From Deltaproteobacteria bacterium (GTDB taxonomy: Bacteria; Desulfobacterota; Binatia; DP-6): 45,768 bases of DNA. The notes under the pieces are model-generated. The model saw nothing but the letters and a program-made list of their open reading frames with translations. It made no database searches and was not told where the DNA came from. How positions within the stretch are numbered: position 1 is the stretch's first letter; every line of letters starts with the position of its first letter. The position numbers and the translations under genes were made by a program. The stretch is from assembly GCA_005879585.1 (NCBI GenBank), contig VBKG01000300.1:1-45768 (forward strand). The letters run 5' to 3'. Positions 1-45,768 of this stretch are shown here, one piece after another.

Positions 1-714
1 GTCGACGAAGCTCATCCCGCGGCGCGCGTCGGGTTTGAAGACGGTCCGGTCGAGGGTGGCGAGGATCGCATCCTGCTGATCGCTCGACAGCTCCGTGTAA
101 GGGGCCCCCGCCATGCTGCGCGCCGTGCCATCCACCTTCCGGAGCCCCTCGCGGTAGATCTGGCGGAGGCCCGGCAGGCGGCCGCCCGCGGCGGCATCGT
201 TGAAGGCGGCCCCGGTCACGTGATCCGAGCCGAAGAGCTCGGCCCGCCACCGCAGCCGCTGCCAGCGCGTGAGCCGGATGAAGCGCCGGAAGGCGTCCCG
301 CGGCCGCTTGCTGGACGGCGTACCGGTGCCGTTATCGGGGAAGGGATTACGGTTGCTGAAGGGTCCACCGGCGAAGATCAGGGGCACGGGCCGGTCGAAC
401 GCCGTCAGCAGCCGCTCGATGTAGGTTGCGGCGCCCAGGTCCCGGGCGCCGGGGTCGCGGTCCGCGGGCAGGATGCGGTCGCAGAGCGCCTCGAGCGTGG
501 CGAACTCGTGCGCGGTGAAGAATCGCCCGTGCGCCGCGGCGTAGACCTGCCGGAGCCGTGTGAAGGGGGAGGCCAGTGCGACGAGAACGGCGCCGAGTCC
601 GGCAAGGAACTCGCGGCGCCCGAGGAGGAGGGCCGGGACTTCTGGCGGCGGTGCAGGCGACGTTGGCTCGAACTCCCCGTCCGGTGGCAGCCTCGGGAAC
701 CTGAGCCTCTGCAC
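1..714 (-). CDS. Gluconate 2-dehydrogenase subunit 3-like protein, Tat-exported (partial, 3' end outside window)
   Basis: The minus strand is open from a GTG at 714 to the window edge: 238 codons, C-terminus missing. An in-frame TAA at 724-726 makes the GTG the first possible start, though no good ribosome binding site precedes it. Residues about 33-50 read GRREFLAGLGAVLVALAS, a twin-arginine signal followed by a hydrophobic stretch, so export is likely. The following segment, with FTAHEFATLEALCDRILP and then DLGAATYIERLL, matches the small subunit 3 family of membrane-bound gluconate 2-dehydrogenase-type enzymes. In that family the subunit accompanies a GMC-type FAD oxidoreductase and often a cytochrome c. 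The partner gene would be expected just outside the window, downstream. The true substrate cannot be told from this subunit. Confidence 0.8.
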   Translation of the reverse strand, partial: MQRLRFPRLPPDGEFEPTSPAPPPEVPALLLGRREFLAGLGAVLVALASPFTRLRQVYAAAHGRFFTAHEFATLEALCDRILPADRDPGARDLGAATYIERLLTAFDRPVPLIFAGGPFSNRNPFPDNGTGTPSSKRPRDAFRRFIRLTRWQRLRWRAELFGSDHVTGAAFNDAAAGGRLPGLRQIYREGLRKVDGTARSMAGAPYTELSSDQQDAILATLDRTVFKPDARRGMSFVD

Positions 715-813
715 GACGCGCGCTTATTCCCCACCGCTCGCGGCGCGGTCAAGCGACGTGCGCGCCTTCGCGGCGGCGCGCGTTGCGTGCGCCGGGTGTG
801 CGTCTGTCGCTAC

Positions 814-2628
814 TCAGCGGACAGGCAGGTCCAGCGCGACGCTCTGGTAGGTGATCGCCGACGAGAGGTTGTCGGCTCGCAGGTACGGCGCATCGTTCTG
901 GACCGCTTCGAGCCGGATCGCGTGGCCGGCGCGGAAGACCCAGCCGTTGCCCCAGAGCGGATAGGCGACGGTCGTCGGACCCGACGAGCCCGCGAGGCGG
1001 AAGGCGCCGCGCGTCACGAGCGTTCGGCTCCCGTCGGGCGCGACGTCCCAGAGGCGCGTGTTCACCTCGGCGTCGGTCCCCGACAACGTGAGCCCGAAGG
1101 TCACTACCGGCGCACCGAGCAGGATGGCGTTGGCGGCCACCGGGAAGTCCCACATGGCGACTCCCGCCGACTGGCCCGGCGCGAGCCTGATGCACGTGCT
1201 CCCGTTGGCGATCGGGTCGGTCTCGGCGCCACCCGGCGGGTCGCCGGCCGCCGAGGTCGTCGCCTGCGACCCGCCGGCGGCGGCGAGGTGCAGGCGCCCA
1301 CGGGCGAGGGCCGCCCAGGTCCCGGCCTTGTAGAGCGCGCCCACGGTGGCGTCGCAGGTCGTAGCGCGCGCGGAGAAGGTGCTCGTCAGCCGCGTCCTGC
1401 TCCCGAGGAGGACGTAGTGGTCCAGGAGGGCGTTGGCAGCGGCGTTGATCGGCTGCCAGTCGCTCGCCTTGTTCTGGGCGATCGCATGGCCGACGTCGCC
1501 GACGGTGACGCTCACCGGCCACCGACCATCGGCGCGCTTGAGCTTGTTCACGAGCGCGTTTGCCTCGACCTCGGGGAAGAGCGAGTCCGTCCAGCCCTGC
1601 ACGTCGAGCACCGGGACCTCGTCGTGGCCCGCGACGTCGGCCGCGATGAGGCCGTCCTGGTAGTATGGGGACTTCCACGTCGTGAGCTGGTGGGCCGCCT
1701 CGGCGATCGCCGGGTTGTCGGCGCGGTACGGCTCGCCCGCCTGCACCGCGTCGTACCAGACGACGAGGTCCGCGGTCGGGTCCGCGCCGGCGGGCGCGTA
1801 GCGGGCCGTGGCGGCGCCGAGCGCGAAGAGCCCCGAGACCCAGGACTCCTTCATGATGCCGAACGGCTGCAGGCGGTCGCCGTCGGGCAGGATGACGCCG
1901 TCGGAGGCGCGCCCGTTCGGCTGGAGCGAGTGGATGAGGTCGCTCCATGGATACTTGGGGACGGCGGCGGCGAGGTGGAGTGGGACGCCGCCCGGCGACG
2001 TCCAGGACTGGAGCGTCACCTGCTCGGGATCGGCCGCATCGGCGACGCTCACCCGGTCGCCCTCGAGCGCGAGCAGCCAGGACTGCCCGCCGCCGTACGA
2101 GCCGCCGGTGACGCCGATGCGGCCTGGCACGGCGACGCCGGCGTCGGCCAGGAGGCCCACCAGGTACTTCGTGTCGCGGATCTCGAAGCGGCGGTCGGCC
2201 AGATGCGTCCATCCCTTCGCGCACGCGGGGTCCGATCCGGCCTCGGGACCGCACGAGCCGTGGAAGCCCCGCGCCGTGTAGTTGAGGACGGCATAGCCGC
2301 GGGCGACGAAGGCAACGTTGTTGTAGCCGTCCTGGTCGGGGCTGGTGTTGTGGACCGTCGGCGACTCCCAGTCGGTCTTGCTGCCGCCCCAGCCGTGCAT
2401 CATGACCAGCAGCGGGCGCGGCGAGATCGGCCCCTGGGGCACCGTCAAGTCGACGTCGAGCGGGACGCCGTCGAATGACGCCACCTTGCCCGTGTAGAGG
2501 GTATAGGCGACGCCGTCGGGGCTCGTCACGTCGGTGCCAGTCATTCCGAGCGGGCCCGCAGCGGCCCTCGGTGGCGCCGCCGCCAGCGCCAGCAACATCG
2601 ATCCGGTCAGAAACGAGCGCAGCATCAT
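814..2628 (-). CDS. CocE/NonD family (peptidase S15-like) secreted alpha/beta hydrolase
   Basis: About 604 residues with an N-terminal signal peptide (LTGSMLLALAAAPPRAAA). The alpha/beta-hydrolase domain carries the nucleophile elbow GVTGGSYGG near residues 172-180. A candidate acid, Asp, lies in VQGWTDSLFP and a candidate His in GDVGHA about 33 residues later. The last 170 residues look like the beta-sandwich domain of X-Pro dipeptidyl-peptidase and cocaine-esterase relatives. The family hydrolyses esters, amides or acylated peptides; the substrate here is unknown. I chose the ATG at 2628 because a GAGG ribosome site sits about 10 nt upstream; an in-frame GTG at 2637 would add three residues. 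The gene stands alone, with 99 nt to the next minus-strand gene. Confidence 0.85.
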   Translation of the reverse strand: MMLRSFLTGSMLLALAAAPPRAAAGPLGMTGTDVTSPDGVAYTLYTGKVASFDGVPLDVDLTVPQGPISPRPLLVMMHGWGGSKTDWESPTVHNTSPDQDGYNNVAFVARGYAVLNYTARGFHGSCGPEAGSDPACAKGWTHLADRRFEIRDTKYLVGLLADAGVAVPGRIGVTGGSYGGGQSWLLALEGDRVSVADAADPEQVTLQSWTSPGGVPLHLAAAVPKYPWSDLIHSLQPNGRASDGVILPDGDRLQPFGIMKESWVSGLFALGAATARYAPAGADPTADLVVWYDAVQAGEPYRADNPAIAEAAHQLTTWKSPYYQDGLIAADVAGHDEVPVLDVQGWTDSLFPEVEANALVNKLKRADGRWPVSVTVGDVGHAIAQNKASDWQPINAAANALLDHYVLLGSRTRLTSTFSARATTCDATVGALYKAGTWAALARGRLHLAAAGGSQATTSAAGDPPGGAETDPIANGSTCIRLAPGQSAGVAMWDFPVAANAILLGAPVVTFGLTLSGTDAEVNTRLWDVAPDGSRTLVTRGAFRLAGSSGPTTVAYPLWGNGWVFRAGHAIRLEAVQNDAPYLRADNLSSAITYQSVALDLPVR

Positions 2629-2745
2629 GGCGGCCACCTCAACTACCGCTGGGACGTCCGCTCGGCGATGCCCTCAAGAGGTTAGCGTTCCCGACGCGAA
2701 GGCGTGAGGCACGTGGCGTGCCTTCGGTGAGCAGGGCCGCTCACG

Positions 2746-3015
2746 CTACCTGTGCAGCCAGTCGACCATGAAACCCATGCCGTCGTTGAGGAGGCAGCAC
2801 GGCTGGGCCCTGATCTTACGCGAACGCGTGACCATGACGATCCCGTCGCTGGTCCACGCCGGGTCCGTGATCGAGCCGGTATGGACGCCACCGCTGGCGG
2901 ATGCGTCGAAGAAGGACACCGCAGTGAAGTCGGCGAGAGCCTGCGACGGCCCCTCGGCGATCCATTCGGCCGAGCTCTTGGCTGCGACCGCCGCCCCGGA
3001 AACCGTGGTGATGAG
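2746..3015 (-). pseudogene. C-terminal relic of a G1 (eqolisin, Peptidase_A4-type) glutamic endopeptidase
   Basis: Reading the minus strand from 3015 to the TAG at 2746-2748 gives 89 codons. They contain SSAEWIAEGPS, then LADFTAVSFFDASA, HTGSITDPAW and a final GFMVDWLHR. This is the conserved C-terminal half of G1-type glutamic peptidases, including the SAEWI block of the family's active-site region. An in-frame TAG at 3016-3018 closes the upstream side, there is no plausible start, and the N-terminal half is gone; the Phd/VapC module begins at 3062. I infer a secreted protease gene truncated when the region was rearranged. The family match is from motif memory, not a search. Confidence 0.6.
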
Positions 3016-3061
3016 CTACGTCACCGTTGACTTGACCCCGACGACATGGCCATATGTGGCC

Positions 3062-3319
3062 ATGAAGCGTGTCAAGATCGCGGCTTTGAAGAACCAGCTG
3101 TCCAAACATCTCCGCGCGGTGGAGCGGGGTGCCGAGATCGAGGTCACCGACCGCGACCGCCCCATCGCCCGGATCGTCCCGGTACGCGAGCCGTCTCCTC
3201 GGATCCGGATCTTCCCCGCCAAGCGACCGTTCTCTGATGTGCGAGACCAGCGCCTGCGGCCCGCGCGCTGGGCGAAGGCCGCCATGGAGCTGCTGCTCGA
3301 GGAGCGCCGGAAGCGGTGA
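3062..3319 (+). CDS. Type II antitoxin, Phd/YefM family
   Basis: An 85-residue protein beginning MKRVKIAALKNQLSKHLRAV and continuing GAEIEVTDRDRPIARIVPV. This is the compact Phd/YefM DNA-binding N-terminus, followed by a charged tail that would wrap the toxin. The frame is open further upstream, but homology starts at the ATG at 3062. Its TGA (3317-3319) overlaps the GTG of the downstream PIN-domain gene by 3 nt, the usual antitoxin-then-toxin coupling. It should repress its own promoter together with the toxin and neutralise it. The toxin is VapC-type, so Phd-VapC mixed pairing is likely. Confidence 0.85.
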   Translation: MKRVKIAALKNQLSKHLRAVERGAEIEVTDRDRPIARIVPVREPSPRIRIFPAKRPFSDVRDQRLRPARWAKAAMELLLEERRKR

Positions 3320-3741
3320 CCGTTTACGTCGACTCATCGGTGCTGATGCGCATCGTCACCGGAGCCCGGGACGCGCTTCGCGAGTGGGGCCGGATCACCC
3401 GTGCGCTGTCCAGCGAGCTGATCCGCGTCGAGTGCCTACGAACGATCGACCGCACGCGCCTCCGGTTGCACCTCCCTGACGACGATGTTGCGGAGCGGAG
3501 GGCGGCACTCCTCGAACGGCTGGAGGCGTTCGAGCTCATCGCGCTGGATCGGACGGTGCTGGAGCGTGCTGCCGAGCCGTTCCCGACGGCGCTCGGTACG
3601 CTGGACGGAGTGCACCTCGCGAGCGCCGTCCTCGCCCGCGAGCAGATCGCGGATCTGGCCCTCGCCACGCACGACCGCGAGCTCGCGATCGCCGCCCGAG
3701 CGATGAACCTGCCGGTCCTTGGCGCTCCCCGTCTCCGTTAA
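3316..3741 (+). CDS. vapC: PIN-domain ribonuclease toxin, VapC type
   Basis: A 141-residue PIN domain. The metal-binding acidic residues are visible: Asp6 in VYVDSSVL, Glu39 in IRVEC, Asp97 in TLDGVHLASA and Asp120 in ATHDREL. VapC toxins are Mg/Mn-dependent RNases that cut tRNA or rRNA. The GTG start overlaps the stop of the Phd-type antitoxin. The reading frame ends inside a perfect 20-bp palindrome (3730-3749). All four acidic positions are present, so the toxin looks intact. Confidence 0.85.
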   Translation: MTVYVDSSVLMRIVTGARDALREWGRITRALSSELIRVECLRTIDRTRLRLHLPDDDVAERRAALLERLEAFELIALDRTVLERAAEPFPTALGTLDGVHLASAVLAREQIADLALATHDRELAIAARAMNLPVLGAPRLR

Positions 3742-3749
3742 CGGAGACG
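3730..3749. repeat. Perfect 20-bp palindrome over the vapC stop codon
   Basis: CGTCTCCGTTAACGGAGACG is its own reverse complement and includes the TAA of the toxin gene (3739-3741). There is no loop and no T-run, so it fits a protein-binding site or recombination scar better than a classical terminator. Confidence 0.6.
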
Positions 3750-3922
3750 TCTCTTCGGGCAACGTCTACTCCTTCATCAGCACACGGAAACGCCGTAGTG
3801 CGCCGGCGAAGATCGCTTGGTTGATGGTGACCGCGAAGAAGCGTGCCGCCACCCGTGCGTCGCGGCCTGCACGCGCTCTACAAACCAAAGGTCGAGCGTG
3901 CGAGGGACGACTCGCGGTCGTC

Positions 3923-4336
3923 TCACCGCTTCGGCGGAGCGACGAAGTCGATGACCTGGCGCTCGTTCCGTCGATAAACGCTGAAATCCTTGCGATCAAC
4001 AGTGAGTACCTGGCAGCGAGTATGCAACTCAGTCATGACGACGATCGAAGCGTCGGCCATGTCCATTCGATCGTAACGCGCCATCAGCGTCCGGACACGC
4101 GGCCAGTGCGCCGACATGTCGAACTCCAGGCGAAGCGCGCCACGTTCGAGAAGTTGGAACAACGGATCCACGTCGACGCGGTCTTCGCGGAGGAAGTACG
4201 CAACTTCGGTCAGCACGGGCTCGCACGTCAACATCGGCGGCGCCACCTGTTTCATGAGCGCGACCGCCCAGGCGTGATACCGGTCGTTGCGGTTGAGATA
4301 GGCGACTAACGGCCCCGTGTCGCAGATCGTCATCAT
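3923..4336 (-). CDS. vapC: PIN-domain ribonuclease toxin, VapC type (second module)
   Basis: A 137-residue PIN-domain protein. Acidic residues: Asp6 (ICDTGPLVAY), Glu44 (LTEVAYFL), Asp92/Asp95 (RMDMADASIV) and Asp114 (TVDRKDF). It is not closely similar to the VapC at 3316, so this is an independent system. Two consecutive ATGs (4336 and 4333) are possible starts, and the first overlaps the stop of the upstream ribbon-helix-helix antitoxin. Expected role: metal-dependent RNA cleavage when freed from its antitoxin. Between its end and the other toxin (3742-3922) I see no convincing gene; a minus-strand open stretch there shows no recognisable motif. Confidence 0.85.
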   Translation of the reverse strand: MMTICDTGPLVAYLNRNDRYHAWAVALMKQVAPPMLTCEPVLTEVAYFLREDRVDVDPLFQLLERGALRLEFDMSAHWPRVRTLMARYDRMDMADASIVVMTELHTRCQVLTVDRKDFSVYRRNERQVIDFVAPPKR

Positions 4337-4557
4337 GCTCGACGGAATCGGCGCCGTTCGTTCGTCGCGGGCTTTCGAGAGCCTGCTAGGATACCGGCGA
4401 GATCAGCGGCGAGCGAGTGGACCGACCGCCGGTCGAGACCCGGCACGGCCTCGACGCGTTCCCGAACGAGCGCCGCGACGCTACGTCCCGTCTCTCGCGC
4501 CTCGTCTTTGAGTCGCCGCAGCGTCGCTTCCGGGAGCTTTATCGTGATGCCCTTCAC
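4333..4557 (-). CDS. Ribbon-helix-helix (CopG-type) antitoxin
   Basis: 74 residues. The N-terminus MKGITIKLPEATLRRLKDEA followed by RETGRSVAALVRERVEA is a classic ribbon-helix-helix DNA-binding fold: one beta strand, then two helices. The C-terminal tail is basic and flexible and should bind the toxin. The stop codon overlaps the start of the minus-strand VapC, so the two are translationally coupled and form a CopG/VapC module, probably autorepressed. The 198 nt upstream (4558-4755) hold the divergent rpmE promoter and a GC-rich inverted repeat near 4652-4672. Confidence 0.8.
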   Translation of the reverse strand: MKGITIKLPEATLRRLKDEARETGRSVAALVRERVEAVPGLDRRSVHSLAADLAGILAGSRKPATNERRRFRRA

Positions 4558-4714
4558 GCTGCCAAGGGTAACTCCCTTCTGTCATGATCGCAATACCAGC
4601 AGCCTCCCTACCGAGGTGCGCGTGGACCGAGGACACGGGAGCCAAGGCGGCGTCGCTTCCCGCCGCCACGCCGCACGCCTCGGGCCGCTGTCCACGCCCG
4701 TCCGCGGCCTCGCG

Positions 4715-4743
4715 TTGCGCGCCTCGTACCCCGCTGCTATGGT
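4715..4743 (+). promoter_or_regulatory. Sigma70-like promoter of the rpmE-prfA-prmC-murA-his operon
   Basis: TTGCGC (4715-4720), a 17-nt spacer, then TATGGT (4738-4743). The expected start of transcription, about 4750, leaves only a few nucleotides before the rpmE ATG at 4756. Confidence 0.5.
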
Positions 4744-4755
4744 GCCGCTCTCCCC

Positions 4756-4980
4756 ATGAAGGAAGGCATTCACCCGCGGTACGACAAGGCGAAGATCGTC
4801 TGTGCCTGCGGCCACGTCATCGAGACCCGCTCCACCGTCGCCCAGATCCACGTCGAGATCTGCTCGGCCTGCCATCCGTTCTTCACGGGCAAGCAGAAGC
4901 TCGTCGATACCGCCGGCCGGGTCGAGCGCTTCCAGCGCAAGTACGGCATCAAGGGCACGCCCGGCTCGCAGACCGCGTAG
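4756..4980 (+). CDS. rpmE: 50S ribosomal protein L31, zinc-binding form
   Basis: 74 residues, normal for bL31. The N-terminus [20 protein letters not shown] is diagnostic. Cys16, Cys18, Cys36 and Cys39 make the zinc site, so this is the zinc-containing type rather than the cysteine-free paralogue made under zinc starvation. It leads the long plus-strand operon; prfA follows after 36 nt. L31 bridges the 50S and 30S subunits near the central protuberance. Confidence 0.95.
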
Positions 4981-5016
4981 GTCCGTGCCCGCCGGCCGGG
5001 CAGGCGCCGGAACCTG

Positions 5017-6077
<1,061 letters not shown>

Positions 6078-6081
<4 letters not shown>

Positions 6082-6962
6082 CGGGCGCCGTGCTCGAGGC
6101 CGCGACGACGGTCGGCTCGGCGCTGGCTGCGGCGGTCGCGCGGCTGGCGGCCGCCGGCGTCCCCGAGCCGCGGGCCGACGCCGAGGTGCTGCTCGCGCAC
6201 GCGCTCGGCACAAGCCGGGCGGGGGTCATTGCGCGCTCGGGCGAGCCGCTTCCGGCCGGGGCCGCCGCCCGCCTCGAGCCGCTCGTCGCCCGGCGGGTCG
6301 CGCGCGAGCCGCTCCACTACCTCCTCGGCGAGCGCGAGTTCTGGTCGCTGCCCTTCGCCGTCGACCGGCGCGTCCTCATCCCGCGGCCGGAGACGGAGCT
6401 CGTCGTCGAGACGGCGCTCTCCGTGGCGCCTGCGGCGCGGCGGGTCCTCGACCTCGGGACCGGAAGCGGGGCGATCGCGGCGGCGCTGGCCCGTGCGCTG
6501 CCGAACGCGCAGGTCTCGGCGAGCGACGTCGATCAGAGCGCGCTCACCATCGCCCGCGCGAATCTCGCCCGCCATGCGCCGCGCGTGGCCTGCATCGCGG
6601 GCGACGTCGTCGGAGCCTTCGGCGCCGGCACCTTCGACCTGGTGGTGTCGAATCCGCCGTACGTCGCGGAAGCGGAGCTGACCGGGCTGGAGCCCGAAGT
6701 GCGCGAGCACGAGCCGCGGCGAGCGCTCGCCGGCGGCGCCGACGGCCTCGCGACCGTCCGCCGGCTGGTGTGCGAGGTGCCGCGCGTGCTCACCGCCGGC
6801 GGCTGGCTCGTCATGGAGGTCGGCGCGGGACAGGCGGCCGCGGTCGCCGCGCTCGCCGCCGCCGACGGGCGCTGGCGCGGCGCACGGCGGATGCGCGATC
6901 ACGGCGGCGTCGAGCGCGTGGTCGCGCTCGCGAGGAGGGGGGACGCGTGGACACGATCGTGA
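6078..6962 (+). CDS. prmC: Release factor glutamine methyltransferase
   Basis: 294 residues. An N-terminal helical bundle (1-90) is followed by a class I SAM-methyltransferase domain with [16 protein letters not shown] as the SAM loop and NPPY at residues 192-195, the signature of enzymes that methylate a glutamine side-chain amide. It modifies the GGQ glutamine of RF1 (encoded directly upstream) and RF2, raising termination efficiency. The ATG overlaps the prfA stop. The end overlaps the GTG of murA by 16 nt, so the operon is translationally coupled. Confidence 0.95.
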
Positions 6963-8212
6963 TCCGGGGCGGCGCCGTCCTCGACGGCGAGGTCACCGTG
7001 AGCGGCGCCAAGAACGCCGCCCTGCCGCTCCTCTTCTCCACCTTGCTCACGCCGCACCGCTGCGTCGTCCGGAACGTGCCCGTGCTGCGCGACATCCGGA
7101 CCGCGGTCGCGGTGCTGCGCCACCTCGGTGCCCGGGTGGAGTCGACGGCCGACGGTCACGAGATCCGCGTCGAGGCCGGCGCCGTCGACCGCAGCGAGGC
7201 GCCGTACGACCTCGTGAAGACCATGCGTGCCTCGTTCCTCGTCCTGGGTCCGCTCCTCGCGCGCTTCGGCCGTGCGCGCGTCTCTACGCCTGGCGGCTGC
7301 GCCATCGGCGCGCGGCCAGTCGACCTGCACCTCGCGGGGCTGCAGAAGATGGGCGCGCGCATCCGCATCACCGAGGGCTACGTCGAGGCCGAGGCCGACC
7401 GCCTGCGCGGCGCCAAGATCGTGCTCGACATGCCCTCGGTCGGCGCGACGCAGCAGCTGATGATGGCGGCGTCGCTGGCCGAGGGCACCACGGTCATCGA
7501 GAACGCGGCGCGCGAGCCGGAGAACGTCTGTCTGGCGGGCGCGCTCGAGCGCATGGGCGCGCGCGTGAGCGGCGCCGGCACGCCGGAGATCACCGTCGAA
7601 GGTCGTCCGGAGCTCGACGGCGCCGACGTGACCGTCATCCCCGACCGCATCGAGGCGGGGACGTACATGGTGGCGGCGGCGATCACCGGCGGCTCGGTCG
7701 TGGTGGGCGGCGCCCGGGGCGATCACCTGGACGCGTTCACCGCCAAGCTGCGCGAGGCCGGCGTCACGGTGCGCGAGGATCCGAGCGGCGTCCGCGTCTC
7801 TGCACGGGGGACGCTCGCCGCCGCCGACGTGAAGACGATGCCGCATCCCGGCTTTCCGACCGACCTCCAGGCGCAGTTCATGGCGCTCATGACCCAGGCC
7901 GCGGGGACCAGCACGATCACGGAGACGATCTTCGAGAACCGCTTCCTCCATGCCCAGGAGCTCGTCCGCATGGGGGCCGAAATCCGCGCCGACGGCAACC
8001 GCGCGATCATACGCGGCCGCGCGGCGCTGTCGGGCGCGCCCGTCATGGCGACGGACCTGCGCGCCAGCGTCTGCCTCGTGCTCGCCGGCCTCGCCGCACG
8101 CGGGACGACGCGGGTCGCGCGCGTGTACCACCTCGACCGCGGGTACGAGCGCGTCGAGGAGAAGCTCCGCGCGCTCGGCGCCGACATCCGGCGCGAGGCG
8201 GGGACGGCGTGA
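6947..8212 (+). CDS. murA: UDP-N-acetylglucosamine 1-carboxyvinyltransferase
   Basis: 421 residues, standard length. The protein starts [20 protein letters not shown]; the GTG at 6947 is preceded by a strong purine-rich ribosome site ending at about 6942. The active-site loop [13 protein letters not shown] carries Cys118, equivalent to Cys115 of the E. coli enzyme and the residue that fosfomycin alkylates. MurA transfers enolpyruvate from PEP to UDP-GlcNAc, the first committed step of peptidoglycan synthesis, in the cytoplasm. It overlaps prmC upstream and hisD downstream. murA upstream of his genes is a recurrent arrangement in deltaproteobacteria-like genomes. Confidence 0.96.
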
Positions 8213-9522
8213 CGGAGCTCGTCTGCATCGCGGGCAGCGCCGCCGCCCGCCGGCGTCTGGCACGCCTGGAGCAACGTGGCGAGATTGCGGGGGCGAAGGT
8301 GGAGGCGGACGTCCGCCGCATCATCGCGGCGGTGCGCCGCGGCGGCGACCGCGCGCTCGTGGCACTCACCCGGCGGTACGACGGGGTCTCGCTTCGCCGG
8401 AGCGAGCTGCGCGTGCCGCCTGCGGCACTGGCCCGCGCGCATCGCGCACAGCCCGTGGTGGTGCGCCGCGACCTCGCCCTCGCCGCCGGGCGCATCCGGA
8501 CTTTCCACGCGCGACAACGCGAGCGGTCGTGGTCGTTCCGGGACGCGACCGGTGCACGTCTCGGGCAGCGCATCGAGCCGCTCGCGCGGGTCGGCGTCTA
8601 CATCCCCGGCGGCCGCGCCGTCTATCCGTCGACCGTCCTGATGACCGTGGTCACGGCGCGCGTCGCCGGCGTGCGCGAGGTGATCGCGGTCACGCCCGTG
8701 GGGACGAGCGGCGACCACCCGCTCATCCTCGCCGCCTGCCACGTCGCGGGCGTCGACCAGCTCTATCGCCTCGGCGGCGCGCAGGCCATCGCCGCCCTCG
8801 CGTTCGGTACCGAGACGGTCCCGCGCGTCGACAAGATCGTCGGACCGGGCAACATCTGGGTCGCGACCGCCAAGCGGCTCTGCTACGGCCACGTCGACAT
8901 CGATTCCATCGCCGGGCCGAGCGAGGTCGTGATCGTCGCGGATCGGTCGGCGGCGCCGGATCTCGTGGCGGCCGACATGCTCGCCCAGGCGGAGCACGAC
9001 CCGCTGGCGGCGGCGGTCTGCCTGACGACCGACCGCCGGCTCGCCGCGCGCGTCGCCGAGGCGCTCGCCGCCCAGCTCGCGACGCTGCCGCGGCGCGCGA
9101 TCGCGGCGCGAGCGCTCGGCGCCTTCGGGGCAATCGTCGTCACCCGGTCGCTCGCCGAGGCGATAGAGATCGTGAATCGCCTGGCCCCCGAGCACGTGGA
9201 GCTGGCGGTCCGAGATCCGGCCGCGGTCGCCGCGGGCGTGCGGCACGCGGGCGCCGTCTTCCTCGGCCAGGACGCGCCCGAGGCGCTCGGCGACTACGTC
9301 GCCGGGCCGAACCACGTGCTCCCGACGGGCGGAACGGCGCGCTTCGCGTCGCCGCTCGGCGTCTACGATTTCGTGAAGCGGACGAGCGTCATCGGGGCCG
9401 GCCGGCGGACGATCACCACCCTCGGCCCGGCCATCGTTCGTCTGGCCCGTCTCGAAGGGCTCGATGCCCACGGCCGCGCCGTGGAGCGGCGGCTCGCCGC
9501 CATGGGAGGAGGACACCGATGA
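8209..9522 (+). CDS. hisD: Histidinol dehydrogenase
   Basis: 437 residues. Conserved segments: [56 protein letters not shown] (zinc-binding Gln/His) and [13 protein letters not shown]. The enzyme carries out the last two steps of histidine synthesis, oxidising histidinol to histidine with two NAD+. The GTG start overlaps the murA stop (GTGA). The gene normally expected between murA and hisD in this type of cluster, hisG, is absent. Confidence 0.96.
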
Positions 9523-10142
9523 CACTGCGCGCCCGCCGCGCTCCATCGCGGCCGCACGAGCGGACGGCCACGGTCGAACGGCGCACCAAGGAGACGGACA
9601 TCCGACTCCAGCTGAACGTCGACGGGAGCGGGCGCTACCAGGTGGAGACCGGCATCCCGTTCCTGAACCACATGCTCGAGATATTCACGCGCCACGGGTT
9701 CTTCGACCTCACGCTGCGCGCGACCGGCGACCTCGATGTCGACCACCATCACACGGTCGAGGACGTCGGGCTGACGCTCGGCCAGGCGTTCCGGGAGGCG
9801 CTCGGCGACAAGGCCGGCATCCGCCGCTTCGGCGAGGCCGCGGTGCCGCTCGACGAGGCGCTCGTGACGACCGTCGTCGACCTGTCCGGACGCCCGTTCT
9901 TCGTCTACGACGTGCGCATCGAGCAGCCGAAGATCGGCAACTTCGACGTCGAGCTGATCCACGACTTCCTGCTGGCCCTCACCAACCAGGCGGCGATGAA
10001 CCTCCACGTCCGGATGGGCTCGGGCCGGAACCCGCACCACATCGTCGAGGCCACGTTCAAGTCGCTGTCCCGCGCCATGGACCTCGCCACGCAGCGCGAT
10101 CCGCGGCTGTCCGGCGTGCTGTCGACGAAGGGATCGCTCTAG
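9519..10142 (+). CDS. hisB: Imidazoleglycerol-phosphate dehydratase
   Basis: 207 residues, the single-domain bacterial form without a fused histidinol phosphatase. The two metal-binding motifs are [15 protein letters not shown] and [12 protein letters not shown]. It dehydrates imidazole glycerol phosphate to imidazole acetol phosphate at a di-manganese site. The ATG at 9519 overlaps the hisD stop and has GGGAGGAGG upstream. The first dozen residues ([11 protein letters not shown]) are an Arg-rich extension not typical of the family. No histidinol-phosphate phosphatase or aminotransferase (hisC) lies in the window. Confidence 0.95.
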
Positions 10143-10151
10143 GCCGTCGCC

Positions 10152-10778
10152 ATGCAGCCGCTCGCGGTCGTCGACTACGGGATGGGGAACCTGCGGTCCG
10201 TGCAGAAGGCGCTCGAGCGCGTCGGGCAGGCGGCCGAGGTGACGCGCGATCCCGAGCGGATCGCCGCCGCGCCGGGCGTCGTCCTGCCGGGCGTCGGGGC
10301 GTTCGGCGCCTGCATGGCGAATCTCCGCGCACTCGGGCTCCTCGAGCCCGTGCGCCGGGCGATCACCGCCAACCGCCCCTTCCTCGGCATCTGCCTCGGC
10401 ATGCAGCTGCTCTTCGACGAGAGCGAGGAGTTCGGGCCCATCGAGGGCCTGCACGTGCTGCCCGGGCGCGTCGTCCGTTTCCCGGCCGACGCGGAGCGGA
10501 AGGTGCCGCACATGGGATGGAACACGCTCCGCATCGCGCGGCGGGTGCCGCACCTGGCCGGCATCGCGGACGGGTCCCACGTGTACTTCGTGCACTCGTA
10601 CTACCCGGTGCCGGCGGATCCCGCGCTCGTGGCGACGGCGACGCCGTACGGGGTCGAGTTCGCCTCGAGCGTCGTGCGCGACAACGTCTTCGCCTGCCAG
10701 TTCCATCCCGAGAAGAGCCAGGCCGTCGGGCTGCGTCTCCTCGAAAACTTCGTCGCCGTGGTGCGCGGCCGCGCATGA
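10152..10778 (+). CDS. hisH: Imidazole glycerol phosphate synthase, glutaminase subunit
   Basis: 208-residue class I glutamine amidotransferase. It starts [16 protein letters not shown]; the nucleophile Cys81 is in [12 protein letters not shown], and His/Glu of the triad are in CQFHPEKSQ. It hydrolyses glutamine and channels ammonia to HisF, encoded two genes downstream. The start is 9 nt after hisB, and its stop overlaps the hisA ATG (ATGA). Confidence 0.95.
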
Positions 10779-11494
10779 TCGTCTATCCGGCGATCGACCT
10801 GCGCGGTGGCCGCTGCGTCCGGCTCATGCAGGGCGAGTTCGACCGGGAGACGGTGTACGGCGACGATCCCGTCGCGGTCGCGCGAACCTGGGCCGCGGCC
10901 GGCGCGGCGTGGCTGCACGTCGTCGACCTCGACGGCGCGCGCGCTGGCAGGCCGCTGCAGACGCATCTGGTGCGCGAGATCTGCCGTGCCGTGCCGATCC
11001 CGGTGCAGGTCGGCGGCGGCCTGCGCGACGTGGACGCGGTCGCCGCGGTGCTCGCCGCGGGTGCGGCTCGCGTCGTGGTCGGCACGATCGCCGTTCGCGC
11101 GCCGGCCGTCTGCGCCGGGCTCTGCGGCGCCCACCCCGGCCGCGTGGCGGTCGGGCTCGACGCGCGCGGCGGCCGCATCCTGGTCGCAGGCTGGACGGAG
11201 AGCGAGAACGTCGACGCGGTCACCGTCGCGGCGCGGGTCGCCGCGATGGGCGCGGCAGCCGTCATCTATACCGACGTCGAGCGGGACGGGACCGAGCGCG
11301 GTCCGGACCTCGCCGGGACGCGCGCTGTCGCGCGCGCCGCGCGCGTGCCGGTGATCGCGTCGGGCGGCGTCGGCTCGCTCGACGATGTCCGCGCGATCGC
11401 GTCGCTCGGGGTTGCCGGCATCATCGTCGGTCGCGCGCTCTACACGGGAGCGATTCGCCTCGCCGACGCGCTCGCCGCGGCCGAGGCCGCCTGA
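10775..11494 (+). CDS. hisA: ProFAR isomerase (phosphoribosylformimino-AICAR phosphate isomerase)
   Basis: 239-residue (beta/alpha)8 barrel. The N-terminal [20 protein letters not shown] carries the catalytic Asp8, and the phosphate-binding segments VGGGLRD and [10 protein letters not shown] are present. It performs the Amadori rearrangement of ProFAR to PRFAR, the substrate of HisF-HisH. The ATG overlaps the hisH stop, and its TGA overlaps the hisF ATG by one base (TGATG). I considered the bifunctional PriA form, which also serves tryptophan synthesis, but cannot judge it from this sequence. Confidence 0.95.
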
Positions 11495-12264
11495 TGCTCG
11501 CGCGCCGCATCATCCCGTGCCTCGACGTGAAGGACGGCCGCGTCGTCAAGGGCGTGCGCTTCGTCGACCTGATCGACGCGGGCGATCCGGTGGAGATCGC
11601 CACCCGCTACGACGCGGAGGGCGCCGACGAGCTCTGCTTCCTCGACATCACGGCATCGCACGAGGAGCGGCCGATCATCCTCGACGTCGTCGCCCGCACC
11701 GCCGAGCGCGTCTTCATGCCACTCACGGTCGGCGGCGGCGTGCGCACCGTCGACGACGTCCGCGCGCTGCTGAAGGCCGGTGCCGACAAGGTGTCCATCA
11801 ACACCGCGGCGGTCGCGCGGCCGGACTTCGTCCGCGAGGCGGCCGAGCGCTTCGGCACGCAATGTGTCGTCGTCGCGATCGACGCGCGCCGCCGCGTCGC
11901 GGACGACGCGCGTAGTGGCTGGGAGGTCTACACGCACGGCGGTCGGACGCCGACCGGCCTCGACGCCGTCGACTGGGCGGCCGCCATGGAGGCGGCCGGG
12001 GCGGGCGAGATCCTCCTCACCAGCATGGACCGCGACGGCACGCGCGCGGGCTACGACCTCGAGCTCACCCGCGCCGTCGTCGACCGCGTCGGGATCCCGG
12101 TGATCGCATCGGGGGGTGCCGGGACGCTCGAGCACCTGTACGATGGCCTCGTCACGGCGGGCGCCGGCGCGGCGCTCGTCGCGTCGATCTTTCACTACGG
12201 CGAGCACAGCGTGCACGACGCGAAGACCTACCTCGCCGATCGCGGCGTGGCCGTCCGGCGGTAG
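11494..12264 (+). CDS. hisF: Imidazole glycerol phosphate synthase, cyclase subunit
   Basis: 256-residue (beta/alpha)8 barrel. [18 protein letters not shown] contains the catalytic Asp11. VVVAIDARR carries the second catalytic Asp, and [16 protein letters not shown] is a phosphate site. With HisH it converts PRFAR plus ammonia to imidazole glycerol phosphate and AICAR; AICAR is the same compound as ZMP, which links this operon to purine synthesis and to the ZTP riboswitch near 41.4 kb. No hisI or hisE follows: an unrelated membrane-protein gene starts 2 nt after the stop. Confidence 0.96.
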
Positions 12265-12265
12265 G

Positions 12266-13309
12266 ATGTTGCCGCGGGGCTGGCTCCTGGATACCGCGAC
12301 GCTCTACGCGCGCGTGTTCCGTCGCGGCGCGCGGCTCGCGCTCACCAACTGGCCGGTCGGCCTGATGGTGGTGGCGTACGGGGCGCTCTTGGGGCTCGTC
12401 ACCCGGCTCGTGGCGCCGCTCGGCATCATCGGCGGCTTCGTGCTGTGGTTCGTCATGATGGCGTGCCTGAGCTCGTGGCTCTCGCTCGTCGAGCAGGTGA
12501 TCCGCTCGGGGCGTGTCCGGCTCGGCGACGTGCCGTCGAGCTTCGCGGCCTACCTCGGGGAGCTGCTGGCCGTCGGCTTCCTCACCTCGGTGCTCTGGAT
12601 GGTGGCCTCGATCGTGCTGGCACCGTTCCGTTTCCTCGCCATCGTCTTCGGCCTCGCCGTCCTCGTCTTCTTCAACGCCGTCCCCGAGCTCGTCTACCTC
12701 GGCCGCCACTCGGCCGCCGAGCTCCTCGTCGAGAGCTACCGCTTCATCGGCGAGAACTGGATCGAATGGTTCCCGGCGACGCTCGCCCTCGGCGCCGCCG
12801 TGATCGTCGTCGCGGCACTCCCCGGCGGCCCCTTCGACATCCTCGGCGACGCCGCCGCGGGCGTCCTCCTCTACTTCATGATGATCGTCCGCGGCCTCCT
12901 CTTCCTCGAGCTCGCCGCTTCACGCGCACCTCGTAAAAGTCGCGTCCCCCCGAAGCTGCACGCGTGCGCGGAAGCTGCGGGCTCGCCGCAGGGGGCGCCC
13001 CTTTCCCGCCTCGACGTCGAGCGCATCCGACGCCGCACGCCGGTGGACGTGTTGAGCCCGCTGGCGGGCGAGTGCGGAAGCGGGGGCGTCCGCGGAGCGA
13101 CCCGCAGCTCCCGCGCGAGCGCGCAGCTGCGGGGGGACGCGACTTTTACGAGTCGCGCGTGGAGCGAGGACCCGGAGCGGAGCGGACGCCCCCGATTCCG
13201 CACGGCGACGCCCCGGTCAAGCGGTCAACCGTGCAGCGACTCGAGGAAGCGCTCGGCGTCGATCGCGGCCATGCATCCCGTGCCCGCCGCTGTGACGGCC
13301 TGTCGGTAG
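12266..13309 (+). CDS. Multi-pass membrane protein of unknown function with a read-through C-terminus
   Basis: The ATG at 12266 lies just after the hisF stop. Residues about 1-217 hold four or more hydrophobic segments, for example [52 protein letters not shown] and [19 protein letters not shown] do not recognise the family. From residue about 218 the frame runs through a 241-bp near-palindrome (12921-13161) and then 85 nt into the 3' end of trxB on the other strand, ending at 13309. That tail is Arg/Ser/Pro-rich and looks non-native. I infer that the element replaced the original stop codon. The functional part is probably 12266 to about 12918. Confidence 0.6.
12921..13161. repeat. 241-bp near-palindromic element (MITE/REP-like)
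   Basis: The outer arms (12921-12985 and about 13097-13161) are inverted copies over about 65 bp. They include an exact 22-bp match whose core is CTCGTAAAAGTCGCG in one arm and its complement in the other. Weaker pairing (GGGGGCG/CGCCCCC runs) continues inward. The element sits between the membrane gene and convergent trxB. No transposase is encoded, and no second copy is in the window. Confidence 0.7.
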
Positions 13310-14169
13310 CTGGGATCCTGGACGTCGCCGGCGGCGAAGACGCCGGGGACGCTCGTGGCCGTGGTGCGCGGGTGGGTGACGATGTAGCCGCGCTCGTCCA
13401 TCTCGAGCTGGCCGGCGAACAGCTTCGTGTTCGGCTCGTGGCCGATGGCGATGAAGACGCCGTCGACGGGCATGGTGCGCCGCTCCGCGCTACGCGTGTC
13501 CTCGAGCACGACGCCGGTCACACCGGCGCCGGCGGGGTCGCCGACGATCTCGCGCACGGCGACGTTCCAGACGAAGCCGATCTTCGGATTCCGCTGGGCG
13601 CGCTCCTGCATGATCTTCGACGCCCGCAGCTGATCGCGGCGGTGCAGCACGTGGACGCGCGTCGCGTACTTGGTGAGGTACGTCGCCTCCTCCATCGCGG
13701 TGTCGCCGCCGCCGACGACCGCGAGCTCCTTGTCCTTGAAGAAGAAGCCGTCGCACGTCGCGCAGGCCGAGACGCCATAGCCCATGAGGCGCTGCTCGGA
13801 GGGTAGGCCGAGGAGCTTGGCGCTGGCGCCAGTCGCCACGATGAGCGTCTCGGCGCAGTGGACCTCCTCGCCGATCGTCACCTGGAACGGCCGGCGCGCG
13901 AGGTCGACGGCCGCGACGTCGCCATACACGAACTGCGTCCCGAAGCGCCCCGCCTGCTCCTTGAACACCTCCATCAGCTCGGGGCCGAGGATGCCTTTCG
14001 GGAAGCCGGGATAGTTCTCGACGTCGGTCGTGATGGTGAGCTGGCCGCCAGGCTGCGAGCCCTCGGCGACCGTCGGGCCGAGATTCGCGCGCGCCGCGTA
14101 CAGCGCCGCCGTGAGCCCGGCGGGACCGGAGCCGAGGATGAGCACGCGATGACAGACCGGATCGGGCAT
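13225..14169 (-). CDS. trxB: Thioredoxin reductase
   Basis: 314-residue FAD/NADPH oxidoreductase. The FAD motif GSGPAG is at 13-18, the redox CATC at 136-139, the NADPH motif [10 protein letters not shown] follows, and the C-terminal FAD segment [10 protein letters not shown] is present. It passes electrons from NADPH to thioredoxin in the cytoplasm. It is transcribed alone from its own promoter (14182-14210) with a leader of only about 6 nt. Its last 85 nt are overlapped on the other strand by the read-through frame of the membrane-protein gene. Confidence 0.95.
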
Positions 14170-14181
14170 CGTGTTCCGGCG

Positions 14182-14210
14182 ACTATAGGGAGCTGGTATA
14201 GGGCACGCAA
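14182..14210 (-). promoter_or_regulatory. trxB promoter
   Basis: On the minus strand, TTGCGT (14210-14205), a 17-nt spacer, then TATAGT (14187-14182). The trxB ATG is at 14169, 12 nt after the -10 box. On the plus strand a second TATAGG (14197-14202) lies 13 nt before the moaC ATG, so two divergent promoters may overlap here. Confidence 0.6.
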
Positions 14211-14215
14211 GGTAA

Positions 14216-14713
14216 ATGGCGCGCCCGCGACGACGCTTGACGCACCTCGATCACGCCGGACGTGCCCGGATGGTCGACGTGTCCGCCAAGCGCGTGACCG
14301 TGCGCGAGGCGGTGGCGCGGGGCGTGGTGGCGATGCAGCCGCGAACGCTCGCGCAGATCGCCGCCGGCACGCTCCCCAAGGGCGACGTGCTCGCCGTCGC
14401 GCGCCTCGCCGGCATCATGGCCGCCAAGCGCACGGCGGAGCTGATCCCGCTCTGCCATCCGCTGCCGCTGTCGCACGTCGACGTCTCGCTCGCCGTCGAC
14501 ACCGCGCGCGCGCGGGTCACGATCGAGGGCCGGGCGCGCGTCGAAGCGCGCACGGGAGTCGAGATGGAGGCGCTCACCGCGGTCGCCGTCGCCGGGCTTA
14601 CGCTCTACGACATGTGCAAGGCGGTCGACCGCACGATGACGCTCGAGCAGGTGCGGCTCGTGCGGAAGACGGGCGGCCGCAGCGGGACGTTCGTTCGCGC
14701 CGGCGAGCGGTAG
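14216..14713 (+). CDS. moaC: Cyclic pyranopterin monophosphate synthase
   Basis: 165 residues. Landmarks: [16 protein letters not shown] at the start, [31 protein letters not shown] and the catalytic stretch DMCKAVDR. MoaC works with the radical-SAM enzyme MoaA to make cPMP, the first intermediate of molybdenum cofactor. No other moa genes are nearby, so MoaA is presumably elsewhere. The ATG at 14216 is preferred over an internal Met because the LTHLD segment is conserved in the family. It is followed at 11 nt by the methyltransferase gene. Confidence 0.94.
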
Positions 14714-14724
14714 CCGGGATCCGC

Positions 14725-15894
14725 GTGCGCGTCGTCACGCTGAAGCGCGGCCGTGAGAGTCCCGTGCGCGCCGGGCATCCGTGGATCTTCTCCGGCGCGA
14801 TCGCCGCGGGGCTGGACGGCGCCGAGCCCGGAGAGACGGTGCGCGTGGTCGCGGCCGACGGCCGCTTCGTCGCCGCGGGCTACGCGAACCCTCGGACGAC
14901 GATCGCCGTCCGCGTGCTCACCACCGACGACGAGCCGCTCGACGCGGCGTTCGTGCGCCGCCGGCTCGACGAGGCGCTCGCGGTCCGAACGGAGCTTCTC
15001 GGCGCGCATCTCGACGCCTACCGTCTGGTGAACGGGGAAGGCGACCGCCTGCCGGGCGTCGTCGTCGACCGGTACGCCGACTACGTGGTGTGCCAGTTCC
15101 TGACCGCCGGGGCGGCGCGCCTCGCGTCGACGGTGGCCGCCGCGATCGAGGACCGCCTGCGGCCAACGGGAATCTTCGAGCGCAGCGAGGGGGCGGTGCG
15201 GACCGAAGAGGGGCTGTCGGGCGCACGCGGCGTGCTGGCGGGCGAGGCGCCGCCGCTCCGCCTGACGATCGAGGAGTACGGCGCACGCTTCGTGGTCGAC
15301 GTGCTGCACGGACAGAAGACGGGGTTCTACCTCGATCAGCGCGAGACGCGGCGCTGCCTCGGGGCGCTGGCGCCGGGCCGCCGCGTGCTGAACGGCTTCG
15401 CATACACGGGCGCCTTCGCGGTCGTCGCGGCGAGGGCGGGGGCGCGCGAGGTCGTATCGGTCGACACGTCGCGCCTCTCGCTCGGGCTCGCCGAGACCGC
15501 CTGGGCCGAGAACGGGCTCGACGCCGCCGTCGGCCGCTTCGTCGTCGCCGACGTCTTCGACTTCCTCCGCGCCGGCGACGATCGCTACGACGTGATCGTC
15601 CTCGATCCACCGCCGTTCGTCCGCCGGCGGCGCGACCTCGATCCCGGGCTCCGCGGCTACAAGGACGTCAACCTGCAGGCGTTTCGCCGCCTCGCGCCGG
15701 GCGGCTGGCTGCTCACGTCGTCCTGCTCGCAGCACCTGCCGCGCGCCGCCTTCCGCGAGGTCGTCGCCGCCGCGGCCGCCGATGCGCGTCGCATCGCGCA
15801 GGTCGTGGGCGAGTGGGGCCATCCCGCCGATCACCCCGTCCTGCTGGCACATCCGGAGGGCGAGTATCTGAAGGTGCTGCTCGTCCGGGCATGA
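14725..15894 (+). CDS. Class I SAM-dependent rRNA (cytosine-5) methyltransferase, RlmI type
   Basis: 389 residues from the GTG at 14725. An N-terminal PUA-like domain (HPWIFSGAI, then PGETVRVVAADGRFVAAGYANP) is followed by a middle region with VNGEGDRLPGVVVDRY and a Rossmann methyltransferase domain (QKTGFYLDQRETR, VLNGFAYTGAFAV, DVIVLDPPPF). This is the architecture of RlmI, which makes m5C1962 in 23S rRNA. Orthology to RlmI itself is likely but not proven. The stop overlaps the radC start. Confidence 0.88.
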   Translation: MRVVTLKRGRESPVRAGHPWIFSGAIAAGLDGAEPGETVRVVAADGRFVAAGYANPRTTIAVRVLTTDDEPLDAAFVRRRLDEALAVRTELLGAHLDAYRLVNGEGDRLPGVVVDRYADYVVCQFLTAGAARLASTVAAAIEDRLRPTGIFERSEGAVRTEEGLSGARGVLAGEAPPLRLTIEEYGARFVVDVLHGQKTGFYLDQRETRRCLGALAPGRRVLNGFAYTGAFAVVAARAGAREVVSVDTSRLSLGLAETAWAENGLDAAVGRFVVADVFDFLRAGDDRYDVIVLDPPPFVRRRRDLDPGLRGYKDVNLQAFRRLAPGGWLLTSSCSQHLPRAAFREVVAAAAADARRIAQVVGEWGHPADHPVLLAHPEGEYLKVLLVRA

Positions 15895-16655
15895 CCGGGC
15901 GATGGCTCGCTCTAGGTATCGCATCGGCCGGGCGGGGCCGCTATGCGAGACGGCGCGTGGACACGGTCGCGAATTCCGCCGCGCCTGCGGGGCGCGGGCC
16001 CCGGCCACTCGGCGTGCGGGAACGGCTCCTCGCCGCGGGCGCATGCGCGTGCTCGGATGCGGAGCTGCTCGGCGTCGTCCTCGACGCCGGCGCGCCCACT
16101 GCAGCGGGCGTCGCGCTCGCCGCGCGCCTGATCGGTACCGCCGGCGGACTCGAACGACTCGACCGTCTCGATCGCGCCGCCTACGCCGCGCTCGGTGGTC
16201 TCTGGCCGAGACGGGCCGCGCTCGTGCGGGCGATGCTCGAGCTCGGACGCCGGAGCGTCTCGGTGCCGCTCACCGTCCGCGGTCCGGTGCGCGACGCGGT
16301 CGCCGTGTACGATCACTTCCGCGGGCGGCTGCCGCAGCTCGACCGGGAGGTGTTCTACGTCATTCTCCTCGACGGGAAGAACCGCGTGCAGGGGGAGGTG
16401 CAGGTCTCGGAGGGGTCGTTGACGGCGGCGCTCGTCCATCCGCGCGAGGTGTTCGGCCCCGCCATCCGCGCCGCCGCCGCCGCGCTCATCCTCGTCCACA
16501 ACCATCCGAGCGGCGATCCGACGCCGTCGGCCGAGGATGCGGCCATCACCCAGCGGCTGCGGCAGGTGGGCGAGATCGTCGGCATCCGCGTGCTCGACCA
16601 CGTGGTGATCGGCCGCGGTCGCTACACGAGCATGGCCGAGGAGGGACGCTGGTAG
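15891..16655 (+). CDS. radC: RadC family protein (JAMM-domain)
   Basis: 254 residues from the ATG overlapping the previous stop (ATGA). A GTG at 15957 would give 232 residues, closer to the family norm, and the first 22 residues look non-conserved, so the start is uncertain. The N-terminal helix-hairpin-helix-like region begins PRPLGVRERLLAAGA. The C-terminal JAMM motif HNHPSGDPTPSAED has the metal ligands. Despite its name, a DNA-repair role for RadC is doubtful; its true biochemical role is unsettled. Confidence 0.9.
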   Translation: MTGRWLALGIASAGRGRYARRRVDTVANSAAPAGRGPRPLGVRERLLAAGACACSDAELLGVVLDAGAPTAAGVALAARLIGTAGGLERLDRLDRAAYAALGGLWPRRAALVRAMLELGRRSVSVPLTVRGPVRDAVAVYDHFRGRLPQLDREVFYVILLDGKNRVQGEVQVSEGSLTAALVHPREVFGPAIRAAAAALILVHNHPSGDPTPSAEDAAITQRLRQVGEIVGIRVLDHVVIGRGRYTSMAEEGRW

Positions 16656-16665
16656 GTCGCGCCGG

Positions 16666-17700
16666 ATGACGGCGGTGGCTGACCTCCTGCGCTTGCAGGC
16701 GGGCTGGTGCGATCGGCTCGGGTCGCCGCTGTATGCGCGGCTGCTCGACCATGCGGCGCGCGACGTGCTCGGCGGCGGCCCCGTCGCGGAGCTCCTCCGC
16801 GCCCACGAGTCCGACACGCCGGGCTCCGCGCTCGCGCTCCGGCTGATGGGCTCCGTCCACCGGCTCGTTCTGGAAGGCGGCCTCCCGGGCCTCGCGCCGT
16901 ACTATCCGTCAGTCGGGGGCCGCGGCGACGGCGACGCCGCGTGGCCCGAGTTCCGCTCGGCCGTCGAGCGGCATGCCGGCGCGCTCGCCGCTCTCGTCGC
17001 CCGCCCGGTCCAGACCAACGAGGTCGGACGGTCGTCGGCACTGCTCGGGGGCTTCCTGCTGGTCGCGCGAAACGGCCTTCCCTTGCGGCTCCTCGAGGTC
17101 GGTGCCAGCGCCGGCCTGAACCTGCGCTGGGACCACTACCGCTACGAATGCGGGGGGAAGGCGTGGGGCGACCCGCGCTCCAGCGTGAAGCTGGTCGACG
17201 CCTTCGCCGACGCGCTCCCGCCGCTCGACGTGGCCGTGCGAATCGCCGACCGCCGTGGTTGCGATCGCTGCCCGATCGATCCGTCGTCACCGGCGGGCGA
17301 GTCGACCCTTCTCTCCTACGTGTGGGCCGATCAGCTCGACCGCATCGACCTGCTGCGCGGCGCACTCGCCGTGGCGCGGCGGGTGCCGGTGCCGGTCGAC
17401 GAGGCGAACGCCGGCAGCTGGGTCGCGGCCGCGCTCGAGCGGCAGATGGCCGGGGCCGCCTCGGTGGTGTTCCACTCGATCTTCCTGCAATACCTCGACG
17501 ACGACGAGCGGCAGCGGTTCGTCGGTGCGGTGGAGGACGCGGGGCGGCGGGCGTCGGCGGCGGCGCCGCTCGCCTGGTTGCGCATGGAACCGGGGAGGGA
17601 AGCGGCGGAGGTGCGCCTCACCGTGTGGCCTCCGGGCGAGGAGCGGCTGATCGCGACCTCCGGCTTCCACGGCCGTCCCGTGCGCTGGCTCGCGGGCTGA
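16666..17700 (+). CDS. DUF2332 family protein
   Basis: 344 residues. The segments SPLYARLLDHAARDV, ALRLMGSVHRLVL, PVQTNEVGRSSALLGGF, LRLLEVGASAGLNLRWDHY and TLLSYVWADQLDRI are those of the DUF2332 family, widespread in actinobacteria and proteobacteria. LEVGASAGLNLRWD resembles a methyltransferase SAM loop, and the fold may be methyltransferase-like, but no activity is established. It follows radC by 10 nt and converges on ssb, with a dispersed repeat between them. Confidence 0.85.
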   Translation: MTAVADLLRLQAGWCDRLGSPLYARLLDHAARDVLGGGPVAELLRAHESDTPGSALALRLMGSVHRLVLEGGLPGLAPYYPSVGGRGDGDAAWPEFRSAVERHAGALAALVARPVQTNEVGRSSALLGGFLLVARNGLPLRLLEVGASAGLNLRWDHYRYECGGKAWGDPRSSVKLVDAFADALPPLDVAVRIADRRGCDRCPIDPSSPAGESTLLSYVWADQLDRIDLLRGALAVARRVPVPVDEANAGSWVAAALERQMAGAASVVFHSIFLQYLDDDERQRFVGAVEDAGRRASAAAPLAWLRMEPGREAAEVRLTVWPPGEERLIATSGFHGRPVRWLAG

Positions 17701-17769
17701 ACGGCGCCGCGCGCGCCGCATGTCGTGGCCGGCGAAAGCCGGCGCGACAGACGAGGTACGCCCGCCCCG

Positions 17770-17975
17770 CCGACGCCTCTGTGCGAGGCCTGTCCAGCAC
17801 GCCGAAGGCTGGCGGCTTCACCGCTGCGGCGGCATCCGCCGATCGAGCGATGCACGCCGGGCGCGTACCCCGCATGCCGCGCTGGCTTCGCCAGCCGCGG
17901 CACGGCAGTCGCGCGTGGTATTGTCCCTTCACGCTCGCGTCTGGCTCCGACCCGAGACATGAGTCTCGGGTCGCG
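17770..17975 (+). repeat. Dispersed intergenic repeat, copy 1
   Basis: From about 17770 to 17975 the sequence is nearly identical to the reverse complement of about 45393-45605, with only scattered single-base differences over about 205 bp. It ends in the hairpin at 17948-17973. The stretch 17701-17769 adds a related hairpin (GTGGCCGGCGAAAGCCGGCG) resembling the inner inverted repeat of the copy at 33.6 kb. It carries no gene. Confidence 0.85.
17948..17973. terminator. Perfect 11-bp hairpin between DUF2332 gene and ssb
   Basis: CGACCCGAGAC, loop ATGA, GTCTCGGGTCG. It lies between two convergent genes, 6 nt from the ssb stop. There is no T-run, so a bidirectional terminator role is inferred only from position. 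Confidence 0.45.
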
Positions 17976-17978
17976 CTC

Positions 17979-18395
17979 CTAGAAGGGGATGTCGTCGTCC
18001 GTCGCGTTTGGTGCGCCGGCGGGCGGCTCTTCAGGCAAGCCGCGTGGAGTGTCGGCGCCGCGGCCGCCGCCCCCTCCGAGGAACTGCACCCGCTGCGCGA
18101 TGATCTCGGTGATGTACCGCCGGTTGCCGTCCTTGTCGTCGTACTGGCGGGTGCGGATGGAGCCCTCGATGTACACCTGGCGCCCCTTGGCGAGGTACTG
18201 GCCGCACGACTCGCCCTGCTTGCCCCACACGACGACGTTGTGCCACTCGGTGCGCTCCTGGCGCTGCCCTTCCTGGTCGTTCCACACCTCGCTGGTCGCG
18301 ATCGGGAAGCGCGCCACCGCGCGTCCATTCGCCGTGAAGCGCACCTCCGGATCCTTTCCGAGGTTCCCGATCAGCATCACTCGGTTCACCGACAT
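17979..18395 (-). CDS. ssb: Single-stranded DNA-binding protein
   Basis: 138 residues. The OB-fold is about 1-105 (SVNRVMLIGNLGKDPEVRF, WHNVVVWGKQGE, GRQVYIEGSIRTRQY). A short Gly-rich linker leads to the acidic tip DDDIPF, which recruits DNA repair and replication partners. It protects ssDNA during replication and recombination. The tail is short compared with E. coli SSB. A strong ribosome site (GGGAGG) precedes the ATG. Single gene, convergent with DUF2332. Confidence 0.96.
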   Translation of the reverse strand: MSVNRVMLIGNLGKDPEVRFTANGRAVARFPIATSEVWNDQEGQRQERTEWHNVVVWGKQGESCGQYLAKGRQVYIEGSIRTRQYDDKDGNRRYITEIIAQRVQFLGGGGGRGADTPRGLPEEPPAGAPNATDDDIPF

Positions 18396-18420
18396 CGCCG
18401 CGCCCTCCCGTGTCGGGACG

Positions 18421-18447
18421 ATAATCGCGGGAGAAGGCGCAAGTCAA
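18421..18447 (-). promoter_or_regulatory. Possible ssb promoter
   Basis: On the minus strand, TTGACT (18447-18442), a 15-nt spacer, then GATTAT (18426-18421). The spacing is short. From 18448 to about 18645 there is no recognisable gene, only a GCCGCC/GGCGGC hairpin near 18482-18500. Confidence 0.35.
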
Positions 18448-18645
18448 CGGCGTTTGTGCGATTGTTGGTCGACGATGTGTTGCCGCCAGCCAGGGCGGCA
18501 GTGTGGACGGACGAATCGACGCGGGGTGATCGCGGCGGACGCGTTCATTAGAATGCTAACTGAGCCGCAGGCGGGCCGGCGCGGGTGCCGTCGCGCGTCG
18601 GTGTGGGCGACCCGTCGGGACCGGTCGGCGCCGCCGCTCCCCGCG

Positions 18646-18675
18646 TTGACTTGTGCGTCTGCGCCCCAGTATGCT
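18646..18675 (+). promoter_or_regulatory. Promoter of the plsC-rnj-ftsK gene run
   Basis: TTGACT (18646-18651), an 18-nt spacer, then TATGCT (18670-18675), 51 nt before the GTG of the acyltransferase gene. Confidence 0.5.
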
Positions 18676-18725
18676 CACCAGGTTTACGGCAGTTGCGGTT
18701 CGCGGCGGTGGGCGAGAGATGGGCC

Positions 18726-19466
18726 GTGATCCTGGTTTCGATCCTCAAGCTGATCCTCGTCGGGCTCAACACGATCGTTGTCGCATCGATCGTCGGCGTC
18801 GTCGCGCTGTTCGACGAGCGCGCGGCGTACCGCATGTGTCAGCTGTGGGTCCGCATCAACCTCCTCGTCGGCGGCGTGCGCGTCCGGACGCGGCGCCTCG
18901 CCACCCTCGACCCGAAGATGCCCTATGTCTTCATGTCGAACCACCGGAGCCAGTTCGACGTGCTGGCCGTCATCGTCGCCCTGCCGGAGTTCCAGCTGCG
19001 CTGGGTGGCGAAGGTGGAGCTCACCCGGGTGCCGGTCTTCGGCTGGGCGCTCCGGCGGAGCGGCCACATCATCATCGACCGGAGCGATACCACGCAGGCG
19101 GTCCGCAGCCTGCGCGTCGCCGAGCTGCGGATGCGTGAAGGCATCTCGGTGATGATCTTCCCCGAGGGCACGCGCGGCGGGCCGGACGGCCACCTCCTGC
19201 CCTTCAAGAAAGGCGGGTTCATGATGGCGCTCGACACCGGTGTGCCGATCGTGCCGATGGCCGTGCGGCACAGCGACAAGGTGCTGCCCCGGGGAACGTG
19301 GCGGATCGCCTCGGGCGACATCGAGGTCGTCGTCGGCGCGCCGATCCCGGTGGCGGGCGTCGACCGCGAGGAGCTGGTGCGGCGCGTGCGGGCGTTCCTC
19401 CTCGAGCACGTCTCGCCCCCGCACGACGTCGAGGCCGGCCGGCGCGTCGCCATGGAAGTGCGGTGA
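18726..19466 (+). CDS. 1-acyl-sn-glycerol-3-phosphate acyltransferase, PlsC type
   Basis: 246 residues from the GTG at 18726; the frame is open further upstream, but the first hydrophobic segment (VILVSILKLILVGLNTIVVASIVGVVALF) begins here, as in PlsC relatives. The HX4D motif is HRSQFD at 73-78 and FPEGTR is at 145-150, the catalytic and glycerol-phosphate-binding blocks. It adds an acyl chain to lysophosphatidic acid at the inner membrane face. The stop overlaps the start of the RNase J gene (GTGA). Confidence 0.9.
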   Translation: MILVSILKLILVGLNTIVVASIVGVVALFDERAAYRMCQLWVRINLLVGGVRVRTRRLATLDPKMPYVFMSNHRSQFDVLAVIVALPEFQLRWVAKVELTRVPVFGWALRRSGHIIIDRSDTTQAVRSLRVAELRMREGISVMIFPEGTRGGPDGHLLPFKKGGFMMALDTGVPIVPMAVRHSDKVLPRGTWRIASGDIEVVVGAPIPVAGVDREELVRRVRAFLLEHVSPPHDVEAGRRVAMEVR

Positions 19467-21109
19467 CCGCGCTCCGCGTGATCCCGCTCGGCGGGCTCGG
19501 CGAGATCGGCCTCAACGTGCTCGTCCTCGAGTACGGCGAGGCGGCGATCGCGGTCGACTGCGGCGTCATGTTCCCGGACGAGCGCATGCTCGGCATCGAC
19601 GTCGTGATCCCCGATCTCGGCTACGTCCGCGGCCTCGGCGAACGGTTCCAGGCGATCGTGCTGACCCATGCCCACGAGGACCACATCGGCGCGCTGCCCT
19701 ACGCGCTCGCCGAGCGGGCCGTGCCGGTTTACGGGACGCCGCTGACGCTCGGCTTCGTCCGCGAGCGCCTTCGTGAGCGCGGCCTTTCGGCGCCGCTGCT
19801 GTCGTACGGCACCGAGCCGTGTCGCATCGGGCCCTTCGTCGTCGAGCCGATCGCGATGACGCATTCCATCCCGGACTCCGTCGGCCTCGCGATCCGGACA
19901 CCCGTTGGCACCGTCGTCCACACCGGTGACTTCAAGATCGACCAGACGCCGCTCGACGGCCGCCTGCCCGACCTCGTCCGGCTCGGGGAGCTCGGCGCCG
20001 AGGGCGTGCTGCTCCTGCTCTCGGACTCGACCAACGTCGAGCATGCGGGCGTGACGCCGTCGGAGCGCTGCGTCGGTGCGGAGCTGGCGACGATCTTCCG
20101 GCAATCGACCGGCCGGATCCTCGTCACGACGTTCTCGTCGCACATCCACCGCATGCAGCAGGTGATCGACCTGGCCGTGCGGTTCCGCCGGCGGGTCGCC
20201 TTCGTCGGCCGGAGCCTCGGCGTGCATGCCGCCGTCGCGCGCGACCTCGGCCATCTCGCCATCCCCGACGGTGCGCTCGTCGACCCGGGCGCGGCGCGCG
20301 ACCTCCCGCGCGATCAGGTCGTGCTCATCACCGCGGGCAGCCAGGCCGAGGCCGCCTCGGCGCTCGTCCGCATCGCCATGGACGCGCACAAGCAGGTGAC
20401 GCTCGACCCGGGCGACGTGGTGATCCTCTCCTCGCGCATCATCCCGGGCAACGAGCGCGCCATCTCGAGCCTGGTGAACCACCTCTACCGGCGGGGCGCC
20501 GTCGTGCACTACGGCCGGACGTCGGCCGTCCACGTCTCCGGGCACGCCTCGCAGGAAGAGCTGAAGCTCGTGATGAACCTGGTCCGCCCGCGCCACTTCG
20601 TGCCGGTGCACGGCGAGTACCGCCACCTCGTCCGCCATAACCTCCTGGCGATGGAGGTCGGGATCCCCGCGGAGGCGTGCCATCTCCTCGAGAACGGCGA
20701 CGTGCTCGAGCTCGACGCGGCGGGCGGCGCCCGGCGCGGGGAGCGCGTGCCCGCCGGGCGCGTCTTCGTCGACGGGAAGGGCATCGGCGACGTCGAGGAC
20801 GAGGTGCTGCGCGACCGCCGTCACCTCTCCGAGGACGGGCTCGTGCTCGCCGTGCTGGCGATCGCCCAGCAGTCGGGCGAGATCGTCGCCGGGCCGGACC
20901 TCGTCTCGCGAGGGGTCATGGGGGAGGAGGCGAACCCGGACATCCTCGAGCGGGCGCGGGGCGCCGTCCTCGAGGCGCTGGCTGCCATCAACCCCGAGTC
21001 GCGCACCGACCCGGCGGAGGTGAAGGAGGAGGTCCGCAAGGCATTGCGGCGATATTTCAAGCGTTTCGACCGCCGACCGGTGATCCTCCCCTTCGTCATG
21101 GAGATGTAA
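19463..21109 (+). CDS. rnj: Ribonuclease J
   Basis: 548 residues, normal for RNase J. The N-terminus is TALRVIPLGGLGEIGLNVLV. The metallo-beta-lactamase motif THAHEDHIGALPY has its metal ligands at His69, His71, Asp73 and His74; the beta-CASP domain follows, with SSHIHRMQQV and VSGHASQEELK, then FVPVHGEYRH. The C-terminal domain ends near PVILPFVMEM. RNase J is a 5'-3' exonuclease and endonuclease for mRNA decay and rRNA maturation. A role in leaderless-mRNA turnover would be speculation. The GTG start overlaps plsC. Confidence 0.94.
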   Translation: MTALRVIPLGGLGEIGLNVLVLEYGEAAIAVDCGVMFPDERMLGIDVVIPDLGYVRGLGERFQAIVLTHAHEDHIGALPYALAERAVPVYGTPLTLGFVRERLRERGLSAPLLSYGTEPCRIGPFVVEPIAMTHSIPDSVGLAIRTPVGTVVHTGDFKIDQTPLDGRLPDLVRLGELGAEGVLLLLSDSTNVEHAGVTPSERCVGAELATIFRQSTGRILVTTFSSHIHRMQQVIDLAVRFRRRVAFVGRSLGVHAAVARDLGHLAIPDGALVDPGAARDLPRDQVVLITAGSQAEAASALVRIAMDAHKQVTLDPGDVVILSSRIIPGNERAISSLVNHLYRRGAVVHYGRTSAVHVSGHASQEELKLVMNLVRPRHFVPVHGEYRHLVRHNLLAMEVGIPAEACHLLENGDVLELDAAGGARRGERVPAGRVFVDGKGIGDVEDEVLRDRRHLSEDGLVLAVLAIAQQSGEIVAGPDLVSRGVMGEEANPDILERARGAVLEALAAINPESRTDPAEVKEEVRKALRRYFKRFDRRPVILPFVMEM

Positions 21110-21131
21110 TAGAAGAGCGCGGCCGGGGAGG

Positions 21132-23357
21132 GTGGTGGTGACGAGGGGGCAGGGCACGGCCGGCCGGCGGCCGATCGCGGGATCGCCGAGCCTGCTGATC
21201 CGCGAGGCGCAGGCGATCGCGGGCGGCGCCTTCGCGGTGTTCCTGGCGCTCAGCCTGCTCTCCTACGCGCCCGACACCCCGCACGCGAACCTCGGCGGGC
21301 CGGTCGGGCACGCGATCGCCGACACGGCGCTGCACGCGCTCGGCCTCGCCGCGTATCTCTTCCCCGTCTATCTCGGCTACCTCGCCGTCACGCTGCTGCG
21401 GACCGGTGCCGAGGCGCCGTCGGGTCTCGAGATCGCGGGCGCGGGGCTCCTCGTCGTGACGCTCGCGGCGCTCGCCGGGCTCGTCACCGAGGGGCGGGCG
21501 ATCGTGCACGGCGGCGGCTGGCTCGGCGGCTTCGTCGCCACGGCGCTGCGGGAGCTCGTCGGCGGCCCCGGCGCCTGCCTGGCGCTCACCGGCCTGCTCG
21601 TGGTGGCGCTCGTGCTCGCCACCGGGGTGTCGGCGATCGCCGTCGCCAGTCGCGCGGCGCGGCAGCTCGGCGCCGTCGCCGCGCGCGTCGTCACGGGCGC
21701 GGTGCGCCGCCGTGGCGCCGCGCCGGCGCGCCGCGAGCCCGCGGGCCGGATCCGAAGACCGATCCTCCTCGACGACGCCTTCGACGCCGACGCGCCGGTC
21801 GCGGAGCCCCCGCCGCCGATCATCCGCGAGCCCGAGCGGAAGCCCGAGACCGGCACGGCGAAGAAACGGCGGGCCGAGACCCAGGAGGAGCTCTTCGCGA
21901 CCGACAGCTACCGCCTGCCCGCTCTCGGTCTCCTCGATCAGCCGGCGCGGACCGTGCACCCGCTCGACGAGAACGCGCTGCTCGCGAACTCGCGCATCCT
22001 CGAGACCAAGCTCGCGGACTTCGGCGTCATCGGCAAGGTGGTCGCGGTCCGTCCCGGGCCGGTGATCACCACCTTCGAGTTCGAGCCCGCGCCCGGCGTG
22101 AAGGTGAACCGCATCGTCAACCTGGCCGACGACCTGTCGATGGCGCTCCGCGCGCTCTCGGTCCGCGTCCTGGCCCCCATCCCCGGGAAGCCGGTCGTCG
22201 GCATCGAGGTGTCGAATCCGTCGCGCGAGAAGGTCTTCATCCGCGAGCTGCTGGCCACCGACGAATACCGGCGCGCCGACTCGAAGCTGACGCTCGCCTT
22301 TGGCAAGGACACGACCGGCAACGTCATGGTCGCCGACCTGGCCCGCATGCCGCACCTGCTGGTCGCCGGCGCCACGGGCACCGGCAAGTCGGTGTCGATG
22401 AACGCCATGATCATGAGCATCCTCTACAACGCCACGCCGCGCGACGTCCGCTTCATCATGATCGATCCGAAGATGCTCGAGCTCTCGACCTACGAGGAGA
22501 TCCCGCACCTGCTCGTGCCCGTCGTGACGGACCCGAAGAAGGCGGCCGCCGCGCTCAACAACACGATCCGCGAGATGGACATGCGCTATCGCCTGCTGCA
22601 CGACAAGGGTGTGCGCAACATCGACAGCTACAACCGTCTGATCGCGCAGGCGCCGCCCGCGGAGCCGGCGCCGGACGAGCCCCCCACCGAGGGGGCGCTC
22701 GTCCATCAGCACCTCCCCCGCATCGTCATCATCATCGACGAGCTCGCGGACCTGATGATGACCGTCGGGCGCGAGATCGAGGAGTCGATCACGCGGCTCG
22801 CGCAGAAGGCGCGCGCCGCGGGCATCCATCTGATCCTCGCCACCCAGCGGCCGTCCGTCGACGTCATCACCGGGCTCATCAAGGCCAACTTCCCCGCTCG
22901 CATCTCGTTCCAGGTGACCTCCCGCATCGACTCGCGGACGATCCTCGACGCCAGCGGGGCGGAGCGCCTCCTCGGCGAGGGCGACCTGCTGTTCCTTCCG
23001 CCCGGCACGGCCCGCGTCCAGCGGCTGCACGGCGCCTTCGTCTCCGACACCGACGTTCACCGGGTGGTCGACTTCATCAAGCCGCAGGAGCAGCCGCGCT
23101 ACCAGATGGAGCTCCTCGAGAGCGAGGACGAGGGCGAGGACGGCGAGGAGGAGGACCTCGCGGACGAGATGTACGACCTCGCCGTGCGCCTCGTGACCGA
23201 GCACCGGCAGGCGTCGATCTCGTGGCTCCAGCGGCGGCTGCGCGTCGGCTACAATCGCGCCGCGCGCATGGTCGAGCGCATGGAGCGCGAGGGTGTCGTG
23301 TCGGCGGCCTCGGGTGCCCGGCCGCGCGAGGTGATCGCGCGGCGTCTCGAGGACTGA
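21132..23357 (+). CDS. ftsK: DNA translocase FtsK
   Basis: 741 residues. Four predicted membrane helices lie in about 20-175, then a short linker (about 195-260, acidic and Arg-rich) instead of the long Pro/Gln linker of E. coli FtsK. Next come the alpha and beta motor domains with Walker A GATGTGKS at 413-420 and Walker B IVIIIDELADLMM. A C-terminal winged-helix gamma domain (SISWLQRRLRVGYNRAARMVERME) reads KOPS sequences. It pumps DNA and activates XerCD at the septum during division. The GTG at 21132 is the first of several GTG codons after a GGGGAGGG ribosome site. Confidence 0.95.
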   Translation: MVVTRGQGTAGRRPIAGSPSLLIREAQAIAGGAFAVFLALSLLSYAPDTPHANLGGPVGHAIADTALHALGLAAYLFPVYLGYLAVTLLRTGAEAPSGLEIAGAGLLVVTLAALAGLVTEGRAIVHGGGWLGGFVATALRELVGGPGACLALTGLLVVALVLATGVSAIAVASRAARQLGAVAARVVTGAVRRRGAAPARREPAGRIRRPILLDDAFDADAPVAEPPPPIIREPERKPETGTAKKRRAETQEELFATDSYRLPALGLLDQPARTVHPLDENALLANSRILETKLADFGVIGKVVAVRPGPVITTFEFEPAPGVKVNRIVNLADDLSMALRALSVRVLAPIPGKPVVGIEVSNPSREKVFIRELLATDEYRRADSKLTLAFGKDTTGNVMVADLARMPHLLVAGATGTGKSVSMNAMIMSILYNATPRDVRFIMIDPKMLELSTYEEIPHLLVPVVTDPKKAAAALNNTIREMDMRYRLLHDKGVRNIDSYNRLIAQAPPAEPAPDEPPTEGALVHQHLPRIVIIIDELADLMMTVGREIEESITRLAQKARAAGIHLILATQRPSVDVITGLIKANFPARISFQVTSRIDSRTILDASGAERLLGEGDLLFLPPGTARVQRLHGAFVSDTDVHRVVDFIKPQEQPRYQMELLESEDEGEDGEEEDLADEMYDLAVRLVTEHRQASISWLQRRLRVGYNRAARMVERMEREGVVSAASGARPREVIARRLED

Positions 23358-24514
23358 CCGCGCCGCCGCTCTACACGCGCGCATTCTGGGTCGCCTGCGC
23401 CATGCACCTCGCCGGGGGCATGAGCCTCGCGATGTTCCTCCTCTTCCCGCTCTACGTCCGCGGCCTCGGCGGCAGCGACCTGACGAGTGGTCTTCTCCTC
23501 GGCGTCGGCGAGGCGGCCAGCGTTGCGGCGCGCCCGTTCGTCGGCCTCGCGCTCGACCGCTTCGGACGGCGTCGCGTCCTGCTCTGGGCGAACGGCCTGA
23601 ATGCGGCCTCGTTCCTGCCGTTCCTGACATTCGGTCGCATCGGCCCGGGGCTGGTCGCCGCGACGATCGTGCACTGCGTGCTCTGGGGCGCGCTCTTCGC
23701 CAGCTACTTCACGTATGCCGCGGATCTCGTCCCGGCGGGGCGTCGCGCCGAAGGGATCGCCGTCTTCGGCTCGGCCGGCATGCTCACCAACGGCGTCGGG
23801 CCGTCGCTCGGCGAGGTGGTGATCGCCCATGCGGGGTTCGCCGCGTTCTTCCTCACCGCGGTGGCCTTCGCGCTCGTGGCGTTCGCGCTGACCTTCGCCA
23901 TCCGCGTACCGCGGGCGGTCTCCACCGCGGGATCGAGGGAAGGGTGGCGCGCCGTCGCGGGCGGCGGTCTCGCCCCCGTGTTGCTCGCCACCGTGGTGTT
24001 CGGGATGGGCGTCAATGCCGCGTTCTTCTTCGTGGCGCCGTTCACGCGCGATCTCGGGCTTGCGCGCGCGGCGCCATTCTTCGGCACGTACGCCACGACG
24101 TCGATCGTGCTCCGCCTGATCGGCCGCCGCCTGCTCGACCGTCTCGGTCCGCACCGCGTCGCCATCCCGGCCTTCGCGTGCATAGGCGCCGGGCTCGGGT
24201 TCCTGTGCCTGCTCCCGCGCCCCGGCATCCTCGTCCTCGCGGGCATCGTCTGCGGCGCCGGCCACGGGTCGCTCTTCCCGGTGCTCAACGCGCTCGCCAT
24301 CGAGCGCGCCCCGGCGCGCCTGGCCGGCACGGCGGTGAGCCTCCTCACCGCGGCGTCCGATCTCGGCGTCGTGCTCGGGACGCCGCTGTGCGGTGCGCTC
24401 GCCGAGACGCTCGGCTATCGGGCGATGTTCGCCCTCGTCGCCACCGCGACGCTCAGCGGCCTCGCGGTGATGGCCGTCGACCGCGCGATTGCACCTCGAC
24501 CAGCGGAAGGATAG
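23354..24514 (+). CDS. Major facilitator superfamily transporter
   Basis: About 386 residues with roughly 12 hydrophobic segments. The loop-2 motif reads LALDRFGRRRVLLWANG, the MFS A-motif region. Other helices include ATIVHCVLWGALFASYFTYAADLV and LATVVFGMGVNAAFFFVAPFTRDLG. The substrate is unknown; it resembles drug/sugar-type MFS exporters. The start is a problem: the frame has no ATG or GTG before helix 1. A CTG at 23354 overlapping the ftsK stop (CTGA) would allow coupling and keep helix 1. The ATG at 23402 would cut it. Confidence 0.8.
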   Translation: MTAPPLYTRAFWVACAMHLAGGMSLAMFLLFPLYVRGLGGSDLTSGLLLGVGEAASVAARPFVGLALDRFGRRRVLLWANGLNAASFLPFLTFGRIGPGLVAATIVHCVLWGALFASYFTYAADLVPAGRRAEGIAVFGSAGMLTNGVGPSLGEVVIAHAGFAAFFLTAVAFALVAFALTFAIRVPRAVSTAGSREGWRAVAGGGLAPVLLATVVFGMGVNAAFFFVAPFTRDLGLARAAPFFGTYATTSIVLRLIGRRLLDRLGPHRVAIPAFACIGAGLGFLCLLPRPGILVLAGIVCGAGHGSLFPVLNALAIERAPARLAGTAVSLLTAASDLGVVLGTPLCGALAETLGYRAMFALVATATLSGLAVMAVDRAIAPRPAEG

Positions 24515-24525
24515 GCGGGCGGTCT

Positions 24526-25164
24526 ATGCGATGGGTCGTCTGCCTGGTGCTCGCCGCCGCCGTCGTGGCGCCGGCCCGCGCCGACGAGCTGGCCGACGCG
24601 CTCCGCACCCTCCAGCAGCGCTACGAATCGACGCGCACGCTGGTCGCGAAATTCCGCCAGGAGGTCGAGTCCCCGACCATGGCGGGCAAGCTCACGTCGA
24701 ACGGGACGGTCAGCTTCGAGAAGCCGAACCGGATGCGCTGGGACTACGCCGCGCCCGACCGGCAGACGATCGTGAGCGACGGCGAGACGCTCTGGATCTA
24801 CCAGCCGGAAGAGAAGCAGGTGCTGAAGGCGCCGCTCCGCGAGGCCTTCCAGGCGACGACGCCGGTCACGTTTCTCGGGGGGCTCGGGCACGTCGACCGC
24901 GATTTCACGCCGACGCTCGAGTCGAGCGCCGACGACCGCTGGGTGCTGAAGCTCGTGCCGCGCGAGGAGCGGGGCGTCGGTACGCTGGTGCTCGTCGTGC
25001 GGAAGGGCGACGCCTCGATCGAAGAGGCGCGCATCAGCGATCCGCTCGGCACGACGACGCACCTCGCCCTCAGCGAGGAACGGCGGAACGTGTCGCTCGG
25101 GGCCGACCTCTTCCATTTCACGCCGCCGCCGGGGGTTGACGTGGTCCGTCCCCCCACCTATTGA
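24526..25164 (+). CDS. lolA: Outer-membrane lipoprotein carrier protein LolA
   Basis: 212 residues with a signal peptide (MRWVVCLVLAAAVVAPARA), cleaved near Ala-Asp. The mature part shows LAKFRQ-type spacing (TLVAKFRQEVES), KPNRMRWDYAAPDRQTIVSDGETLWIY and a C-terminal sheet, all typical of LolA. It ferries lipoproteins through the periplasm from LolCDE to LolB, so its presence argues for a diderm cell. The ATG at 24526 lies 11 nt after the MFS gene. lolA downstream of ftsK is a common order in proteobacteria. Confidence 0.93.
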   Translation: MRWVVCLVLAAAVVAPARADELADALRTLQQRYESTRTLVAKFRQEVESPTMAGKLTSNGTVSFEKPNRMRWDYAAPDRQTIVSDGETLWIYQPEEKQVLKAPLREAFQATTPVTFLGGLGHVDRDFTPTLESSADDRWVLKLVPREERGVGTLVLVVRKGDASIEEARISDPLGTTTHLALSEERRNVSLGADLFHFTPPPGVDVVRPPTY

Positions 25165-25173
25165 CGCGCGCCC

Positions 25174-25659
25174 ATGCCGTCCTTCGACGTCGTCTGTCGC
25201 GTCGACCTGCAGGAGGTCGACAACGCCATCAACCAGACCCTCCGCGAGCTCGGGCAGCGCTTCGACTTCAAGGGTACGCAGACCGAGGTCCGCCGCGAGG
25301 AGAACGCGCTCCACCTCCACTCCGCGGACGACTTCAAGGTGCGCGCCGTCAGTGAGATCCTGCGCGAGAAGCTCGCGCGCCGGCAGGTGCCGCTGAAGGC
25401 GGTGCAGGAGGGTCCCATCGAGCCCGGTCCGGCCGGTACGGCGAAGCAGAAGCTCGACCTCCAGCAAGGCATCCCGGTCGAGAAGGCGCGCGAGATCGTG
25501 AAGCTCGTGAAGGAGATGAAGACGAGGGTGCAGGTCGCCATCCAGGGCGATCAGGTGCGGGTCAGCGGCAAGAAGCGCGACGATCTCCAGGCGGTGATCC
25601 AGCGGCTCCGGGGCGAGGACCTCGGCATCGCGATGCAGGTCGTGAACTTCCGCGACTGA
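25174..25659 (+). CDS. yajQ: YajQ family nucleotide-binding protein
   Basis: 161 residues, the standard length of the family. It starts MPSFDVVCRVDLQEVDNAIN and has RFDFKGTQ, KQKLDLQQGI, VQVAIQGDQVRVSGKKRDDLQ and a C-terminal VNFRD. YajQ proteins have been described as c-di-GMP effectors in some bacteria and as RNA/nucleotide binders in others; which applies here is unknown. It sits between lolA and rimO with gaps of 9 and 2 nt, so it is part of the same transcription unit. Confidence 0.94.
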   Translation: MPSFDVVCRVDLQEVDNAINQTLRELGQRFDFKGTQTEVRREENALHLHSADDFKVRAVSEILREKLARRQVPLKAVQEGPIEPGPAGTAKQKLDLQQGIPVEKAREIVKLVKEMKTRVQVAIQGDQVRVSGKKRDDLQAVIQRLRGEDLGIAMQVVNFRD

Positions 25660-25661
25660 CG

Positions 25662-27014
25662 ATGACGCCGCGCCGCGTGCACCTCGTGACCCTCGGCTGT
25701 CCGAAGAACCAGGTGGACAGCGAGGTCATGCTCGGCGTGCTGGCGCGCCGCGGCCACGAGATGGTGCTCGACCCCGACGCCGCCGACGTGCTCGTCGTCA
25801 ACACCTGCGCCTTCATCGGGCCCGCCAAGGAGGAGTCGATCGACGCGATCCTCGACCTCGCCGCCGTGAAGGCGGCGCGGCCCGGGCGGCGGCTCGTCGT
25901 GACCGGCTGCCTCGCGCAGCGCTACGCCGACGACCTGCAGCAGGCGCTGCCCGAGGTCGACGTGTTCGTTGGCACCGGAGACCTCCTCCGGATCGCCGAC
26001 GCGGTCGAGGCGCCGCTCGCGGACGCGCCCGTCGTCTACCGCGGCGCGCAGCACGTGCTGCCCCCGCACGGCGTGGCGGCCCGCGTCCGGACGGGCGCCT
26101 GGTGGACGGCCTATCTCAAGGTCTCGGAAGGCTGCGACCACGCCTGCAGCTTCTGCATCATCCCGAAGATCCGTGGCCGGCACGAGAGCCGTTCGATCGA
26201 CGACCTCGTTGCCGAGGCCGCGAGCCTCGCGGCGGAGGGTGCGGTCGAGCTCTCCCTGATCGCGCAGGACCTGACCGCCTACGGGCGCGACCTGCCGGGC
26301 GACGCCTCGCTCGCCCGGCTGCTCCGGGCTCTCGCCGTCCGCGTGCCCGACGTCCGCTGGCTCCGGCTGCTCTACGCGTACCCGGCGTCGGTCACCGACG
26401 AGCTGCTCGAGGTCATGGCCGACGAACCGGCCGTCTGCCCCTACCTCGACATGCCGCTCCAGCACATCTCGGACCGGATGTTGCGCGCCATGCGCCGCGA
26501 GCGCAGCGGTGTGGCGATCCGTCGGCTGATCGCCCGGATCCGACGTGCCGTTCCGGAGATCGCGCTGCGCACGTCCTTCATCGTCGGCTTCCCCGGCGAG
26601 ACGGATGCCGACGTGCGCGAGCTCTGTGACTTCCTCGAGGAGGCCGAGTTCGACCACGTCGGCGTGTTCCGCTACTCGCAGGAGGAGAACACGCCGGCCG
26701 CCGCGTTCCCGGAGCAGCTGTCGGAGGCGGTGAAGGCCGAGCGCTGGGAGCGCGTCATGGCGGCGCAGGCACACATCGCGTCGCGGCGTGCAGCCGCGCA
26801 TCGCGGGCGGACCGTGGAGGTCCTCGTCGAGGGCCGGGACGCGCGCGGTCGGCTGATCGGCAGAACGCGCGGACAGGCGCCGGAGATCGACGGGCGCACG
26901 TACCTCCACGGCCGTGCTGCGGCCGGCGATCTCGTACAGGCGCGCATCGTCGGAACAGAAACGTACGATCTCGTCGGCGACATCGTCGCATCGCACGCGC
27001 ACGTCGCCGTTTGA
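25662..27014 (+). CDS. rimO: Ribosomal protein uS12 methylthiotransferase
   Basis: 450 residues. The N-terminal MTTase domain has Cys13 (LGCPKN), Cys49 (NTCAF) and Cys83 (TGCLAQR) for one Fe-S cluster. The radical-SAM CX3CX2C is Cys158, Cys162 and Cys165 (CDHACSFC). A C-terminal TRAM domain begins near RTVEVLVEG. It adds a methylthio group to the conserved Asp of ribosomal protein S12. The segments CDHACSFCIIPKIRG and DMPLQHISDRMLRAMRR favour RimO over MiaB. Its stop lies within the -35 region of the next promoter. Confidence 0.93.
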   Translation: MTPRRVHLVTLGCPKNQVDSEVMLGVLARRGHEMVLDPDAADVLVVNTCAFIGPAKEESIDAILDLAAVKAARPGRRLVVTGCLAQRYADDLQQALPEVDVFVGTGDLLRIADAVEAPLADAPVVYRGAQHVLPPHGVAARVRTGAWWTAYLKVSEGCDHACSFCIIPKIRGRHESRSIDDLVAEAASLAAEGAVELSLIAQDLTAYGRDLPGDASLARLLRALAVRVPDVRWLRLLYAYPASVTDELLEVMADEPAVCPYLDMPLQHISDRMLRAMRRERSGVAIRRLIARIRRAVPEIALRTSFIVGFPGETDADVRELCDFLEEAEFDHVGVFRYSQEENTPAAAFPEQLSEAVKAERWERVMAAQAHIASRRAAAHRGRTVEVLVEGRDARGRLIGRTRGQAPEIDGRTYLHGRAAAGDLVQARIVGTETYDLVGDIVASHAHVAV

Positions 27015-27039
27015 CACGCCACCGGCGACACTTTAGAGT
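27011..27039 (+). promoter_or_regulatory. Strong sigma70-like promoter of the DksA-type gene
   Basis: TTGACA (27011-27016), a 17-nt spacer, then TAGAGT (27034-27039). GGGAGG (27053-27058) serves as ribosome site for the ATG at 27066. The -35 box overlaps the rimO stop codon. Confidence 0.7.
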
Positions 27040-27065
27040 GCCGCGCCTTTCCGGGAGGCATCCTC

Positions 27066-27491
27066 ATGCGTAAGGCATTCCTCAAGAAAGCCCGCGAGAC
27101 ATTGCAGGAGATGCGCGAGCAGCTCCTGCGCAACGTCCAGGCCGAGCTGCACGAAGGACGCGAGCAGAGCAAGGACGAGGGCATGGACACCTACGACCTC
27201 GCGAGCGATGCGCGCGACCGCGAGATCAACTTCATCCTCACCGATCGCGAGCGCGAGAAGCTCCAGGCGATCGACGAGGCGCTCGCCCGGGTGGGAGAGG
27301 GCAGCTACGGGGCCTGCGAGAGCTGCGAGTCCGACATCGCCGAGGGCCGGCTGGAAGCCCTGCCGTTCACCCGTCTCTGTATCAACTGCCAGGCCGAGCG
27401 CGAGAAGGAAGCGCGGATGAACAAGCGGTTCGAAGAGGACCGCACCTACCGTCGTCTCACGACCGGCGACACCGACGAAGAGACGTCGTAG
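27066..27491 (+). CDS. DksA/TraR family zinc-finger transcription factor
   Basis: 141 residues. A coiled-coil (about 5-75) with Asp residues at its tip region is followed by a four-cysteine zinc finger: Cys84, Cys87, Cys105, Cys108 (YGACESCESDIAEGRLEALP, then LCINC). DksA-type proteins enter the RNA polymerase secondary channel and, with ppGpp, tune rRNA and amino-acid promoters. It has its own strong promoter. The C-terminal tail is rich in Arg, Glu and Thr. Its stop is 1 nt from the stop of the convergent Yip1-type gene. Confidence 0.9.
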   Translation: MRKAFLKKARETLQEMREQLLRNVQAELHEGREQSKDEGMDTYDLASDARDREINFILTDREREKLQAIDEALARVGEGSYGACESCESDIAEGRLEALPFTRLCINCQAEREKEARMNKRFEEDRTYRRLTTGDTDEETS

Positions 27492-27492
27492 C

Positions 27493-28011
27493 TCACGGCA
27501 GGAACGGGCGGCGCCGCGCCACGAACACGAGCCACATGACGGCGAGGCCGATGCCGACCGTCAGCACGGCGCGGGTGGTGTCGAAGCCGTGCACCCGCTC
27601 CAGCCCCACGACGGTCAGATACACGCCGTAGACGACGGCCAGGACGCCGATCCAGGGCAACCACGCGAGCACCGTCGGCGCCGCCGCATAGGCCACGACC
27701 CGGAACGTCGCCTCGAAGCCCGCTCGCCCGCTGAACAGGTGCTGGGCGATCAGCACGAATAGCGCCGCGGACACGAAGGCGCCGAGGACCTGGAACAGGA
27801 CGATCCGCACGAAGCCGCCGAGGCCCCAGCCGAAGACCAGGTGCCCGGCCGCGTTGATGACGGCCGACACGCCGAGGAACGCGAGCGGCGCCTGCAGGCC
27901 CCCCACCTCGGGCATGTCCGCGAAGAACCCGCGCGGGTCCGTCATCACGCGCTTCCACGTGTTCGGGAAGCCTTCGAGCGCCGTGGCGCCGTCGAATTCG
28001 CGTGTCGACAT
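27493..28011 (-). CDS. Yip1-domain membrane protein
   Basis: 172 residues with four to five hydrophobic segments (PLAFLGVSAVINAAGHLVFGWGLG, IVLFQVLGAFVSAALFVLIAQ, TVLAWLPWIGVLAVVYGVYLTVVG, TRAVLTVGIGLAVMWLVFVA). The N-terminal FPNTWKRVMTDPRGFFADMP is typical of bacterial Yip1/YIP1-like proteins, which have no assigned function. A TATAAG box lies 8 nt upstream of its ATG. It converges tail to tail with the DksA-type gene, separated by 1 nt. Confidence 0.75.
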   Translation of the reverse strand: MSTREFDGATALEGFPNTWKRVMTDPRGFFADMPEVGGLQAPLAFLGVSAVINAAGHLVFGWGLGGFVRIVLFQVLGAFVSAALFVLIAQHLFSGRAGFEATFRVVAYAAAPTVLAWLPWIGVLAVVYGVYLTVVGLERVHGFDTTRAVLTVGIGLAVMWLVFVARRRPFLP

Positions 28012-28019
28012 GGTAGAGG

Positions 28020-28049
28020 CTTATAGGCGGCGGCCCCGGGGCACGTCCA
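28020..28049 (-). promoter_or_regulatory. Promoter of the Yip1-type gene
   Basis: On the minus strand, TATAAG (28025-28020) lies 8 nt before the ATG at 28011. The best -35 is TGGACG (28049-28044), 18 nt upstream. The transcript would be leaderless or nearly so. Confidence 0.4.
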
Positions 28050-28065
28050 CCGTGGGCCTGGCGCC

Positions 28066-29385
28066 GTGACCCTGTCGCAACTTCGGCGCGACGCGCTCGA
28101 CTGCTTCGCTGCCGCGGTCGACGCCGTGGAGCCGCGGCGGCTGGTCGCGGCGTGGCTCCGCCGCGTGGACGACACGGTCCGTCTCGGCGCCGGCGTGGGG
28201 GCGTGCCACGCCGGGCCGGTGCTCGTCGTCGGAGCGGGGAAGGCGGCGCGGAGCATGGCGGAGGCGGTGGCGCAGGTCGTCGGCTCCGCGCTGCGCGGGG
28301 GGGTCATCGTCGTGCCGCGTGGGCTCGACGTGGCGCCGATCGGCGCGATCACCGTCGAAGCGGGGGGACATCCCGTGCCCGATGCGGCCGGGGAGGCGGC
28401 GACGCGACAGCTCCTCGACGCGGTCGCCGCGGCCGACCCGACGACGCTCGTCCTCGTCGTGCTCTCGGGCGGCGCTTCCGCGCTCCTCGTCGCGCCCGCG
28501 CAGGGGGTCGAGCTGCGGGACAAGCAGGACGTCACGCGCCGGCTGCTTCTCGCGGGCGCGGACATCGCGGCGCTCAACACGGTGCGGAAGCACTGCTCGC
28601 GGGTGAAGGGCGGCGGCCTCCTGCGCGCCGCCGCCGAGACCGCCGGCGTCTGGACGCTCGTCCTGTCCGACGTGATCGGCGATGCCCCCGACGTCATCGG
28701 ATCGGGGCCGACGGTGGGCGACCCGAGCACGTTCACCGATGCCGCCGCGGCGCTCGGCCGCTTCCTCGCGCCCGACGACGTGCCGCTCGCGGTCCGCCGT
28801 CACGTCGAGCGCGGCGTCGCGGGTCGCGTGCCCGAAACGCTGAAGGCCGGCGACCCGCTGCTCTCGAAGGCGCGGACCGTCGTGGTGGGCCGGAACCGCG
28901 ACGCGGTCGCGGCGGCGGCCACCGCCGCGAAGGCGCGCGGCTACGACACCTCGGTCGTCGCCGACCCACTCCATGGTGACGCGGCGAGTGCCGGCCGAGC
29001 AGTCGCGGGGGCGCTCGCGGCGTCGCGGCGCGATCGGCCCGTCGCCGTCGTCGGCGGCGGCGAGACGACGGTGCGCGTCGTCGGCGACGGCCGCGGCGGC
29101 CGATGCCAGCACCTCGCGCTCACGGCGGCGACGCTGCTGGCAGGCACACCGGCCGTGCTTCTTGCCGCCGGCACCGACGGCATCGACGGGCCGACCGACG
29201 CCGCCGGAGCCTGCGTCGACGGCGAGACGACGGCGCGAGCGCGCGCGCTCGGCTTCGACGCCGCCGCGGCGCTCGCCCGGACGGACAGCCATCCGCTGCT
29301 CGACGCCACCGGCGACCTCGTGCGGACCGGACTCACGGGGACGAACGTCGCCGACGTGGTGGTCGCGCTGCGTGCCGCGTGCTAA
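28066..29385 (+). CDS. Glycerate 2-kinase, DUF4147/MOFRL family
   Basis: 439 residues from a GTG. The N-terminal DUF4147 domain contains VVGAGKAARSMAEAV, VLSGGASALLVAPA, RKHCSRVKGGGLLRAA and LSDVIGDAPDVIGSGPTVGDPS. The C-terminal MOFRL domain shows VVGGGETTVRV and AGTDGIDGPTDAAGACVD. Enzymes of this type phosphorylate D-glycerate to 2-phosphoglycerate with ATP, in the serine cycle, glyoxylate or sugar-acid use. It is also annotated as hydroxypyruvate reductase in older databases. queE follows after 11 nt. Confidence 0.88.
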   Translation: MTLSQLRRDALDCFAAAVDAVEPRRLVAAWLRRVDDTVRLGAGVGACHAGPVLVVGAGKAARSMAEAVAQVVGSALRGGVIVVPRGLDVAPIGAITVEAGGHPVPDAAGEAATRQLLDAVAAADPTTLVLVVLSGGASALLVAPAQGVELRDKQDVTRRLLLAGADIAALNTVRKHCSRVKGGGLLRAAAETAGVWTLVLSDVIGDAPDVIGSGPTVGDPSTFTDAAAALGRFLAPDDVPLAVRRHVERGVAGRVPETLKAGDPLLSKARTVVVGRNRDAVAAAATAAKARGYDTSVVADPLHGDAASAGRAVAGALAASRRDRPVAVVGGGETTVRVVGDGRGGRCQHLALTAATLLAGTPAVLLAAGTDGIDGPTDAAGACVDGETTARARALGFDAAAALARTDSHPLLDATGDLVRTGLTGTNVADVVVALRAAC

Positions 29386-29396
29386 ATGGCCGCGGA

Positions 29397-30149
29397 ATGC
29401 GGGGTCGCGGGGGGAACGTTTCGGAGGTCTTCGTCTCGTTCCAGGGTGAAGGGGTGCACGCCGGACGGCGGCATCTGTTCGTCCGTCTGGGCGGGTGCCC
29501 CCTCCGGTGCCGCTACTGCGACACCCCGGAGAGCCTCGTCCCGACCGCGCAGTGCCGGATCCTCGGTCCGGACGGGGAACGCCGCCGGCCGAACCCCATG
29601 ACCGCCGCGGAGCTGGAGTCCGAGGTCCGGGCCCTCGTCGCTGTCGCGCCGCCGCTCGCGGCACTCGCCGTGACCGGCGGCGAGCCACTCGCCCAGACCG
29701 ACTTCGTCGCCGCGTGGCTCGAGCTGCGGCGCGACCGGCTGCCGGTCCTCCTGGAGACGGCGGGTATTTTGCCGGGACGGCTCGCGCGTCTCCTGTCACA
29801 CGTCGCGATCGTGAGCCTCGATTTCAAGTGCCCGAGCAACACCGGCGAGCGCGCGCGCTGGGACGAGCACCAGGCGTGCCTCGAGGCCGCAGTGGCCGCC
29901 CGGCGCGACGTATACGTCAAGATGCCCGTCGACGAGGCGACCGCAAGCGACGAGGTGGAGCGCGGGGCGGCGCTGGTCGCCGGGGTCGACCCGGCCGTCC
30001 CGCTCTTCCTCACCCCGCTCACGGCGCCCGAGGGAACGGAGCTGACGATCACGCCGGCGACGCTCGAGCGTCTCCACGCGGTCGCGAGCCGGCGCCATCC
30101 CGACGTGCGGGTGATGCCCCAGCTGCACAAGGTGCTCGGCATCCTGTGA
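29397..30149 (+). CDS. queE: 7-carboxy-7-deazaguanine synthase
   Basis: 250-residue radical-SAM protein. NVSEVFVSFQGEGVHAGRRHLFVRLGGCPLRCRYCDTPESL carries the CX3CX2C cluster motif, split here as the substrate-lid region VSFQGEGVHAG and the cluster CPLRCRYC. TGGEPLAQ is the SAM-binding GGE. QueE rearranges 6-carboxytetrahydropterin to CDG, the second dedicated step to preQ0 and queuosine. No queC or queD is in the window, although folE, the pathway entry shared with folate, lies at 36.8 kb. The stop overlaps the GTG of the next gene. Confidence 0.9.
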   Translation: MRGRGGNVSEVFVSFQGEGVHAGRRHLFVRLGGCPLRCRYCDTPESLVPTAQCRILGPDGERRRPNPMTAAELESEVRALVAVAPPLAALAVTGGEPLAQTDFVAAWLELRRDRLPVLLETAGILPGRLARLLSHVAIVSLDFKCPSNTGERARWDEHQACLEAAVAARRDVYVKMPVDEATASDEVERGAALVAGVDPAVPLFLTPLTAPEGTELTITPATLERLHAVASRRHPDVRVMPQLHKVLGIL

Positions 30150-31177
30150 GCGCGCGTCGGCGGCCGGCCGAGCCCCAGCCGGTGACGCTCATCCCGGGAG
30201 ACGGCATCGGCCCCGAGGTGATCGCCGCCGCGGCGCGCGTGATGGAGGCGGCGGGCGGGCGGTTCCGCTGGGACGTCCAGAAGGCCGGCAAGGCGGCGTT
30301 CGACGAGTGCGGCACGCCGATCCCGGACGCGCTCATCCGCTCGATCCGGCGGAATCGGGTCGGGTTCAAGGGACCGCTCGAGACGCAGGTCGGCCGCGTC
30401 GGCTACCGCAGTGTGAACGTCGCGTTGCGGAAGACCTTCGACCTCTACGCCAACGTGCGTCCGATCCGGACGCTCCCCGGCGTGCGGTCGCCGTTCTCGG
30501 GCGTCGATCTGATCGTCGTCCGCGAGAACACCGAGGACGTCTACTCCGGCATCGAGCACCAGATCGCGCCGGGCGTCGTCGAGAGCGTCAAGGTCATCAC
30601 CGCCCGGGCCTCGCGGCGGATTGCGCGCTATGCGTTCGAGCTCGCCGGGCGCGAGCGTCGCCGGCGCGTGACCTCGATCCACAAGGCGAACATCATGAAG
30701 CTCTCCGACGGGCTCTTTCTCGCCTGCGCGCGCCAGGTCGCGAAGCGCCATGCGCGCATCAAGTACGACGAGCTCATCGTGGACAACGCGTGCATGCAGC
30801 TCGTCCTCCGGCCCCAGGAGTTCGACGTGCTCCTGCTCGAGAACCTCTACGGCGACATCGTGTCGGACCTGTGTGCCGGTCTCGTCGGCGGGCTCGGGCT
30901 CGTGCCGGGTGCCAACATCGGCAACCGCGTCGCGATCTTCGAGGCGGTGCACGGGACCGCGCCGGACATCGCCGGGAAGGGCGTCGCCAACCCGCTGGCC
31001 GCGATCTTCTCGGGCGTCATGCTGCTCCGCCACGTCGGCCAGCCCGCTGCCGCCGACCGCCTCGAGCGCGCGGCCCTTCGCCTGCTCGCCGAACGTCGGA
31101 CCCGCACGCGCGACCTCGGGGGGACGGCGACCACTGCGCAGGTGACCGAGCGGCTGGAGGCGCTTCTTTCCCGCTGA
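30146..31177 (+). CDS. Isocitrate/isopropylmalate dehydrogenase family, probably NAD-dependent isocitrate dehydrogenase
   Basis: 343 residues from a GTG overlapping the queE stop. Family signatures: TLIPGDGIGPEV, KTFDLYANVRPIRTLPG, VVRENTEDVYSGIEHQI, SIHKANIMKLSDGLFL and NLYGDIVSDLCAGLVGGLGLVPGANIG. ENTEDVYSGIEH and the short length point to the NAD-type isocitrate dehydrogenase subgroup (decarboxylating isocitrate to 2-oxoglutarate). Homoisocitrate or isopropylmalate dehydrogenase are less likely alternatives. No TCA-cycle neighbours are present. Confidence 0.85.
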   Translation: MSARRRPAEPQPVTLIPGDGIGPEVIAAAARVMEAAGGRFRWDVQKAGKAAFDECGTPIPDALIRSIRRNRVGFKGPLETQVGRVGYRSVNVALRKTFDLYANVRPIRTLPGVRSPFSGVDLIVVRENTEDVYSGIEHQIAPGVVESVKVITARASRRIARYAFELAGRERRRRVTSIHKANIMKLSDGLFLACARQVAKRHARIKYDELIVDNACMQLVLRPQEFDVLLLENLYGDIVSDLCAGLVGGLGLVPGANIGNRVAIFEAVHGTAPDIAGKGVANPLAAIFSGVMLLRHVGQPAAADRLERAALRLLAERRTRTRDLGGTATTAQVTERLEALLSR

Positions 31178-31183
31178 CGCGCC

Positions 31184-31212
31184 GTGACATCGAATTCGTC
31201 GGTGGGTAGAAT
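31184..31212 (+). promoter_or_regulatory. glpD promoter, leaderless arrangement
   Basis: GTGACA (31184-31189), exactly 17 nt, then TAGAAT (31207-31212): five of six consensus bases in each box. The glpD GTG starts at 31219, so transcription should begin at or beside the start codon. Confidence 0.65.
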
Positions 31213-31218
31213 CGGCGC

Positions 31219-32865
31219 GTGATCCCGCGCAGCGCGGCGCTCGGCCGCCTCGGCGCCGAGACGTTCGACCTCCTCGTGATCGGCGGCGGCATCAACGGCG
31301 CGGGCATCGCGCGCGACGCCGCCATGCGGGGCCTCGCGACGGCGCTCGTCGAGCACGCGGACTTCGCCTCGGGGACGTCGAGTCGCTCCTCGAAGCTCAT
31401 CCACGGCGGATTCCGCTATCTCGAGCACGGCGAGGTGCGGCTCGTTCTCGAAGGGGTTCGCGAGCGTGGCCGCCTGCGGCGGCTCGCCCCGCACCTCGTG
31501 CAGCCCCAGGAGTTCGTCTTCCCCGTGTACGCCGGCGCCCCGGTCGGCCTGCTGAAGCTCGCCGCCGGGCTGTGGGCCTACGACCTGCTCGCCGGCCTCC
31601 GAAACGTTCAGCGCCATCGTATGCTCTCGGCCCGCGCGACGCGCGCCGCGGAGCCGGCGCTGCGCACCGCCGGGCTGCGCGGGGCGGGGCGCTACTGGGA
31701 CTGCCGTACCGACGACGCGCGCCTCGTCCTCGAGACCATCCTTGCCGCGGTCGACGCGGGAGCGGTCGCCATCTCGTACGCGCGCGTGACGGCGTTCGTG
31801 AAGGAGGCGGGGCGCATCATCGGCGCGCGCGTCGCCGACCGCCTCGGCGGCGGCGAGACGACCGTGCGGGCGCGCGTCGTCGTCAATGCGACGGGGCCGT
31901 GGGTCGACGCGGTCGTGGACCTCGATGCGCCGGTGCCGCCGCGGCTCCGCCTGACGAAGGGCGTGCACGTCCTCGTCCCCCGCGCGCGGGTCGGCAACCG
32001 CGCCGCGGTGGTGCTCCATGCCGTGCAGGACGGTCGCGTGATGTTCGTCATCCCGTGGGGCGCCCAGACGCTCGTCGGCACGACGGATACCGACCACGAC
32101 GGCGGCCCCGACGTGCCGCCCACCGTGGAGGCGGCCGACGTGCGCTATCTCCTGGATACGGTGAACCACTATTTCCCGGATGCGTGTCTGACGGCGGCGG
32201 ACGTCATCGGCTCGTACGCCGGCCTCCGGCCGCTCATCGCGCCGGCGCCGGGGGCCGGGCTCGCGCCCTCGAGCGTGTCGCGCGAGGAGGAGATCTTTAC
32301 GTCGGCATCGGGGCTCGTCTCGATCGCGGGAGGCAAGCTCACGACGTATCGCCTCGTGGCGGCGACGGTGGTCGAGCGCGTCGTCGACGTGCTGCGCCGC
32401 GGCGGCGACCGGAGGCGTTTCCGGCCGTCGCGGACGGGCAGCGTGCCGCTGCCCGGTGGCTCGACGCCGCCCGACACCGTCGCACGGGCTCTCGTGTCCC
32501 GTGACGGCCACGGGCTCGCGGCCCCGGTGATCGATCACCTCGCCAACCGCTACGGCAGCCGCCTCGCCGAGATCCTCGAGCTCGTCGCCGCCGATCGAAG
32601 CCTCGGTGACCCGATCATCCCGTCGCTTCCCGATCTGCGCGCCGAGGTGGTCGAGGCCGTCGAGCGCGAAGGTGCGTTGACCCTCGAGGACGTGCTCCGC
32701 CGCCGCACGCAGATCGCGCTCCGCGACGAAGCGGCGAGCGCCGCGGCGGCCGGGCAGGTGGCGGCGCTCATGGCCGGGCCGCTCGGCTGGACGCCGGAGA
32801 CCGTCCGCGCGGCCGCCGAACGGTACGTCGCGGCGGTGGAGGAGGCGCGCCGGCGGTGGCGCTGA
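31219..32865 (+). CDS. glpD: Glycerol-3-phosphate dehydrogenase, FAD-dependent
   Basis: 548 residues, normal length. The dinucleotide fold FDLLVIGGGINGAGIARDAAMRG is followed by the GlpD-specific SGTSSRSSKLIHGGFRYLEHGEVRLV, then VFPVYAG, FVIPWGAQTLVGTTDTDHDG and ISIAGGKLTTYR-type segments (SIAGGKLTTYRLVA). It oxidises sn-glycerol-3-phosphate to DHAP at the inner membrane and passes electrons to quinone. It has its own promoter with no leader. No glpF or glpK is nearby. nth overlaps its 3' end by 10 nt. Confidence 0.94.
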   Translation: MIPRSAALGRLGAETFDLLVIGGGINGAGIARDAAMRGLATALVEHADFASGTSSRSSKLIHGGFRYLEHGEVRLVLEGVRERGRLRRLAPHLVQPQEFVFPVYAGAPVGLLKLAAGLWAYDLLAGLRNVQRHRMLSARATRAAEPALRTAGLRGAGRYWDCRTDDARLVLETILAAVDAGAVAISYARVTAFVKEAGRIIGARVADRLGGGETTVRARVVVNATGPWVDAVVDLDAPVPPRLRLTKGVHVLVPRARVGNRAAVVLHAVQDGRVMFVIPWGAQTLVGTTDTDHDGGPDVPPTVEAADVRYLLDTVNHYFPDACLTAADVIGSYAGLRPLIAPAPGAGLAPSSVSREEEIFTSASGLVSIAGGKLTTYRLVAATVVERVVDVLRRGGDRRRFRPSRTGSVPLPGGSTPPDTVARALVSRDGHGLAAPVIDHLANRYGSRLAEILELVAADRSLGDPIIPSLPDLRAEVVEAVEREGALTLEDVLRRRTQIALRDEAASAAAAGQVAALMAGPLGWTPETVRAAAERYVAAVEEARRRWR

Positions 32866-33554
32866 AGCCGCCGCGTCGCGTCGCCCGGCCTCGACCCCGG
32901 CTGAACGTCGCCCGCGAGCGGCTGGAAGACCGGCGCGCGCGTGCCAGGCAGATCGCACGCGCGCTCGGCCGCGCCTATCCCGACGCCTGGTGCGCGCTCC
33001 GCCACGAGAATCCATGGCAGCTGCTCGTCGCCACCATCCTGTCGGCGCAGTGCACCGATGCGATGGTGAACCAGGTGACACCGCGGCTGTTCGACGACTA
33101 TCCCGGCCCACGAGAACTGAGCGCCGCAGCGACGAACGCCATCGAAGCGATCATCAGGCCGACGGGATTCTTCCGTCAGAAGACGAAGGCGCTCCAGGGC
33201 GTCGCCCGGTCGCTCGTCGAGCACCACGACGGCCGTGTCCCGCAGACGATGGACGAGCTCCGCGCGCTCCCGGGCGTGGGACGGAAGACCGCGAACGTCG
33301 TGCTCGGGACCGCCTTCGACAAGCCGGCGATCTTCGTGGACACCCACGTGCGCCGGCTTTCCGGTCGCCTCGGTCTCACCACCAAGGACGACCCCGACAA
33401 GATCGAGCTCGACCTGCAGGCATTGCTGCCGCCGAAGGAGTGGACGCGGTTCGCCCACCGCCTGATCCACCACGGCCGCCAGATCTGCGTCGCCCGCCGG
33501 CCGCGCTGCAGTGTGTGCCCGCTGGCCGCGTGGTGCCCGCGCATCGGCGCCTGA
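32856..33554 (+). CDS. nth: Endonuclease III
   Basis: 232 residues. The helix-hairpin-helix is LPGVGRKTANVVL with catalytic Lys144; the catalytic Asp162 is in FVDTHVRRLSGR. The C-terminal cluster motif C-X6-C-X2-C-X5-C uses Cys211, Cys218, Cys221 and Cys227 for a 4Fe-4S cluster. It removes oxidised pyrimidines and nicks abasic sites. The first 25 residues are an Arg-rich extension, and the start overlaps glpD. A hairpin-capped repeat begins 2 nt after its stop. Confidence 0.95.
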   Translation: MALKPPRRVARPRPRLNVARERLEDRRARARQIARALGRAYPDAWCALRHENPWQLLVATILSAQCTDAMVNQVTPRLFDDYPGPRELSAAATNAIEAIIRPTGFFRQKTKALQGVARSLVEHHDGRVPQTMDELRALPGVGRKTANVVLGTAFDKPAIFVDTHVRRLSGRLGLTTKDDPDKIELDLQALLPPKEWTRFAHRLIHHGRQICVARRPRCSVCPLAAWCPRIGA

Positions 33555-33555
33555 T

Positions 33556-33831
33556 CGACCCGAGACCTTGTCTCGGGTCGGCCGGACCCGAGCATGTGGC
33601 GCGGTTCTCGAGGCCGACGGCGTGCCGCGGCCGGCAAAGCCGGCGCGGCAGACTTTCCGGAAGTGCGACCGGATGAACGATCATCCGCGCGCGCGCAAGC
33701 GGATTACCGTGAGGCTCTGGCGTTCCTAGGTTTGCCGCGCCGGCTTTGCCGGCCGCGGCACGGCGCTCGCGCGACGTACCGCCGCCACACACTCGCTTCC
33801 GAGACCCGACCCGAGACGAAGTCTCGGGTCG
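33556..33831. repeat. Dispersed intergenic repeat, copy 2 (276-bp hairpin-capped element)
   Basis: Both ends are perfect 11-bp hairpins: CGACCCGAGAC/GTCTCGGGTCG at 33556-33580 (3-nt loop) and at 33807-33831 (3-nt loop). Inside is a perfect 29-bp inverted repeat, 33621-33649 against about 33735-33763, built around GCCGGCAAAGCCGGC. The whole unit is thus close to a nested palindrome. It lies between convergent nth and the VIT1-type gene and encodes nothing recognisable. Confidence 0.85.
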
Positions 33832-33836
33832 GGATC

Positions 33837-34607
33837 CTAGACGGCCACGCCGACCAGGTGGCCGACGACGAGACCGACGGCGCAGGCGAGCACGCCGAGC
33901 CCGGCGAGCTCGAGGCTCGCGGTCAGCGGGTTTTCCTTGGTGAGCCACGTCTTGGCGGCGCCGATGACGAGCAGCGTCGCGACGGCCAGTGACGCTGCCA
34001 TCGCGAGCGTCGGCTGCGGCGCGTGATGGAAGAAGTACGGCACGAGCGTCAGCAGCGCGCCGGCGAGGTACGAGAAGCCCGTGATCGCAGCGATCTGCAC
34101 GGGCGGGTCGAACGTCTCCTCCGCGAGTCCGAGCTCCTCCCGCGACATGAACCGCAGCCACAGCTCGGGATTGGAGGTGACGCGTCGGACGATCACGTCG
34201 ATCTCCTCCGGAGCGAAGCCGAGCTTGCCGTAGATCTCGCGGATCTCCTCGCGCTCGTGGTCGGGCATGTTCTCGATCTCCCATGCCTCGCGCGCGATCT
34301 CGGCCTCGAAGAACCGGCGTTGCGACTTGGAGGACACGTAGGCGCCCATTCCCATGGCGAGCGCGCCGGCGAAGGCCGCCGCCAGACCACCGAGCGCGAT
34401 CGTGCGGACGTCGCCCATGCTGGCGGTCACGCCGGCGAGGAAGCCGATCGTCGAGATCACGCCGTCGTTCAGGCCGAAGATCACCTCGCGGATGAGCCGT
34501 CCGTGCGGCGTGTGCCACGCCTCCTTGTGGAAGCGCTTGAGCGGCTCCGCGAGGCGGGCGACGGGCGTCGACACCGGCCCGCGTTGGGGTTGCGGCGGGG
34601 ATGCCAT
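33837..34607 (-). CDS. VIT1/CCC1 family metal (Fe2+/Mn2+) transporter
   Basis: About 256 residues from the ATG at 34607. The signature PHGRLIREVIFGLNDGVISTIGFLAGVT opens helix 1 and is split here as GRLIREVIFGLNDG plus VISTIGFLAGVT. A cytosolic Glu-rich segment (FFEAEIAREAWEIENMPDHE, then EREEIREIYG) matches the metal-binding domain of VIT1-type exporters, and helices follow to the end. It probably moves Fe2+ or Mn2+ out of the cytosol. An ATG at 34646 would add 13 residues but lies at or before the predicted transcription start, so 34607 is preferred. Confidence 0.85.
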   Translation of the reverse strand: MASPPQPQRGPVSTPVARLAEPLKRFHKEAWHTPHGRLIREVIFGLNDGVISTIGFLAGVTASMGDVRTIALGGLAAAFAGALAMGMGAYVSSKSQRRFFEAEIAREAWEIENMPDHEREEIREIYGKLGFAPEEIDVIVRRVTSNPELWLRFMSREELGLAEETFDPPVQIAAITGFSYLAGALLTLVPYFFHHAPQPTLAMAASLAVATLLVIGAAKTWLTKENPLTASLELAGLGVLACAVGLVVGHLVGVAV

Positions 34608-34648
34608 TTTGTGACTGCAACGCGCCGAGCGAAAAAAGAAGAACATCT

Positions 34649-34677
34649 TTTATACGGCGCAACCCCGCGCCCGTAAA
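34649..34677 (-). promoter_or_regulatory. Promoter of the VIT1-type transporter gene
   Basis: On the minus strand, TTTACG (34677-34672), 17 nt, then TATAAA (34654-34649). It predicts transcription from about 34642, giving a leader of about 35 nt to the ATG at 34607. Confidence 0.55.
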
Positions 34678-34708
34678 GGCGTTTTGCGCGCCGAATCCAA
34701 TTTTCAGC

Positions 34709-34737
34709 TTGACAAACGCCACCCCGACCGATAGTTT
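34709..34737 (+). promoter_or_regulatory. Promoter of the homoserine kinase-like gene and metF-folE run
   Basis: A perfect TTGACA (34709-34714), 17 nt, then TAGTTT (34732-34737). The start codon is at 34787 with GGGAGG at 34772-34777. It is divergent from, and 31 nt away from, the transporter promoter. Confidence 0.5.
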
Positions 34738-34786
34738 GCACCGGCATTTTGGGTGGAATTCCGGTGGGTTAGGGAGGCTGGTGGAG

Positions 34787-35824
34787 ATGGCCGTTTACAC
34801 CGAGCTCGGGACGCGAGAGCTCGCCGAAATCGTCGACGACTACGGACTGGCGAAGCTCCTCGCCGCGAGCGGCATCGCCGCGGGGTCGGTCAACACGTCG
34901 TATCTGCTCGAGACCGCGCGCGGGAAGCATCTCCTGCGCATCGACGAGGTGAAGAGCGAGCTCGAGGTGAAGCGCGAGCTCGACCTGCTGCTCTTCCTCC
35001 GCAAGCACGGCTTCCCGTGCCCGCAGCCGATCGCCGACCGCAAGGGCCGGCACCACCGCGAGATGCACGGCAAGTGTCTCACGCTCTACCGCTACGTCGA
35101 CGGCCACACCGTCGCCCCCACGCGGCTCACCGCCGCGCAGATCGAGAACGTCGGCCGCGTGCTCGCCGATCTCCACACGATCGGCAAGAGCTACAAGAAG
35201 GGCATCGACAACCGCTTCAGCTACGACCGCGTCGCGGATCTGTACGCGCAGGTGCGGGACCGCCTGCCGACGTACTTCAAGCGCATCGTCCGCACGCTCG
35301 ACGACGAGGTCGATTACCTCCAGGGATATCTCGAGAACAAATTACCGAAGGGCGTCATTCACGGCGATCTCTTCGACGACAACGTCATCTTCAAGGGCGA
35401 CAAGGTCGTCGCCATGCTCGATTTCGAGGCGGCGTGCCGCGGCAAGTTCGTCTTCGACCTCGCCACCGCGGTGAACGCGCTCTGCTTCGACGGTGAGAGC
35501 TACCAGCTGAAGCGGTTCGAGGCACTGATCGCGGGCTACGAGTCGCTGCGGGCACTGTCGCTCGCCGAATGGGACGCCTTCCCCAACGAGCTGCGCTTCT
35601 CCGCCCTCCGCTTCACGATCACCCGTCTCCACGATTTCTTCCTGAATCCAGTCGACGCGCGTGCACGCGTGAACAAGGACTTCCGGGAATTCTACGAGCG
35701 GCTAAGGATCTTGCGGCGGGAGCGCGACGGGGCCATGGAAGGGCTGCTCATGGCCATGGCCACCGGATACGACTACCGCAAGTACCAGAAGGTGAAGGCG
35801 CTCGAGAAGAAGGGCTCGCACTAG
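34787..35824 (+). CDS. Homoserine kinase type II (ThrB-like, APH fold)
   Basis: 345 residues with the aminoglycoside-phosphotransferase fold. GSVNTSYLLETARGKHLLRID is the glycine-loop/Lys region. The catalytic loop GVIHGDLFDDNVIF and the metal-binding AMLDFEAACRGKFVFDLA follow. The pattern closely matches type II homoserine kinases, which phosphorylate homoserine on the route to threonine. Related sugar or choline kinases cannot be excluded. The ATG at 34787 is preferred over a GTG 6 nt upstream because of ribosome-site spacing. metF follows after 35 nt. Confidence 0.85.
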   Translation: MAVYTELGTRELAEIVDDYGLAKLLAASGIAAGSVNTSYLLETARGKHLLRIDEVKSELEVKRELDLLLFLRKHGFPCPQPIADRKGRHHREMHGKCLTLYRYVDGHTVAPTRLTAAQIENVGRVLADLHTIGKSYKKGIDNRFSYDRVADLYAQVRDRLPTYFKRIVRTLDDEVDYLQGYLENKLPKGVIHGDLFDDNVIFKGDKVVAMLDFEAACRGKFVFDLATAVNALCFDGESYQLKRFEALIAGYESLRALSLAEWDAFPNELRFSALRFTITRLHDFFLNPVDARARVNKDFREFYERLRILRRERDGAMEGLLMAMATGYDYRKYQKVKALEKKGSH

Positions 35825-35859
35825 GCAAACGCGAGCGCCCCGGCCGCGTCCGGCGCGCG

Positions 35860-36771
35860 ATGAAGATCACCGACATCCTCGCCCGCGGCGGGCCCTGCAT
35901 CTCGTTCGAGTTCTTTCCCCCGAGGACGCCCGACGGCGAAGCCACCCTGCTGCGCACCATCGAGGCGCTGAAGCCCCTCGGACCGGGCTTCGTCTCGGTG
36001 ACCCGTACGGGGGCCAAGCCGCGCGAGGCACCCGTCGAGCTCGTGATGCGCATCCGCGCGCTCGGCATCGAGGCGGCTGCCCACGTCACGTGCATCGAGG
36101 CGAGTCGCGAGGAGCTCGCGGCGCACTACGACCTGATCGCCGCGCGAGCCATCGACAACGTCGTGGCGATCCGCGGCGATCGGCCGAGCGATCCGGGGTT
36201 TCGCCCGCCGGCGGACGGTTTTGCGTACGCCGCCGACATGATCCGTTTCGTCCGGAGCCGCGGCCACGCGCTCTGCCTGATCGGTGGCGGGCACCCCGAA
36301 GGTCACCCGGAATGCCGGGACCTCCGCCGCAACATCGAGCATCTCAAGATGAAGGTCGACGCCGGGCTCGACGCCGTGATCACCCAGCTCTTCTACGACA
36401 ACGCCGACTACTTCACCTTCGTCGAGCGGGCGCGGCGGGCCGGCGTCGGCGTGCCGCTCATTCCCGGCATCATGCCGATCACGAACGTGCCGCAGATCGA
36501 ACGGATCACCGCGCTCAGCGGCAACCAGATTCCGGCGGCGCTCCGCGCGGCGCTCGAGCGCGTGCGGGACGACGAGGACGCCGCGCTCGCGATCGGCGTC
36601 GAGTGGGCGACGCGCCAGTGCGCCGAGCTCCTCCGCGCCGGCGCGCAGGGAATCCACTTCTACACGCTCAACAAGTCGCCGGCGACGCGGGCGATCTTCG
36701 AGAACCTCCGGAGCGAAGGGCTGGTCGGCGCGGCGCCCGCGCACCTTGCCACGTCGGCGCCCATCCGTTAG
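35860..36771 (+). CDS. metF: 5,10-methylenetetrahydrofolate reductase
   Basis: 303 residues, the bacterial catalytic-domain-only form. CISFEFFPPRTPDGEATLL is the signature N-terminus with the catalytic Glu in SFEFFPP. VAIRGDRP, NIEHLKMKVDAGLDAVITQLFYD and VPLIPGIMPITN follow. It reduces methylene-THF to methyl-THF for methionine synthesis, using FAD. Its place after a homoserine kinase-like gene and before folE makes a methionine/threonine and folate group. No riboswitch fits in the 35-nt gap upstream. Confidence 0.94.
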   Translation: MKITDILARGGPCISFEFFPPRTPDGEATLLRTIEALKPLGPGFVSVTRTGAKPREAPVELVMRIRALGIEAAAHVTCIEASREELAAHYDLIAARAIDNVVAIRGDRPSDPGFRPPADGFAYAADMIRFVRSRGHALCLIGGGHPEGHPECRDLRRNIEHLKMKVDAGLDAVITQLFYDNADYFTFVERARRAGVGVPLIPGIMPITNVPQIERITALSGNQIPAALRAALERVRDDEDAALAIGVEWATRQCAELLRAGAQGIHFYTLNKSPATRAIFENLRSEGLVGAAPAHLATSAPIR

Positions 36772-36782
36772 ACGCCGGAGAG

Positions 36783-37340
36783 ATGCGCGAGGACCTCGAA
36801 GCGCACGTGCGCGCCCTGTTGCGCGCGCTCGATCCCGATCCCCAGCGGGAAGGCCTCGAGCGGACCCCGACGCGCGTCGTCCGCGCGCTCGAGTTCCTCA
36901 CGCAGGGATACGGCGTCGATCCGAAGCAGGTCATCAACGGGGCCCTGTTCGTCGAGGAATATTCGGAGATGATCGTGCTCAAGGACATCGACTTCTACTC
37001 GATGTGCGAGCACCACGTGCTGCCGTTCTTCGGCAAAGCCCACGTCGCCTATCTGCCGCAGCATCGCATCATCGGCATCAGCAAGATCGCGCGTCTCGTC
37101 GAGGTCTTCGCGCGGCGGCTGCAGGTGCAGGAGCGCATGACGACGCAGGTGGCGACCACGATCATGGAGGTGCTCGATCCGCTCGGCGTCGGCGTCGTGC
37201 TGGAGGCCGAGCACCTCTGCATGCGCATGCGCGGCGTCGAGAAGCAGAACTCCTCCGTCGTGACCAGCGCGATGCTCGGCACGTTCCGCACGCATCAGGC
37301 GACGCGCGAGGAGTTCATGACGCTCATCGGGCGGCGGTGA
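36783..37340 (+). CDS. folE: GTP cyclohydrolase I
   Basis: 185 residues. FYSMCEHHVLPFFGKAHVAYLP provides zinc ligands Cys75 and His78, and EHLCMRMRG provides Cys146, so this is the zinc-dependent FolE1. NSSVVTSAMLGTFR is the conserved C-terminal block. It opens GTP to 7,8-dihydroneopterin triphosphate, the first step to folate and also to queuosine (queE is at 29.4 kb). The start is 11 nt after metF; the stop overlaps the next start (GTGA). Confidence 0.95.
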   Translation: MREDLEAHVRALLRALDPDPQREGLERTPTRVVRALEFLTQGYGVDPKQVINGALFVEEYSEMIVLKDIDFYSMCEHHVLPFFGKAHVAYLPQHRIIGISKIARLVEVFARRLQVQERMTTQVATTIMEVLDPLGVGVVLEAEHLCMRMRGVEKQNSSVVTSAMLGTFRTHQATREEFMTLIGRR

Positions 37341-37783
37341 GCCGCGCGCGGCTCGCCGCGCACGCTCTTCGCTTGCTCGGTCCCGTCGCGGGCCCCGTCG
37401 CGGTGACGGCCCCGCGGCGCCTCCGCGCCCATCTCGCGTCGCGTCTGGTCGCCGCGCGGGACGGTGACGTGCCGGTGGCGGCCCTCGTCGCCTTCCTCGG
37501 CAGCCGGGCGCGGCCGGCGGCGCGGCAGGCGCTGCTCGCCGCCGTGCGCGACCGGCTACCGGCGTCGGCCCCGGTGGTGCTCCTGGACCACGGCCAGCCA
37601 CGTGCCCTGTGGCGACGCGTGGTCGGCGCGGCGGTTCTAGCGCTCCGCGGGCTCGGGCCGGCGCGCGCCCGGTATCCAGCGGCCCGCGAGCTCGCCGCGC
37701 TCGGCTTCGCGGTCGAGCGGATGTGTCTCGCGTGCGGCGAGCGCGTGCAGATCGTCCTTGCCCGGCGACGCCCGCCCTCTTGA
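37337..37783 (+). CDS. Small protein resembling the C-terminal half of a SAM methyltransferase
   Basis: 148 residues from a GTG overlapping the folE stop. I do not recognise a complete family. The stretch ASAPVVLLDHGQPRALWRRV, the PAARELAALGFAVERM segment and the ending GERVQIVLARR look like the last strands and helix of class I methyltransferases. However, there is no SAM-binding glycine loop, and the N-terminal Rossmann half is missing. It could be a decayed methyltransferase or a short protein with another role. The start overlap suggests it is still co-translated with folE. Confidence 0.5.
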   Translation: MSRARLAAHALRLLGPVAGPVAVTAPRRLRAHLASRLVAARDGDVPVAALVAFLGSRARPAARQALLAAVRDRLPASAPVVLLDHGQPRALWRRVVGAAVLALRGLGPARARYPAARELAALGFAVERMCLACGERVQIVLARRRPPS

Positions 37784-37819
37784 CGCGCCGGCGGATGTTT
37801 CAGCACTGTGGCGGCCGCC

Positions 37820-39442
37820 ATGAGCTGGAATCTCGGTGACATCTTCGACACGCTCGGCGCCGCCGTCCCCGGCGAGAGCGCGGCGCTCCTCCACGGCGAT
37901 CACGCCGTCAGCTGGGCCGCCTTCACGCGACGGACGAACAATCTCGCCGCCGCGCTGCGCACCGGCGGCGTGCAGGCCGGCGACAAGGTCGCCCTCTACC
38001 TCCGGAACCGCCCCGAGTACCTCGAGACCACGGTCGCCTGCTTCAAGGCCCGCCTGGTCCACGTGAACGTCAACTTCCGCTACCAGGCCGACGAGCTGCA
38101 GTACATCATCGACAACGCGGACGCCAAGGTCCTCGTGTTCGCGGGCGAATTCGCGGAAGGGCTGGCAGCGCTGCGTGGGCGTTTGCCGAAGGTCGCGCGC
38201 TGGATCCAGGTGGACGATGGCACCCCGCTCGCGCCGTTCGCCGAGCGGTATGAGCCGCTCGCCGCGGAGGGCGAAGGCGCGCCGCTCGACATCGAACGCT
38301 CGCCCGACGACCTCTTCTTCCTTTACACCGGCGGCACCACGGGCATGCCGAAGGGCGTCATGTGGCGCTCCGAGGACCTCTGGCACGCGATCGGCGGCGG
38401 CGGGAACCCGGTGCTCGGAGAGCCGCCCGTCGGGTCACTCGAGGAGCTCGACGCACGCGTGCGCGCGCGCGGGCCCGGCCTTCGCCACCTGCCCGCCTGT
38501 CCACTCATGCACGGCACCGGCCTCTTCACGGCGTTCATCACGCTCACCGCCGGCGGCTCGATCGTCACGCTGCCCGGCGTGAACTTCGACGCGGACGAGC
38601 TCTGGGCGACCATCGGCCGGCACGCCGTCAACACGATCGCGATCGTGGGCGACGCGTTTGCCAAGCCGATGCTGCGTGCGCTCGACGCCCGGCGCGACGC
38701 GTACCGGCTCGACACGCTCATCTCGATCATCTCCTCGGGCGTCATGTGGTCCCCCGAGGTGAAGCGCGCGCTGCTGGCGCATCACCCGAACATGATCTGC
38801 TACGACTCTTTCGGCTCCTCGGAGGCCGTCGGCTTCGGCGCCTCGATCACGACCGCATCGGGCGAGTCGCGGACCGGCCGTTTCCAGCTCGGCGACAAGG
38901 TGAAGGTGTTCACCGAGGACGGCCGTGAGGTGCAGCCCGGAAGCGATCTGCCGGGATTCGTGGCGCACGGCGGGCCCATCCCGCTCGGCTACTACAAGGA
39001 TGCGGAGAAGACCGCGCGGACGTTTCGCGTGATCGACGGCATCCGCTACGTGATTCCCGGCGACTGGTGCCGCGTGGAAGCGGACGGCACGCTGACGCTC
39101 CTCGGGCGCGGCAGCGTGTGCATCAACACCGGCGGCGAGAAGGTCTATCCGGAGGAGGTCGAGGAGGTCCTGAAGACCCATCCCGCGGTGTACGACGCGG
39201 TCGTCGTCGGCATCCCGGACGAGAAGTGGGGTCAGGCGGTGATCGGCGTGGTCGAGCTGAACGCCGCCGGCCGGGCGTCGGAGGACGAGCTCCGGCGCCA
39301 CGTGCGCGAGCGCCTCGCCGGCTTCAAGACGCCGAAGCGCGTCCTCGTCGTCGAGTCGATCGGGCGTGCGGCCAACGGCAAGGCCGACTACGCCGCGCTG
39401 GCGCGGCTCGCCGAGCGGCGCGTCGCGGGCGCGGCGGCGTAG
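37820..39442 (+). CDS. Acyl-CoA synthetase (FadD family, AMP-binding)
   Basis: 540 residues from the ATG at 37820; an in-frame GTG at 37808 is an alternative. The adenylate motif is FLYTGGTTGMPKGVMW. YDSFGSSEAVGFGAS is the A5-type block, GDWCRVEADGTLTLLGRG the A7/A8 hinge region, and NGKADY carries the C-terminal catalytic Lys. YTGGTTGMPKGVMW is reminiscent of the mycobacterial FadD17/FadD19-type group that activates long-chain or steroid side-chain acids. The exact substrate is unknown. It converges with the TolC-like gene at a 6-nt gap. Confidence 0.88.
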   Translation: MSWNLGDIFDTLGAAVPGESAALLHGDHAVSWAAFTRRTNNLAAALRTGGVQAGDKVALYLRNRPEYLETTVACFKARLVHVNVNFRYQADELQYIIDNADAKVLVFAGEFAEGLAALRGRLPKVARWIQVDDGTPLAPFAERYEPLAAEGEGAPLDIERSPDDLFFLYTGGTTGMPKGVMWRSEDLWHAIGGGGNPVLGEPPVGSLEELDARVRARGPGLRHLPACPLMHGTGLFTAFITLTAGGSIVTLPGVNFDADELWATIGRHAVNTIAIVGDAFAKPMLRALDARRDAYRLDTLISIISSGVMWSPEVKRALLAHHPNMICYDSFGSSEAVGFGASITTASGESRTGRFQLGDKVKVFTEDGREVQPGSDLPGFVAHGGPIPLGYYKDAEKTARTFRVIDGIRYVIPGDWCRVEADGTLTLLGRGSVCINTGGEKVYPEEVEEVLKTHPAVYDAVVVGIPDEKWGQAVIGVVELNAAGRASEDELRRHVRERLAGFKTPKRVLVVESIGRAANGKADYAALARLAERRVAGAAA

Positions 39443-39448
39443 AAGAGC

Positions 39449-41233
39449 TCAGAACCGCGCGAACCAGGGGACGGAGGGGCGGCCCTTCCGCTCCACCACG
39501 ACCTGGTAGTGCGAGAGCAGGCGCCCCTGCGCGCGTCGCCATTGCGCGACGGCGATCGCGTAGTCGATCTTCGCCTGCACTTCGGCGGCGCGGGCGGTCG
39601 TGAGCCGCGTCTGGAAGTCGAGGAGGTCCTTCGTCGTCGCCATGCCCACCTCATGGCGCTTCTCTTGGTTGCGCAGGTTCTCCTCGGCGAGCTCGCGCGC
39701 GACGCGGGTCGTGTCGATCCGCTGGCGGGCGGACGTGAGGTTGGCCGTGCTCTGCCGGACCTCCAGCGTCACCGTCGACAGCGTCTCGCGGTGGTTCAGC
39801 TCGGCCTCCGTGCGCGCGATCCGGCTCTGCGTGATCTCGCTGCGCGCGAGCGCGTTCGACAGAGGTACCTGGAACTGCAAGCCGACCGAGTACGTTCGGA
39901 AGTCGTTGGATGTGAGCCGCTCATACGCCTCGCTCGCCGGGCCGGCGAAGGGCGACGTGCCGAACGACACGGTGGCCGGCACCTGGCAGATAAAGCCTTC
40001 GCCCGGACCGAGCGGGATGCACCGGCCGCCGCCGAGGTCGGTCGGGCTGAAGCGGTTGACGAGCGTCGTCGTCGAGATCGGGCGGTTCGTTCCCGACAGC
40101 CCGTTGACGCCGTAGCTGCCGACGAGGTCGAGCTGGGGCAGCAGCGCGTTCGACGCGATGCGCTCGTTCAGCTGCTGGGTCCGGACACCGCGCGCCGAGG
40201 CGAGCACCTCGGGCCGCTCCTCGATCGCGACGGCGAGGTCGCGGTCGAGGTCGACGGCGACTTCCTCCGGCACCGCCTCCTCGGCGGGCTCGAGGGTCCG
40301 TGGCACGAAGGTGTCGTGCGGCCGGTAGTAGACGAGCTGCGCGAGCAGCTGGCGCGCGACCGCGAGGTCGTTATCGGCGCGGATCACCTGTTCCTCGCGG
40401 CTCTTCGCGTCCGCCTGCGCCTCGAGGACGGCGACCGGCGGCAGCAGGCCGACGCGGACCCGTGCCTCGTTCTCGTCGACGGTGCGATCCGCCAGTGCCT
40501 TGGATTCGCGCTGGACCTGGAGGTTCTCGCGCGCCCGCACGATGCTCCAGTAGCCCTCGATCACCTGCTCCACGAAGTTGGCGAGCTGCGCCTCGTACTG
40601 AAAGAGCGCCGCCTCCGCCGTCTGCTGGGCCACCCGGACGACGAGATAGGAAAAATCCCAGCCGAAGTTGCGGAGCAGCGGTTGGACGACGGAGAGGTTC
40701 AGCTGCGTCTTGTACTGCGGCCGGAGCTGCTGGAAGCGCGGATTGGCGTCGAGGCGGTCGTTCAGGAAGTCGACGGTGGCGAGCGTGCCGGTCCGGAACG
40801 TCTTGAACAGGTGAAGGTTCGCGCTCCGGTCGTCCGTGACGAGCGTGCGCGTGCCGGCGAGCGAGCTCGCATTCGGCGTGATGCTGTGGGTGCGGGTCAA
40901 CTCGCCGGAGAGCGTGGGGTCGAAGCTCGACTGTGCCTGCAGGACGGCCGTCTCCTGCCGTGTCGGCTCGAGGCGCTGCGCCGCGATGCCGGGGTTGTTC
41001 TCGAGCGCGATGGCGATCGTCTCCTTGAGCGTCACCTGCTGGACCTCGTCGTCGCGTGTGATCGGCGACGGGACGCGGAGCGCGTCGCTCTCCGGCAGGC
41101 CGCGGCGCCAGGACGGCACGAGGCCGGCCCCGCGCCAGGTGGAACCGCCGACGTCGGAGGGCCCTTCGCCGGCACACGGGATCGCCGCGGCGAGCGACGA
41201 CACGAGCAGGCAAGCGAAAAGGCGGCGCGACAC
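39449..41233 (-). CDS. TolC family outer-membrane efflux protein
   Basis: 594 residues with a signal peptide (MSRRLFACLLVSSLAAAIPCAG). Two OEP repeats follow: the first opens with LKETIAIALENNPGIAAQRL and contains long coiled helices (RENLQVQRESKALADRTVDE); the second contains VGLQFQVPLSNALARSEITQ and EKRHEVGMATTKDLLDFQTRL. TolC proteins form trimeric channel-tunnels across the outer membrane and periplasm for efflux or type I secretion. At 594 residues it is longer than E. coli TolC because of a signal-proximal extension and a loop near 390-440. No adjacent pump genes are present. Confidence 0.9.
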   Translation of the reverse strand: MSRRLFACLLVSSLAAAIPCAGEGPSDVGGSTWRGAGLVPSWRRGLPESDALRVPSPITRDDEVQQVTLKETIAIALENNPGIAAQRLEPTRQETAVLQAQSSFDPTLSGELTRTHSITPNASSLAGTRTLVTDDRSANLHLFKTFRTGTLATVDFLNDRLDANPRFQQLRPQYKTQLNLSVVQPLLRNFGWDFSYLVVRVAQQTAEAALFQYEAQLANFVEQVIEGYWSIVRARENLQVQRESKALADRTVDENEARVRVGLLPPVAVLEAQADAKSREEQVIRADNDLAVARQLLAQLVYYRPHDTFVPRTLEPAEEAVPEEVAVDLDRDLAVAIEERPEVLASARGVRTQQLNERIASNALLPQLDLVGSYGVNGLSGTNRPISTTTLVNRFSPTDLGGGRCIPLGPGEGFICQVPATVSFGTSPFAGPASEAYERLTSNDFRTYSVGLQFQVPLSNALARSEITQSRIARTEAELNHRETLSTVTLEVRQSTANLTSARQRIDTTRVARELAEENLRNQEKRHEVGMATTKDLLDFQTRLTTARAAEVQAKIDYAIAVAQWRRAQGRLLSHYQVVVERKGRPSVPWFARF

Positions 41234-41265
41234 TGCGAGTGCCGCTAACGGATAAGCGCAGACGA

Positions 41266-41279
41266 GTCAACGAATTGAC
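41266..41279. promoter_or_regulatory. Small inverted repeat between tolC and the aminotransferase operon
   Basis: GTCAA, CGAA, TTGAC. It lies 33 nt from the tolC start and 31 nt upstream of the plus-strand -35 box, so it could be an operator. The match is short and may be chance. Confidence 0.3.
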
Positions 41280-41309
41280 AGCGCAGGACGGTCGTGGGCG
41301 TGCGCTGCC

Positions 41310-41338
41310 TTGACAACCGCGGGAGCGCGCGGCTAAAC
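41310..41338 (+). promoter_or_regulatory. Promoter of the aminotransferase-serA-purA operon
   Basis: A perfect TTGACA (41310-41315), a 17-nt spacer, then CTAAAC (41333-41338), a weak -10. Transcription would begin near 41345, just before the riboswitch candidate. Confidence 0.5.
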
Positions 41339-41350
41339 GAACGGGGACTA

Positions 41351-41433
41351 CGATCCTTCGCACGACTGGCGTTCGCGTGGAATCGACCACGGGGGAGTGC
41401 TGATCGCGCAGCGGGCCGAACGCCTGGGCCCAC
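41351..41433 (+). promoter_or_regulatory. Candidate ZTP/ZMP riboswitch (pfl motif)
   Basis: The leader shows the conserved blocks of the pfl motif in order: CGACTGGCG (41363-41371), a GTGG/CCAC hairpin (41376-41380 with 41387-41391), GGGGGAGTGC (41391-41400) and the 3' block CGCCTGGGC (41421-41429). P1 pairs CGATC (41351-41355) with GATCG (41402-41406) and GCAC (41360-41363) with GTGC (41397-41400). The pseudoknot GGCG (41368-41371) with CGCC (41421-41424) is present. Such riboswitches sense ZTP/ZMP and turn on purine and one-carbon genes, matching serA and purA downstream. CCCAC (41429-41433) could pair with GTGGG (41442-41446), hiding a GGTGGGG ribosome site. Confidence 0.8.
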
Positions 41434-41458
41434 GGCCGAGGGTGGGGTCCACGCAGTC

Positions 41459-42508
41459 GTGATCAAATCGTACCTGCTCGCGCCCGGGTTGCGGGAGCTG
41501 TTCGGCACCGCGCAGGACGTCCTCGTGCTCGCCGCCTCGGGCACGGGCGCCATGGAAGGGTCGGTCACGAACCTGCTCTCGCCCGGCGACGAGGCGATCG
41601 TCGTCAACGGCGGCAAGTTCGGCGAGCGTTGGACGAAGATCTGCCAGGGCTACGGCGTCGTCGTCCACGAGGTCGTCGTCGAGTGGGGGCGGGCGGTCGA
41701 GCCGACGGCGGTGGCGCAGGCGCTCGAGTCGCACCCGAAGGCCCGTGCGCTCTTCGTGCAGGCGAGCGAGACCTCCACCTGTGCGCTGCACCCGGTTCCC
41801 GCGCTCGCCGAGCTCACGCGACGGCGCGACGTCCTGCTCGTCGTGGACGGGATCACGGCGGTCGGCGTTCTCGACCTGCCGATGGACCGGCTCGGCATCG
41901 ACGTGCTCGTCACCGGCTCGCAGAAGGCGTTGATGCTACCGCCGGGCCTCGCCTTCGCGGCACTCTCGGAACGCGCGTGGGCGGCGGTCGAACGGGCGCG
42001 GCTGCCCCGCTTCTACTTCGATTTCCGGCGGGAAAGAAAGGGCGTTGCGGAGCGCTCCACCGCCTGGACCCCTGCCATCTCGCTCGTCTACGGGCTGCGG
42101 GCCGCGCTCCAGCTGCTGCTCGAGGAGGGGCTCGCGGAGGTCTATGCGCGCCACGACCGGCTGGCGCGCGCGACGCGCGCGGCAGCCTCCGCGCTCGGGC
42201 TTCGCCTCCTCGCCCCCGAATCCCCGAGTCCGGCGGCGACGGCGATCTGTCTACCGGCGGGCTTCGATGGCAGCGCGCTCTTCCGGTACCTGCGCGACCG
42301 CATGCGGGTCACGTTCGCCGGTGGCCAGGACCGGCTGAAGGGGAAGATCATCCGGATCGCGCACCTCGGGTACGTCGACGCGTTCGACGTGGTGACCGGG
42401 GTGGCGGCGCTGGAGCTCGGGCTCCGCCACTTCGGCGCGCCGGTCGAGCTCGGGCGCGGCGTCGGTGCGGCGGAGGTGGTGCTGGCCGAGGGGTTGCCGG
42501 CGCGCTGA
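41459..42508 (+). CDS. Class V aminotransferase, alanine-glyoxylate/serine-pyruvate type, with apparent N-terminal in-frame deletion
   Basis: 349 residues from the GTG at 41459. It begins VIKSYLLAPG and continues directly with LRELFGTAQDVLVLAASGTG. Relatives have about 34 residues between these blocks (PTPVPPEV-like and HHRTP-like segments), which are missing here. The rest is intact: VNGGKFGERW, ETSTCALHPV, LLVVDGITAVG, and VTGSQKALMLPPGL with the PLP-binding Lys. The frame is open upstream to 41294, but that stretch is the riboswitch leader. Being directly ahead of serA, it may act as a phosphoserine or serine-glyoxylate aminotransferase. Whether it can still fold and work is uncertain. Confidence 0.8.
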   Translation: MIKSYLLAPGLRELFGTAQDVLVLAASGTGAMEGSVTNLLSPGDEAIVVNGGKFGERWTKICQGYGVVVHEVVVEWGRAVEPTAVAQALESHPKARALFVQASETSTCALHPVPALAELTRRRDVLLVVDGITAVGVLDLPMDRLGIDVLVTGSQKALMLPPGLAFAALSERAWAAVERARLPRFYFDFRRERKGVAERSTAWTPAISLVYGLRAALQLLLEEGLAEVYARHDRLARATRAAASALGLRLLAPESPSPAATAICLPAGFDGSALFRYLRDRMRVTFAGGQDRLKGKIIRIAHLGYVDAFDVVTGVAALELGLRHFGAPVELGRGVGAAEVVLAEGLPAR

Positions 42509-42509
42509 G

Positions 42510-44099
42510 ATGGTGTACCGCGTCCTGCTGACCGACCCGCTCGGCCCGGAGGGACTGGAGCAGCTGCGCCAGCACCGGGAGCTCGACGTCGTCGCGCGCA
42601 CCGACCTCGGGCCGCGGGAGCTGCCCGAGGCGATGCGGGGCTTCCACGCGCTCATCGTCCGGAGCCGCACCAAGGTGACCGCGGACAGCCTCGCCGGCGC
42701 CGACGCGCTCCGTGTGATCGGGCGGGCCGGCATCGGCGTCGACAACATCGACGTCGCGGCGGCCACCAAGCGCGGCGTCGTCGTCATGAACACGCCGGGC
42801 GGCAGCAACGTCACGACGGCCGAGCACGCGATCGCAATGCTCCTGTCGCTCGCCCGCAACATCCCGCAGGCCAATGCCGCCGTGAAGACGGGCACGTGGC
42901 CGCGCGAGCGCTGGATCGGCACCGAGGTCTGCAACAAGACACTCGGCGTCGTCGGCCTCGGGAACATCGGCACGATCGTGGCGGAGCGGGCGCTCGGCCT
43001 GCGCATGAAGGTGATCGCCTTCGACCCCTTCGTCACCGCTGAGGGTGCCGCGCGGCTGCGGGTGGAGCTCGTTCCGCTCGACGAGCTGTTCGCGCGCGCC
43101 GACTTCATCACCGTCCATACGCCGCTCACGCCCGAGACGCGGGGCCTCATCGGCGCTGCGACCCTCGCGCGCATGAAGCGCGGGGTCCGGCTGGTCAACT
43201 GCGCGCGCGGCGGCATCGTCGACGAAGAGGCGCTCGCCGCCGCGATCCGCTCCGGGCACGTCGCCGGCGCGGCGCTCGACGTCTTCGCCCAGGAGCCGCC
43301 GCCGTCCGGCCACCCGCTCCTCGCGCTCGAGCAGGTGATCGCGACGCCGCACCTCGGGGCGTCCACGGGCGAGGCGCAGGTGAACGTCGCCGTCGCCATC
43401 GCGCAGCAGGTGGCGGACTTCCTCTGCCGCGGCATCATCCAGAACGCCGTCAACGCCCCCTCGCTCTCGCCCGAGGTGGTCCAGGTGCTGCGACCGTACC
43501 TGCAGCTCGCCGAGAAGCTCGGCGCACTCGCCGGCCAGCTCCTCCCCGAGCCGCCGGTCGAGGTTGCGGTCGAGGTGAGCGGCGAGGCCGCCGAGCGCGA
43601 GAGCCGGGCGCTCACCACCGCCGCGCTCCGCGGTCTCCTCGCGCAGCTCCTCGACCCGAGCGTCAACTACGTGAACGCGCCCGCCTTCGCCCGCGAGCGC
43701 GGCATGAAGGTGATCGAGTCGCGGGCGACGCAGCCGAGCGACTACCTGAACGCGGTCCGCGTCCGGGTGCAGACGGCGTCGCGCACGACGACCGTCCAGG
43801 GAGCGGTGTTCGGCGCGGAGACGATCCGGCTTACCAGCATCGACGGCTTCCGCATGGAGGCGGTTCCCGAGGGACACATCCTCATGCTGCATAACCGCGA
43901 CGTGCCCGGCGTCGTCGGCCGGGTGGGCACGCTCCTCGGCGAACGCGGTATCAACATCGCGGGCATCGAGCTCGGTCGCGAGCGCGTGGGCGGCATGGCG
44001 CTGTCGCTCATCCACGTCGACGAGCCGGTGCCGCCGGAGGTCTTGTCGGATTTGCGGAAGCTGCCCCAGATCGTCTCCGCCGCCGTGCTGAGTCTCTAG
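42510..44099 (+). CDS. serA: D-3-phosphoglycerate dehydrogenase, long form with ACT domain
   Basis: 529 residues. The NAD-binding fold has LGVVGLGNIGTIVAERALG. Catalytic-domain landmarks are VIGRAGIGVDNIDVAAA, LVNCARGGIVDEEALAAA and ATPHLGASTGEAQVNVA. An intervening domain (about 315-450) and a C-terminal ACT domain (ILMLHNRDVPGVVGRVGTLLGERGINIAGIELG, seen in two halves) suggest feedback control by serine. It oxidises 3-phosphoglycerate, opening serine synthesis and hence one-carbon supply for purines. The start is 1 nt after the aminotransferase stop, so the two are translationally coupled and both lie under the riboswitch. Confidence 0.95.
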   Translation: MVYRVLLTDPLGPEGLEQLRQHRELDVVARTDLGPRELPEAMRGFHALIVRSRTKVTADSLAGADALRVIGRAGIGVDNIDVAAATKRGVVVMNTPGGSNVTTAEHAIAMLLSLARNIPQANAAVKTGTWPRERWIGTEVCNKTLGVVGLGNIGTIVAERALGLRMKVIAFDPFVTAEGAARLRVELVPLDELFARADFITVHTPLTPETRGLIGAATLARMKRGVRLVNCARGGIVDEEALAAAIRSGHVAGAALDVFAQEPPPSGHPLLALEQVIATPHLGASTGEAQVNVAVAIAQQVADFLCRGIIQNAVNAPSLSPEVVQVLRPYLQLAEKLGALAGQLLPEPPVEVAVEVSGEAAERESRALTTAALRGLLAQLLDPSVNYVNAPAFARERGMKVIESRATQPSDYLNAVRVRVQTASRTTTVQGAVFGAETIRLTSIDGFRMEAVPEGHILMLHNRDVPGVVGRVGTLLGERGINIAGIELGRERVGGMALSLIHVDEPVPPEVLSDLRKLPQIVSAAVLSL

Positions 44100-44103
44100 C
44101 CCG

Positions 44104-45393
<1,290 letters not shown>

Positions 45394-45394
45394 C

Positions 45395-45420
45395 CGACCC
45401 GAGACTCATGTCTCGGGTCG
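45395..45420. terminator. Perfect 11-bp hairpin after purA
   Basis: CGACCCGAGAC, loop TCAT, GTCTCGGGTCG, starting 1 nt after the purA TAA. The position suits a terminator, but no T-run follows. Confidence 0.45.
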
Positions 45421-45668
45421 GAGCCAGACGCTAGCGTGAAGGGACAGTACCACGCGCGACTGCCGTGCCGCGGCTGGCGAAGCCAGCGCGGCATGCGGGT
45501 ACGCGCCCGGCGCGCATCGCTCGATCGGCGGATGCCGCCGCAGCGGTGAAGCCGCCAGCCTTCGGCGTGCTGGACAGGCATCGCCACAGAGGCGTCGGCG
45601 GCGCGCGCGGGTCACCGAGCGTTCCACTCTCGCGTCCGGTCCCGACCCGAGACGAAGGTTCGGGTCGG
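45395..45668 (-). repeat. Dispersed intergenic repeat, copy 3 (hairpin-capped)
   Basis: It runs from a perfect hairpin at 45395-45420 to an imperfect one at 45642-45668 (CCGACCCGAGAC/TTCGGGTCGG). About 45393-45605 is the near-identical reverse complement of the copy at 17.8 kb. It separates purA from rpiB. Nothing in it resembles a gene. Confidence 0.85.
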
Positions 45669-45714
45669 CTGCTTGACCCTGGCCCGGTCGGGTGCGAGAT
45701 CTTTCGAGCTCGCC

Positions 45715-45768
45715 GTGAGGATTGTCGTCGCCGCGGATCACGCCGGGTACCCGCTGAAGGCGGCCGTC
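45715..45768 (+). CDS. rpiB: Ribose-5-phosphate isomerase B (partial, 5' end only)
   Basis: The last 54 nt encode VRIVVAADHAGYPLKAAV from a GTG. The ADHAGY segment is the characteristic N-terminal phosphate/active-site block of RpiB and LacAB-type isomerases, which interconvert ribose 5-phosphate and ribulose 5-phosphate. The remainder lies beyond the window. TTGACC at 45673-45678 may be a -35 box, but no clear -10 follows. In many bacteria rpiB is followed by glyA, which would fit the serine and one-carbon theme of the preceding operon, but that cannot be seen here. Confidence 0.85.
   Translation, partial: MRIVVAADHAGYPLKAAV

Follow-up and report, generated by a model that had tools for sequence, protein, structure and literature searches.

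A ZMP/ZTP riboswitch with a terminator-less expression platform and a reduced first gene in front of an aminotransferase–serA–purA operon of a Binatia-like family

Contig VBKG01000300.1 of a Deltaproteobacteria bacterium (assembly GCA_005879585.1; GTDB lineage Binatia, DP-6), analyzed over its 45,768 nt and referred to here as the window, carries an operon of a class-V aminotransferase, serA, and purA. The host genome amounts to 5.28 Mb in 625 contigs; its class, going by the named genomes closest to it, is apparently Candidatus Binatia. The leader of this operon raises the question of whether it houses a riboswitch for ZMP/ZTP and, if so, by which expression platform the genes behind it are controlled. 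ZTP riboswitches precede purine and one-carbon genes and overlap with transcription terminators (PMC2864571, PMC7266159); the genes listed for the pfl motif include purH, fhs, pfl, glyA, and folD (PMC2864571). A preliminary description made from the letters of the window proposed such a riboswitch with translational control.

The aptamer is readily identified. A cmscan search of the whole window against all Rfam families returns RF01750 (ZMP-ZTP) as the single match and no other RNA family. It scores 54.2 bits against a gathering threshold of 39 (E 3.5e-6), and the alignment spans the full model from 1 to 86. The aptamer features the helices P1, P2, and P3 as well as a pseudoknot that joins the internal loop of the first domain to the loop of P3 (Table 1), and the invariant signature columns of the family, ACUG and CG.CUGGG among them, are present. 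The ordered sequence blocks, the core of P1, and the pseudoknot are thus as first described, but P1 is not intact throughout: its outer half is weak, with 3 of 10 Rfam pairs non-standard. The outer pairs of P3 are likewise weak.

Covariation was assessed in 46 orthologous aptamers preceding the same operon. Pairs were counted on anchored segments; a MAFFT alignment shifted P2 across the clade outside the class. In every one of the 46, standard pairs make up the inner part of P1 (four), P2 (five), the inner part of P3 (three), and the pseudoknot (four). In P1, both sides change at pair 1 (C-G/U-A), pair 2 (A-U/G-C, also G-U), and pair 4 (G-C/C-G/U-A); in P2, pairs 1 and 3 change. Pair 2 of the pseudoknot is G-C in the window and A-U in seven leaders outside the class (GGCG/CGCC to GACG/CGUC). 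Compensatory changes, which had been named beforehand as a check together with the family score, are hence found in P1, P2, and the pseudoknot. Since the score exceeds the gathering threshold and the orthologous leaders covary, the element is, as judged by sequence comparison, a genuine ZMP/ZTP riboswitch and ordinary for its class.

Table 1. Positions of leader and operon features in the window
Feature	Position	Strand	Basis
Promoter: −35 TTGACA (41310–41315), 17-nt spacer, −10-like CTAAAC (41333–41338)	41310–41338	+	family conservation
ZMP/ZTP riboswitch aptamer (RF01750)	41352–41436	+	cmscan, full length
P1 core helix GCAC/GUGC	41360–41363/41397–41400	+	46/46 standard pairs, compensatory changes in orthologues
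Pseudoknot GGCG/CGCC	41368–41371/41421–41424	+	46/46 standard in orthologues
P2 hairpin CGUGG/CCACG	41376–41391	+	46/46 standard; C-G/G-C and U-A/C-G changes
P3 hairpin GGGCC/GGCCC	41413–41417/41427–41431	+	Rfam alignment; inner three pairs 46/46 standard
Putative expression platform: hairpin 41425–41433/41442–41451, competing with P3 and covering the ribosome-site-like GGGG	41425–41451	+	same place as the terminator hairpin in other families; U-tract absent
Shine–Dalgarno-like GGGG, weak, 11 nt before the GTG start	41444–41447	+	sequence
Class-V aminotransferase (serine/alanine-glyoxylate type), GTG start	41459–42508	+	PF00266
serA, 3-phosphoglycerate dehydrogenase; ATG 1 nt past the aminotransferase stop	42510–44099	+	TIGR01327, 666 bits
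purA, adenylosuccinate synthase	44104–45393	+	NF002223, 600 bits; TIGR00184, 519 bits

The promoter-like TTGACA noted earlier upstream of the aptamer is present and kept in all members of the window's family. The arrangement TTGACA-N17-(C/A)TAAAC occurs in 7/7 genomes, with ATAAAC in one of them, and in 66 of 68 leaders a TTGAC is found no more than 75 nt upstream of the aptamer. A generic sigma-70 scan does not call the promoter of the window, the −10 element of which departs from TATAAT.

Downstream, the profile matches listed in Table 1 bear out the proposed target operon. Its genes are tightly packed, with gaps of 1 nt between aminotransferase and serA and 4 nt between serA and purA; the latter two are intact and score above their family cut-offs. 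The preliminary description regarded this gene set as less usual for the riboswitch; in fact, it is the standard ZTP target of the Binatia-like class. RF01750 occurs in 63 of 148 genomes of this class, and among the 64 distinct aptamers obtained by motif recovery, 57 precede aminotransferase–serA–purA, 6 precede glyA, and 1 ends at a contig edge. The host itself (G000) has a second ZTP aptamer in front of glyA on contig C271 (L118/L001). The operon as such also occurs in many Deltaproteobacteria-type, Nitrospirota, Nitrospinota, and other genomes, where the riboswitch is mostly absent: none of 15 scanned loci of Nitrospirota, Nitrospinota, or Methylomirabilota type carries it. Outside the class, riboswitch and operon occur together at seven loci (L033, L035, L038, L043, L044, L052, and L058). 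No canonical SerC exceeds the cut-off in any of the seven family genomes, for which reason the class-V aminotransferase likely performs the transamination step of serine synthesis.

The expression platform sets the window's family apart from its relatives. Outside the family, 49 of 50 aminotransferase leaders feature a terminator with a U-run, the exception being L020; the 3′ side of P3 (CCUGGG.CU..) also serves as the 5′ strand of a strong hairpin, behind which the U-run follows. Within the family, the U-run is gone in 7/7 genomes. A terminator scan finds neither an intrinsic terminator nor a U-run in 41230–41520 of the window, and the same scanner finds a terminator in the relative L004 as a positive control. 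The old terminator arm adjoins the start codon in most members of the family, and in G003, G005, and G006 the second strand of the hairpin ends in AGGUG, and 4–6 nt separate it from the GTG start. In the tree, the family forms one clade (100/100) nested among the terminator-bearing families of the class; the change of platform is therefore derived and probably happened once. Taken together with the family-wide lack of the U-run and the arm near the start codon, this nesting is best read as pointing to translational control. In L020 (genome G051), which belongs to another family, the U-run is also lost and a separate ribosome site is kept—a possible intermediate.

Folding is less telling. Pairing of CCCAC (41429–41433) with GTGGG (41442–41446) had been proposed to hide the ribosome site. 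Positions and outline of this hairpin hold, whereas the core conserved in the window's genus, in which the GGGG ribosome site is weak and 11 nt distant, is UGGGCCC/GGGGUCCA (41425–41431/41444–41451), and the inner A-U and C-G pairs occur in the window only and are missing in the sister species. The helix is also not the best fold: the sequestering hairpin amounts to −13.6 kcal/mol compared with −16.5 kcal/mol for an alternative local fold, and in G004, too, the fragment examined has another minimum-energy fold. A local GUGG/CCAC hairpin, which is compatible with P3, is predicted to cover the ribosome site of the window as well. A constrained partition function of the ligand-free and ligand-bound states gives no clear opening of the ribosome site and is uninformative in this GC-rich leader. 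The proposed translational control is thus backed by the comparison of families and the missing terminator, but not by a ligand-dependent change at the ribosome site, and is likely on the former grounds and not on energies. Translational control is further favored by the glyA copy on C271, in which an 8-bp helix GGUGCCUC/GAGGCACC covers the ribosome site beside the ATG.

The first gene of the operon is damaged. Compared with G001 and G002, exactly 102 nt (34 codons) are missing in frame after codon 9, with the junction at about 41485/41489, and the protein measures 349 instead of 383 residues. Among the lost residues are GP and HHR, which about 130 relatives share without exception, and the aminotransferase as assembled here probably does not function; the deletion may be real or an assembly error. 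A full-length copy elsewhere in the genome was sought, and only paralogues of about 35% identity were found on C344 and C243. In G003, an assembly of 20 contigs and 100% completeness, the gene is reduced to a 48-codon ORF (L112, 2172–2318) between riboswitch and serA. The start codon and about 41 N-terminal residues survive in this remnant, which stops 11 nt before serA, and the genome keeps aptamer, serA, and purA. With the first gene broken in two of seven family members, the data suggest that the switch is kept for the sake of serA–purA. The operon may accordingly be in transition.

We hold it to be fairly probable that the riboswitch controls translation and is a genetic ON switch. Ligand stabilization of the aptamer is established for the ZTP class; for the window leader we infer it, together with sequestration and coupling. 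A shortage of 10-formyl-THF would let ZMP/ZTP accumulate and stabilize the aptamer including P3 and the pseudoknot. With ligand bound, P3 would sequester 41427–41431; in the ligand-free state, these nucleotides would pair with 41442–41451 and mask the ribosome site in front of the first ORF. Bound ligand would thus let ribosomes translate this ORF and, through tight coupling across the short gaps, serA and purA as well, the outcome being more serine as a one-carbon source and more AMP synthesis. The host's second switch, that of glyA, would turn the serine into one-carbon units. The hairpin itself would be the derived form of the ancestral intrinsic terminator that the other families of the class retain. 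A fuller course of events has, in our estimate, an even chance of being right: in one Binatia-like family, the output would have moved from transcription termination to translation control by loss of the U-tract and of the spacer behind the terminator, which left the former terminator arm as the ribosome site or next to it; thereafter the first gene would have become dispensable and shrunk—down to the short ORF of G003—with the switch still driving serA–purA by translational coupling.

Other explanations of the leader have to be weighed against this ON switch. That it merely resembles a riboswitch by chance draws on the high G+C content and on nothing else; it is ruled out by the family search and the covariation, and the E-value over the window together with the constant location of the aptamer ahead of this operon across tens of genomes leaves it a negligible probability. 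It is unlikely, if far less so, that transcription is still what the riboswitch controls, for instance through Rho-dependent termination of an untranslated leader or through a weak terminator without a U-tract. The terminator of the other families sits at the same place, and the stem of the hairpin is kept. An RNA that is inefficiently translated can, moreover, become accessible to Rho. What speaks against action on transcription is that the leader region of the window holds no U-run or terminator-like site and that most family members have the arm directly ahead of the start codon.

The leader might also be a relic that still binds ligand through a platform that no longer switches while the first gene decays. 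Both the deletion in the window gene and the near-complete loss in G003 fit such a decay, as do the weak ribosome site and the lack of a clear switch in thermodynamic folding. Yet every genome of the family conserves the promoter and the aptamer core in intact form, serA and purA show no damage, and even G003 retains aptamer, start codon, and an ORF reaching up to serA, which makes a relic quite improbable. The translational ON switch is consequently the preferred reading.

Only the family-wide change of platform and the reduced first gene are unusual here; the rest belongs to a known riboswitch class, and a limited literature search found no earlier report of these two points. Like the pfl motif of RF01750, the leader features the aptamer core, P1 to P3, the pseudoknot, a position before one-carbon and purine genes, and a platform competing with P3. 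It differs in the operon of class-V aminotransferase, serA, and purA and in the lack of a U-tract in the family's platform. The ZTP/glycine tandem riboswitches of Bacillus and Oceanobacillus, predicted ON switches ahead of a gene whose product starts the route from 3-phosphoglycerate to serine, share the ZTP switch at a serine-synthesis gene (PMC9481103), whereas the second, glycine aptamer is theirs only, and Rfam reports none in the window. The pfl riboswitch of C. beijerinckii (PMC10085676) and that of F. ulcerans (PMC7484762) are transcriptional and work by ligand-gated strand displacement. A downstream strand competes with P3 in these and likewise in the remaining families of the class; in the window's family, by contrast, the competing strand lacks a U-tract and lies against the start codon. 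For terminator-type ZTP switches, covariation between aptamer and platform has been reported (PMC13273304).

The ZTP regulon would thereby be extended, with folate stress in this lineage turning on serine synthesis, purA, and glyA together. Moreover, platform evolution is usually hard to study because platforms diverge quickly; the present close series of leaders, in which most families have a terminator and one a hairpin at the ribosome site, constitutes a natural experiment on platform change with aptamer and operon held constant.

Further features of the window and of the related aptamers touch on the same metabolism or locus. The histidine genes at 8209–12264 comprise hisD-like, hisH-like, hisA, and hisF; the last, placed at 11.5 kb in the preliminary description, indeed lies at about 11506–12207 within the ORF 10909–12264, beside hisA and the hisH-like amidotransferase. 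AICAR is a by-product of the histidine pathway, and histidine flux thus also feeds the ligand pool. Just past purA, a strong inverted repeat CGACCCGAGAC..GTCTCGGGTCG without a U-run occupies 45395–45420, and a related one follows about 245 bases on at 45643–45668. The ZTP aptamers L031, L060, L173, and L174 carry long inserts between P1 and P3 (total about 100–124 nt), and L167, a glyA leader, carries one before P2. A glycerate kinase-like protein (DUF4147/MOFRL) and a methylenetetrahydrofolate reductase, both linked to serine and one-carbon metabolism, are encoded at 28066–29382 and 35569–36768, respectively.
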